Shown in pieces: positions 1 to 64,000 of a stretch of DNA of 64,000 nucleotides. The stretch's first letter is position 1; each line of letters opens with the position of its first letter. The notes below the pieces were generated by a model that saw only the letters and a program-made list of their open reading frames with translations, was not told where the DNA came from and searched no databases. The translations under genes were made by a program, and so were the position numbers. Source of the DNA: Polytrichum commune (lineage: Eukaryota > Streptophyta > Polytrichopsida > Polytrichales > Polytrichaceae); contig OX485807.1 of the NCBI GenBank assembly GCA_950295325.1, forward strand, positions 34,008,440 through 34,072,439, written 5' to 3'.

Positions 1-352
1 TCCCCTCATGGCCAGTCCAAATTCCCAATCCGATTGTAATTTCAATCCTCCGGCAATTATCCGATGGACCAGAAAATGTCCCAGAAATGTAGCCGACTCT
101 TCTTGTGAGTTATTGGATTTCAGCTGGAAAAAGTATTCAAATACTGGCCAATACCGGGGAAATGGTAACCGATACCCTCCGGGTCATGAGCATGGGTATC
201 TGAATGCAGGTAGGTATCGAGGGATGCAGGTCAAGGCTTCGAAGATGAACGGCAACTTGCTCCGCGGCGGAGCCTCCATCCTCCGGTGCTCCGCAGAGTG
301 CTAAAGGGCGTGTTCTGTTCAAAATACTATTAAACAAAAACTTTGTAATCGA

Positions 353-544
353 ATGTCTACATCTAACTTAGAAAGTATGATGCATGCTGCTATAGAAGGC
401 CCAGACAATGATTTTGATGACATTCTAACAAGTGCTCTAGAACTTTGGAAGGATGCTGCTAAGTTTCGCTATTTGTATAGCAATCCGAGCGCTATTTGTT
501 TGGGGCATCTGATGATGCACTTGAGGAAGTACCCTAAACCTTAA
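353..544 (+). pseudogene. possible hAT transposase C-terminal fragment
   Basis: A 63-codon open frame reads as a short C-terminal tail. An 'ESMMHAAIEGPDNDFDDI' stretch is followed by 'ALELWKD' and a basic end. Tails of the form 'hxxIxIEGP..DFDF..A...W' are characteristic of one hAT transposase group, to which this is similar by eye. No zinc finger, catalytic core or CERxFS dimerisation block is visible nearby, and the sequence upstream is not coding in this frame. If the assignment is right, only the last exon-sized piece of a dead element remains. It could equally be a chance open frame. Confidence 0.3.
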
Positions 545-3393
545 ACTTTTTGAATTATGCAACCTTTCCATGACCAAATCCAATTGATTCTATGAAGAAT
601 TGGGGGACCCTTGGCCTTCAAGCGGTGAAGGCATTGCTAGGTTCAATTCTTGCCAAGGATATTAACTCTTTAAATTTAAAGTTTTGACATGCCTTTCTTT
701 TCACTTATTCAAGATTTTGTACTAAGAAATGATTTCTAATAACTTTTCATATATTTTTTAAACAATTAGTGCCGATATGAATTCCATTTAATCAGATATT
801 GGCCAGTGAAAATATGAAAATATAGGCAATTGGCCGATTAATTTTACAAAAGACCGGCTCTTGCCGATGTAAATTGGAAAAAATCCGACCCTTCGTAGCA
901 ACTACCAGCAATTAGCCACTAAGGCTTCAAAAACTTCCCGAACTCTATTGCCAACTAGGCTCGGCACTAGATAATGTCGATGGTGTGAAGGTTGTGTTTT
1001 TTAAACCAACTTTTAGGCTTAGCTAAAGTCAGGTGGGGAGAGGGGGCATTAGGATGGCATCCAAGTCTCACAGCTTGGTGATGACTGCCAAGGGTAAGAG
1101 GTGGCAATGTGGTAGTGGGCAACACCAAAGAGGTGTGCCAAATGTTGCACAAGAAGTCCTTAGGGCCGCTGAAGAGGCTATTGGAGAGCAAATGTGAATT
1201 CAGTCAAGTGGATGTTAATTGCACAGTTGCCAACTCATGCCCTTATCACACCAAATTGAAAGTGCAGTTTTTTGTAGGTGAATTAGTCTCCCATATTGAC
1301 TTTCATGACGAGCCATCATCGTCCAAACTATATGAGAATGCCGAAGATGGTCATAACTTGCACTCTGACGTCCATGTTTGGACGCATGGGACCCACCACC
1401 AAAAAACTTGTGATTTGTCCACATGGCTCAGGTTTGTTGCCCCATAACTATTTTTAGCTGTTGGGGAGGTAGGACAACCATGCGAGCAGCTGTACATCAC
1501 AACAAAAATATCAAGCAAGCCGAGATGTTGGTGTGAACAACTTGGCATTTGGCCGTGGCGGCATCTCCAACTATTTCACATCTGGAAGTTGACGGAAAGT
1601 TGGTGTGATCAGAGCATCAATTTGTGTGTAGTTGCCCCCACATGTCTTCTTAGTGTCTGTCCTCAACTACATACTACTCATATTTAGGTATCCAATGAAA
1701 CCCTACAAATTGGGGGGGGGGGGGGAGGGTAGAGCACAAATCAAAGATGTGCTATAAAGCATGATGTAAGAAAATAATTTTGAGATTTGCACACATAAAG
1801 AAATTTTGAAGTGCGATGTGTAGACTACATCTATAAGGTTGACATTACGATTTCAATTTACAGGCCCTTTACAGGTCTTACCAAAGATAATATCAAATCA
1901 TATTGCTTCCAAATATTCACCAAGATCACTTGAGATAGCTTTTCATGGGCCCTTCACGAGTTTAAACTACACTAAATATTGTATTAATGTCATAGGGCAT
2001 TTTATGTCGACGTGTTAACTTGCGTAATGACAATTATTATGGAATAAGTTTACAAGTACCATCATCTCAACTTACTTTAGTTCATCCAAATGCGAATGAT
2101 TGAAATACAAGTTGGTGTAGTATGCATCCTATCATTTATCTTAACATATGTTGCTAGGGATGATTGAAATTTGAATGAATAACCACATAGTGATAATAAT
2201 TGCAACCTTGTAATTGTCTCAAGGGGTGGACTCTTCATTGAAACCTAAACAATGTGCGTGGGTTGATATGAAATTAAACCCCATGTATATGAGAGGTTAT
2301 AAATGAAAAATGTATATGCATTAATGGCATGCTAGAAAATGGACTCGTGTATTTATACTAAGATTTAAAAAATTGATGTGGTAAATGTCTCCACTACATA
2401 TACCAATAAAATAAATATATAAATAAATAAATATATGCCCTTTAATACACATAAAAATCACATTCACTTTCCAATGAGAAAGTCATTGAATTTTATTTTT
2501 TTACATCCATAGCATGTAACTCAACAATTGCATCCATCAAACAAAGACAAGAGCATAATATGTTAGCCACAATTTGGAGAGAAAAACTCAAGGAAGTCCA
2601 TGAGCGCTCCAAGAGCCTCTAGTATGCAAATACTAAAAACCCATAACCCAAATGCAAACCCTAACAAGAACATACATGATAGTCATTAGAGGACTACGAC
2701 AATATGAAAACAATGGATGAAAACATGAATTGGATGAAACTAATACTTCTATTATCAAAATTTTCTCTAAACCTTAGGGCCCCCCTTTTATACATCTACC
2801 TTTACTTTAGAAATTTTAATAGCCTTTCTAAATGTACATACTAGAGAAAAATAATACCTCTCCCTTATGTATACTATGTGCGCTAATGCCTCAAATAATA
2901 CCCTTTCTTACACTCGTGTTAGTTCGTATGCGGTATGAAAAGTCCACCCCCGGGTGTAATTGTAAAATGTCCAAAAATTGTTTAAAAGGGTTGACAATTC
3001 ATTTTAGGGTTACATTTAGTGTTCACAAGCGGTTTACAATTAGTATTGAGCAAAATGAATGGAATTGGTGACACTAAATACAATATTTACTGTAGTCCTC
3101 AAACAGGGTGGACAAAACCAACATAATTGAATTCACAAGCCTAGTTGTTACTTGTTCTAAACAATCATGTTTGAACACTTTGAAAACCATACAAAAATGT
3201 CGATAAGAGAATTTTAAACACCGTCTAGTAGAGGTGAGTTGGAAGCTTTAATTGGAAAAAAAAAAAAAAAAAAAAAAAACTACAAATGGATTAAGTCTCG
3301 ATTGAGAAAGATCTTATTGGATATTTGCAAAGCAACTTAAGGAAAACTCGTACCTACACCAACATCATAGCTCAATGCGTTTTGGAGCAATAA
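545..3393. other. gene-free, low-complexity intergenic DNA
   Basis: No convincing coding frame is seen. Small open frames here (for example 1109-1447 and 2832-3071) show no recognisable domain. Simple tracts include a run of 14 G at 1712-1725, an AT-rich AAAT-type stretch near 2404-2440 and a 24-base A run at 3256-3279. The A run may be the tail of an unrecognised retroposon, but I could not define its other end. Confidence 0.5.
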
Positions 3394-3891
3394 GGGCCAC
3401 TTCACACACGAGACTGAGAGCCTGTGACCATACCACTTCAAGCACTCTCATTGGTGGAAAAGGCGGAGCCGGTCCAAGTTCACTTCACACTACACTCGAG
3501 GGACCAACAGAGGATGTGAATGCAAGGTGGATGTAGAGTCGACATGGATTCCTACATGGCATTGAATGGATCATGTTTCATGGTCACTTGGATTGTTTTT
3601 GAAAATCATCTTTTGGAGGTAGGTCTAACACAAAACCGGGAGACCATGGCACTCTGAACGCTCACAACTGTTGATTTATTCTATTTTATTATATGTGAGG
3701 ACCCGCATGAATAGAAATTCATTGAAATAGCATTTGGTTGAGGGCCCGGTCACATATGACTTCCCACTGCACTTGAGGGTCTGTGATCACACTACATGAT
3801 TTGGAGGTGTGTTGGGACAGCCTTTGGACACTTTCTTTTGGGCTCTCACAATTTCATGGTCATGGCTCTTGGCTCGTGTGTGAAGTGGCCC
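3394..3891. mobile_element. Tourist-like (PIF/Harbinger-type) MITE with TAA target duplication
   Basis: The left end reads GGGCCACTTCACACACGAG (3394-3412) and the right end carries its exact reverse complement (3873-3891). The inner TIR continues imperfectly: 'gagagcctgtgaccat' on the left matches the reverse complement of the 'atggtcatggctct' region on the right. Both ends are flanked by TAA (3391-3393 and 3892-3894). A 3-bp TWA duplication and GGGCC-type termini are the known signature of PIF/Harbinger and Tourist elements. The 498-bp interior holds no transposase, so this is a non-autonomous copy. Confidence 0.75.
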
Positions 3892-3894
3892 TAA

Positions 3895-4519
3895 GTTACT
3901 ATGTAGAGGATGGTGGCAGGTGTGGAAATTAAATAGCTATACGTGGGAAACAATTGGTATAACAGTCGTATAGGTTTGAAAATCTCAGTTTGTATGTTTA
4001 AAGCGATGACAATAAAACTTGGGCTTTAAAGGTCTAAAAGAGCAAATGTATACCTACCTTAAGATGGATCTATACTCAAGAAACTCCAAAACTGAGCGAT
4101 TTCATTAGCTGAGAGCAAAATTTTGGATCCAAGAAGTTTACTCCAGATATTGGAAGGTATGAAGAAATGGAGTGGCGTTAGTGTGGCATCACTATCTTGT
4201 CAATTTTTGGTGGTTCGCAATCATAAATAGGTATACACCTTATAGTTTGAGAAAGTAGTTTACAAACTTGGATCCAATTTTGAGTTCGAATGTTAAGTTC
4301 TTGGACTAGGAGACTAAAAGAAACCCACATTGTGTATTGATTTTTGATGAATTTTGGAGCAATAAGGGGCGCTTCAACTGGGGGTCATTGGGGAAGGGGG
4401 GGGGGGTTCCAACAAAATTAACAATCCTTTTGGTAGAGAGGTTGAATTGGACCGAAGGCCTTTAGATGAGGGTCCAAGACCAAGAAGAGGCAAAGTGAGG
4501 TGTTCCCTACATGATATTG
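3895..4519. other. intergenic DNA between MITE and LINE
   Basis: No gene is seen. The sequence just outside the MITE at 3394, 'ttttggagcaataagg', recurs at about 4352-4367 next to 'ggcgcttcaac'. This hints at a second related insertion boundary, but no matching opposite end was found. A run of 10 G lies near 4397-4406. The 3' end of the LINE fades out at about 4520. Confidence 0.4.
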
Positions 4520-7018
4520 TTTTGGAAGGAAACAAGATTGGTTTTCCTTGATGCAGGGATTTGTTTTTGTTTATAACAATGTTTAAAAAATAAGAAGAGT
4601 AATTTATGGAAGCGTGGAGGCATGTTTTTTAGAATTGAATTGGGTATTTTATCTGGGCCTGGGCTTTGTTATTACTTAGGTTTTTAAGACAAAAGTCGTA
4701 TATTTCTTGGTCAAAATACGTGTGTAGGGGGGTTTGGGGTTCTCCTTGTTTGTCAATGATGTATCCGTCTAAGTCATGCCATGGATATTGCCGGACTCCA
4801 CATGTGCAGTGTAGTGGGTGTGTATTTTGATATTGGCATGTGAGAACTGTAGGACGGTTACTGATGGATTGTTGCGTATATATTTCTGCTGCGATGTCTT
4901 ATGGGTTAGTTAATATATTGTTTTGTCTATCAGTGATGGAGTCCAGGGGTGAAGTTTCAGTGTTCTTGAAGACTTTTCGATTTATTTTTTTGGGGTTTTT
5001 TTCATACATTTGACGGTATTTTGATACGGACTTTAGAATGCAGTCTTTGGTGTATTTTGTGGTGATTTTCCTGGCTTCTTTATTTGTATTTTTTGCGATG
5101 GTTGCTATGGCATCAATCCATTCAGTAGGAGGTGCCGTTGTGACAGGTGGGTATGGGATGTTTGTGTGTTGGTGGTTTCGTATATCGGTTAGGATGGGGT
5201 GTGCTTGCCAGAGTGGATCGTGTTGTGCAATGTATATGGTTTTCCTGATGAGGTGATATGTGTTGGGGTGTCGTTTCCATTTTCTCGCAAGTTTGCGTGG
5301 CAAAACCCACCTTGTTGTGATGTTCTGTTCATAAGGTTGGGTAGTGGGTCTGCTTTACAGGTTTCTTCAATTGTTTCTGAAATTTTGTATACAATGTGGT
5401 CGAGTGTTGTACAGGCTTCCGCCCATTGATCCGGGCTTAAGTGTTGGTGGTTTTCGAGTAGGGTGGTAAGGGCTTTTATTTGTGCGGAGTTTTCTTCGAA
5501 GAATGTTATGTTGAATTTTTCGATGTTTTCTGGTGGTATTGGGTTTAGTATTCTAGTTGGTGACGTGTTTGTGGGGGGTGGGGATCTGGCTATAAGGGTG
5601 TTGTGGGGGATATGTAGTACAACTGGATAATGGTTTGAATTTAGATTCATGTTTGTGTTTGTGGTAGAAATGAATTTGCTGTTGTCTGGTGAGTGAATGT
5701 AGAATCCATCTATTAGACTTGTTGATGTGTAATTATAGCCTCCTTGCCTGGAGATGCTAGTGTTAGTTGGGATATATTCTAGGTTGAGTGATGCGGTGAA
5801 AAATTTCCATTGGTAATCTTCTTCTTGTGGAGGGGTGTTAATGTTGTTATTTTGTCTGCCTCTAAGTGCGATATCTCGGTTAAAGTCCCCATATAATGTA
5901 TACATGTGATTGGGGTGTATAGTGATTTCGTTAGTGATTTCGTTCTTAAGGTGTGGAATGAGGCATGTGTCTTCTAAGTGTGTAGGCATGTATATGTGTA
6001 TGATTAGCCAAGGTATTAGTCGATGGTTGTTTATTTTAATTATTTGTAGGTATGGGGATATATTTATTGGCGTGGGAATTTTGGTGATATTCCCAGGGAA
6101 TGCATATTTCTTGTGGATAAGTGTGAGTAAGCCTCCTCTTCCGGGGGTATAAGGCATTCTTTGTTGTATGCATCTTGTGAGTGCATGTGTGTTGTTGAAA
6201 ATGAGTTTAAATTCTGGAAATAGGTTTTGTATGTATTTTGTAGATTTATTTGCAGTTAGTTTGGTTTCTTGGATATGTATGATTGCTGTGTTGTTTAGCG
6301 AGTTGTTTATTAGGCTTTGTAGGTTTGGTAATGATGTGTTGAGTGATGACGCATTCCATGTTATTATGTTTGTTTCGTGCTCGGTGTCGGTGTTAATTCT
6401 TGGGGTTGGTGTGGGAGTAGCTGGGGGTGGGGGTGGATGTGAATATTCGTTGATGCTTTCTAGGCATCGGAGTGCTTCGGTGATCAATTGATTTGGGAGG
6501 AAGGGAAATTTATTTTGAAGGGTGATTGGTGTTGGTGTAGTATCTTGGTTGTGGATAAATTCATATATCTCTGTGTTTATTGAATTTTTTGGGTATATTA
6601 TATCTTGATTGTTTTCTACAAAAGTTGTGTAGGGGTGAGGTGTTGATATATGCCTTTCGGGGGGGTTGGTGAGGTTGGCCAATCTGATAATCAATGTGTT
6701 CGTCCATATGTTATTAAAGTGGTAATTTTGGGGTTGGACTAGTATGGTATTGCATGTGTCTATTGAGGGGTGGATGGTGATGATTAGAGCGTATAGCATA
6801 TGGGTTAGTGGTGATTGCTTTTGTGTTTGGATGTATTGATGTAAATGTGGGTAGGTGGTTATTGTTTGAGGGTGTAGTGGGTGTGTGTTTTTTAGTATGG
6901 GGGCAAATGTGTTTGCTATGTGTTGGTATTCAGGTTGTAGTTTTATAATGTTTGGAATGAAGTAGATGTTGGCTATTTTTTTGTGTGTAGCAGGGTGTGT
7001 ATGTAGGATGTTAGGCAT

Positions 7019-7063
7019 TGGTCCGGGGTTGGGTTCTATGTCCCCGCATTTTAGCAATTCTAG
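7019..7063 (-). other. 2A ribosome-skipping peptide motif (D-I-E-x-N-P-G-P)
   Basis: Codons on the minus strand read LELLKCGDIEPNPGP, ending with the proline codon at 7019-7021 and followed at once by ATG. The core D-(V/I)-E-x-N-P-G-P is the complete published 2A consensus. The ribosome releases the chain after glycine and resumes at the final proline. The upstream hydrophobic helix-like stretch (YYFINKLELLK) fits the need for a helix in the exit tunnel. Skipping would free a leader of 273 residues (from 7840), 242-31 residues from later starts, down to a 31-residue leader from the ATG at 7114. The endonuclease-RT polyprotein would then begin P-M-P-N. The motif is seen directly; activity is inferred. 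Confidence 0.9.
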
Positions 7064-7300
7064 TTTGTTAATAAAGTAGTATCCGTGGGAATGGAGTGTT
7101 TTTGGATTTGTCATATTTGTTTTTAGATATATTATGATTGTAAACTTGGTTGTAGTAAAGAGGTTAGGTATAGCGGGTATGATGTTTTCTATTTGTTTGG
7201 GTGAGAAGTGTGAGTTTGTATTTTTTATAGATTTTTGGCTTGTTATTGAGTTAGGTCTCCAGTTATTTATGAAGTGGTATGTGTTATTAATTGTGTGGCG

Positions 7301-7619
7301 AGGCCGGTAGGCCGAGGCCATTGTATCTTTTGGGTGAGGTTGGTATTTTGAATGAGGGTTTAATAGGTGTTTGAAATAGGGTTTGTGATGGTGTTTGATG
7401 TTGAGGTGAGGTTTATTTAAGGTGAGTAGTTTATATTTACTTTTTGTAAATAGATTAGGTAAGACAAATATTGTTTTTTGTGTAGTTTTTGGGAGGTAGT
7501 GTATAGGTTTAGTATTTTGGTGGGTAGACTTTGTGATTGTGTTAATGATGGGGTTAAGGGAGTGGTAGTGTATATATCTTGTTAGTTTTATTTTGTAGCA
7601 AGGCCGGTAGGCCGAGGCC
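7301..7619 (-). repeat. 300-bp duplicated module marked by a GC-rich 19-mer
   Basis: The 19-mer AGGCCGGTAGGCCGAGGCC occurs identically at 7301-7319 and 7601-7619, exactly 300 bp apart, inside very AT-rich sequence. Because 300 is a multiple of three, both copies read ASAYRP in the same frame. The downstream protein segments align weakly (for example LPNLFTKSKYKLL against IPNLFTTTKFTII), so this looks like an old tandem duplication in which only the GC core has stayed identical. It may be a 5'-leader monomer or promoter-like block rather than protein. The core contains nested GGCC and CCGG motifs. Confidence 0.7.
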
Positions 7620-7857
7620 GTATTGTGTACTTTGTTGTATTGGATAGTATATTGTTGTATTGTGAGTAAATAGATTTGTTTTTGTGAGGTGTTGGGGGGG
7701 TTTTCTTTGTGAATTTTTGATGTTATAGTATTCATGAATACTATAGGTAGGGTTTTATTTTTAGTATATATTAATAATTTAATTATGTTTTTGTTTTTAG
7801 TATATAAATATACTATAAGTACTTTATAATTGTACGCCACCGGGATGTTTGTCGAAA

Positions 7858-9477
7858 TTAGTTTGTCAAGTCCATATTGTTTTCAATTTCCGATATGTCC
7901 GGATGTGCCGCTTCGATAGCATCCAAAGTAATTTTCATTTGCCTTTGAAGGAGTTGTATTTGGAGTTTGGAATTCTTGTTTGACTCCGCTTGCACATGGT
8001 CGGCATAAACCTTTGCCTCTTGTACAATCTCATCTTTAAGGTTCACCATTTCCTTTCGTATTTCATCCGTCCCCTTTTTTACCGCTGCTTCTACCATCTT
8101 GTTGAGATCTTTGTTGGTGATATTTTGGTGCGGTCCATTCTCCAGAGCTTGGATGGTGTTTGCAAGTGCGGTGTTCACGTCTGAAAATCCAAGTCTAACT
8201 AGCTTTTCTTTACTAGATGCATTTATCCCGTCTAGACTTTTTGGATGGGGGTAAATTCAACATATTTACCAAATATTTTTTCATTTTTCTTAACAACTTT
8301 CTTGTAGACAAACGAGTTGAGGCATTTGACATTGCATGAGCCCGTATGCTTCCCGTTTTCAAGTCTAAAGTAAAAACCGAAAACATTTAGTTTTCCCATG
8401 CATTTTCGGATTCCTTCTTCGATTTGTATGGTTGTTTTTACCTTATTGAGGTTACGGGCAATTAGAATGAGTGCATTATTTCGGGCTTTATCATCTTCTG
8501 AGAGTTTTTAGTTACTTGCAAAGTTTACATCTACTATTTCATTGAAAAACGAAAGTTTGAGTGGTTTAATTCTTTTGGCTTCCTATGGAGAGGGTGCTTT
8601 AATCCAAGCAAACTCTGCATTCGCCGATTTTTGCACATTCGTTATTTCAAAGTCAAGGCCTCGTCGAAATCCATCCCCAACTATTTCTACAAACAAAGTA
8701 TACCATTCTTTACCCTTGATTGACGGGGTTGTGACTTTGACGGAGAGCATGGATGCAATTGCAATGGTATCAAAGGATTTACACACTTTGCCTATAGCAT
8801 GCGTAAATTGGCCAAGCTTGAGGATGAAAGGTCTCAATCCACAGAGAAGGCCATATCCATCCATTTTAGGGTTTTTAAGGTGGAGTTTAATAATTCCACT
8901 CCATCTTTTGGTCCCATGAAAACAAATGACAGCTATGGGCTCTCCTAGGACTTCCCTGACCTCTATCCTCATTGTTTTTAGTCTATCCTTTGTTAAGTTG
9001 AGTATCACATCTCTATCCAATTCTATTCTTTCAATTTCAAAATGGATAGATATGTGATAGTCCAAAGCAAATCCATGGTCACCCACTTCCACATCCGAAG
9101 GAATTTGGGTGAGATTGTAGTGCATTCCCTCCTTACCATCCGTTCGTATAGAAGGCCACTCTTCTTGGGCAACGAACGGAAAGGAGGGAGATGACTCCAC
9201 CATTTCATGTGCTTCAGACTCACACATACCTTTTTTGACTAACTCAGTGAAAGAAGGTGTTTGAATGAGAGGCATGTTGGCAAATTTTGCAATTGTGTTC
9301 ATAGTTTGAAAACCAAGCCAATAGGGGGGGGCGTGTTCTTTTAGTGGGTGCTATTCCTTTAACCTTCTTTTGACTTGACAATACCACAGCAAGCATTGGA
9401 CGTTTTCCACTTGTAGATTCTATATTTTCATTTTCAAACAATTTACGGGATGATGAGGTTGGGGTGATGGTTGCCAT
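7858..9477 (-). pseudogene. retroelement ORF1-like protein, decayed
   Basis: Pieces in different frames join into one protein-like reading. It begins at an ATG at 9475-9477 (MATITPTSSSRKLF), shifts frame in the C run at about 9326-9333, and runs from 9302 to a TAG at 8583-8585. It continues in frame past a TAA at 8508-8510, then shifts at the C5 run (8247-8251) to finish at 7858. The middle part has a compact domain with 'ICFHGTKRWSGIIKLHL', 'GYGLLCGLRPFILKL' and 'GLDFEITNVQK'. The next part has a second, possibly RRM-like block ('NNALILIARNLNK', 'KYVEF'). The end is a charged coiled-coil-like tail (roughly 8180-7860). I recognise the style of a plant LINE or retroelement ORF1 but cannot name the family. 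Base composition is balanced, unlike the G-poor ORF2 17 bp downstream, so the two may be one bicistronic element or two abutting elements. Confidence 0.55.
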
Positions 9478-10059
9478 TCTGATATAAGCAAAGCAAACAA
9501 ACATTTTGTACTTTAGTTTTGAATGAGGTATACTTCTTATTTTCTTTCCTCTAATTTCTTTCCACAAATTAAGTTGTGGGCCTTTTAGGAATTGAGAGTG
9601 AAAGAAGAAGTGATTTGCATGTTCTAACATCATATGAGTACTAGTATGAGTACTACTTGCATTCATCCTATGATAACACCTTTTTCTATTCATATGAATC
9701 TTCATATTAGTATTTATAAATTGGTTGTAAGTGCTCTTATGTAGATTATGATTTGTCACAACTCTAACATTCCATACATCTCCTAAGCATTTGAGCCAAG
9801 TATAACTGAAAGCACAAGCATCTACCGTTACTACCATGGATCCATTATTTCTAATGGGACATTCATTTATGGTATGAACATTAAGGTTGTTATACCATAC
9901 CTTTGGATTTATGACGTTCTTGTATGTGTTTTTAAAGCAAGAGTTTGTAAGGCATTTCCATGTGGTGTGAGAGTTGACACTATGAGAGTATATCCAGTAT
10001 GGTGTGGCTAGTACTAGCCACATAATGATAACAAGGTAGGTTGCATATGCAACCTTCAT
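9478..10059 (-). other. in-frame open extension upstream of the ORF1-like gene
   Basis: The ORF1-like frame remains open for 194 codons above the MATITPT start, beginning MKVAYATYLVIIMWLVLATPYW, a stretch that looks like a signal peptide or membrane helix. The rest is rich in His, Asn, Thr and Cys with no domain I know. It may be a leader region of the element that happens to be open, or a real N-terminal extension. I favour non-coding leader because the predicted composition is odd and a conventional start follows. Confidence 0.3.
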
Positions 10060-12095
10060 TTTGCTTACTATCCTAACAAACCTATCAATGCTATGGTGTG
10101 TCTAAGACTATGTGTGTGCCTATGTGCAAATAATGAGAAAACAAATTAACGTATAAACTTACCCAGCTGTTGGGCAGCAGGCAGCAGGCTCTGGAGCGGC
10201 AGCGTCAGCAAACCTGGTGTCAACGGTAGCGGCTCCTCGGTCGCAGGATTTCCTCTTGCAGCAGCGTCCTTCAGCTTCCTTGGGTAGATTTTTGTTGCAC
10301 ACTGGCCCTCCAGCGGCTGTAGTAAGTTTTTCCACACTCCGGCACAGCAACTCTAGCAGCTGCAGCCCGCTACTCCACACTACGGTAGTGTAAACAGCAC
10401 GCAACTTCAGTCGCTTACAACACTCTCCTTCAGCCACTCCCGACACGTAACAGCACCAGTCTTCTTAGTCTTCAACAACAACAGGTTAGTTTTTTACAGC
10501 GCGGCTGGATGTTGAGTCTTCTCCTTCCGGCAGCTGTGTCCCTTGCACTTCAGCAGCTTCAATGTCTCCTGACCCTTTCCAGTGGCTTCCGCACGTAGTG
10601 GTTTTCTGCCTGTGGTTGCAGGTGCAGGTACAGACTTCGAGTAGCCGGTACTCCTTTGTGTGTTGGTGTTGGCTTCATGTAACGACACGTTTCCTGGTCT
10701 GCAGTTTTGATTTGCCTCCTAGTTCCGGTTTTGTCGGCAGCAGCTGCAGCTCTGGTGTTTGGTTTTTGATGTGTGTAATCCCTGGTGCTCTATGCAGCGT
10801 TGGGAATGTAAGATCTGTTTCTACTAATAAAGAGCTGTTTTCTATCTTCTTGGTCAAATTATATCTCCTCCGATTTGTATCTGACTTTCAACCTACAAGC
10901 GGCCTAGTTCAAGAATCCTAGCAGCAATCTATCTTCTTGGTCAAATTATATCTCCTCCGATTTGCATCTGGCTTTCGACCTACAAGCGTCCCGGTTCAAG
11001 AGTCCTAGCAGTGCAGTTTCACTTCTATGGGTATTCTGTGGGTTTTAATCTTTCAGAACCTCACTCTGGGCTCTTGAGCTATGCAATCGCTCTACTTCTG
11101 GGAGTTTTTCTATCGTTGTGTTTCGCCGAACTCTGGGAAGCCTAATCAAATCAATGTAGTCTCTCTACTTCCAAAGATCTGACTGTCTGATCTTCTCTAT
11201 ATTCTCCGATCTGCGGGGGTTGAATTCAAAGAGATCAAAAACAATATTTCTATCTAATTGAGATCTCTCAATCCGTCATACTACGTCGGTAGATCTGATA
11301 CTCAGTGAGTCTCAGATTAGGGTGCGCCTTAGCCGGATGCGCGTTTGCGGTGCACGGTTGCTGCAGTTGTGTGTGATCCGGTACTCCAGTCATGCAGCTA
11401 CAGAACTCGGCAGTTGAATTCGGCAGGTTTCTTCGACAACAGGGTGAGGTCAGCTTTTTCTGGTGCACAGCGGTGGCAGTCTTCGTACTTCTTCAGCGTA
11501 TGTTGTCCTGGAGCTTCGGAGGGGAGAATGAGGATTTGGTGTTTTGACAGGGTCTTTTATGTTGGGGTGGAGTCGTTCGTTGAGGTGTCTGTAGATCGCT
11601 GTGCCCTTTCAAAATCCGAAGAGGTGGGTGGCTGGGGGGAGAGAGTTTCGAGGAGCAGCATATTTGCCGCTTCTACTCTTGCTCTTTCCCCCTTACCTCC
11701 AACGGCCTCCCAGATCTTGCAGGGCTTCGCCAATCTGCTACGTTTCTACAAGCTCCATCCTTCTTTTCCGGCCAGCCATACATTTTCCAATCACATGGAA
11801 AAAAAATGAACCCATGCATTAGGAAACAAGAATGGTCTGAACCAAGATATGAAGCTCAAAGAAAAGCTCATGTTTTGGAGAATTATTTTGGAATGTAGGG
11901 TCCAAGGCAGGGTCTGGCTGAAGGGTTGAATTCAATGAACGGGGACAACCAACTACTAGTTACATACGAACCGGTTGAAAAAGAGCCAATCGAAGTTCAA
12001 GACTTTAAAAAATTTGCTAATTACTTCAAAAAAATTTATAGAATATACCTCATATTAATAAGGAAAACTTTAAAATGTCAACATAACCGATTAGA
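10060..12095. other. gene-free CAG/CTG-rich region with an 87-bp tandem duplication
   Basis: No gene is recognised. 10150-10780 is rich in CAGC/GCTG words on both strands, which generates several overlapping small open frames. An 87-bp unit beginning 'ctatcttcttggtcaaatta' at 10842 is repeated directly at 10929 with a few differences. The region resembles an untranslated or leader region of a retroelement (perhaps the ORF1-like one), but no LTR ends, primer-binding site or poly-purine tract could be confirmed. Confidence 0.4.
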
Positions 12096-12104
12096 TTAGG
12101 GTTT
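12096..12104 (-). promoter_or_regulatory. telo-box (AAACCCTAA) upstream of BTF3
   Basis: The plus strand reads TTAGGGTTT, the reverse complement of the plant telo-box AAACCCTAA. Telo-boxes are known in promoters of plant translation-related genes. It lies about 320 bp before the putative leader-exon donor of BTF3, whose product belongs to that functional class. Distance to the true transcription start is unknown. Confidence 0.35.
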
Positions 12105-12421
12105 TGACCAATTATGCCCGAAAATCTCCTTGGACATTGGTTCAATTTGCCTCAAATTGGTCCCTAAGGTTCTTGGACCGTGGACGCCCATCTAAAGCGC
12201 CCCTTGAGTTATCGATAGGGAAGCCTTTTGGACCTCGTGCTTGCCTTGGTAATCCTATGGACGGGTAGGGAAAGGGGTGGCCCGGCATTATACCGGGCGA
12301 CCCGGCGCCGCAGGGTCCCTTGGGTGGCCTTTACCCTAGCTGCTACATCTGCCTCGACCTCCCTTCGCCCGCCCTCTCTTCATCGCCATCGCTTCGGCGC
12401 TGCCTCCGCCATCCCTTCAAG

Positions 12422-13597
12422 GTAAGCTTAACCAACTTCCCCGGCCGCTGCGCACTGTCTCGTATCGCATTTCCAATACTCATTCACTTTTCTTGAAGTT
12501 ATCAAGTTTTCTGAGCAATAGGGCATCAGCTTCACCTACTTCGCAAGATAGCCACCCGTCAAGTCACTCGCGCTCTGCGACTTTACGCGAGTAGCGTAGA
12601 TTTCTGAGCCTCGAAGCTCATCAGGAATCTCTACAAAGATTGGAACAACGTGTGTGAAGTTCCATTTCATTGTGCCCCTGTATTTGTCTGTAGAGAAACT
12701 CTGCCGGGTCGCCGTTTGTGGTGAGAAAGGTTAGGTTAGGAGCTTTTGTCTGTGGTTTTGTTTTGCATTCTGAAGCTACACTGAAGCTCGAGCTTGTGTA
12801 GGGAGTGTATTTCAGACTCAGTCATTGTGTGTTACTAGTTAGACCTAAAAGTTAGGTTAAGACCTATTTAGTGAACTAAAGGTTTTGTTGCCCCAGGTTC
12901 ATGCAATTATGCCTGAAGTTCTCAATGAAGAAGAGCGAGTGCCTGCCGTAGAGTATATTGCCTATACGCAGTCATCTTTTCCTCGTGAGGGGAGTCAGAT
13001 GTCTCCTGGCACCTTTTTGCCGCGAAATTAATGGGGAGAAGCTGCATAGCTCTACGTCCGTCTGAAGCGCTTGGATTTGCACCAAGAGCTTGAGCCTTCT
13101 GTCTGTCTGTTTGGGATTGTAGAATTGATTCAACATTTGTTCGAGTGGAATTTATAGAAGGCGAATATATAGAACCCCTTTAACATTGGTAGTAACTAGA
13201 AATAAGATAGTGAAATGTTTGGCTTCGAAAAGTTGTCACGTTTTGGCTCAAACTGTGAGCTGGTTGAGAATGGTCATTTAGGTCTTAAAGATAATGTTTT
13301 TATATAAGTGTGGAGGGAGTCAATATTCGGAGACCTATTCTGTAGTTATTGTGCGTTCTAATTCCATATGGCACTATCTATCCTAGTCTCTCGCTTGTTT
13401 TGGATTTGTTTCCACACCTTGTGTATATTGAGAGTTGTGTTGAGGTCCTGGGCACCAAATACAGTGAACCCTAGTCTTCTCTTGCCCCAATTCATGGGGC
13501 GCTATTGCTGTTATTCTCACAGCTAGAGGGAGTTCAGAGTAGTTTGGCTCTGAAGTGAAAGATAGATTGCTTACAATGTAACATGGTGGTGCTACAG
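12422..13597 (+). other. putative 5'-UTR intron of BTF3
   Basis: A GC-rich stretch (about 12260-12421) ends in a strong donor, TTCAAG|GTAAGC. An acceptor GCTACAG falls immediately before the BTF3 start ATG at 13598. A leader intron ending at or near the start codon is plausible for a highly expressed housekeeping gene. The 5' end of the leader exon is not determined. Nothing else coding is seen in the 1.18 kb. Confidence 0.5.
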
Positions 13598-14634
13598 ATG
13601 AACAGGGAGAAGCTTATGAAGATGGCCAGTGCGGTCCGCACTGGTGGCAAGGGCAGCGTCAGAAGGTCAGTGTTACATGCTCGCAGCTCAGTGCTTTTGT
13701 GGAATGTGCTGTAGTGGGTGTGTGATGTTTGATCAGTGGATCAGTTGGTGCATCATCCCTTGAGGTCATTTGCACAGGATTTACTATGCCGATGCAGATG
13801 TTATGATTTGTGGCCTAGTGAATCCTTACATCTTGTGACTGGTGCCCTGTTGTTCTTTCCCAGGAAGAAGAAAGCGGTGCATAAGACCACCACCACAGAT
13901 GACAAGAGATTGCAGAACACCTTGAAGAGACTTGGTGTTAACACCATCCCCGGAATTGAAGAAGTGAACATCTTCAAGGACGAGACTGTCATCCACTTTG
14001 TTAACCCTAAGGGTATGCCTATTTGAGTTTTGACGTTCTGGCCTCTCTTCTTCTCTTGCTTTAGCTTGATGATGCCCTGTAATTTCTCATAGCTTGCTGT
14101 CCAATGAAGAGATTGGCTCAAGATTTCCTTGATTGTGCCTGTTGTCACAGAATGCTACGGTGTTCCAAATTTTGACTTGTCTATTCTGGTGCTCAATGTC
14201 TTGTCTCTTTTTATTTGTTTGGACAATCTCCAACTCATTCCTGCTTTTGGTTCACCTTCCTCAATTCGCCCTTGTCTTACTTGAATATGATGTAGCTGTA
14301 CATGAAGTGAGTCATATTTGTTGTGTCAACATGTGGTAGAAAATTGGAAACCTCTAACAATAATGCTTTTGCACCTGCAGTGCAAGCTTCAATTGCTGCA
14401 AATACTTGGGTGGTGAGTGGGCCTTCTCAAACAAAGAAGCTCCAAGATCTTTTGCCTGGTATTATCAACCAGCTAGGTCATGACAACTTGGCAAACTTGA
14501 AGAAGATTGCTCAGCAGTTCCAGACTCAACAAAACTTAGGAGGCATTGCTGAGGAGGAAGATGATGATGATGTCCCTGACCTTGTAGAAGGTGAGACATT
14601 TGAGGAAGCTGCTAAGAAGGAAGTTACTGCGTAG
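13598..14634 (+). CDS. BTF3: Basic transcription factor 3 / NAC beta subunit
   Basis: Three coding exons, 13598-13665, 13864-14012 and 14381-14634, join in frame to 156 residues, the usual size for plant BTF3. The protein begins [20 protein letters not shown], the conserved plant BTF3 start. It continues with the basic [19 protein letters not shown] ribosome-binding segment and the NAC beta-barrel (about residues 35-100: '[18 protein letters not shown]', '[14 protein letters not shown]'). An acidic tail ([21 protein letters not shown]) closes it. Junctions are AGAAG|GTCAGT, AAGG|GTATGC and TGCAG|TGCAAG. The family pairs with NAC-alpha at the ribosome exit site and guides nascent-chain targeting; the 'transcription factor' name is historical. 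All conserved blocks are intact, so the gene should be functional. Confidence 0.95.
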
Positions 14635-16171
14635 GACAGGTGTTGTAAAGAGTTTTAAATGCATCTGGTCTCTTGCAATGGCCGTTGTAATAGTCTCCCA
14701 AGCAGCACAGGTTGGGGAACTTCTTTTTACCGTTTTCCCCCTTCCTGAGTATCTTGTAATGCCAAGACAATCGGGATTGATCATAAATGAAAAGAAAGGT
14801 AACTTCTTTTTCTGCCTCTTTTGTACAAGCTTGGATCATTATTGAGAGTTAACGTGAATTGGGAGGGCATGGACCTGTTTCTTCAATTGTTTATGACAAC
14901 ACATGGATCCCTATAAAGATCTTATCGTATCGCCTCGAATATTAGACTACGGGTGGTAATGTAATGTTGTAGAGCAATCAGTGACAATACCTCAAACTGG
15001 ACAAGAGGCTGGCTCCACTTGGCTATTTTTTGTGTTGTCTCATTATTCTATTCAGGAGTTTTTAGTGTTGTGTTCAACGTTTTGGAGAGTTAATTAGACT
15101 TGCCATGTCACTGCTTCAATCTTTGATACACTACATTGCTACTGTACCGTTTGTTAATCTCTAGGAAAAGAAGTTATTGATCAAGACTATTGAACTTGAC
15201 ATACACCTCCCTTTGAGAGAGATTTGAACTACACTCAGTGAAATAATCAAGTTTGATCTACTTATATATAAAGTATGTAAGAAATATGTACTTTGGTATT
15301 TTAGTTTGGTATATTAGAAGTGTGGTTTGTATTTTTCAAGTTGAATCCATGTGAATCCTAAATCCAATGTCGATTTGGGTTCCAGTTAAATGCTCACGTT
15401 TCAGTTAAGGCGTTAAGGGGCTTAAGGTTATGATACTCAATTGTGTCCTCTTTTTACACTAGATGGTATGAAACTATCATCAAATTATTTCCTAGACAAC
15501 AAACAACAAATCTATCACCACCCATTGAAAAGACATACCAATGTATTATTGTATTCAACAACTTCATAATACTGAATGTATGAAGGTCCAAATTGTGCTT
15601 CAAAAGTGTTTGGGGTTAAGCCAGAAATGTCAAAAATGACCCGTTTAGAAATGTAATCTTCTAATTAAAGCGCATCTATTCCAAATTACAGGCAGATTTG
15701 GGCCTGTGATATATTTATGTAAATTGGGTAAATCATCCACATAACAACCATTGTTTACAGGTTCAAAGTGCATGTTATGTTGGAAAATTTGTGGCAAGGG
15801 CTCCCCATTCATTGCCATATCTGTAAAGGTTTGCGGAACGTGGATACAATTAACCACATTTTTCAACAAAATGAGCATGTTTGTGGCTTCCGCAAACTTG
15901 TCACAAACATAATGAGGAGCAATTAATGTTCTTAACTCCCCCTGGATTTCGGCCTAAGGGTGATTTACTTACCTTAACATGACTCATTTACACCTAATAG
16001 TGAGTCATTTATCTTAAATTGCTTGGGATGCTTTATTTGATGAGCTCTTTATCATGTCTTCTTGATTTTAAGAGTTTTTCCTTGGGAGCGGATATGGAGA
16101 TGGTAGTGGGTGAGATAGGCTTCCTTTGCAATTTCAAAACAAGTACAGTACAAGGGTAGATGGGCATGAAA
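14635..16171. other. BTF3 3' flank and intergenic DNA
   Basis: The first few hundred bases are likely BTF3 3'-UTR. Beyond that no coding frame longer than about 80 codons appears and no mobile-element ends were found. Confidence 0.4.
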
Positions 16172-16490
16172 TGGTTACTTCTCCAACTAGCCCTCTTCTC
16201 TTAGGATATATTCTCTTAGCAATTCCAAATTGAGGACGCATCCACTTTCCTCAAAGTATTTGGAGCTGATATGACTATCTTATTCATTATCAAATTGAAG
16301 ATTCTCATGCTCTTTAATTGATAATATGTCACCCCCGTGGTCCTAGTATGGTTAGCATATTTTGACCACACAATCCAATCTCTTAAAACACATGTCTTTT
16401 TGGTATCCATTCTTAGAGCCACAACCAACCATATACCACACGAGTACATGTGTATGATTAAGATAAGTGACCTATTTAGGCACGTCTACC
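16172..16490. repeat. dispersed repeat family, copy 1
   Basis: This roughly 300-bp segment aligns by eye with 35160-35515, and part of it with 40510-40700. Shared landmarks, in order: 'cttctcttaggatat', 'tttggagct(g/c)atatga', 'ttagcatattttga', 'caatccaatct' and a 'tttggtat(c)cattctta' block near the end. The copies are heavily diverged and have no coding frame, so the family is old. Its class is unknown. Confidence 0.55.
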
Positions 16491-16772
16491 TTCGGCAATC
16501 TTAAGTCTTTCTTCCAATTAGACCATCAAATTGATATTAGCCTCCTGCTCATGGAGGCCACCGCATTCGTTACTTTATACAACTACCCCTTTTGACACTA
16601 TCTTAATGTACTTTTAGTCCCATAAGCCTTTTGGCTTTGTGACTTTAAAATAAATTTCATTTCATTTCATTGTTTGAGGCACTATTCAATAAGCTAGAGC
16701 TATGTACTTTGTAAAGAACATGAAGTCCTTGTCTTGAATAAAACCAAGTCTTGGCTGGGATGCTAATAGGTA

Positions 16773-17057
16773 CTCCCTCCGTTCCAAAACGATTGTCCTA
16801 TCCCCATAACTTTTTTTGTCCTGAAACGATTGTCCGGTTCATCTGCCCGGCTAGAAATTTGAGGCTCAAAGTCAAATATTTTCACGCCAAACTTTTTTAT
16901 ATCAAGAAGTCTTTTGACACCGCAACTTCCGGGGCGTTTCGGAGTAGTTGTTGTTTCATATTTCAAGAGTCATGCTTACAACTACTTGGTCAATGGTCAC
17001 CGGACCTTAATCTTGCCAAGGTTAGGAACACGGACAATCTTTTTAGGACGGGAAGAG
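16773..17057. mobile_element. Stowaway-like MITE (Tc1/mariner type)
   Basis: The left end is TA|CTCCCTCCGTTCCAAAACG followed by ATTGTCC. The right end is GGACAATCTTTTTAGGACGG followed by GAAGAG|TA, its imperfect inverted copy. TA flanks (16771-16772 and 17058-17059) and the CTCCCTCCGT terminus are the textbook signature of Stowaway MITEs. The 285-bp length is typical. The open frames inside have no transposase similarity. Confidence 0.85.
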
Positions 17058-17059
17058 TA

Positions 17060-20000
17060 ATAAACATCCCATTCTTCAAGGTTTAGGAAGTAGGTTTCAA
17101 TGAATGCCTACTTATGGACCTTAAGGATTGACCGATATAGTCATGAAACAACTTTGGTGGGCACTATGACGGTCACATGTGTCATTGACCACATAAATAT
17201 GCACCAACTCACCCTAAGAGATGACTTTGACCTAAGTGACTAGCTTTCTTGGATGCACAAGAAAGCTACATAGTCTGAGTCTTTACTACATACAATCACA
17301 TGTCAATAGAGTATGTTTTTAATTTGTAAGAACCATATGTTGAATTCTCTAGTAGTGGATAGTAGTTATATGTAGTCTTGTAGAGTTATAACGTTTGGTG
17401 AATAGTAGTAGTAGTGGTGGTTTTTATGTCCACCTTTCACAAAGATGTGTCTACATGTTTGGAAAGTGCTTTGGACTATCATAAATTCATGATATTTTCT
17501 TATGATTTGGGCGTATATGGTGTGGAATCTTTCCCAAGGGGTGCACCTTCCATTAAAAACAAAGAACCATGTGCGTCACAACATACTTTAAAACCTCCCT
17601 ATATACAAGTTTTAAAAATAAATAAATAAATAATAATTTTAAAACAATAATTTATTTCTTTGGTTTTGGTTTTGGTTTTGGTTTTGTAGAATCAAGCAAT
17701 ACATGTACACTTTCAATGTGTACAAAAATTTACATTCATATATAATGATTAACATAAGTATAAAAATGTACTTTCAAATAATAATGAACCCCTATCATAT
17801 GTATTATGCAAAACCCTAGCATTTATTGATAAAGTTGTCAAAGATTTTTTCATCCCCTGGATGTAACTCATAAGCATCTACAATAAATGTCATAGAAGCT
17901 AATGCGATTATTATTTCTGAATCTACCATCAAATGATCTGTAAGGATGTAAGCTCAATTATTGTTAGTTCCTCTTTGATACCAACATCAACCAATCTCCA
18001 TGCTTAATCTTAGAACTTGCAACCCTTAGGACTTTAGATAATTGCGATCCCTAAATGTTTGATCCAAATTGTTGCACACATTGGAGGTTTACTGATGATA
18101 CGGAAACAATGAAGAGAAAACTCACATGGGGATCAACACCTTTGCAATTTTGATGTTGCCCATGATCTAACAAAGGCATCAATTACCCGCATCAACCACG
18201 AAGAAGCGTTGGCTGTTCCTCTTGCAACCCTAAGCAAGAAGTGGGCATCGTTCTTAGCTCAACCACCCCTTTCAAAACCCTAATACTACCTCTTCCATAC
18301 ATACATGGATGAGATAAGGAAATGAGAAAATTATTCATCCTAGTTTCATAAGATATTAAATACTTATCCCATAAAGTCTAGTGACCCTACCATACAAGTA
18401 CAAATGTTATGTATTTTCTAGAGGTCCTCCATACATGTACATTACTACGAGTTAAAATTTGTGTAGCATATGTGTATGTAGTACGGAGAAGTACTCCTTT
18501 TGTGCACTCACGTATACTCATACGTGTTATGAAAGGTGCACCCCCCGGGAATCTTTGGCCATATAAACATGCTCACCTTGTTGAGGAAAGTTATGTTTTG
18601 CTCCATTTGTAGTTCAATGATATATTATTTAATTTGTATTATACATAGGGTTTGAGGTAAATGGGCTTAATTTGGTTACTTGTCTTACATGGACATCTAC
18701 AAGCTTATTTTAGTGGTGTGTGCTTAGGTGTGAATTTAATAGTGGACACCATGAATCTATGTGCTTAAAAGAGATTGGACTATGTGTTCAAAAAAATATT
18801 AACTATTCTACACTCAATAGTTGACATAATTGTTATTGTTATTCTTGTTTCATTTTTCATTTTTCATTTTATTTTTTCTTTCTGCCTTTGCTAAAATCTT
18901 GCATAGAGTAGTAGCTTGGGTTAAGGGTGAGTACATGATTAAGGCTATTTAAAATGATAACTAGATGTACCATGTGTGCTCGTGTGCAAGAAGGGCCCAC
19001 TCTAAGGGCCTAGCCGCACAGTGCGGTGAGTTGATCGAAACTGGCAGGTAACTGAAGAAAAACCCCTAACCAAAACCATATAGCACAATCAACTAATTGG
19101 TTGAATTACAATGTGTCAAATGCTTTTTTCAACTTTTGTTAACTAGATCCTAGGTCATGTAGAACAATTTTTAGTAGTATTCCAATTCACTTTGAGTTTC
19201 TCTTGGATATTGTAACCACAGTTAGACATTAAATGATGGACGTTCATTAGTATTACTTGTGTGTGGCTATTGTGATTTAGTCCATAGTTTTTGTGCAGGC
19301 AAGGTGGAGTTTATTTGCAATGCTCAATGCTGGCAAGTTGCTCTTGGAAGATTATCTGCCGTGTGCAGATTGTGGGTTACTAGTAGTTGGCATGGGATGC
19401 GGTTGCAAAGTGCGTGTGGTAGAGCAAGACACCTACATGTGCATTGGCGCAACTAAACCTCAGGGTTTGAATGCTTTGTAGTGCGAGCTTGGTTAGGGCA
19501 ATATGATGGTAATTTGCCAACTAGCTTGCCTATGTTTGGCGCAACCTTTGGACTTTGAAATATGGTTCGGTGCTAATTGGGATGCTTTGGGGACTTGGAT
19601 GATGGTTCGGAGACCTACTAGATGCTTTGTGAACTAGAATTTTGGTGTCTCCTACAGGTTGTTTGCAACCCAAATGTGACTTTCATTTGTTGAATTGAAC
19701 ATGGTTTTCCAATTGAATTTTGCAATGAGAGCCATGAGAGGAGGAGTTTGGTGATGATCTCTTGGAGTGATAGGGGACTCTCGCACACGGTGCAGGGTGG
19801 ATTAGCACAATATTAGAGTTCAATAGTCCATAGTGCATTGAGAGTTGTTACCTTGACCTTGAATGTGCTAAACGAATTTTGACCAAAAAAAGAAATTGCA
19901 CATGTGATTGATGTGCTTACCAAAGTACCCATAGAGGCCATAACATCTCCCAATGTTGTGAAATGTGCTCCCACTTCAAGGAAGGGGTCATGATTCATGC

Positions 20001-20612
20001 TCGCATATACCTCTTCCCAACTCTTCTAGTCCATACTCATCATCCTAATATCCAAGTGCGTAATCAATTATAGGAAAGGTACATCGTGTCATTTTCATTG
20101 AGTTTAGCAAAGTGCAATGTGGTCATTTACAAGAGTGAGAAAGAGAATCACATCTCAATGATTTGAAGCACGAGATGGTTGTTTGGATTGGATTTAAGTT
20201 CATGTACATCATTGAACCGCAACATCAAGGACCTCAAGTTAGTGCGTTCGGCTCCTTAAGCATATTTGAGGTGCATGTCAATGATTGGAAGAATACTCAT
20301 CGTTGTTTGTTGAACACTTTTACGCCCAAATAGCAATAGTCTATCGTATTGCTCAAAGACAAATTCCACCTACATTGCAAGAGACACATTCATGTGATGA
20401 GCTATTGATTGATGGAAGTTGCAAGTAGGAAACAAATAAACTGTGAGTGAGGCAACATCTACCTAGTTTGGAGGCTCAATCCATGTCCTTGTGCTCCTCT
20501 GAACACAAGAGAAACCCATAGTAAAAGAATTTGTATCCAAACCAATAATCTTCAAGCATGGAGTGCAAAACCTTTAACCAACCTAATCGCATGCGAGCAT
20601 GTGAAAATTTTT
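17060..20612. other. gene-free intergenic DNA
   Basis: No supported gene. A (GGTTTT)n-type tract lies at about 17660-17686. Short open frames at 17414, 18409 and 19259 show no domain or start context. AT content is high, with scattered homopolymer runs. Confidence 0.4.
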
Positions 20613-22160
20613 GGCGACCTGGACAACCTACCAATGCATTGAGGACCTTCGGCGACCTGGACAACCTACCAATGCATTGAAAACCTTTGGCCACCTAGAC
20701 AACCTACGAATGCATTGAAAACCTACGGCGACCTGGACAACCTATCAATGCATTGAGAACCTACCAATGCATTGAGGACCTTCGACGACATGGATAACCT
20801 ACCAATGCATTGAGAACCTTCAAAAACCTGGACAACCTACAAATGCATTGAGAACCTTCAAAGACCTGGACAACCTACGAATGCATTGAGAACCTTTGGC
20901 CACTTGGACAACTACGAATGCATTGAAAACCTACGGCGACCTAGACAACCTATCAATGCATTGAGAACCTACCAATGCATTGAGGACCTTCGGCGACCTA
21001 GACAACCTACAAATGCATTGAGAACCTTCAACGACCTGGACAACCTACCAATGCATTGAAAACCTTCGACGACCTGGACAACCTATCAATGCATTGAGAA
21101 CCTACCAATGCATTGAGGACCTTTGGCGACCTGGATAACCTACCAATGCATTGAGGACCTTCGGCGACCTGGACAACCTACCAATGCATTGAGAACCTTT
21201 GGCGACTTGGACAACCTACCAATGCATTGAAAACCTTCGGTGACCTGGACAACTTATCCATGCATTGAGAACCTACCAATGCATTGAGGACCTTCGGCGA
21301 CCTGGATAACCTACCAATACATTGAGAACCTTCGGCGACTTGGACAACCTACAAATGCATTGAGAACCTTCGACGACCTAGACAACCTACGAATGCATTG
21401 AAAACCTTCGGCGACCTGGACAACCTATCAATGCATTGAGAACCTACCAATGCATTGAGGACCTTCGGCGACCTGGATAACCTACCAATGCATTGAGAAC
21501 CTTCGGCGACCTGGACAACCTACAAATGCATTGAGAACCTTCGACGACTTGGACAACCTACGAATGCATTGAAAACCTTCGGCGACTTGGACAACCTATC
21601 AATGCATTGAGAACCTACCAATGCATTGAGGACCTTCGGTGACCTGGATAACCTACCAATGCATTGAGAACCTTCGGCGACTTGGACAACCTACAAATGC
21701 ATTGAGAACCTTCGACGACCTGGACAACCTACGAATGCATTGAAAACCTTCGGCGACCTGGACAACCTATCAATGCATTGAGAACCTACCAATGCATTGA
21801 GGACCTTCGGCGACCTGGATAACCTACCAATGCATTGAGAACCTTCGGCGACTTGGACAACCTACAAATGCATTGAGAACCTTCGACGACATGGACAACC
21901 TACGAATGCATTGAAAACCTTCGGCGACTTGGACAACCTATCAATGCATTGAGAACCTACCAATGCATTGAGGACCTTCGGTGACCTGGATAACCTACCA
22001 ATGCATTGAGAACCTTCGGCGACTTGGACAACCTCCAAATGCATTGAGAACCTTCGACGACCTGGACAACCTACGAATGCATTGAAAACCTTCGGCGACC
22101 TGGACAACCTATCAATGCATTGAGAACCTACCAATGCATTGAGGACCTTCGGCGACCTGG
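20613..22160. repeat. minisatellite array with 38-bp unit and 171-bp higher-order repeat
   Basis: The basic unit is 38 bp and contains the perfect palindrome CAATGCATTG followed by 'agaacctt', 'cggcgacctgg' and 'acaacctac'. An extra half unit of 19 bp (CAATGCATTGAGAACCTAC) appears at intervals. Taking 'caacctatcaatgcattgag' as an anchor, copies begin at 20738, 20946, 21079, 21250, 21421, 21592, 21763, 21934 and 22105. From 21079 on the spacing is exactly 171 bp, that is four 38-bp units plus 19. The two halves of the 38-mer match at about 10 of 19 positions, suggesting an older 19-bp origin. There are no unique spacers, so it is not a CRISPR-like array. Confidence 0.95.
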
Positions 22161-23981
22161 AAAGAGCGAGCTTCAAACCCACACAAAGTGAGCTTCACCA
22201 ACAAAGCCCTTTGCAGGCTGATGAAATCAAGCTCGGCACTCAACGATAACTTGTTACAATGGTGGAGTTCATCGACAAAGCTCAACCAAATGAAGACACC
22301 CTAACTGCGACCTCAAGTGTCATGGTAATCAAGCCCAAACCTAATTTACTGAGCTCCTAGTTAGGAGTTTTAGACAAGGCTCACATTTTTCTCAGCCTGC
22401 AAAAACTTTGGTTTAGGGCGCTTAGGTGATTGTTGGGTGTGGCCTCGTCCAAAGATAATTAAAAATCATGTAGTGTTGAATCATGCCTTATTCATGCTAC
22501 AAACTAGGCTCACTATAATTTACACTTGAAAAGGAAGAAAAAGCAAGTGATTTTGGCTCGGGGGGGGGGGGTAGTCATTGGTTGGAGTAGCAATATACGT
22601 GCAAACAAATGATAGGGTATTTTAAAAACATGGGGGCAAAAATTTATAATTGGACTTAAGAGTAATATAGGGTATCAAAAATGGCACTGGACATCTTTAA
22701 AGTACTATAGGGTATGGAATAATAGGGAATTTGGAATTATAAGTAATGCAAGCCAATTTTCTATTAACCCAAAGTAGAAATTTACATAATGATAGCATGT
22801 GAAAAAAAGAAGAGAATTGAAAGTAATACCCCCCTATAAAATAGTGGTTGTTCGCACCTATATCCTTAACTTTCTAACACACTGCCCCCCCCCCGAGGAT
22901 TTTGGAGCGCTTACTTCAAAAGACAAAATCAAATAATAATAATTTATCTTCCATGTTATTTGGGGACCTTTGGGAAGAATTCCATTGCAACTTAAAATCG
23001 CACATGCATAAGATTATTTAGCTTCACAGTCATGTTTCATTGTCAAAAACAACAACACATCCATTCAAGCCATAAACGAGGGCATGTAATTCTGGTGAAT
23101 GACACGTGGGCTATTGACTTCTACTAAATGGAGGTGTAGGTTGGAATAAATCAATATGAACGGTTTGTTGCCAGTAAGCTATACTATATTGTGTTGTAGA
23201 TGTCACATAACTGACTGTGTAGAAACTTGAACCTTGGGGAGGTGACTATCGGAATTTTAAAAACCATGTGAGATTAAAAAAATAAAATCAATTTAATTCG
23301 TTGAGGGTAAAAAATTATAATTTCATTAGATCTACCATAGCATTGGAAATATGTCCCCTACATGACTATACGTAAAATAGGGTGGTGAACAATTCCTTCA
23401 TTTTAGTAATTAGTAGAAAAAAAAAGGTTATAGATATTGGATCCCCCTAAAAGTATGCAGTAGGATCAATAAGCTAATTATGGCTCAAATTGTATTTAGC
23501 TTTCTTGTATTTGAATGCAATTTTTTTGGGAGTAGGTAGTTTTGCAAAATTCTATGTCTTGTCACAACTGATTGTAATTCTTGTTTTGTTCTATCCGTGT
23601 TTACAACTTGTCTATGTTAGCTTGAATATTTTATCATCTCCATGTTTATTGGTGACCCTTTAACTAGTACCCAAATGCTATTGGTTGTGTTTTGAATGGT
23701 TTAGGATTGGTATAACTAATTGAAACCGATTGAATGACAAGATGGATGGTATGGAATGTGTGTTGCTCACATAGTCGATTTTGCAATGCTATAGTATTCC
23801 GTCCACTATTTGGTACTTGTATGATTTATAAAAAAAGTATGGTGCCAAAGATTAGCCTCTCTAAATAAATAAAATTAAATATAGGATGCTAAAAAATTAC
23901 GTCAAAGTAGCTTTATATCTAAAATAAGCCAAGAACAAATATTGAGAGGTGCATATAAATATCCCCCCATTAAATACCCCA
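22161..23981. other. gene-free intergenic DNA
   Basis: No gene seen. A G run occurs at about 22560-22571 and a C run near 22885-22893. Otherwise it is AT-rich DNA with no recognisable element ends. Confidence 0.4.
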
Positions 23982-24571
23982 TTATCGCACGTGGTTTACA
24001 AAATGTAAGGGGGTGTGATGGCCCCGAGACTTGAACTCATCAAAACTTTTCAGCATGAATTTGCAAAGACATTACTTTGGAATTGTCCGGGGATTTACCA
24101 TGACATATTTCCGGGCCCCCCAAATCTCCCAATGAAGTTGAATAATGTTATGTGCCCCAACATAGTTGCCGTCACTAGTCTTAATGTACGAGTTGTTTAT
24201 GGCCATGCTAGAAATGGAAAAATATATCACCTTGGGGACCACATATGAGTAAATGTTCACATTTTTACCAATTATTACACACATTCAATGTTCCAATGTT
24301 TCGATGTTTTAGACTTGAGCAAAAATTCAAGGGACTTGATTGTTCTTAAAATTCAAGATGCTAAAAATAGATAATTGTGTGAAAAATGTATTTTAATATT
24401 ACAATAATGCAAGTGTTGGTGGTGGGATATGAACTTGTGTATTTTTCCTCCCGAAGTTTATTCCAATTATACTATCCACATATTTCTAAGGGAGATGATA
24501 GATATGGTAGTTCCTATGGTAGGGCACGGGGGGATCACACCCCCTTCCATTTCATAACCACGTGCGATAAA
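23982..24571. repeat. inverted repeat pair with CACGTG core
   Basis: The left arm (23982-24033: 'ttatcgcacgtggtt', then 'aagggggtgtgat') is matched by an inverted right arm (about 24521-24571: 'atcacacccccttccat', then 'aaccacgtgcgataa'). The arms are about 50 bp with mismatches and lie about 490 bp apart. A third, shorter copy of 'ttatcgcacgtggt' sits at 24888 in the left-arm orientation. The arrangement fits a fold-back or MITE-like element, but no target duplication was identified. The core includes the G-box hexamer CACGTG. Confidence 0.55.
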
Positions 24572-24887
24572 AGTTTGCTACCCTATATTACATGCCATAG
24601 ATAATTTTTAAAATTATGATATTTTTTCTACATACACATAACCATTGATAATATCTTTTGTATATTTTTTTGAAATTTTTAGTCATCTTCATTTTTTGTA
24701 GTAATTTGTTTAGTTCAATGTTGCGTCATTCTAGTTAGAAACGGTATGTTTTATAAAAAAAACAAATCATCAAATTTGGTTACCAATTTTTACTATGTAA
24801 TAGATACTATGTATATTTACTCATAAAAAAAAATCATAAACTTTTGAACCATTTTGGTGATCCTTTATGTAAAAAGTAGATTTTGTT

Positions 24888-25740
24888 TTATCGCACGTGG
24901 TGTTCAACTTGACAATGAAGTGCACCCCCTGTGTGGTAGGGTGGTGGTTGATGGGTTCTTTGGTAGTTATTTGTGTATGTAAGGGTTTTCTTGTTGTAGA
25001 ATCTATGGTAAGGGTTTGCTACGGAGGTATTCATATGGATGGTTTTGTAACCTTCAGAGTATAGTGAGGCTCCTAGCGTCCATTCTTGTGGCAAGTTAGT
25101 GGTTGCAAGCTTCCCTTGATCTATTATTTATATTAAAAAAACCTTCGTGGGCTTATGGATGTACTGAACATAAAAAGTTTGTAGTGTAGTCACGGGTGCA
25201 TAAGGAGGAGGGTGCTATGTCACAATAGGTGTCATAGTGGTGGTGTTATTGGTAGGTGGGAGAGTTGTTTTATGTGAGGTTCAAAATTTTCTGCTAGTTG
25301 AGTCGTTGGCAGTCTTCCTTTGGAAGACCTTGTAGGATATGTGTCATTGGTCTTGAGTTTGGATGGATGTCTCCACATTGTGGAAGGAGTGAGAGTGGAT
25401 TGGTGATGTAAGTGGTTAGCTTTATGTATTTGGGGGTTCTTTTTTCTCGATTTGGCTAGAGTGTGTTGGGTGATGGTTGTAAGCGATATGATGGTTTGCA
25501 CATGATTGTGTGCATGTGTAGGATGGAGGGTTAGCATTGTGTATGTGTGGTTTTGGTGTGGTGTGTGTGTTGGGACTTGTGGGAGTATGTGGATGGTGGG
25601 TGTATGTGGGTGATATGTTGTTTATGTGTTTTGAGTTGTATGTGAGGGAGTTGTATGTGTGTTTTGTATGAGGAAGGTGCTTTTGTGTTGTTTATGGAGA
25701 TGTTGATGGTAATGAGTAGGATTAGGATTATTTTTGAGAA
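24888..25740 (-). other. A/C-rich, G-poor tract resembling the 2A LINE in composition
   Basis: Read on the minus strand, this stretch is rich in A and C with very little G, producing His/Thr/Pro/Asn-rich open frames (25232-25537 and 24888-25094). The LINE at 4.5-7.85 kb has the same unusual composition. I see no endonuclease, RT or 2A motif here, so kinship with that LINE is only a compositional guess. It could be an eroded fragment or an unrelated low-complexity tract. Confidence 0.35.
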
Positions 25741-26418
25741 TGGGGGACATTAGATATGCATGACACAATCATAATTAGCTTGTGCTTTCAAGACTAGCGA
25801 CGAAAACTACGTAAGGGTGTTATGTGATGACATGCTTGGTGACCTAGGACATGCCTACTAACCGAGAAGATTAAAAGGAAGAAATGATAGCACCTTGACT
25901 CCACTTGACTCTAGGCTCTTTTGGTTTCAGATTTTTTTTGAACATTTTCAGCCATCAAAGTAACTTACGTATATATAAACAACACTTGTTTTCATTATCA
26001 TGTGGAACCGCACAAATTTCATTGAGTATTTATCATGATAATTGTAACTTGTGATGTCATCACACAAGTATTTGATCAACTCCACTTGGATGGTGGTGTT
26101 GGTGATTCCCAACCACAAGACATACCATAGTACCTTTACCACTTTGGCACTAATTAGACTGTTTTTACGAAAAACCAAAAAATTGGAGATTTTCTTCTAA
26201 AAATCTAAAAATTTAATATGGGAAAAATGATTTTCTTTAGAATCCGGGATTTCGAATCTAATAATAAAAATAATAATAAAACACATCCTATAAGCAACCA
26301 ATGTGATAAAGAGACTATGGTACTTTCAATTGCCGTGCATGTGACAAAGCTCATTTTTAAGGGAGTTCAAGTTCGTGTATGTAGAGAAACAAATAAGATT
26401 GCACTTATGCATTTGAAT
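25741..26418. other. gene-free intergenic DNA
   Basis: No gene or element ends recognised. The open frames at 25948 and 26218 are short and without domains. Confidence 0.35.
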
Positions 26419-27730
26419 CAATGTCCTGAGCCACCCTTAACTGTGGTCACATCAATTTAACATGACCACTGGGGGTGCATTGTTTATTGGGATTAAAGAC
26501 AACATGCGTGCAAAGACCTTGAATTTAACGATATTCCTATATACAAAAGGTCTTGGAATCGAATCAACAATTTACATACATATGTAGAGATTACACATAT
26601 AGTCTCAAGTATATATATTTGCAAAACTTTGTCCAAACTTTACTTGCAAAAAGACATATTTCTTGCATATGTACACTATAGAAATAGGGTGCACAATATA
26701 GGGCTAAGGTATTCAGACACAAAACATAACTTATAATCTCTTTCACAAAACCATTGGACATGCTCCTACATAGTCTCACCATTGCCCTAAGTAAAGTTTT
26801 CAATTTCCAAGCTTTACATAATAGCGCTCCTATATGTACAAACCTTTACTTTAAAAAATGCCCCTCCCTATGTGTACAATGTAAAATGAGATATCCAAAT
26901 AAAAACCCCATTTGTGAACCCACATGGTTACATATTGAGAACGTGGAGTGCACTCCCTTGGAATAGTGGGACGATATCAATCAATCACCACCACCACCCA
27001 CGTTGTATATTGTACATTTAACTAGTATGGGCATGTGCCATCCTGGCCTTTGCACCCATGCACACTACTTTAACATGGACCCCCCAGTGCTCGGGAAGTT
27101 TTTGGGCATAGTCAGTCAAGATCCTAGTGATTCTGAATCCAGCCGGTTACATGTTGACATCTTCCGGTTTTGCTTTCATTCATTTGAGGTATATTCTATA
27201 GATTCCTCTAAAATGATCGGTAATTCTCATGAAGTCTCCAACTTCAATCGGTTATTTCTCAAACTCAACCAGTTCATCTGTAACTAACTGTTGGTTCTTC
27301 CCAGACATAGGTCCCTCTGCATTAATCTAATGGTTGGGGAATGGCGGGGCGATGGCCTTACCATCACAATGTCCTCCGTTGTATAGTAGATGATGCATGT
27401 GTGTATGGTTTAATGTCCCACGCCACCCCTAACCATGGTTACATCAATTCAACATAGTCCTTCATTCCCCCCCCCCCCCTCTCTTTGTTTTGGTTTGTTT
27501 TGTTTGTGTGTTTGTTTTCTCCTTCCTTTTGAACGGTGGGTCACAATGGGGGCAACAACCTCACCATCACCACCACCACCATCACCCATGTTGTGCATTA
27601 TACACAAGATTGGTATGGGTTTGTACTCTTTGAGCCCTTGGCACTTGTGCACATTGCTTTAATGTAGTCCACCTACTTTTTAAAGATGGATGGGGAATGG
27701 TGGGACGACGGCCACTATCACTACCCTGTA
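26419..27730. repeat. local direct duplication, one copy interrupted by a dispersed repeat
   Basis: Blocks recur in the same order about 580-1000 bp apart. 'aatgtcctgagccaccctta' (about 26421) matches 'aatgtcccacgccaccccta' (about 27412). The 'accaccaccacccacgttgt' block (about 26990) matches 'accaccatcacccatgttgt' (about 27575). 'ttggggaatggcggggcgatggcc' (27336) matches a similar block at about 27690. The first copy is split by the 27085-27312 repeat, which is absent from the second, so that insertion came after the duplication. Confidence 0.5.
27085..27312. repeat. about 230-bp dispersed repeat, copy A (rich in CCGGTT)
   Basis: Aligns along its length with 35560-35790. Shared blocks include 'ggttacatgttgacatctt', 'aggtatattct(a/c)tagattc', 'gatcggta', 'ttctcaaactcaacc' and 'catctgtaac'. 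The ends read 'ctcgggaag' and 'cttcccaga', a short inverted match, so it may be a small MITE. Copies of CCGGTT and its variants recur through it. It interrupts copy one of a local duplication. Confidence 0.6.
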
Positions 27731-28470
27731 TTATTCATTGTATACTAGATATTATGGCTTAAATGTGAAGACTTGAAATTTGTTATAAAATGTCCAATGT
27801 AATTTTCACCTTTGTTGATTTCCAATAGATGAATGTATAACTACAAATCTTGTTAGGATGTGGTGGATTAGTGCATATGAACATAATTTTCAAAATTTTC
27901 TTGCAAACATGTATAATTATGTTGTGTTCATTGGACACTGCATTTAGATTCAAAGGCCCCATGTCAATCTAGGTGCACTCTGATTGACGTGAACTGGCCA
28001 TACAAATGAATCCTTCCAACGTCAATTACTAGTTTGGTTTTAAGGAAATCATATTGATGTTTTTGACCTGTATGTGTGACTGACAATAATCTTAAGAAAT
28101 GCTAGAGTGCTTTATAGAGAACTTTTGGGAACCCACAGTATTGACATTGACCCACCAAAACATTTGTATATAATATATTATTGACATTACTATCCATAAA
28201 ATATGCATAAAATAGAAAAAACCCAAAGAATCCATAAAACTCCATAATTAAAGTAACAAAAAACATGTTATGTATTTCTTGGTTGAACCCAAAAGTTCCA
28301 TTCCATGGGCTCTTTTACTCTTCCTTCCTACGCTATCCTCATCTTTGTTATCCCACCTTCTATTCCTCCCTCTCTTTCTCCAACTTAGACTTTCAAATGA
28401 ATGAATTAGGAATCTTACGGAAGTGAAATTTGATTCTCAAGTTACCTTTCAATATATCTATATACAATTC
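27731..28470. other. gene-free intergenic DNA
   Basis: No gene or repeat boundary recognised in this AT-rich stretch. Confidence 0.35.
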
Positions 28471-28632
28471 GTATTGGTCCGAGATGACCATAATCTACCG
28501 AATGATAGTGGAGAGGTACCCAAACCGAACGGAGTGGTTGGTAGTTCGATTCCCGGCTGTAAAAACATCTCTCCACTTGACGGAAACTAGCCAGGTGGTC
28601 AAGCGCCTCCTGTGTTCCAAAAAGAAAGAAAG
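28471..28632 (+). mobile_element. tRNA-derived SINE, copy 1
   Basis: The head carries an A-box-like TAGTGGAGAGG (28506-28516) and a B-box-like AGTTCGATTCC (28543-28553), 37 bp apart as in tRNA promoters. The body runs to an A/G-rich tail (AAAAAGAAAGAAAG). It aligns end to end with the inverted copy at 40116-40280. Imperfect 11-bp flanks (28460-28470 and about 28633-28643, ATATACAANTC) look like a target-site duplication. SINEs are transcribed by RNA polymerase III and mobilised by LINE enzymes. The tail style hints at a LINE partner needing an A-rich 3' end. It is non-coding; open frames across it are chance. Confidence 0.85.
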
Positions 28633-28890
28633 ATATACAACTCATACATGACACCAAAATCAACCAAAAATTCCAGACTTTCATATGGCAAACACTCAAA
28701 CACTCTTCCCATCCTTTCTCATGTTGGCTACTTTAGAGAATTTGCATGAAAAACCTCCACATTTGTCTTACCAACCCACGATGACTCACCCATGACTCAA
28801 TCCTCTTGTAGATACATATGCAATTGTCAAGAAACATTTCCATGATCTATTTCGAGTCTAATTCAAGCGTACATTACAAAGGGTCTAGCT

Positions 28891-29642
28891 GCACCACCTA
28901 GTTAAGAGAATTAGCTAACTTACAAGTTAGTGAGGATTAGCTAACCGAAATTCTGGCTAACTAAAATCATGGATGCACCACCTAGCTAGGAGAATCAGCT
29001 AACAATGTGAGTTAGTGAAACCAACTACCGTAGAGGGGCTCTTTATCCCAACACAAAAAATTAATTTCCCTGCAAAAATTGTCACGTGTCATGTTCACAT
29101 CCGCCACTGCCCACTTGTATCCCGTGTGGAAACTACATTCCAACACATGTAAAGATGGAATCTAGGGAGCCCTCTATGGTAACTCATATGCGAGCTAACT
29201 GATTCCATGGCCGCACACCATTTTCTGATAATAGAATAAAATATTATAATGTTATCTAAATGTGGACATTGAGAATACATTTTAATATGGTTTTTTCAAA
29301 AAAATAAAATTTTATAATTAAAAATGTATGCTAAATTAGGACGATGTACATAAGAAATAGTGTGGTCTACCTCGTAGTGGAACGGAGAAGAGATAAGGAA
29401 AGTGAAAGGGGGCATTCAAGAAATAACTTGGGCTAGTCATTTGTAAAAGTTAGTTAGTAGTATGGGTATGGATGAGTCAAGATTCTTGCACAAAAGCAAG
29501 GTCCCAAAAGTTAGCTAACTTCTATCTTGATAACTTTTATTTATGTCTTAATTTTAACTAGGTGGTGCGGCTGTGACATAGATTAGTTCTCAAATAGGTT
29601 AACTGCCTCATATGTTAGCTAACTCTCTTAACTGGATAGTGC
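28891..29642. mobile_element. fold-back type element with nested inverted repeats
   Basis: The left end 'gcaccacctagttaagagaa' plus 'ttagctaact' (28891-28920) is matched in inverted orientation by 29613-29642 ('gttagctaactctcttaact' plus 'ggatagtgc'). A second direct copy of 'gcaccacctag' starts at 28975, and its inverted partner lies at about 29555-29569. GCTAAC/GTTAGC words recur throughout. The 752-bp segment therefore has two nested inverted pairs, like a fold-back or MITE-type DNA element. No transposase and no clear target duplication were found. Confidence 0.6.
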
Positions 29643-29815
29643 AAGCACCATATAACTAATTGAAGGGGTTACTTACTCTAACCAAAGCCTTAAACAAGAT
29701 GTGCATGTGGATCCTAAGGGTCTCAAGTGCTCAAAGATTCCATTATAGGCGTGTCTGCCCTTAAACCATACTGTAATATATATATGTAATGTGTCCCGGG
29801 CTTCCAATGAAATTA

Positions 29816-29978
29816 TAACATTATTAAGCAGCGTGTGTTTGTTTTGTGGGCGTTGAGAATATAATCATGGGATGCTAGGAACTTAGTCTAATTATGTGTC
29901 TTCTTGCGCAAGATTCATGCATCCCATGGTTATATTCTTAGGGCCCACCCAAAAAACACACGCTACTTGGTAATGTTA
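29816..29978. mobile_element. hairpin MITE, copy 1
   Basis: A nearly complete palindrome. The left arm 'taacattattaag', 'agcgtgtgtttg', 'gagaatataatcatgggatg' faces the right arm 'catcccatggttatattct', 'aaacacacgct', 'taatgtta'. The arms are about 60 bp with a loop of about 40 bp. The same architecture and the words 'catcccatggttatattctt' recur at 42056-42202, which defines a family. Its transcript would form a long hairpin, a known source of small RNAs in plants. Confidence 0.75.
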
Positions 29979-29989
29979 AGATTTAAGAA

Positions 29990-30080
29990 TGATGTTGACT
30001 CCAAGTACAATTCGGTAAAGACCTTTTGGTATCCTCCGAGAGCCCGACCAACAGTCTCATGCAAGACCCAATACCAATAA
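29990..30080. repeat. dispersed repeat shared with the PAL upstream region, copy A
   Basis: 'gttgactccaagtaca', 'cggtaaa', 'gacctttt', 'tatcctc' and 'gcaagaccca' occur in this order here and again at 35822-35915. The copies are diverged, about 90 bp, and non-coding. Confidence 0.5.
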
Positions 30081-33000
30081 CCTAAATATGGATTTTACTA
30101 GTGGTAAAAAAACGTTTATTTGGTTTTTGTTAGTCTTTTTGTAAAGGATGGGTGTTTTAAGGTTTGAACTTAGTTAGTGCACCATCACTAGAAGAAAACT
30201 CATTCATACAACCATCCGACTTGGCCATTCCAATTGATGGCAAGAAAATGCATGATTAAATGCATGGTTGTCAATGGGAGGTTTTCGGTTGTGGTTTTTG
30301 GACAATTGACAATCAAAGTGATTTGTATATGTAATTTCTCACCATTGGCTACAATGACCAAGTTGCAAAGGATGGTTGCAATGGACATGTTTTCTTCTAG
30401 TGCGTTGCCTCTTGAATCATGGTTTTTGGTTGTCAATTGCCAAAATGAACAATTGCTAATTGGACCTATCCAAGACTGTCCAAACCATGAGCTAAATGTG
30501 GTGCACTAGAGATGAGTATGAGATGTGACTGTGTGTACGGGATGGATATGGAGTGTTGCACTCCTCCGCTATGTCTAGGTACAATGATATCTTCACCCTC
30601 TTTTGGTTAAGGATGTGCATAGGTAGATTAAAGTAAGACTGGTTTTTATCCATCCACACCACTAATGTCATTTTCCTATCATCATGCATCCTCTAATGAA
30701 ATGTTCTTGAGGAGTCTTTCCCTATTATTTGATGTTTGCAATGGCTTTGGGTAACCCTATTCTATTTGCTTTTATGGCACTAGTGGTGTAAATTCCCATA
30801 GCCTCCAATTTGCTATACAAATCAATGTTTATATAAAAAGTTGTCCATTGCAAATGACATGCCCTTTCTACTCTAACCCTACAACCAAGTTCAATACCAT
30901 TTTGGTCCTTACTTTGCTTCACCCTTTTACAAGCCTTCCCATGTGCCCTCTTGTCCATTGGCTCATGTGTATACATGAAAGTTGTACTCATACTTGTTGT
31001 TTGCATCACATAGACACCGTACCTACAAACAACCATGATTTGTGTTCAGGTTCGTTTATACAGTGAAGATGTCAACATCAAAAATAAAAATGGACAACAC
31101 CCAAACAAACATTGTTAGTTGAAATTATTGCCCATAAGCATGTGAGGACATAAATGGCAATGGTCATACATGGAAACGGACAACACACATTCTTATTTAC
31201 CTTCAAAGCCCCACTTCACGGGTTTGTTGGGCAAGTGTTGTTGAATGGGAAGATATTTGCTCTTGTACCGCACCATCATTTCATCCTTAGTAAGCTCCTT
31301 TCCCAAGTTCCAATTCTTCATGCACATGTCTCAAATTTCCTCCAATAACCATCGACACTTATATAACGCCATACGAGGGCGATGTCCTATCCTTACAAAT
31401 ACATGTCCTCTCCACTAAGTGAAGACATCTAGCAAGGAGATATAGCAAGGTACCTATTTCGTGTCATGACATTTGATATCACGGCACAACATAACAACTA
31501 CTCACTTTTTGCATAGTAAGATTTACCACTAGAATTTTTCTTCACCCCCACATCACCGGGGGGGGGGGGGTATTTTGATGGCATGGATTAATTAAATTAT
31601 CAAATTATCCAATTAATGGTGATTTAAGGATCCATATAATTACTTACAAATTGTGAAGGAGGGGATTTCTCAGCCCCTTAATTTATTACAACCAATTGAG
31701 GTAAATTGCAAAAGTGAAATTTAAAGATTAAAGACAAAGATATTTCTAATGGGTTGAGTGTCAAAACTAAGACTAAGTTATGAAGGAATGGCAACAAGGA
31801 ACATCAAGTTCAAAATGGTAGTTGCTTTTGTATTGACCAAAAATTCTAAACTTCAATAACTTCGCTTTAGAATTGTTGTCATTACACACTTAATGGCACA
31901 AACAACACACAAATGCTCCATTATTGATGTGTTATCAACATGAAGATAATTTATTCCACACGGTATATTATATCTAAAGATAAATAAATTGGATATGTTA
32001 TATAGGACCTTATATTATTTATAATCTAGTATGTCATATCTTATCCACCATATATTGCCTCTAAAATAATTCAAAATTTTAGGTAAAAATATCAATCTAC
32101 ATCATATTTTGGGTCACACTTTTCCAACTAGAATTTTCTTAGTCACCCCAAGGCCCCATATACAAACATATGGCCAAATATGCCTATAAGTGTCTTGAAC
32201 TATGCAGTGGAGAGTCTCTTTCATAAAAAAATTTAACAATTGGATAAAAGTAGTCTCCCCTACTTCACTATGGCCAACATTGTCACCACTAAAATATGTA
32301 GGCTCTTACTCAAATGTGGTGAAGAGTTGGGACCATGTCTCCTCCCGGCGCAAGTGCTGGACCAAGTCAGGGTCAACCCTAGCATTTTTCTCCCTACCCT
32401 CCACCCTAGTGTTTGGTATAATGCCCACCAAGCACCCACCCCATTAGAAGTTGAAGCAATGAAGGTTGGATCATTATGGATCACAATCCTTGCCCCCTTT
32501 CCCCTCACACTCTTACGAGACATAATTTGCACCTGAATAAGGGGTATAATTGCATCATCATCATCATCATCATCATCTGGTTTACCACTACATTTACTAT
32601 CCACATTTGGGTCATCTGTCTTAGATTTTGAGTCATTGTATACTTCATTGCATGAACACATGTATGCTAGCCTATCTATCCAAATTAAGTGTCTTCTACA
32701 TCTTCACAAATTTCACCCATGACATTCACATATTCTTTTTCAACTCTAAGAATTGTTAAATTAATTTTGGGGTTCAAATTGAGGATTTATCCTATAGAAA
32801 GTGAAATTGAATACATTTTATTCTCATTTTTGAGGTCAATGTTGCAAGATTCAACCATGCCCAACATAAAGGCATCGTTCTCACCATCTAAAGTCAATCT
32901 AGGCAAAAATTCAAAGTTCAAATGAGAAACATGAACTCTTAAGGGCATTGGCAAGTTTGCTTGACAATTGTCAAAATCATCAAGTCATGCTCCCTTGTGA

Positions 33001-35159
33001 TGGCATGGTTGAGTTGAATTAGCCTCAATGTTGAGTCCTTGTCAAGGGTAGTAATGTTTGCCAATGCACGGTGTGGAGTTCCTACGGAGCCCAACCTAGA
33101 GTTCCTCTGAAGCATTCTTTGCCCCACAACTGGCACTGTCCTCGACCGTGCTAGGTCGTCTTTAGTCGCCAAGGTTGGGATCCCAGTGGAGGCATTGTGG
33201 GAAGGGATGGCAAGAGAGGCAACATGTGGGCATAGCATGAACAAAGATGAATTGGGTTGGTACATGAAAAAAATAATTTTTTTTGCTCAATGTACACCTT
33301 ATTTGGGCTAAAAGACGTTCCCCGGTCAATTTCCACCCACCTTGTATGCAAGGACATAATAAAATGAAGGTTAGGTTGTTACATGTGAAGTCCCGAGAGG
33401 GTTTGGCACAAAGTTTTGAGGTGTCTCATGTAAGGATGCACATCCCTTAACCCAATTAACATCTGTGAGTAGGCATGTAGAATAATTATGATTAGAATAG
33501 GGATAGGGATAGAAATGTACCTTGGAGACTAGCATTGCCGAGGGTGAGATGGGTGCTTGATTCTCTTGTGAACGTCCCAACACAACCCCCAACTAGCAAA
33601 TTCGTGATAGATCAACAAAAAAGAAATGAAAATATGGTCAATGCTGGGGATGGAACTTACATGGGAGGAAAATTTGGGATGCTTTGGGTTGGCTCGAACA
33701 TCATCTTCATTGAGATCCCAGAGGAAGTCATTTAGCGTTACTTTTCTCTAAGATGCCTTGGGAATGCATGGGACTCTTGCAAGCTCGTTAGGCAAGAAAA
33801 TTTTGCACAATACATGGCCAGACGACCTTTCTCAATTCCATGTTGACTTCCACTAAAGACATCCTCTTAACCTTTTGGATGCCTCTTAGTCGAAGCCAAC
33901 CTCTTCTACTTTGTGTCTGAATGCGTATGTCAAGTTTCTACATGATGCATGCCTTGGCAATGGCCTCCTAGACCATGGATTAGGAAGATCCAGCAAGAAT
34001 ACAAATTTCCAGCATCTTAAAATGAATTGCACTTGTAGCTCAGTGGCATTTTGAGTTGCTTTGCCCACTTGTGAATGACTATGGCACCTGCAATGCGTTT
34101 TGGCAATTTGTCATCCTCACTGCTAGAAATTTATGTCAATTTGGTGGCAACCTTTTAAGCGTCATCAAAAGCTTTTATGCATGGGACTCATGGTTTGAAG
34201 ATGGGATTGGAAGGATTAAGATGTCAGTGCTTGCAATCGTTGCTATAGGAAATCTACATTGATAAGTAGTGTTGAAACAACAACATAGTGTCATGGTTAG
34301 CATTTTTTTTTCTACTCATGCCAAAATGGGTTTTATTTTAAATTAGAAAACTCTACCCATAAATACAACCCCTCAAGAAAGAAAGAAAGACCAATGTGTA
34401 GTGACCAATGTGTAGTACGCCCAACCCTTAAGGATTGAACTCTTTATTGCCCCCTGGTGATCCAAGGGGTCATCTCTTGTTGGGAGAGTATCTAGATTGC
34501 CACCTCACACCATCATCCGGGCTTCCTACTTAACACGTTGATTCATATATACTTCAAGAAGAGATAGGTGCAAGTCCCATTAGATTTGGTTGATATGAAG
34601 GAGAATGATGCTCTGAGGTGAAATTGATCCTTGTAGAAGGTCACTAAGACTTGAGCAATTGAGGTAAATTATCTTGCTCTGTGGCGTTGCCCATTATAAG
34701 AATAAGGTATCTTTAGTAGTTTGGGCAACACCCCAAAGCAAAAAAAGCTCTAAAGATGGCATTCAAGTTCAATATGAGAGACACCCATCGTCTGGTCAAC
34801 GGATTTTGACCACCTCTAGAAAAGGCATATGAATTTAAAATTTAGAAATTGAAGTTCTCACATGTTTGTTTTCCAATTTTGTATATGTTTATATGTTTTG
34901 AACCAAGGGCCACATCCATCATGTTATCCAAATTTAGAAAATGATTTTCATTACTTGCATCAACTCTCAACTTGATAAATTCAACTTTGCAACCATTGCA
35001 TTAGCCTTTGTTTTGAAGTTGGCTTTCCACACAAGTGGCCAATCAAAACAAATGTTGAAACACTACGCTCAAATGCGCTCAATGCCAAGGGTGGTATGAA
35101 ATCTCCAAGTTCATTAGAATGCACCCGGGGGCAATACATCGTTGATGTAGAATGGTTCG
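30081..35159. other. long gene-poor stretch
   Basis: About 5 kb without a supported gene. A run of 13 G lies at 31558-31570. A (CAT)n tract at 32553-32577 is read in antisense as an Asp run inside a spurious frame. A perfect A-box-like TAGCTCAGTGG sits at about 34036-34046 but lacks a B-box partner. Short open frames (32260-32661, 32939-33265) have no recognisable domain. Confidence 0.4.
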
Positions 35160-35515
35160 TTTTTCTTACTAGGCCACTTCTCTTAGGATATGAAACATAC
35201 TACTATTTTGAGATGATTAGTGGATATAAATCAGGTCCATAACCAATTTCTCATAATTTTTGGAGCTCATATGATTATCTTAATCAGCAATTGATATACA
35301 AATCTTTATGCTTGACATTAAATGGTCATATAACCCCCCCCCTTATGTTGACTATTGAACCTATAATGATTAACATATTTTGAGCATGAATACAATCCAA
35401 TCTTTTTAAACATACAACTTATTTTGGTATTCATTCTTAAAACCACACCTCACCACATACCACTCAAATATAGGTGTCATATGAAGATAAAGAACTGATT
35501 CAAGCACCCATTAGG
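35160..35515. repeat. dispersed repeat family, copy 2
   Basis: Second copy of the segment at 16172-16490, same orientation, with the same ordered landmarks ('cttctcttaggatat', 'tttggagctcatatga', 'taacatattttga', 'caatccaatctt'). It contains a C run at about 35333-35342. It lies about 1.1 kb upstream of PAL. Confidence 0.55.
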
Positions 35516-35559
35516 GCGTGTTGTGAACTGTTTTGGGAACTGTGAAGTTCCGAGGGAAT

Positions 35560-35790
35560 TCCTGTGTCCGGGGAGATTTTTGGGGCGTAACCGGTCGACG
35601 ACCCTAGTGTTTCCAAGTCCAACCGGTTACATGTTGACATCTTTCGTTTTTTTCTTTACAAATTCAAGGTATATTCTCTAGATTCCTCAGATGATCGGTA
35701 CTTTTCCTGAAATCTTAGGCTTCAACCGGTTGATTCTCAAACTCAACCGGTGCATCTGTAACAAGCGGCCGGTTCTCCCCGATCGTTGGG
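35560..35790. repeat. about 230-bp dispersed repeat, copy B (AACCGG-rich)
   Basis: Partner of 27085-27312. In this copy AACCGG is repeated: 'taaccggtcg', 'caaccggttac', 'caaccggttga', 'caaccggtgca'. These are near-palindromic AACCGGTT sites at fairly regular intervals. The ends read 'cggggaga' and 'tctccccg', an inverted match. It sits 0.85-1.1 kb upstream of the PAL start and could add regulatory sites there, but that is conjecture. Confidence 0.6.
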
Positions 35791-35817
35791 GACTTCAATT
35801 GTGTTGTTTGACACTGA

Positions 35818-35915
35818 TAACAGTGTTGACTCCAAGTACACGGATCCGGTAAACAAAGCGACCTTTGTTTATCCTCGCCGGACTTAGACTAGTCCCACCA
35901 GGGCTGCAAGACCCA
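35818..35915. repeat. dispersed repeat, copy B
   Basis: Second copy of the 29990-30080 block ('gttgactccaagtaca', 'ccggtaaa', 'tatcctc', 'gcaagaccca'). It lies directly after the AACCGG-rich repeat, so the PAL upstream region is a mosaic of at least three old repeats. Confidence 0.5.
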
Positions 35916-36106
35916 TAAAAGGTTGACCGGCCCCACAAAGTGCAGTCTAAAGTTGAGTGCCGCGACGCCTGTGTCTCTGGCAACTCGACACTGAGCTTAC
36001 GATCCTCATCAAGTCAAGCTGCCCTAGAATTTGTTCCCCACCTCGTGCTCGAATTGAGCCGCGTAGTCCACACCTGGCGAATATTGTCGTCAGGGTTTGG
36101 CAGAGG

Positions 36107-36113
36107 TATATAG
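36107..36113 (+). promoter_or_regulatory. possible TATA box of PAL
   Basis: TATATAG in 'gaggtatatagaggatgc', followed about 20 bases on by a pyrimidine-rich patch (ctccttttctttattcctc). This would give a leader of roughly 500 bases before the PAL ATG. The placement is plausible, but no transcript evidence is available. Confidence 0.35.
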
Positions 36114-36638
36114 AGGATGCTCTCCTTTTCTTTATTCCTCAACTCGTACTCAGTGCGAGACGACACTCTCTTCTACCTTCACCACTTATAAGTTATAGAT
36201 TCGAGCTAGCAAGGTGAAAGGTCTAGAATTCCGACTTCACACGCTTGAATACTACATAGAACGTAGCAGAAAGACGTCAACGAAGTTTTACGCAGTTGGA
36301 TTTTTGGGGGCGGTTCTTTCATAGCTTCCATCTGCCAGTGGAGTACCAGGAAAGTAATAAATTTGTTCTAAATCTGCATGCATTACGTCCACAGGAAGAT
36401 TTAGGTCAAGTGCAGGTGATTGAATGCATTTCAATTCATCGGTGACCCGTCGGTGATCTCCGGGTTGGTAGTGACTCCGAGAATATCTGCTGATTCTTCG
36501 AGTTACATTCACGTGGTTTCGAGTGGGTGAGTCTTCATCGTATTTGAGCACATTAAAGTTGAATCGATCGAGTTCAAGTCCGCTTCAGCCAATCAGTAAA
36601 TACCTAGTTGGTCAATCGACTAGCAAGAAGATACAGTT

Positions 36639-38861
36639 ATGGGTCTGACGACAGTCGCAAGCCCGGATGTGGCCAATATGAAGTACTGCATTAATCATGG
36701 TTCTGGCGAACTCACGAAGGCGGTATCGGCTGACCCGCTCAACTGGGCTCGAGCAGCCGCCGCGATGCGGGGGAGCCATTTGGAGGAGGTGAAGCAAATG
36801 GTGGCAACATACTACCAATCCAACGAGGTGGCGATTGAGGGAGTTAACCTCACGGTCGGCCAAGTCACGGCCGTGGCGCGCCGGCCGGAAGTGAAAGTGG
36901 TGCTCGATGCGGAGAACGCGAAGAGCCGCGTTGACGAGAGCTCCAATTGGGTGCTTAACAAAATCATGAATGGAGGTGACATTTACGGGGTGACGACGGG
37001 GTTCGGGGCGACATCCCACCGGCGCACCCAACAAGGGGTGGCACTTCAAAGGGAGCTCATCCGGTTCTTGAACGCCGGGGTTATAGGGACGAAGGGAAAT
37101 GCATTGCCAACAGCGACCACCCGGGCCGCGATGCTCGTGCGGACCAACACGTTGATGCAAGGGTACTCGGGCATTCGGTGGGAGATTCTGGAAGCCATGG
37201 AGAAGCTCCTCAATGCCCATGTCACCCCCAAGCTCCCGTTGCGAGGGACTGTGACGGCGTCCGGTGACCTCGTCCCCTTGTCGTACATTGCTGGGCTTTT
37301 GACCGCCCGGCCGAATTCGCGGGCCGTCACCGAAGACGGGCGCGAAGTCTCGGCCGAGGAGGCCCTAGCCATCGCTGGAGTCGCGAAGCCGTTCGAGCTC
37401 CAGCCGAAGGAGGGCTTGGCACTCGTGAATGGGACCGCGGTGGGTTCCGCATTGGCCTCCACTGTGTGCTTCGATGCCAACGTGTTGGTGTTGTTGGCGG
37501 AAGTTTTGTCGGCTTTGTTCTGCGAGGTCATGCAAGGGAAACCCGAATTCGCGGACCCGTTGACGCACAAGCTGAAGCACCACCCGGGGCAAATGGAGGC
37601 GGCCGCGATCATGGAGTGGGTGTTGGAAGGGAGCTCGTTCATGAAAGCTGCGGCGAAGTTGAACGAGACTGATCCGTTGAAGAAGCCGAAGCAGGACAGG
37701 TACGCATTGCGCACCTCACCCCAGTGGTTGGGACCCCAAGTGGAGGCCATCCGTAACGCGACTCACTCGATCGAGAGAGAGATCAACTCCGTGAACGACA
37801 ACCCCATCATCGACGCCGCGGGAGACAGAGCGCTCCACGGAGGCAACTTCCAGGGCACCCCAATCGGCGTGTCCATGGACAACTTGCGCTTGGCGGTCGC
37901 CGCGATCGGCAAGCTCATGTTTGCACAATTTTCCGAGCTCGTGAACGACTACTACAACAACGGGCTGCCTTCCAACTTGAGCGGGGGGCCTAACCCTAGC
38001 CTGGACTACGGGATGAAGGGCGCGGAGATCGCGATGGCCTCATACCTCTCCGAACTGAACTACCTGGCCAACCCGGTGACTACGCACGTCCAGAGCGCGG
38101 AGCAACACAACCAAGACGTAAACTCGTTAGGGCTGGTGTCCGCGCGAAAAACCGAGGAGGCCATCGAGATTCTTAAGCTCATGAGCTCCACCTTCCTGGT
38201 AGGGTTGTGCCAGGCCGTGGACCTCCGACACGTGGAGGAAACCATGCAAAGCCATGTGAAACTAGCGGTCTCTTTAGTGGCCAAGAAGACACTCTACGTC
38301 GACGAGGACAACAACCTCCTCCCGTCGCGGTTCTGCGAGAAGGACCTCTTATTGGTCGTGGAGCGCGAGCCCGTGTTCAGCTACATTGACGACGCGACCA
38401 GCGACACGTACCCGTTGATGCAGAAGCTTCGCGAAGTTTTGGTCCGTCACGCGCTCAAGACTGCCTCCTCGAAAGGTGAGAAGAATGTCACGGACGACGC
38501 AGCTACAATCTCATTGAGCAGTAGTAATGCGAGCGTGTTGAAGAGAATCTCTTTGTTCGAATCCGAGTTGAAGGAGAAGTTGCAAACTGTGGTGCCCGCG
38601 GTTCGCAAATCTTACGACGACGAGGGATTGTCATCGGTGGCCAACAGAATCCATGATTGCCGGTCATACCCTCTCTACAAGTTTGTCCGGTCGGAGCTCA
38701 AGACGCAACTGCTCTCGGGTTTACGAACAATCTCGCCCGGCCAAGAGATCGAGAAGGTGTTCGATGCTATTTCGGAAGGCAAATTGGTGGCCCCTCTCCT
38801 TCAATGTGTGCAGGGATGGACTGGAGCACCTGGGCCGTTCCCGGCTCAAGCTACATGTTAG
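36639..38861 (+). CDS. PAL: Phenylalanine ammonia-lyase
   Basis: A single uninterrupted 740-codon frame with a clean ATG and TAG stop. PAL removes ammonia from L-phenylalanine to give trans-cinnamate, the entry to phenylpropanoids. Ala207-Ser208-Gly209 in '[17 protein letters not shown]' form the MIO electrophile. The catalytic tyrosine loop is [18 protein letters not shown] (Tyr116). The selectivity pair is Phe143-Leu144 ('ELIRFLNAG'), with Phe rather than His, so phenylalanine rather than tyrosine is the expected substrate. 'NDNPIID', '[16 protein letters not shown]' and '[13 protein letters not shown]' are also intact. The length matches plant PALs (700-740). It has high third-position GC against AT-rich flanks and no intron, whereas most angiosperm PAL genes have one. 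It should be cytosolic and tetrameric. Several long antisense frames inside it are composition artefacts. Confidence 0.98.
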
Positions 38862-40101
38862 CAAATCTAATTTATGAACTGGATTCATAAATTGGTGTGG
38901 TTTCTAATAACATGATCAATTATGTTACAGACACCCAACAATTTCTTCAGCAACAAATGCTGCCGAAGCGTACATATATTCATTCAGGAATAATTATCAA
39001 TCATGGGAGGCTAATTGGAAGTCTCCCCAGCCTGCTAATGGCCTCCACCAGGAGTTACTTGGTCAATTCCAGATCTTCAATGTGTGAGGCCCTTAGTTAG
39101 TCTTGATATTACCGGCCTACACATTAGGGTCGGAGCAAATTAGCATGATCCGTAGATTATAATTTAGGCCACAACTCATTCAAATGTAAGAAGCCCAATC
39201 ATTCCACATTGGAATGAATTGAATGCGATCATCATGATTTCACACAAGCTGTACCCTACCCTTGTCATATACGCTCTGAATGTATGTCATTTGGTACTTG
39301 AGAAATGCAACTACAGGCGACAGTTTTTTGTACCATATATGCACTGGGAACTGTTTATAGCTCGGAGACAGGAAAGAAAGAAAAGCTATTTGATCCTCAA
39401 ATCAACACCAAATACACTAAGTATCCCAATGGAATCCCATCAGGATGAATCAGTCACAAACGTATAGGTGAGAGACTTTGTACCAGACCCCTCGTACACG
39501 ACGCATGCATTTTTGGTATTTGCTATTGAAATCAATGGGCGAGTAAGAACGTAGTAACCGTAGTCTAGACCGTTCTTAAACCACACCTTCTGGTTCTTCC
39601 AAATTCCAATTGTGTAGAGCTCTGAGAGAAAGGGCAACATGAGCTTCCTCTGGCGATATTGTGGCCCCCATGAGATATTCTTATCTAGTAAGCTTTCATG
39701 ACATCATTTAGTCAAGAGTCAAACTGGCTTTCTTAGATTTTTGACACCACATCTTGTGGAGAGAGGGAATTTTTGCATTCGCGAGTGTATCTCTCTTTCA
39801 TCCAACATAAAAGCCCAGAAATATAATGCAGCCCAAAGGTTACCAATTTTAGTTGATTCAGCACCAATATTAGTTTAATCTCAGTCATTTGAGATGAATC
39901 GGCAACAAACCTATAGAGGGTTAAGTTTTGATGTTGGATGGATGAGAGGTACGCTTGTATGTGCTAACACCCTCTCTCCACATCGTGCTAGGTATCTCAG
40001 TGTTACATATGTCGATTGGCCAATCCTTTTTGTCATCCTACAAGGATACTTTTCCCATCGTTGTACTTATGAAAAAGGTATAATATTACTCAACATTTAC
40101 T
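38862..40101. other. PAL 3' flank and intergenic DNA
   Basis: The first few hundred bases probably include the PAL 3'-UTR. No further gene is supported; small frames at 39219 and 39894 have no domain. Confidence 0.4.
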
Positions 40102-40115
40102 AGCCTCATCTCTTT

Positions 40116-40280
40116 TTTCTTTTTTTCTTTTGGAACACAAAAGACACTTGATCACTTGACTAGTTTTTCCGTCAAATAGAGAGACGATTTCACAGATGGG
40201 AATTGAACTGCCAACCACTCCATTTGGTTTGGGTGCCTCTCCACTATCATCTGGTAATTTAGGGTCATTTCAAACCTTCC
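40116..40280 (-). mobile_element. tRNA-derived SINE, copy 2, with 14-bp target duplication
   Basis: The inverted copy of the 28471-28632 SINE. On the minus strand the head has TAGTGGAGAGG as A box and a B-box-like 'agttcaattcc', then a body shared with copy 1 ('ttgacggaaa', 'caagtg') and an A-rich tail (AAAAGAAAAAAAGAAAAAAG). It is flanked by a perfect 14-bp direct repeat, AGCCTCATCTCTTT (40102-40115 and 40281-40294). A perfect duplication and intact tail argue for relatively recent LINE-driven insertion. Confidence 0.92.
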
Positions 40281-40509
40281 AGCCTCATCTCTTTGACAAC
40301 TTACTCCCGCACAAATAAGTTCTAACTACAGAACCAACAAAACATGCGGTTCACCCATGTAGGAGGCGGTGTTGGTGCACTAGTAACTTAGTTTAATGTA
40401 AGTGGGTTTAAAGTTGACACATCGAGCTTTGCAACCTCCTATTAGGACATCAAACATGCGATAAGTAGGAGATGAAATTAGTGATATTACATCTCTCATA
40501 CTTAGACTG

Positions 40510-40700
40510 TAGTCTTTTTCTTATAATTGTGTGGGAGCTCATACAAATATGTTACACATAATCAGAGTTGAGATTCATTTCCTTGTCCAATGATTAGAGA
40601 GTTCCCCCCAAATTAACATTTGATTACCATAATATAGAATACTTGGTTAACAAATGTTGAGCATGTAGTCCAATCTCTTGACGTTAATATGTGTATGGTG
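40510..40700. repeat. dispersed repeat family, copy 3 (partial)
   Basis: A shorter, more diverged copy of the family at 16172 and 35160. It contains 'gggagctcataca', 'gttaacaaatgttgagcatg' and 'agtccaatctctt' in the same order. Confidence 0.4.
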
Positions 40701-42055
40701 TAATTCGTTCTTAGATCCTACACACACATTGACTAATAGAGGGGTGGGAGAGGTGGTGGGGGTGAGAATCCAAGGATTCCAAAAGAAAACTCTTCCTCCA
40801 AGACTAGCGCCTCCAAAAAAATCCCACTTCTCCGAGAACACCGCCACCTCCAAAGGGGCTTGTTTCTCCAAAGGGTTGTGCTCCTCCATAATCATATGAC
40901 CACCTCCAAGAGGTCCCCCTTCCAAAGGGTTGAACTTGCTCATACAAACATCCTTAGCATTTGATATAAAGTTGAGAATGGTCAACCATGTACATGTTTC
41001 CACCATGACATCTTACTCGAACTTTGCTTGCAATTTGCCATGATGACAATATGTTGTTGCTTAGGGATCTTACAAAACTTGTGCACAATGAAATAGACCA
41101 AAACTGCATGTGTGTTGCTTATTTGTATGTTTTGTCGGTCAAGAAGTAAATACAATTTCTTGTTTTAGAATAAGAAATGGAATTAAGATATTCCCAAGCT
41201 GGAAAATGAGAGATGGAAATAAAAAGTTGTGGATCCACTACCTTGGCAAACAAATTTGGAAACAATGCATACTTGGTATATTGATCATCAATGCCAAATT
41301 AAATATGACTAGATTTTACTTCTTCTTGACATGATAAAAATTAAAACCCATAAATATAGAATAATGTGATGTTAATCTCACTTGATTGGGTCTATGAGCA
41401 AAAGACTTGTCTAGAATAATAATGTATATAAGCACATTTTGTGCATTGTCGAGACATGCATGTTGCAAAACACATTATTTGGGGGTAAAAATTAAATTAT
41501 TGTGATGGGAACCCAATTTATACATATTCTGAGAAGCAGTGTGATGAAATGTCACCTTCTATCACAAATACACAATATCCATTTTTGGATATCTAGGATT
41601 TCATGTGACAATATCATCCATTTTAAGACATAATCACTCCTATTGTTGGTGACCTTGTGTAAAATGAAGTGGGACTGCCACTCATTTCCGAAGTAATCAA
41701 AGTATTTAAAAAGTGATGGTGATGGTCCATGGTCAGTAGTGTAAATGAGCCCTTTTAGTGTCCAAGACTCATTGGATCTTATATTTGCTTAGTAATAATC
41801 TTTTTAGGGTTTTTTGGACACAAAACCATGTCCTCATGCATCCACTTGTAAGCTCAAATGTTTTCCAATTCTTCATTTCACAACATTTTTTTCTTAATAT
41901 TCGGCGGACAACATAACTAGGAGAGAAGTTTTGTTGCAACAAAAATTTGGAGCATTGTCTGCAACATATGATCATACCCAAGAATCACTGTTAAATGATT
42001 CTCTCAATAATCGGCTTAAAAAGTTTCATGGGTCAATGTGGTATGCTAACACAAA
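40701..42055. other. gene-free intergenic DNA
   Basis: No gene recognised. The minus-strand frame at 40647-41006 is Pro/Gly-poor low-complexity sequence with no domain. No element ends seen. Confidence 0.35.
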
Positions 42056-42202
42056 ACATTATTAAATAGTGACAGTGCGTTCATTCATGTAAGCCTTGAG
42101 ATTAAAACCATGAATAATCAAATTGAATCTTCACTAGTTGTGTCATCCCATGGTTATATTCTTGAGGCCTACATGAATGAATGCACATTGCTTAGTAATG
42201 GT
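42056..42202. mobile_element. hairpin MITE, copy 2
   Basis: The left arm 'acattattaa', 'gtgcgttcattcatgtaagcc', 'ttgagattaaaaccatg' faces the right arm 'catcccatggttatattctt', 'gaggcctacatgaatgaatg', 'cttagtaatgg'. The outer ends and the 'catcccatggttatattctt' block match the MITE at 29816-29978. The stem middles differ between copies, so both belong to one family with diverged subfamilies. Confidence 0.7.
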
Positions 42203-42919
42203 ATCCACATACATTCCATATATTCCATAATTCTTCTTTGCCCACCAACACTAAGAGTGACACAATCGTTCATAGCCCATTGAACGCCACTTGTTGGTGG
42301 TGGGAAGGGGTTAAAGAAAGTTGCCTTTCTCCTCAATAAGATTGGTGAACAATATAGTATCTAATATTTAAATAAAATTGGACTAAGTCGTCCATGATTC
42401 TAACATACATGTTGCATTCCTATCATAACCTATAGGATCCAACAATAGGATTGTATGGTAAGATCTCATAATAGAATATGCATAGTTGATTATGGTAATA
42501 TTCGAGCACTTGTTTTGATTGTACAATTGCTATTCAACATTTATTTATATAGATTTAACATCAACAATTATATGTTTGATTTTTCCATCATATCTTAGTA
42601 GCATAGCTTTCGAGTAATCACTAAGGATGCACACATCTCCCACAAAACTAAGGTAAATTGGAATTATTGACGGATCTGTCCATAGGATTGAAGGAACCAA
42701 AAAGTTCAGATTTTGAAAATATGTCTAGACATTCTTAAATACGTGTTTAGTTGCCTCCCCTTCATTTCACCAAAATTGGAGGCTCCAATGCCACTTGAAT
42801 ACTCCTTAAACATCATAAATTGTCAAAAGTGGGGCAAAAATTCCATCCTAAGAGACTTTCAGAATAACTCTAATTATTGGAAAACATTTGAGGAGGCTTT
42901 TGTGTAAGGAGTGAAGGGT
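42203..42919. other. gene-free intergenic DNA
   Basis: AT-rich, with no gene or element boundary recognised. A short frame at 42713-42907 has no domain. Confidence 0.35.
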
Positions 42920-43510
42920 GGGTTTACATTACGTTCCAAGTCCAAGAAACTTGAGGTCTGAAACATCCCTTTAATGAACCTTGCGATCGGACTCAACATT
43001 GGACCTAAGCTAAAGATTGGTTTCTCAAATTGGAACTAGTACTCTCTTGAGTTGGGACCATTGAGATTTGGCCAGAAAGTGGTGCCACATTAGTACCACT
43101 TCATTTTTTTATACTTCAGGTTCAAGCCCTAGTGTAAACTCTTTGAGTCCAAAAAAATTCTCTCAATCAATAAGATCGCCCAAATTCATAGTTACTTTGG
43201 TGTTGGACTCTAGTGTCAACCCACCCTTAGGTTGACTATACATTAAGATTCCGGGTCCAAAACACTCCTCAATGGACCTTACTTTTGAACTTAAACTTGA
43301 TAATTGAACTGAACTAAGAAGAATGTGTTTTTGAGTTAGGATTGATGAAATTTGACGGGAAAGAGATGCCACATGACGACCACTTTATATTCTCATACCT
43401 CATACCTGAACCCTAGTATAAACTCCTTAAATAAATAAAAAATTCTCGACAAATAGAATCGCTCGGTTTTGGAGTTTCTTTGGTCTTGGACCGTAGTGTA
43501 AGCCCTAACC
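42920..43510. repeat. diverged tandem duplication upstream of eS10
   Basis: Two consecutive units of roughly 290 bp share ordered blocks: 'tgagtt(g/a)gga', 'a(a)tttg(g/a)c', 'tgccacat', 'accactt', 'ccctagt(g/a)taaactc', 'aattctc', 'aatcg/gatcgc' and 'ttggactctagtgt' against 'ttggaccgtagtgt'. The second copy ends about 280 bp before the eS10 start. No coding content. Confidence 0.5.
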
Positions 43511-43701
43511 ATCCGACCTTGGCCCCAACAAAAACCTAGAAAGCCGAGTGTTGAAAGAATCCTCGGAGTGAGGAGGAGGTTCGAACCCGTGACCGGTAAC
43601 ACGCTGCGAAGACCACGGTCCGAGAGCCGCGTTCCCAATGATAAGGGAACGCGTGCGCGGAGTTCGCAAGGGGGGAAGCAGGAGGTATAGGCAGGGAGAG
43701 G

Positions 43702-43710
43702 AAACCCTAG
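43702..43710 (+). promoter_or_regulatory. telo-box in the eS10 leader
   Basis: AAACCCTAG lies 82 bp before the eS10 ATG. Telo-boxes (AAACCCTA) at transcription starts of ribosomal protein genes are well established in plants, so this is likely part of the core promoter or leader. Confidence 0.6.
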
Positions 43711-43791
43711 CGCCCTCTCTTTCAGTCGCGGCGCCATCGCCAGGCCATCTCACACCACGCCATCGCCCTTGTTGCGTCAAGGCCTGGCACC

Positions 43792-44343
43792 ATGTTGATC
43801 CCGAAGAAGAATCGCGTCGAGGTTTACAAGTATCTCTTCAAGGAAGGTGTGCTGTACGCCAAGAAGGATTACAATGCTCCCAAGCACCCCGAGATTGATG
43901 TGCCCAACCTACAGGTCATCAAGCTCATGCAGAGCTTCAAGAGCAAGGAGTACGTGAAGGAGTCCTTCGCATGGAGGCACTACTATTGGTACCTCACCAA
44001 CGACGGCATTGAGCATCTGCGTACCTACCTCAACTTGCCTTCCGAAATTGTGCCCGCCACTTTGAAGAAGTCCGCACGGCCGCCAACCAGGCCCATGGGC
44101 GGAGCGCCCGGAGGCGATCGTCCACCCAGGGGACCCCCCAGGGAAGGAGAGAGGCCACGATTCGGTGACCGTGAGGGATACCGGAGCGGTGCACCCCGCG
44201 GAGCGCCCGGTGCCTTCGGAGGTGAGAAGGGTGGAGCTCCAGGAGAATACAGACCCGAGTTCCGTGGACCTCCCAGAGGAGGGTTCGGCCGTGGAGGAGG
44301 TGGCTTCGGAGGAGGTGCTCCTGGTGCCCCTGCCGCCGAGTAG
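43792..44343 (+). CDS. RPS10: 40S ribosomal protein eS10
   Basis: A 183-residue intact frame. Residues 1-95 form the S10_plectin domain: [20 protein letters not shown], '[19 protein letters not shown]', '[19 protein letters not shown]', '[14 protein letters not shown]'. The C-terminal half is the usual Pro/Gly/Arg-rich tail ending [15 protein letters not shown]. The protein sits on the 40S beak near the mRNA entry. The coding region has no intron, whereas characterised angiosperm copies are interrupted, so either this lineage lacks them or the copy is retro-derived. A promoter telo-box and non-decayed codons favour a working gene. The codons are GC-rich compared with flanks. Confidence 0.97.
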
Positions 44344-46618
44344 GGTTTGAATGACATTTCACCTGGTCGTGTCTATACTGGCTAGGGTTTAGGTTTGGAA
44401 TGTGACATTGGATGTGATGCATGCCCCAGATGATTAGGGTTCGGTCTTTCCGTGAAGAATTCCAGCTGTAAGAGATTGCTTGGAAAATCCACGTGATTGA
44501 CCCAATTTTCATTCTGTAAATGAATACGTCCTTGACCTAATTTTGCATGGGTGTATTGTGTCACCGCTTCTTTCATCATGTGTTTCTGGTTCTCCAATGT
44601 CTGGTTGAATTGTTTGGGATTTGAGTATATAGTCTGTGATTAGTTAAGCTGCTGGCCATCATATCATGTAAGAAAATCATGGCCAATTATATATAGAGAT
44701 TTGAGTATTGTCTGGGTGTAGTTGTATTCTTCGCTAATGTTTAGAGACGTAGAGGAGTTGCAAATCGTTCCGATGAGGATTAGGGTTTCGCTCAGATATT
44801 TAGTAAAGTTTTGACTGTTTAGGTTATTGTGACATTGACGAGTCGTACTTAATATTATAATCGGATTTTAAATGTGTACATGAGTTGAATTGATACATGT
44901 CTCTAAACGTAACGTCGTAATAGGCATATGTTATCTTCATCCGTCAGCTGATGAACCGAGAGGATGGAAGTACTGCCTTCGTATTTAATCAGTCAAACTC
45001 TTTTGAATTCGATGATGTCTTAGAATGGGGTTTCATTGCGACCCTATTTCAACATGTGGCTATCTATTCCATGTGGCTTTGTGACGTCGTTTGTTCCAAT
45101 CTGCAATCGAAGTTATTCCACGTGACACTGTTTACATAAATGCCCTACTTCAAGCAAGACCATGTAGTTTTAATCAGTCTTGGTCTTTGCTAACCAATTT
45201 TGAACCTGTATTAAGTTTGACACTGGTTGCAGCGTGCACGATGTGAAGGAAAGGTATTGTAGGTTATAAGTAACAATTCTGTCTATACCAGAAAAAACTT
45301 CATATTATAATTTTCTATTGTGCTATGCATTGGTTAGAAGATCTTGCATTTATCATTGTCACATGGTTGTGAGCTTAAGGGTATGTATGGAGGTTTTTGT
45401 TACTAGCATGGCTGGAACATGTTCTGTAGCAGTAGAAGGATTCTTCATAAGTTTATAGAAGATACTCTTGTGTACTTGGTGCCATTTAGTGTTCTGTATT
45501 AGGAATATGTGATTTGTGCTGCCTTGTGATGCTGATCTCAATGTTCAAATCTGTGTTAGGCAGGTTCTGAGGTTGCATGACATTGCAGACCTTATATCTT
45601 GTTGCTCCTAATTTAATGGTATTTCAGGCTTACTTGCATGCATTCCTCATTTTATCATTTGGTACAGCAGTTTTTCTTATGTAAAGGGATGGTCATCGAC
45701 AACTTCACACCTATTTGTTACTCAAATATCTATGTTGATCCAAGTCAATATGAAAATTAGTGGAGTCGAATCGTCTGGGTATAGGCTCTATGTCTCAGTC
45801 CGAGTGTATCTTGGAAGGTGTATACTGCCGCTAGTAACCAGTGTGATGTACATTATGTTCTAGATCGAGGTAGTATGGTAACATGATTGGTAAGTTACAA
45901 CCCCAGCTTTATGAATTACTCGCCTCTTAATTGATATCAACTGTGTCTCTCGACTATTTTGTGGTCTTGAAAGCTAAGTCTGGCTAAAGAAGAACATGAA
46001 TGAATAGTTTTAGGAACATAGAGATTGTCTGGCGAGCTCCCAGTGTTTTTTCACTTGATGAATGATAAGGATACTCTAGTGCAGTATTTCCCCACAGCTG
46101 TCTAGTTGTGTTTCGTTCTACCACATAAAGGTGATATGATGAAAATGATACACTATCAATCCATCTTGTGACTCTTATAAAACACCCAATTCATAAAATG
46201 CTGTCATGTCAGACTTGTGCACATGGAGAGTGAAATGTCATATATTGGAAGGAATCTGAAGTTTTAGGTTACAGTATTTTGTTCCTTGTGGTATTCTATA
46301 CCTACTGTGTCAGCCTCAGCTGTTTGTTGCATTATTGTTGTCTTTGTTAATTTATCAAATGGATCAGCACTGTAGTAGATGATATATATGGAGTTGTAGA
46401 TCTTATTCTTTGACTTTCTATGCTTGAAACTTTTCAGAAGTCAAGAACAAAGTTGCATCAATAACCCAACAAAGAATACAAGTCTAGGTTTATTGACCAG
46501 AATGAGCATTATTGGGCAAAATGAGTGTGGTTTGATGGGGATGGGTAATTGAGTTAATAACTCTGATAAATTATGAGCCTTGTACTCCAATATAATTCGA
46601 CTGTAGTCTACAAAATCC
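44344..46618. other. eS10 3' flank and intergenic DNA
   Basis: The first roughly 300 bases are likely eS10 3'-UTR. No other gene is supported over about 2 kb. Frames such as 44951-45139 lack domains. Confidence 0.4.
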
Positions 46619-47624
46619 TTAGAAATTGGTCCAGTAATCCCTACTCTTCAACACAATGTCAATTCTTCGTTGCATGTTCTCATAAAGCACCATGCAATCC
46701 TATTCACTGAAATTGGGATACATTGTACACACATGCTCCCGCAATTCTTGGAGACCTCTTGAACGTGTTATAAATTAGTTCAAGTGCCATTTGATAGTGT
46801 TTGATGGGATTCAAATCCGGAGGTTGTATAGGTTGTTAAAGGAGTTGAAATGGTTGTGATGCAAACCATTCTTGTATGATCTTGCTTGTTTGCTTGGGAT
46901 CATTATCTTGTTGAACAACCAACTTATTTGGATCCAAATTATAAATTTGTATAGTGGACCACAAGAATTTTTTAAAAATAATTTTGTATAGATGCCTATC
47001 CATCCTACCTTCAATTTTGTACTGTGCTCCCGGTCCAATAGTTGTCATGCATTCCCAAATCATCACCGACTCACCACCACACTTCACGGTCTGATGGACA
47101 TGTTGAGGTCCAACGTGTTCTCCATCTCCAATCCAACATCATGACCTACCATTTGAGTTTAACCTATTTATCTTTGTCTCGTCAGTAAAAATCACACATT
47201 TCCAATCATCAATGGTCCAATTCTCATACCTTTAAGCAAACCCTCAGGCGTGTGAGAACATGTTTATGACTCAAAATAGCTCTCTTTGTTGCTCTTGTGC
47301 ATCCAATCCAACCTCTCTTAGAGCATGCCTCACAATGATGTCAGACAACAAATTACATGCTTCAAATCGAAGTTGTTTTGTTGTCGCAGATGCAGTTCCA
47401 AGTTGACCTTCAATAACAAGAGTGACACAACACCTCTTTTCTCGGTTTGCAAGAAGCTTTGGACGCCCTCCTCTTTGTTTCTCAATCTCGCCCCTTACAT
47501 CCTTCCTTAGATGTGCTACAGAAGATTGGCTCATGCCCACTAAAGAGGCAACTTTGCAAGTAGAAACATTGCTTCTAAGTTGCACCAAAGCTTGGTGCTT
47601 TTGTTCTTGAGACAACAGAGGCAT
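46619..47624 (-). pseudogene. Tc1-like (DD34E-type) transposase, inactivated
   Basis: From 47624 the frame gives an N-terminal HTH pair ('MPLLSQEQKHQALVQLRSNV', 'KVASLVGMSQSSVAHLRK', GRPKLL). After frame breaks come 'WKCVIFTDET' (first catalytic Asp), 'GGESVMIWECMTTIGPG', 'IEGRMDRHLYKIIF', 'QQDNDPKQTSK' (second Asp), 'PPDLNPIKHYQ' and 'NMQRRIDIVLKSRDYWTNF' before TAA at 46619. The block order is that of Tc1/mariner transposases of the Tc1 branch. The third acidic residue (NPIE) is Lys here, and stops and shifts are present, so it is dead. Tc1-branch elements are typical of animals and fungi, whereas plant mariners are mostly DD39D. A possible right terminus is 'gaacaaaagggagta' near 47756-47770. 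The opposite end was not found. Confidence 0.85.
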
Positions 47625-48346
47625 ACGGCTACAAATGATTCTACAAATTGCACCTCACATACTACGGAACCAAGACTACACAATGCAAAAGAAATCCTAC
47701 GACGTTCTCAACTACACAATGCACACAAAGATGTTGATGTTGGAAGAGTGACCGCGAACAAAAGGGAGTATTGTAATCCTAACTACTTCGACATTTCCTA
47801 TTTTAGAAACCCTAAGCCCTTTTCACTTTTTGGTTTCACATTTATGAAATAGATTACTTGACTCTTGCTTTGATCACTTGATCACTTTGTTTCTGATTTG
47901 AATCGGCTGACAATAGGAGCCCAAATTGAGTACTCAATTTTGTTCGTAACTGTATGTTTGAGTTTTGACTAGGAAGCAAAAGGAATTTAGTCAACACAAT
48001 TAAGCTTACAACCAGGACGAGCAAAAGAAGGTTCAGCAATGAAGTCTCCACTTAACAAGTGAAGTGCGGTATTTGATATAATATGACTGGGAAGGAGTTT
48101 CAGATAAACTATGTATATAACAAGCATGGCAAAGAGTTGTCCCTTCCCATCCTGCAGCGAATTGCAGAATTGCAGAATGTGGCGTGCTTTGACAACTAGA
48201 ACAGGGCTCACGTGTCAAATCTAGTAAGAGTGTAGCCATTTCGAGGAAGACTATCTAAGTGACCTGGAAGGAGCTGTCCTTTACATGCATCCTTTTAGTG
48301 ACAACTGCCCAATCTGAAAATTAGAAAGAGGTGGAGCTCTCTACAG
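47625..48346. other. Tc1 flank and CSN1 3' flank
   Basis: No gene seen. The stretch probably contains the end of the Tc1-like element (to about 47770) and, toward 48346, the CSN1 3'-UTR, which is transcribed on the minus strand. Confidence 0.4.
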
Positions 48347-51300
48347 TTACTTGCGAGTTCCCTTCATGACAAAATCTTGGCGCATGAGGTTTGCCCGCAA
48401 AAGCAATGCTCTAGTTTCTCTTTGAAAGTCAGAACCTGTTTGTAGAACTCTTTGAAAACTTGCATTCCGTTGATCAGCATGACGTGCATGTAGAACTTTG
48501 TTGTGTGAATCAATGCGTGCCTGCAAGAACAAAAAGAGGTGACTTAGACTTAAGGCCATGAATTCACCACAAAATTTACCATTCTTTACTTCCACCTTAA
48601 AAACTGAAATATACATATCAATCATATTCAGAGGTGTTCCCATTGAAGAAAAGTCCTACAATCAAAAGCCTCCTGTACAGATATGGAGTATGAAGTTCCA
48701 TGGGTTACATAAAAATGTCCGTTACTTATTCAGGATTGCAGATGCTGCTGCTTGAATATCTCAACTTAGCTAAATTTTAACCATTACAGTAGGTTTATTC
48801 TGGTTTTGTCATAGGTGAAGGAAGTTAGGACACCATCATAAGCACAAATTACAACCTCCCCACTAAATTAATCTATTTTGAACTGAGGATTGAGGATGGG
48901 ATTCAAGTGATAAGAATAGGATGTTTTGTGATACAGCTATTTCTGTGGACATCAGAACCAACCATAACATGTCTAGATTACACCTCAGCTCTTAATGTAA
49001 ACCTAGATTAAGCAATGATGCCAAGAAGAATCTAAACCAGGATTTCTTGATTGGTTGAATATACATGTGATGAGATTAATAATCTCCCCTTCCCTCAATA
49101 ATCTTATGACAGAGGCATTGTTCTTTTAATCTTTGTTAAATGTCCCCTTCATTTAGAGTACCAATCTGAAAGGTTGAATTCCCGTCACTGTGTAGGACCT
49201 TGCTCAAATGAGCACAAATCATGTAAAAGGAGAATCTTGAAGAGAGATAGATCGGAAAGCCTGAGCTGACGCACCTGTATTTGATTCTCCATGATTAACG
49301 CTGCAAGTTCTTTCTCCAGCCCAGCTACACTTGTCTTGAAAGAAGTAGCCATTGTGTGCAAATCTACAGAGATGAAAGGAGCGGTGTACTGAATGAGAGC
49401 TTTATGCCTGATTTGCTCATATAAAGTCTCGACGTGATTGTATAGGTGCACATCCAGCAATAAATTGGGTTTCAGCTTCTGCAAGTATCCCAGGCATGAG
49501 GCATACCGACTGCCAAACAACCATGGTATTGTCAGAAACTTGGAGGCTCACCAGCCATGTTGATACATACAAATGACCAACAATCAGATGCACTCTCCTC
49601 TTTGGAGTCAGTACCAGTGTTGGACTGCTATCGCCCTTTTTTGATGCCATATGGGTATATATGATGAGGATTTACATTTGTTTGATATCAGTTGGAGTCA
49701 TATACCATCCCTTGGTATATACCTTGGTAAAATAACCCTAGTGTCAATATGTTGGTAGGGTGATTTTGACCTGGACAATGACTGACACACAAAGAATCAC
49801 TCATCTTGTGATATCCACCACGTATCAATATATTGATACCAGTTGGGTAGGTTCTTTTTGATACTATAATTGATATAATTAATACTGTGCGTTCAAAATC
49901 AGTCAGTACCTGGCATAGAAGTCATGGATCAGTTCTCGTACTTCAGGGACCAATTCCAAGAAAAGGCGGAAGTTGATACTGTCAATAATCTTAGTCTACA
50001 CAGCAAAACACCCAAATCACACGGATATCAACCTCAAGCACAAATCCCTGCAGAACAAGGAGCAGAGTATACACAAAGGGAAGGCAAATCGCTCCATATT
50101 CTGATACTTAACCTGCTCTATAGAACAGAATGGTCCCTACAAGTTGCTCAACATGTGCACATGGAGAAAACAACCAAAAGTGAACCTTAAGTTCTGCCCT
50201 GTCAAACGATGCCAGAGCACAGAGGCCTCCGTATGTTGCAACATCTTGAGGTGCGATGACATCCGTGTAGTTATTTCCCAGCTCAAAACTGGTTTCAACA
50301 AACTGCAAACAGCAACCCACAGAAGTTCATATTAACAAATACTATTATCTTCATGCCCTAAAATATGGGCCCAATGTGAGATGGGGGTTTTGTTAAATAA
50401 GGGCACTAAAAGTTGGAGAAAAATACAATCTCCTATTGACCGTCAGTTCATATAACCATGTGACCCATGGGGAGGAAGCTCCATTTGCAGGCGAACATGA
50501 ATTGACATGTGGATAGTTGGTTAGGAAATGACTTCCAAGTAGGTTAGTTACTGCGATACTTTGGTGCTTGAGAAATAGAAGGTGGTTTTGTGCACACATA
50601 AGAGAAAAATCTCTTTCAATAAGGACTCATCCTTTGCCCTAGTTCAATCACATGTTTTCACTTTAGCCATGTGGCCAGGGAATATTTCAGTTTTGTCATG
50701 ATGTGGATCACTTGTTGTTTTCCTTTTGTTATATTTTTTGGAATAGGAGAGGCTTGCTAGTGCTAATGAATCAAGTTTCGTAGGGGACCCAACAAAAAAA
50801 AAGGGCACCATAGCAATCATCTTTCTTAAAATAACATATAAAAATGTCAATTCTTGATGCCTAGGAGCAAGATGCTCCAGGCTTGCAACGATCATAACAG
50901 GAGTGTATAAGATTCACCAGAGACATGCACTTTACCTTGCGAGCAGCCAGCTTGAACTTCCTGTTCTCAAGGTGTGCCAACCCAGCTGCACACTTTAATT
51001 TGGCAGATATTACAGAGTCGTTTAAATCTGGAGTCAGCTCAGCCTTTGATACGTAATTTGAGACATGGACAAATTGCCCGAGCTCAATGCTGACCAGAAT
51101 CACATTCAAGCACATGGCGATAATGTGTTTGGATGTAGTGCAGTAGTCTCGTGTTCGCACATAGCATTTGAACGCTTGCTGGAGGTCACCACGAGCATAC
51201 TGGAAGTCTCCTAAGTCGTTGTAGCCCATGCGAATACTTTCCTTGATTAGGTTTGTCTGTTCAGAAAAATTCATCCAATTCAGAAACCTTAAATACAGTG

Positions 51301-52068
51301 AACAATTTCCTGATGCCTCAATTTAAAACAGAAAATAACAACACATATGTGTAGCCCACCAGGTCAAAGGGTAATTAATTAGCTCCTTGGGTTTCAGTTC
51401 CAGAGACCCATGATGAGTCTGTAAGGGCAAGTTAGTGGTGGAGTATTGTATAATCAACGACACTAATGAGCAACCATTATAGTTTATAAATAGGGATAGT
51501 AAAATTTAACTGGAGGCCCCACTAGGTCTATAATACAACGTCCTCAGAGAAGAACCCTTTGAAAACTCATAACTAATTCAGATCATAACTAAAAAATGTA
51601 AAATAAGTTGAAATATATTGAAGATCAATTTCTCTATTTCTTGTCAAAAGAAATCTTGAAGTAATGTATAATTCATAAAATGCTAAAGTTGCTCAAGATG
51701 TAGTTTTCTGTAGTAGGGCATGCTAACTTATGCAAACAGAGAGAGTAAAATCAGAGTCACAAGGGTGGGCACTGCAAAAATCCCCAATAAGCTCAATCCA
51801 TCTCACTATAAGAATTGCTCATACATGAGAAGAATCGAACAAAACTCACGACTCTCAGGATACTTGAATATTCATAACTGATTCATAAAATTTGCAGAGT
51901 ACATTGACATAAATTGAATATCACTTTTCCTATTTCTAGTTTTAGATATATTGAAGTAATGTATGAGTAGTTAAACACTAAAATTGCTCAAGATGCGGCT
52001 GTCTGTAATAGGGCATGCTCCCTTAAGCAATCGCACAGAGAGAAAAAAGTCACAAGAGTGGGCACTAT

Positions 52069-52105
<37 letters not shown>

Positions 52106-52937
52106 GAGTTGCTCATAGATGAGAAGAACCGAACAAACCTTCAAAAAATTTGAAAATCCATACCTAATTCATGTCATAAGGTATCCGATCCTAAAAGCAA
52201 CATGGATCCAAAAGCGACATCTATAATTCATCCTTAAAGTGTCAACAAGTGAGGGCAATGGTGCATTAAGTAAGCCAAATTTAAGAGTCACTAATCATAT
52301 GCGGCATTAACTACAAAATAGCACCACTTGGCCAAATATAGTGGCGGTGTAGAAAAGATGTAACACCGATTTGAGAAGTGCACTAGCTTTGACCAATCAC
52401 AATGACTAATTTTGGATCTACTTGCTTAATGAGGCAATGTAAGAAGTGTTCTACAAAAGGTCAACATGTCCCTTATTGAATACAAGACTCACATGCTATA
52501 AGGTTGATTTTGTAGTGGTTTTCACCTAACAGTCCAACATTAGTGGGGCCCCTGTGTGGTGGCAGAAGGTCCATTTTGACAGTCACCTTTGCTGACTCTG
52601 CTTTCCATGGGTTAACATATAGAATTCCATGTTATATGAACAATTGTGTAGATTCAGCACACGTTCGTTGATCTGCCCTAATTGTTCCAAACTTTTTCAT
52701 CAAGGCAGGTCCCCCAAACTACGCAGAGGGTTTGAGTCTGACGTTTTTAAGGACCGGTTCCCTTATTTAAATATGTATAAATACATCGATATAGATTGCA
52801 GATCCTTTCTATTTTTAGTTTTATATGTATGATTGATTAGACGCTAAAATTGCTCAAGATGTGGCTCTCTATAATAGGGCATGCAACCGTAGTATGCAAT
52901 CAGAGGGAGAAAAACCAGAGTAACAAGAACTGTAAAA

Positions 52938-52976
<39 letters not shown>

Positions 52977-53442
52977 GGAAAGAAGAATTGCACAAATACG
53001 AGAAGATTCGAACAACAAACCTTAAGAAACGTCTGACCGAGAAGGAAGGAAATATAAACAGGGGAGGAGGACACAGCAGGCTTTTCACCTTGTATCCATT
53101 AAGCTCCATCTCCAGTTTATCCTGTTTAATAGCCGCCCGTCTGTCCGCCGTGTCTATCCAGTTCTGATCCTCAGTGTAACTCGGTCCCAGCCTCCCCCCG
53201 ATCTTCTCCGCGCACTCTTTATAAAGATTCGAGTTCTCCCCTCTCTTGATCTCATCGAACGCCATCCGCAACGCCTCCAGCTCCACGGCCCTCGAGTTGC
53301 AATGGTCGGCTATGAATTGCAGGCGCAAAATTTTGGTGTGCCCCGTATACAAGCTCCCGTAGCTCTCAATATCAATTTGCTCCGAGCTTCCTCCTTCCTC
53401 TGAGCTTCCTCCTTCCCCATGGTACTGCGAGCCATCCTCCAT
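48347..53442 (-). CDS. CSN1: COP9 signalosome subunit 1
   Basis: Six coding exons on the minus strand: 53442-53089, 51256-50936, 50302-50186, 49995-49910, 49509-49275 and 48520-48347. All have GT/AG ends (for example TACAAG|GTGAAA, GTGTAG|ACTAAG, GGCAG|TCGGTA) and keep frame to give 428 residues, close to plant CSN1. The start [18 protein letters not shown] is acidic. Then come the helical repeats ('[17 protein letters not shown]', '[18 protein letters not shown]', '[12 protein letters not shown]') and the PCI domain ('[21 protein letters not shown]', '[15 protein letters not shown]', '[15 protein letters not shown]', '[10 protein letters not shown]'). The C-terminus is [16 protein letters not shown]...KGTRK. 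CSN1 scaffolds the CSN complex, which deneddylates cullin-RING ligases; in plants its loss gives the fusca phenotype. Intron 1 is 1.8 kb and full of repeats. Confidence 0.96.
51540..53030. repeat. three copies of an about 300-bp repeat inside CSN1 intron 1
   Basis: Shared landmarks are 'aa(a/g)ttgctcaagatg', 'agggcatgc', 'cagag(a/g)gag', 'gagaag' and 'cgaacaa'. Copy A is about 51540-51850, copy B about 51850-52170, copy C about 52750-53030. A and B are tandem; C is about 600 bp away and reaches to within 60 bp of exon 1. Copies B and C carry a (CT)n tract at the same internal position (52073-52103 and 52943-52974). In A that place reads as 'atccatctcact', so the microsatellite expanded after the duplication or was lost in A. 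Confidence 0.75.
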
Positions 53443-54071
53443 CGCTACTATTACTGCTACAACTTAATCAAGAGCTCTTCCTTCCTTCGCTCCCAAGCTG
53501 GCCAGCTCCCCTGCCTGGACGGATCTCTCACATTCTTAGCTCGAACGATTCGGTGTCTCGAGATTCTGATTCTTGAAGGGAGAAGGAATTCTTGACGAAA
53601 TGTAAACCTGGATCGAATGAAACGAAATGAAGAGAATCGAATCGCGCTCTGCAGTTCCGAGAGCTTAGAGTGTTTCCGGGGAAGAAGATAAGTTATTTTA
53701 GGGCTCATTCCATCCAGGTCTCAAACCAGGTCCTCAGATATCGAGGTCCTGGTCCCCTAATTTACCGACATGCTTTTGGGAAGTCCTTTGGGAACTTATT
53801 GGGCGCCCTTTACACTCCTCGGGGAATGTCAATGTGAGCGTTATGTGGTCACTCTTCCTGATTGGACAACTGATAAGTTAGACTTGAATGGACACCAGAA
53901 AGACATGATATATTATAATGACACTGGAGTGAGTGCTCTTACTATATGAACCATTTTATGTTTGATAATTAACACAATTGGGAGGACTTGTCTGATCAAT
54001 TATGGACCATGTAAATGATCAACGACAGGATAGTGGATGATGAGCCATGGGATCGGCAAGTCATCTACCTA
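53443..54071. other. CSN1 5' flank / promoter region
   Basis: The sequence just above the ATG (to about 53700) is moderately GC-rich and is probably the CSN1 leader and promoter. No other gene is seen before the pogo-like element. A small frame at 53457-53708 is without domain. Confidence 0.4.
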
Positions 54072-55063
54072 CAGTCCTACCTCTTTAATATGACACGTTT
54101 GGGAAACGAGAAAAAGGTCGTATTATCGAGGTGTCACATATTCAATAATATGACAAATTGGACCTGGTTGTCACAATAACGAGGTGCTTCATAAAAACAC
54201 ACTTGAGATATTTTTCCATATGTAAAAATGAGTATTCTTTCAAATGTATTACAAATATGCAAATTCTCCTCACTAAACCTATGTGGACTTGAAGAAGGAA
54301 TCAATAGTCCGCTGATGTTGCCACTTCAAGTTAGCAACATATATCTTATTGAGCTTCTCTATTATGCCCTGCAATTTCATCAGATTTGCGGGAGTGAAGT
54401 CTAATGAATTGTCCATAAAAAATGTAGCTAATAGCTGAGCATGTTGTTGAGCACCCGTCAGTTTCACAATAGGTGGAGGTCTCTCATCAACATCTAAAAA
54501 GTTTACGGTCTCAGCAGTAAGGTCCAAACTAACTGGCTCTATTCTCTGTCCTAAGGCCATATCAACCAGCTCTGACATGCAATATTCAGCCTCAATGATG
54601 TCTTCACCTTCCATTACCACATACTCTTCAAATGGCATCTCATCTGATCCAAGCTGCAGTTTTGATATAAGAAGGGCCAGGTCTTCGGACTCCTTGATCA
54701 ATCTCGATTTTTCTCTTTGGTCCTCATGAGTAGGGTTTTAGAAAGAGAACCTAGTTCCCATGGTTCTCATGTTTATTTCATCATTTTACATTTAAACTTC
54801 CTTAATCCAAACTTCATATGTATAAGATTTATGAATTTAAAATAAATTATGTATTTATGTATATATAAGTGTGTGGGACACACCATATAAATGCATTTAT
54901 TACCTCTATAATATGACATTTGGGGGGTCTAGGAGTGTCGTATTAACATTGTCATAGTCGTAGTATAGAGGTAGATTTGAACTAGGAAGTTTGGTTTACA
55001 AAATTTGTGTCATAATATCGAGGTTGTCGTATTATCGAGTGTCGTATTAAAGAGGTAGGACTG
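54072..55063. mobile_element. pogo/Tigger-like element with complete ends
   Basis: The left terminus is CAGTCCTACCTCTTTAATA (54072-54090), continuing TGACAC. The right end, reverse-complemented, gives the same sequence with one difference (TACGACAC). Both sides are flanked by TA (54070-54071 and 55064-55065). CAGT termini and TA duplication are the Tc1/mariner/pogo signature. Sub-terminal copies of 'gtcgtattatcgaggt' recur near both ends. The 992-bp body keeps only the tail of a transposase, so it is an internal-deletion derivative that could be moved in trans. Confidence 0.88.
54279..54701 (-). pseudogene. C-terminal fragment of a CENP-B/Tigger-like transposase
   Basis: A 140-codon minus-strand frame inside the 992-bp element. 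It is acidic at first ('DEMPFEEYVVMEGEDIIEAEY') and ends with 'LNKIYVANLKWQHQRTIDSFFKST'. The closing 'xQxTIDSFFK' is typical of the extreme C-terminus of Tigger/jerky-type transposases, beyond the DDE domain. No helix-turn-helix or catalytic block remains. It is open without decay, which suggests the deletion derivative formed fairly recently. Confidence 0.6.
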
Positions 55064-55065
55064 TA

Positions 55066-56636
55066 CTCGAGTTGGTTATCAATCAAAACCAAGCAGCTCA
55101 TGATCATAATTTGGGAATATTGGATGATATTGTGCCTCCATAGATGAAAATGTGGGAAGAGTTTCGATAGCCTTTTGCTTTTGGATGAGCAGTCAGTTAT
55201 GGGGAAAGAGAATTTATGATGTGACCTCTTATAACTTTTGGGACTTGTGAAACTTTGATGCTAAGTTTTGGAATGACAATCTCCATCGTTTGCATTTGCC
55301 AACTGGACGAGATAAATTATGATAGAATGCATCAACCAAAATTGTGTGGAGTTGGAAGTGTCCATAATAGAGCTACATACCTTACTGAGAGATCAATGAG
55401 TTGTAGCTTTGGGAATTATGATTCTTGGATTTGACAAGCTAAGGTTCATCCAAAGGTCCAGCTATGGAGAGTTGGGTCCGTCTTCAACTCCATGATATGA
55501 GCACGTGTAAAGGGACCATACTGAAACTGAGATATCAAGGAGGGGACTGGTTGGAAACAAATAGAGAATCACTTCATGACAAGCCCAAGAATGCTTGAAA
55601 GCCCATTGGCTTGGAAGTCTCTTTACTTTTGATGTTGGCTTACAAGTGGTCAAATGAGCATCCACATGTGGAGAACCGTGTAGGAATCACAGGTGTACAC
55701 AGTAACATGATGCCCAAAGAATGAAGGCAAGCTGGAGATGCACATCGGACACCCAAAACACAGATTCAGACTCCGTTCAATTCTTATTCAATTTGTCACT
55801 CGAGAGACCAACAGAGGACCTTGATTTGGAGTAGGTGTCCAGAACTCAGGTTATTTGAAATCTTGTCAAGTCTAAAAACTAAATCCTAAACCTAAATCCT
55901 AAACCTAAACCCTACACCGGACATAAACTCAACTGTCCTGTAAGATGAGAACAAATGCACGCCAGCTTGTTTATTAGCTCAAGAATTTTGTGCCATTGCT
56001 CAAAATGAAGAATGTACAGATTGATCATGAAGAAATCCTACCTGAAACATGTGCTCAGAGCATGTACGAAACCAAGTCCATACTTACTGCCTTAACGTCG
56101 GTCGCCTTACTACACCTTTTCGCATCAGATGCAATCCTTCGAAGAGGTAAATTCCCCCATTTGGACCTTGTAAGTCATGCAAAGTCCATGTGGAGACCCC
56201 GATAAAACTAAAAACTAAAAACTACAAACTACAAATTCTGGCCGACACACGAATTGCAATGCCTGTCGCACCAGGCAAGACATCGCCGGCAAGCCAGGCT
56301 GCTATTTGCTAGCTGTGAAGAATCTAATGACACATAGAAAGATATATTTAGTTTTCACCTTCTGGTATGACTGGCTGGACCCCAGCGCCTGGAACAATTA
56401 CCACCTGCTGATTTTGTTGGTGAAGCTTGGTGCAATCTACTGTTGCTTGAATGATGATGTTGAGGGAAGAGAGATAGAGCCCACCATGTAACCCTTAAAC
56501 CCTAAACCCTAAACCTTCAAGGAAGTTGTTATTGTGAACTTCAAAGGAGAATCAGCCAACGTACGGAATTGATGGGTATTGCTTGGTTGATGAAATCAAA
56601 CAAAAAAAGTTCACTTCACCGCCTGAGCCTTTCTCC
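55066..56636. other. intergenic DNA with interstitial telomere-like repeats
   Basis: No gene supported. Telomere-type repeats occur twice: a degenerate run 'aaatcctaaacctaa' with 'aaccctac' (about 55880-55915) and a better run of CCCTAAA units (about 56491-56517). The latter lies about 120 bp past the NLR stop codon, probably within its 3'-UTR. A plain frame at 55990-56205 has no domain. Confidence 0.45.
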
Positions 56637-59600
56637 TCAGTATGTCATACTGTAAAGCTTAAAACTGGGGTTTTTGGGACCTTCCAGAATGACAGCATCA
56701 TCCTCCCTATGTACATACACAGAGTTCTCCCTGGCCATCCTCTGGATTTCGATAGGAAGTTCCGGTTTAAGCCCTGTGCAGCCCACAAGGTTGAAGACTT
56801 GCAAAGCAGGCAGATTACCAATCTCAGGGGGCAAACGGACAAGCCGAGTACAGCAATTGAGTGACAGCCGCTGCAGACACCTCAAGTTGCCAATCTCTGC
56901 CGGCAAATGTGCCAACAACTTCATGTAGTCGAGTTCCAAAGACTGGAGGTTCACCAGGTTGAACAACTCATCCGGAAGTCGAGGTAAAGATGTACATGAA
57001 TTCAACACAAGCTTCTGCAGAGCAAGCAGCTGACCGATTTCGGCCGGCAGCTCCTTGATACCTGTACATGACCCCAAATTCAATCTATGAAGGTTGGTAA
57101 GTTGGCCAATTTCCCGGGGCAGTCTCTCCAACCGAACACATCCGGAGAGAGAAAGCTCCTCCAGAGAGCGGAGTCTGCCTATTTCAGCTGGCAGCACACT
57201 TATCCCTGTCTGCCCCAAGTAGAGCTGTGTCAAGTTCTTAAGGTTTCCGATTTCGGTCGGCAGTCGGACGAGGCACTTGCAGAGCGTTAAGTTGAGCCTG
57301 AGAAGAGTATGTAAGTTTCCAATCTCCGAAGGCAATGCTGTGATGTTGCTGCACCCTGAGAGGTCCATCTCCCGGAGGCTTGCGAGCTGGCCTATAGACC
57401 TATGTAGTTGTCGGATTGCCAAACAATTCTCCAGCCGGAGCCGTTGTAACATCTTCAGATTCCCCAGTTCGGCAGTCAGGTCGTGTAGTTTGTTGCATTT
57501 GTTGAGGTGAAGCTCCAGGAGCCCCGACAGCTGCACTATACACTCGTGCAGGACCTCCATATTGTTGCTCCCGATGAGCGTAAGATCTTTCAGTTGTGGT
57601 GGGAACTGGAAAAATAATAAAAATAAATAAAAGAGACATTGACCATGAGAACATGTTGACATCTACAAACTGATCCAGTTTGCAAAGTGAAACTTATAGA
57701 AGATTATGCTGATCTCCACTGGACTAATCACACAGCTTACGCCAAGAAAATGTCTTTCAAAGATGATTTCAGAGCTCCTACCCTGAAATTACCACTTGGC
57801 GAAATCCTAGAAAACTCAGCAATATGAAAATTAAAAACTAACCTTAATACTGAGGTCAATCTCAGCTGCTTGGAGTATGCACATCTCCAGCCTCTTTAGT
57901 CTCTCCATCTGGAAGGGAATTCGCACATCCGGAGCGACTTTGCTACGACCCCAATAAAAGAATTGTAACTGACTTAGGGGTTTGGTGCAGTGACCTTTCA
58001 CACCCGTGTCATGGAGAATGAGAATTTTGGCCTTCTGCATCTTCTCCAGCATGGTTCCTTGTAGTGGCTCCTTACAATTGATCAATGACAGCCCATGTAA
58101 GTTGCTCAATTCCTGTAACAAACAATTAAACATCAATTAGCCCAAGCAATGTACGAAATGACGCTGTCTGTTGGCTCACATCGTTCAGATATGATAGACA
58201 GTAGTCCGAGTAAGGACACTACAATGCCCTGAGCGATAAATCTTGTATTCAAGGACACTCAGACAACCACAGGATAACTTTGGCTGCCTGTCGTTGATAT
58301 TGTATGCAAAACAACCAATGCAAAATCATACGGGACCAACTCCCGACGAAAAGTCCCCTCGAGTTAAAGGATGACTTTTATAATGATAAGAAAGGACTAC
58401 CGGTGATCCTCAAACAGCGAAGGTTACTTGGGTGAATAATAAATACGTGTTTTCTCGATAACAAACATCACAAAGAGAGAATCAAATGAGAACACTACCA
58501 TGCCCGGGCCATCCATTTTGAGTCGTTCCGGCAAATGGGTCTGATCCTCAGAGTGCACCCGATTGCCAGCCGCACGCCTGCACGCAATAGCATACAGCAA
58601 TTCATGCATCACCACCATTTCGGACTTCCACGGTCGCTCGGAGTAGCGAGTATAAGCGGCGATGCCAGAGGTGCCCTCTGCATCCTTGAGCTTGGCGCTC
58701 ACCATGGCTTGGTCCACTAAAGTGTCCAGCTGGGGTTTCCCCACAACTCGCTCCACCACCCTCCAATCCCAGCCCCGGAGGAATGCCGCAATGTCCAAGA
58801 AGGCCTCCTTCTGCGCTGGCCCCAGCTTCTCGTAAATGACCTGCAAAAAAAGAAACAGAAATTTTAAAACACGAAGTCCCTTCAAGGTTTTGGCAACAGT
58901 TCAAGATACGGCAAAAACGACTCAAAATGGATGGCCCAAGCAAATATCCATACTTCTCAACATCCATAGCTGCTTTGGCAACAATTTCACTACCTAACAA
59001 ATCTTCAAAAGCTCTAGGAACACTTCAAGATTCTCCAAGCGTTGGCAAGGATTTAATTCCCCGAAAACTCTGTAAGGTTTTCGCAGCACTTCAAAGGTTC
59101 TGCAAGAGTGAGAGAAGTGGGATGATAGCTGCGATGGCAAAAATTTCACTACCTAAAAACTGTTCAAGGTTTTAGCAACACTTGAAGATTCTGCAAGAGT
59201 GCAAGCAGTTGGATAATAGCGGCGTTGGCAACAACACTATTTTGATTTCACCCTGGCACAAGAGGGCCAAAAACTTAACCCAAAAACTCCCCAAGATCTT
59301 TAGCAAAACTTCAAAAGCCTCCAAGGATGCAAGACAAATGCACATAATTCACATACCAGCAGCTTGGCAAACATCTGGTCTTCTGAAGTATCCATCTCCT
59401 CGGCCACTTGCTTCATCCGCTTCCCAATCGCCATCCAATTCTCCTCGCTCCGATTAGCAGCATTTGAGAAGTACGACCCCACGACCTTTAATGCCATAGG
59501 AAGACCCTCACACAGGGGCAAGAAATGGTTAGCCAAGTCACCGTATTTCGAGAAGATGCCGTTGATGGAGTACAGAGTGTTCACAGGCTCCGAGGCAGCA

Positions 59601-62600
59601 TGCGAGATGAAGAGCGCTTTAGCTTGTTGTGGAGCCAAGGATGGCAGCTTGTAAGGCAGGTAGTGGTAGTTAGGCAAGGCAGGTCGACATAGCTGGTCCA
59701 ATCTGCTCAAAATTGCAACCGAAGGGCACGTGATGATCACACAGCTGTTGGCAGGGAGGACTTTACCCAAGCTGTGTGGGAAAAACTCTCCAACAAGCCT
59801 GACATCATAGAGATTGTCAATGGCAATCCTCGCCACCTTGTTAACTTCTTTGAGCTTTCGGAGCTGGTAAAGCAGGGCACTCCTGCCTTGGGCAACGCTG
59901 GTGAACTCCTTCTTTCCACCTCCAAGTTGCTCCAAAAGGGAGCTTTGCAATTTCTTGAGATCTTCACTCACTTCGATGTATGCAAATAAACGTTTCTCAG
60001 CTTTCTCAATCTTGGCAACAACTTCGTTGAGAAGAGTGGTTTTTCCCAGACCAGCCTGTCCGTGGATACCTACGAGGCAAACACCCTTATTGTTTACGAA
60101 CTCGGATATGGTGTTCACATGTTGCTCCAGGCCCACACTTGCTGTCCATTGCTCAGGTCCTGTCCGCTTGGTGCTGGATCCCAGAGGGTTTGTTGGTTGT
60201 GAAACTCGGTTGCCTACTGCGGCTAAGGTTGCGAACGTGAGACTGTCTTGCAATGTCTTGAGCTCCGCTATGGAGTTTTCAATTTGTGCTTTCACTGGGG
60301 AAACTGTCGATCGTGGCCCGAAACACAAACATCTGAAACCAACCATACACAAAATGATACATAGGGTCAGCATTGATTACTGCGACAAACCGTAAAACTC
60401 AACCCAGGGCTTTCAGTAAGTGCATCAGATGTCCATTCTTTTCATCATGCTAAAAAGGGCACTCCCTCGATGGAAACACAGGACGACATTTAACCTGACT
60501 TCCGCAAAAGCTTGATGGGATCCGAACCCAGATGAAAAAGAAATGAGAAAACAATCGAGACGGTTTTCGACAAACCCCAAAACTCAACCGAGGGTTTCGG
60601 TAAGTCCATCGAGGTCTTGCTAAAAAAAGGGCACTTCCCTCGATGGAAACACAGATAGATATATACCACGACATTCATCATATCCTTCGGGGATTCAAAC
60701 CCCAAATGCACATCCTCCTTCCGCAGCAACCAGCAATTACCCCTCAGCATTCATCAAATTGTTCACTAGTGATTGAAGTGGAAGAAACAAGTAATTAGGG
60801 GGCTATATTTCGAAGCAAGGAAACATACCCGCGTTTCTTCTCCTTCATGTGTCGAATGGCTGCGCAGCAGTAAAGAAGAGTCCCCGCCGCAAGCTTGTAA
60901 ATGTCATTGTCCACTTCAAGGCACAGCTTCAGCTCATCAAGCTGGTCGATGATGTGGTCGCTTTGCGTCATCAGACTTGACCATTTCTTGCCGCCCGTCG
61001 AAGTCTTCGCCTCCGCCGCGCAGTATGCACTCACATAACCGGCCAACGTGAAAGCTAATCCAAACCAGCTCATGTACCCAGTCTCCTTCAGAATGTCCCA
61101 ATGGAGATTCTCAAACACTGCGCCGTGGTCTTTGAACGCTGACTCTGACACCTGCATTGATCAGAGGAATTTGAACACCATCCCAATAAGCACTCTTTTG
61201 ATTACCTAACCCTGTGATGGTCGACAGCAACTCTTCCATATTGCACATGTTCTCTATCACTGACTCCGCCATTTCAACCTCCGCGTGAGGAACCATGATT
61301 TGGACTAAATTTATGTGTACCCAATTTGATATCCCCAGCAAGAAATCTTCACATTCAACCGCACTCGGAATCTCAAACAAAAACTTCGCTTAACCCATAA
61401 CTCAGGAAGAAGACGCCACAAAGAGTATGGAGCAAGACACGGCGTCAGTTCCAGCCATGCCTGTCATACACGATGCATAGCATGTGACAACAGTGAAGGG
61501 AACTCTACCCCACCAGCAGAAGCCTCAAGTCTTTCTTGGGCTTCATAAAAGAAACTCCCAAAAAATCAATCTGGCATCCACGTGATGATTGACGTAATCT
61601 CCTTTCTTGCACGTGAAAGAGCGGAACAGGAGCTTCTTACGTAGGACCCCCGAGTCCTTCTGTTTCTGTATCCTAAGTTACTTTCATGCACTTCTTCAAC
61701 CTTTCGATTGCTTCTTTCTCTACCTTTGCCAATCTTTCTCTACCTTTGCCAACACCTACCAACATTGCACACAACCGGTCTACATGTACAAAACCGCCAA
61801 GTCTTGCAGGAACACAAGAAACCTGTAAATGAGTGAGGCGCCAAAAGGGTGTCTAATTAGAGATTCCTCTTAAATCGCCCCCATGCGAGGTTGGTGGCAC
61901 ATTTCGTGAGCATCTCGTCTCATCTAGTCTCATGCAAGAAGAAAATAAATGCATGCGCTCGTTCACATAAGTCTTTGTTTTCCGTATCCTATCTACAATC
62001 TTTTGGTTGGCTCTCTTCCAACATCTACTACCAACATTGCACGCAGATTGACCGTCTGTACAGACTCCGAAGTCCACAGCAGACACGAACTTGGAGTCTG
62101 TACGGGAATAGGTGGAAGAAAGAAAACCCAAATCCTCTTGTAGGTACAGGAAAGCATTCAGATCCTCTTCAATCGCTCGCTCGCATGCAAGGAAGGTTGC
62201 TTGCCGGCTTCGAGTTCATTTCGTCTCGTCTCATCTCATCGCATGCAGAGAGTTTATCTGCTTAAGAATCTTAAACCAAGAACCCAAAAACAATGCGCAG
62301 GAGACACGAACTTGGGAGTCTTGCGGGAATAGGTAGAAGGAAGAAAACCCAAGTCCTCAAGTAGGCACAAGAATGGCTTCAGATCCTCTTCAATCGCTCG
62401 CTCGCATGCAAGGAGGGTTGCTTGACGGTTTCGTGCTCATATCATCTCATCACATGTGAAGAGTCATGTGCCGAAGAATCTTCAACCAAGAACCACCCAA
62501 GAACAATGCACTCCACTCCCGGCAAGGATTGTATAAATGAATGGAATGAAATGAATGTACCACCTTCTTGTAAAGGTCCTGTGAGGCTTACAAGAAGGCT

Positions 62601-63173
62601 CATCGGGTAGGTATTATAGGTATGGGTTCAGATCCTCTTCAATCGCTCGCTAGCATGCAAGGAAGGTTGCTTGCCGGCTTAGTGCTCGTCTCATTGCATC
62701 CCATCTCATCTCATGCGAAGAGTTTATGTGGTTAAGAATCTTCACCCAAGAACAATGCACTCCACTCCCACGAATGGTTGCATGCATGGAATGGAATGAA
62801 TGTTACCTACCCTTCTGTAAAGCTCCTGCAAGCGGGGCTCCGAAGTGCGCAACACCTGCTCAATCTGGCGCAACTCGTCCGCGGTGATGTCGGCATTCAC
62901 GTACTCGGGATCCGAATCTCCCGCACCATTCTCCATGTTGAGTTTCATCACCCCCACACCCGCCTTCCCCGGTGGTGTCCCGGGCATCATCCCGCCCAAT
63001 CCGCCCGCCTTGGGGCTCTTGCTGCTCACGCTCCTCGGACTCACCGCCGATTTGGCACCTCCGGAGGGCGTCGACGTCGTCGTCACGTCCAGTGCGGGCA
63101 GCTGCTTGCGCTTGGCTGACGATCTGGGCGTGTCCAAAACGGAATCATCCTCCGTCACACTGTTCTTCCCCAT
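56637..63173 (-). CDS. NB-ARC-LRR immune receptor with non-TIR N-terminus
   Basis: Six coding exons join in frame: 63173-62811, 61151-60829, 60332-59357, 58840-58499, 58112-57843 and 57605-56637 (1080 residues). Residues 1-100 are Ser/Pro/Gly-rich, 100-229 helical with a hydrophobic 'WFGLAFTLAGYVSAY' stretch. The NB-ARC has P-loop GQAGLGKTTL (320-329), kinase-2 'RIAIDNLYDV' (Asp-Asn instead of Asp-Asp), 'SCVIITCPS', 'EGLPMALKVVGSYF' (about 504-517), 'EAFLDIAAFLRGWDW' (TIR-NLR-like RNBS-D) and MHE for MHD (632-634). LRRs of the form 'LPxEIGxLxxLxxLxLxxC' fill about 669-1055. Such proteins detect effectors and trigger immune cell death. Start choice: an acceptor TTCCAG at 63230 leaves 63173 as first ATG. 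The exon 1 to exon 2 join (1.66-kb intron) keeps phase but is the least certain junction. Confidence 0.85.
62080..62830. repeat. imperfect tandem repeats in NLR intron 1 that include the exon 1 end
   Basis: 'gatcctcttcaatcgctcgc' starts at 62161, 62382 and 62631. Each copy is followed by 'gcatgcaagga(a/g)ggttgcttg' and later by 'aagaatctt', 'aagaac' and 'caatgc'. The last unit runs into the real exon 1 donor ('aatgttacctacccttctgtaaagctcctgc'). The preceding unit holds a degenerate copy of the same stretch at about 62555-62585 ('aatgtaccaccttcttgtaaaggtcctg'). The duplication therefore copied the exon 1 tail and donor. A further partial unit lies at about 62080-62150. Confidence 0.7.
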
Positions 63174-64000
63174 GCCTGACCCCACCCTCCCCTCTTCGAA
63201 CTCACAATGGCTCCCGAAGACTCTCACACCTGGAACCCTTCTTGCCTACTCATTAATTATTGTTCATGCCTCCGCACCATCCCTGCTGCTCATCGTTAGC
63301 CACATCCTTCTCGGCACAAACTTCGACACTCTATCATCCCCCGTCGTCGCTCCGAAATGCCCAAAATCACATAACCCCACACCTCCGATCCTTTTTTTCC
63401 TTTCCTTTCCTCTCCACGCCTTTTCCTTTACCCCCGAACTTCTTGACGAAGCGCAAAGACCTCCACTCGCACCAAGGGTATAGGCTTTTACCCCCTCATG
63501 CCCTCCCCCACCCCTTCCGATGCAGATCCCTGCAGGAAGGCGCAAGATCAAGGCCCCAAGGTTCACATCCCCCGCGCTCCAGAGAGACCAAATCCCACCC
63601 GCCAATGCGCGCCGCCACGGATCAAGGACTCCGCAACAATGCAACAGCCGCCTGATCTCCTGATCAACAAGAGTAGAGTCGATACCCCCCAAAGCCTGAA
63701 ATCCTGCAACCCCGCCTGCCCGGCCAGATGCGGCGACGATGATCCTCGACGATCTAGCCCCGGATGCAACGAGACCACTCCTCTCCTTCTCCTTCGTTGC
63801 TGGAACTTACCGAAGCGAAGAGCGGCACACCCAAAGCCACCCAAACCGGCGCTTTTGGGCAGCAACGAGCACTCCGAGTCGAGCGTCGTCGCAGCCGGGT
63901 GAATGTTTTTTTTTTAAGAGAGAAAGTGAAAGCGGGGAAGGGGGGGCACAAAACCAACACTACAGTAGCAGGGGGGCGGGGGAGAAAAGTTCGTCGTCCT
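63174..64000 (-). promoter_or_regulatory. NLR leader, putative 5'-UTR intron and promoter
   Basis: On the minus strand a donor CTTCG|GTAAGT sits at 63811/63810, and an acceptor GGTTCCAG ends at 63230. This implies a 5'-UTR exon above 63811 and a leader intron of 63810-63230. Sequence above 63811 is GC-rich with an A run (63907-63916 as T run on the plus strand). Overlapping open frames here, on both strands, are Arg/Pro-rich composition artefacts. The window ends before a clear promoter is reached. Confidence 0.45.

Follow-up and report, generated by a model that had tools for sequence, protein, structure and literature searches.

Conserved 2A (StopGo) sites, sometimes in tandem, in ORF2 of a dual-endonuclease LINE from a land-plant genome and the probable release of small leaders

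A canonical 2A (StopGo) core was identified in ORF2 of a LINE that has two kinds of endonuclease. Its occurrence in hundreds of copies, sometimes as two to four cores in tandem, suggests that plants have a natural form of StopGo. Judged from the sequences, skipping at this site is likely to separate an enzyme of 2341 residues from one or more leaders. LINEs with a 2A are in themselves already known; what is new here is that the host is a plant, that the LINE has two endonucleases and that cores occur in in-frame arrays. No precedent for a 2A in a plant LINE was found in the open-access literature, mostly consisting of titles and abstracts, which does not establish its absence from print, nor was one found in the available portions of PMC12846837, PMC4981915, PMC11512398, PMC5972666, PMC5009743, PMC8226300, PMC4640811 and PMC3636483.

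The window, by which the whole analysed stretch of 64,000 nucleotides is meant, reads MTNPKTLHSHGYYFINKLELLKCGDIEPNPGP on the minus strand of 7019-7114, directly followed by a Met codon at 7016-7018. The encoded peptide reads ...LELLKCGDIEPNPGP and then Met, with a leucine-rich stretch before the StopGo core, and this translation confirms the canonical core and subsequent Met that a preliminary description had placed in a minus-strand frame. The predicted skip point lies between Gly 7022-7024 and Pro 7019-7021. The window copy itself is broken and truncated. The ORF2 frame around the core is open from 7882 to 5192, and tblastn and blastn comparisons with full copies place a frameshift near 5303 and the end of similarity at 4535, before the reverse transcriptase (RT). 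Because similarity ends there, the RT and all downstream parts are missing from this copy. When searched on their own, the pieces in the window returned nothing of use from Pfam or from PDB sequences, only one weak, chance-like match to Rad4, and the two window pieces of ORF1 that were tested had no Pfam match above the cut-off. An Rfam scan of the whole window returned nothing reaching the gathering score. The features of the window copy are listed in Table 1, in which the coordinates of the helical domain were derived from residues 285-469 of the full ORF2 protein P0003 via its collinear tblastn match.

Table 1. Positions of the LINE features in the window
Feature	Position	Strand	Basis or remark
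Whole stretch matching full copies, 96.8% over 5.6 kb	4535..10167	-	
ORF1, split into frames 9244-10101, 8583-9350 and 7858-8256	7858..10101	-	747-codon single frame in full copies
ORF2 open frame, 897 codons	5192..7882	-	In full copies, this frame continues to 2625 codons
Candidate leader, 100 codons, from ATG 7319-7321 (context ACAATGGCC) to Gly of NPG	7022..7321	-	Putative start codon
Leucine-containing lead INKLELLKC, abutting the core	7046..7072	-	pN/pS 0.26 in 66 copies
2A/StopGo core GDIEPNPGP	7019..7045	-	Translation; genome-wide related sites; retention in 66 homology-selected copies
Mostly helical domain directly after the 2A	6467..7021	-	Alignment A2 and its model
APE-type endonuclease domain	5609..6373	-	Weak Pfam Exo_endo_phos match on the full frame; structure model
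Post-frameshift rest of ORF2, to the end of similarity	4535..5306	-	tblastn, blastn

The anatomy of the element was taken from full copies. A genome search with a 641-residue stretch gave 69 scored matches among 1724 first-look candidates, many of them more than 90% identical, and the 2625-codon open frame is present in three. The full element spans about 11.9 kb, common to two copies at 99.6% identity, and consists of an ORF1 of 747 codons, an ORF2 of 2625 codons whose beginning overlaps with ORF1, and a 3' region. No canonical -1 slippery heptamer was seen at this overlap on inspection by eye. The order within ORF2 is leader, 2A, helical domain, APE, RT, PCIF1-like domain, RNase H, CCHC and restriction-like endonuclease, with the 2A core at residues 277-285 of P0003. 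The preliminary description had located an endonuclease downstream of the motif, which agrees with a Pfam Exo_endo_phos match (E 9e-4, below the Pfam cut-off) that starts at residue 504, 219 residues after Pro 285. The post-2A part was modelled on alignment A2 (without the incomplete L040, L029 and L025 and the longer duplicate range of L036). The model, with a mean pLDDT of 68, supports the APE fold: behind a helical domain lies a fold whose structural matches are AP endonucleases, ExoIII and the L1 endonuclease, with a best E-value of 6.7e-11. The other Pfam matches of P0003 are RVT_1 (2e-29), PCIF1_WW (5e-8) and RNase_H (5e-13).

For the C-terminus, alignment A1 combined seven of eleven fetched C-termini with that of L013, after the removal of L042, L044 and L045 (broken frames) and of L050 (partial). 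The CCHC knuckle, (R/K)PD, a Glu and KxxKY are invariant in all eight aligned sequences. The resulting model has a mean pLDDT of only 58, with a better core, and its best six Foldseek matches are all R2 retrotransposon proteins. A comparison with VIA placed seven R2 rows at Z 10.5-11.7, followed by viral cap-snatching endonucleases at 8.3. In a PDB sequence search, the RT was also closest to R2 proteins among solved structures; the eight matches at E <=1 include no L1 ORF2p, an absence that proves nothing.

By its architecture, the element is a Dualen/RandI-like LINE, since an APE and a restriction-like endonuclease share one protein, the combination by which Dualen/RandI is defined in the available text of PMC4640811 and PMC3636483. 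Non-LTR retrotransposons of this kind are known from green algae (PMC8226300, in part). The APE-type endonuclease, the C-terminal restriction-like endonuclease and the RNase H are all shared with this group. The 2A, its arrays and the PCIF1-like domain are seen here and may set the element apart from the algal ones. An ordinary plant L1 and an animal-type APE-only LINE with a 2A were both rejected as assignments, as the restriction-like endonuclease is also present and the APE is thus not the sole endonuclease. Heras in 2006 and Odon in 2013 reportedly described 2A in trypanosome L1Tc and in APE-type LINEs of multicellular organisms. Those elements likewise have the 2A near the N-terminus of an endonuclease-RT protein, whereas the element described here has a land-plant host, a restriction-like endonuclease, a PCIF1-like domain, RNase H and, in some families, two to four cores per frame.

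The PCIF1-like domain lies between RT and RNase H, at residues 1871-1964 of P0003 in locus L013, and exceeds the Pfam cut-off at 150 places of the genome. PCIF1 is a family of adenine methyltransferases. Among the PCIF1-like matches listed, 46 lie on contig C1, and 32 of these have a same-strand 2A 3.5-8 kb upstream, compared to 0.09 expected on average under random placement. Judged by titles and abstracts, a search for PCIF1 and retrotransposons yielded no publication that describes a LINE with this domain. At the 3' end of L013-L015, the shared part closes with short CTAT repeats, which differ in length between copies and after which the flanks are unrelated. These repeats could be a microsatellite tail, or else the element could prefer target sites of the GATA type.

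The conservation of the 2A was assessed across the 408-Mb genome. D(I/V/M)ExNPGP occurs at 273 sites and GDIxxNPGP at 423, compared to none for the reversed-pattern controls in both cases. All 25 sampled sites lead into the LINE protein, with 33-88% identity; these were fetched from 28 that had been picked for variety of DNA spelling among the matches listed, which cover all of C1 and part of C2. Because these sites had been chosen by motif, 66 copies selected by homology only were also taken (12 + 54 of the 69 genome-search rows). Three rows were left out, namely C36:4637, which presumably duplicates a C6 copy because its scores are identical, and the matches starting at query residues 65 and 66. 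NPGP is present in 63 of the 66 copies, D(I/V/M)xxNPGP in 61 and D(I/V/M)ExNPGP in 54. The core is kept across families down to about 45% protein identity. In many families, the lead before it is leucine-rich and ends in SG or CG (LLLLSG, LLLLCG); by eye, the window-type lead ELLKCG is a weaker fit to this class. Upstream sequences of the LLLLSG-like class correspond to motifs 2 and 6 with ends (A/S/C)G, of which motif 6 was active in reticulocyte lysate, and in nearly every case a tested motif lost most of its activity when residues typical of it were altered, as far as the available text of PMC12846837 reports.

Selection on the protein was estimated from the same 66 copies. The codons for identical core residues differ between copies, and the core has a pN/pS of 0.15. 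Downstream of it, pN/pS is 0.16-0.23, and two stretches between Met 7112-7114 and the core have values of 0.32 and 0.26. Among 150 windows of nine codons, the core ranks 25th lowest in pN/pS and 17th lowest in pN; therefore, its constraint is about equal to that of the downstream protein and not higher. A smaller set of 11 out of the 15 loci L001-L015 was also used, without L004, L006 and L010, which are identical with L013-L015, and without L002, which has no strict core. The core value of 0.07 from that analysis is biased because its divergent set was chosen by motif, and the values from the 66 copies were relied on. Upstream of Met 7112-7114, pN/pS is 0.80 across codons 21-50 and 0.41 in the nearest 20. 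The preliminary description had treated 7019-7114 as the 2A region; this stretch does contain the core but covers only the end of the leader, given that the roughly 20 codons before the Met are also constrained.

In L013, the 277 codons 5' of the core contain no stop in the core frame, compared to 21 and 20 in the other two frames, and the chance of such a stop-free stretch is about 1e-7 from base composition. Clear constraint begins about 44 codons before the core. All 14 window-type loci compared, which represent 11 distinct copies, have an ATG at the position of 7319-7321. The ATG of L011 is not in the frame of the core, and in some families this Met is missing. Met 7319-7321 is a candidate start of ORF2 and would yield a leader of 100 residues. 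Met 7112-7114, from which the preliminary description had counted, is less likely as the start because constraint extends to the codons in front of it and because it is absent from several families. For the window leader, the suggestion of a signal-like role found little support. In a crude Kyte-Doolittle hydropathy check, which is not a signal-peptide predictor, the most hydrophobic 15 residues of the window leader have a mean of 1.16, although the corresponding value of another family reaches 2.11. Sea-urchin NLR proteins also carry an N-terminal 2A outside viruses, but they are cellular immune genes in which the 2A doubles as a signal sequence (PMC4981915, in part), of which the window leader gives little sign.

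The leader region also contains a GC-rich palindromic element, CTCGGCCTACCGGCCTCG, at 7287-7319 on the minus strand, with a second copy at 7587-7619. It has 292 exact matches in the genome, compared to none for controls, and of the 76 on C1, 64 have a same-strand 2A no more than 2.5 kb downstream. Since its reading frame differs between families, the palindrome seems to be conserved as DNA or RNA in the 5' part of the LINE and not as coding sequence.

Under the favoured mechanism, a ribosome translating ORF2 would reach Asn-Pro-Gly, and the 2A peptide in its exit tunnel would prevent the bond to Pro. The leader would be released at Gly, with a length of about 100 residues if Met 7319-7321 is used, and the same ribosome would resume at Pro and make the rest, a protein of 2341 residues that comprises the helical domain, the APE, the RT, the PCIF1-like domain, the RNase H and the restriction-like endonuclease. 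In this way, a single start codon would give rise to separate leaders and to an unburdened enzyme, all without a protease. That a 2A, in this case from sea-urchin NLR proteins, is functional in plant cells is stated in the available part of PMC4981915.

Several families have more than one core in frame: four in L029, three in L110 and two each in L106-L109, L111 and L036, and in L034 a second core reads NPGA. On C1, 13 of 14 spacings between neighbouring cores are divisible by three (P = 6e-6 against one third, with related copies being non-independent). The array cores include GDIQxNPGP, GDIHxNPGP, GDIYTNPGP and GDIRPNPGP, so that position 14 (p14) is often Q, H, Y or R. According to the available text of PMC12846837, His at this position is more than 95% active and Gln 56% or 26%. 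Several 2As per frame are known from picornaviruses, and picornaviruses with several 2A(NPGP) share multiple in-frame cores, short intervening tracts and a location before the enzymes with the arrays described here (PMC11512398, in part). In contrast to these viruses, the host sequence here is a chromosomal plant retrotransposon in which no capsid part was seen. Where a frame has two to four cores, translation would first give off a series of small leader proteins and then the enzyme.

The arrays also bear on the possibility that the 2A is mainly an attenuator, at which the leader is released and few ribosomes continue, resulting in an excess of leader and scarce enzyme, with arrays reducing the output further. 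The enzyme of a LINE is usually required in small amounts, and up to four in-frame cores would fit a stepwise reduction. Some viral 2As seem to terminate translation without continuing (PMC11512398, in part). However, a plain stop codon would do this job equally well, and the leucine-rich class skipped actively where it was tested, as reported in the accessible text of PMC12846837. Attenuation as the main role is considered unlikely.

Not all copies retain a canonical core. The preliminary description had named related full-length copies without the motif as grounds for rejecting it, and a minority of copies are of this kind: 54 of the 66 homology-selected copies keep the full core, but 12 do not match D(V/I)ExNPGP. 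GDIKPNPGP stands in seven of these, p12 is G or N in two, and three are without NPGP. G or N at p12 is allowed by the accepted core (D/G/C/N)(V/I)ExNPGP, and p14 of viral StopGo sequences is almost exclusively Glu, as given in the available sections of PMC12846837. The GDIKPNPGP subfamily comprises L057-L061, L063 and L067, among them copies whose open frames are as long as 2924, 2663 and 2107 codons. Among the 37 frames of at least 1000 codons, six have GDIK and one has NLGP; among the seven of at least 2000 codons, three are canonical, three have GDIK and one has NLGP. Either Lys at p14 may work in this element, or some copies may dispense with efficient skipping.

These very long open frames in the GDIK subfamily and in one NLGP copy could also indicate that the conserved peptide has another role, such as forming the beginning of the next domain, and that no skipping occurs, and the equal constraint on the residues after the core would be consistent with this. 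Set against this reading are the retention of the StopGo core and the leucine-rich lead across families while the preceding leader diverges, as well as the in-frame tandem repetition, which resembles multi-2A polyproteins (PMC11512398, in part). It is regarded as improbable, even more so than attenuation.

The element is nuclear, and its host is a land plant or a close relative. The window lies within a contig of 52.9 Mb and holds genes with Pfam matches to PAL, NB-ARC, LRR and eS10, and matches to the element occur on all seven large contigs, which make up 406.1 of 407.8 Mb. LFY is a streptophyte marker. LFY C-terminal domains were found at three genome places with six matches, and none was found in 14 control genomes; they sit on C1 and C7, contigs that also bear copies of the element. 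The placement of a 2A in a nuclear LINE of a land plant, as initially proposed, is thus upheld by the genome-wide conservation and by the plant genes in the window and the genome. Although the 2A LINEs described elsewhere come from trypanosomes and other species including animals (PMC4981915, in part), a chance motif or a contig from an animal or protist contaminant is hardly conceivable given the hundreds of matches against none for the reversed patterns, the plant genes on this contig and the LFY domains on contigs with element copies, and this reading was rejected unless the whole assembly is chimaeric.

Other features of the window were recorded alongside these. The aromatic amino acid lyase (PAL type) is encoded by an uninterrupted frame of 745 codons at 36627-38861 on the plus strand, and the NB-ARC and LRR frames lie at 56640-57662 and 59303-60376 on the minus strand. 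A second strand-biased stretch, at 24001-26000, has a GC skew of 0.29 and contains a C- and A-rich ORF at 25232-25621 on the minus strand, for which neither a Pfam match nor a tblastn match to the LINE frame was found. Relatives of the element were also searched for in viral_contigs, where 14 (A1) and 66 (A2) peptide-pattern matches were obtained, none of which was confirmed.

On balance, the sequences favour, with some reserve, a native land-plant StopGo: a group of dual-endonuclease LINEs in which one to four working 2A sites in ORF2 would yield small leaders and a 2341-residue enzyme with a PCIF1-like domain of the adenine methyltransferase type, possibly acting on the element's own RNA. 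If this is true, the variation of the 2A, with E, K, H, Q, Y or R at p14 and one to four sites, would tune the ratio of leader to enzyme naturally. The arrays let serial skipping be studied in an element without sign of a viral protease. The finding would also extend 2A to a LINE group that has both kinds of endonuclease and would offer many divergent, plant-evolved 2A variants that are ready to test. A conserved and abundant chromosomal case in a land plant would mean that plant ribosomes encounter natural 2A sites.
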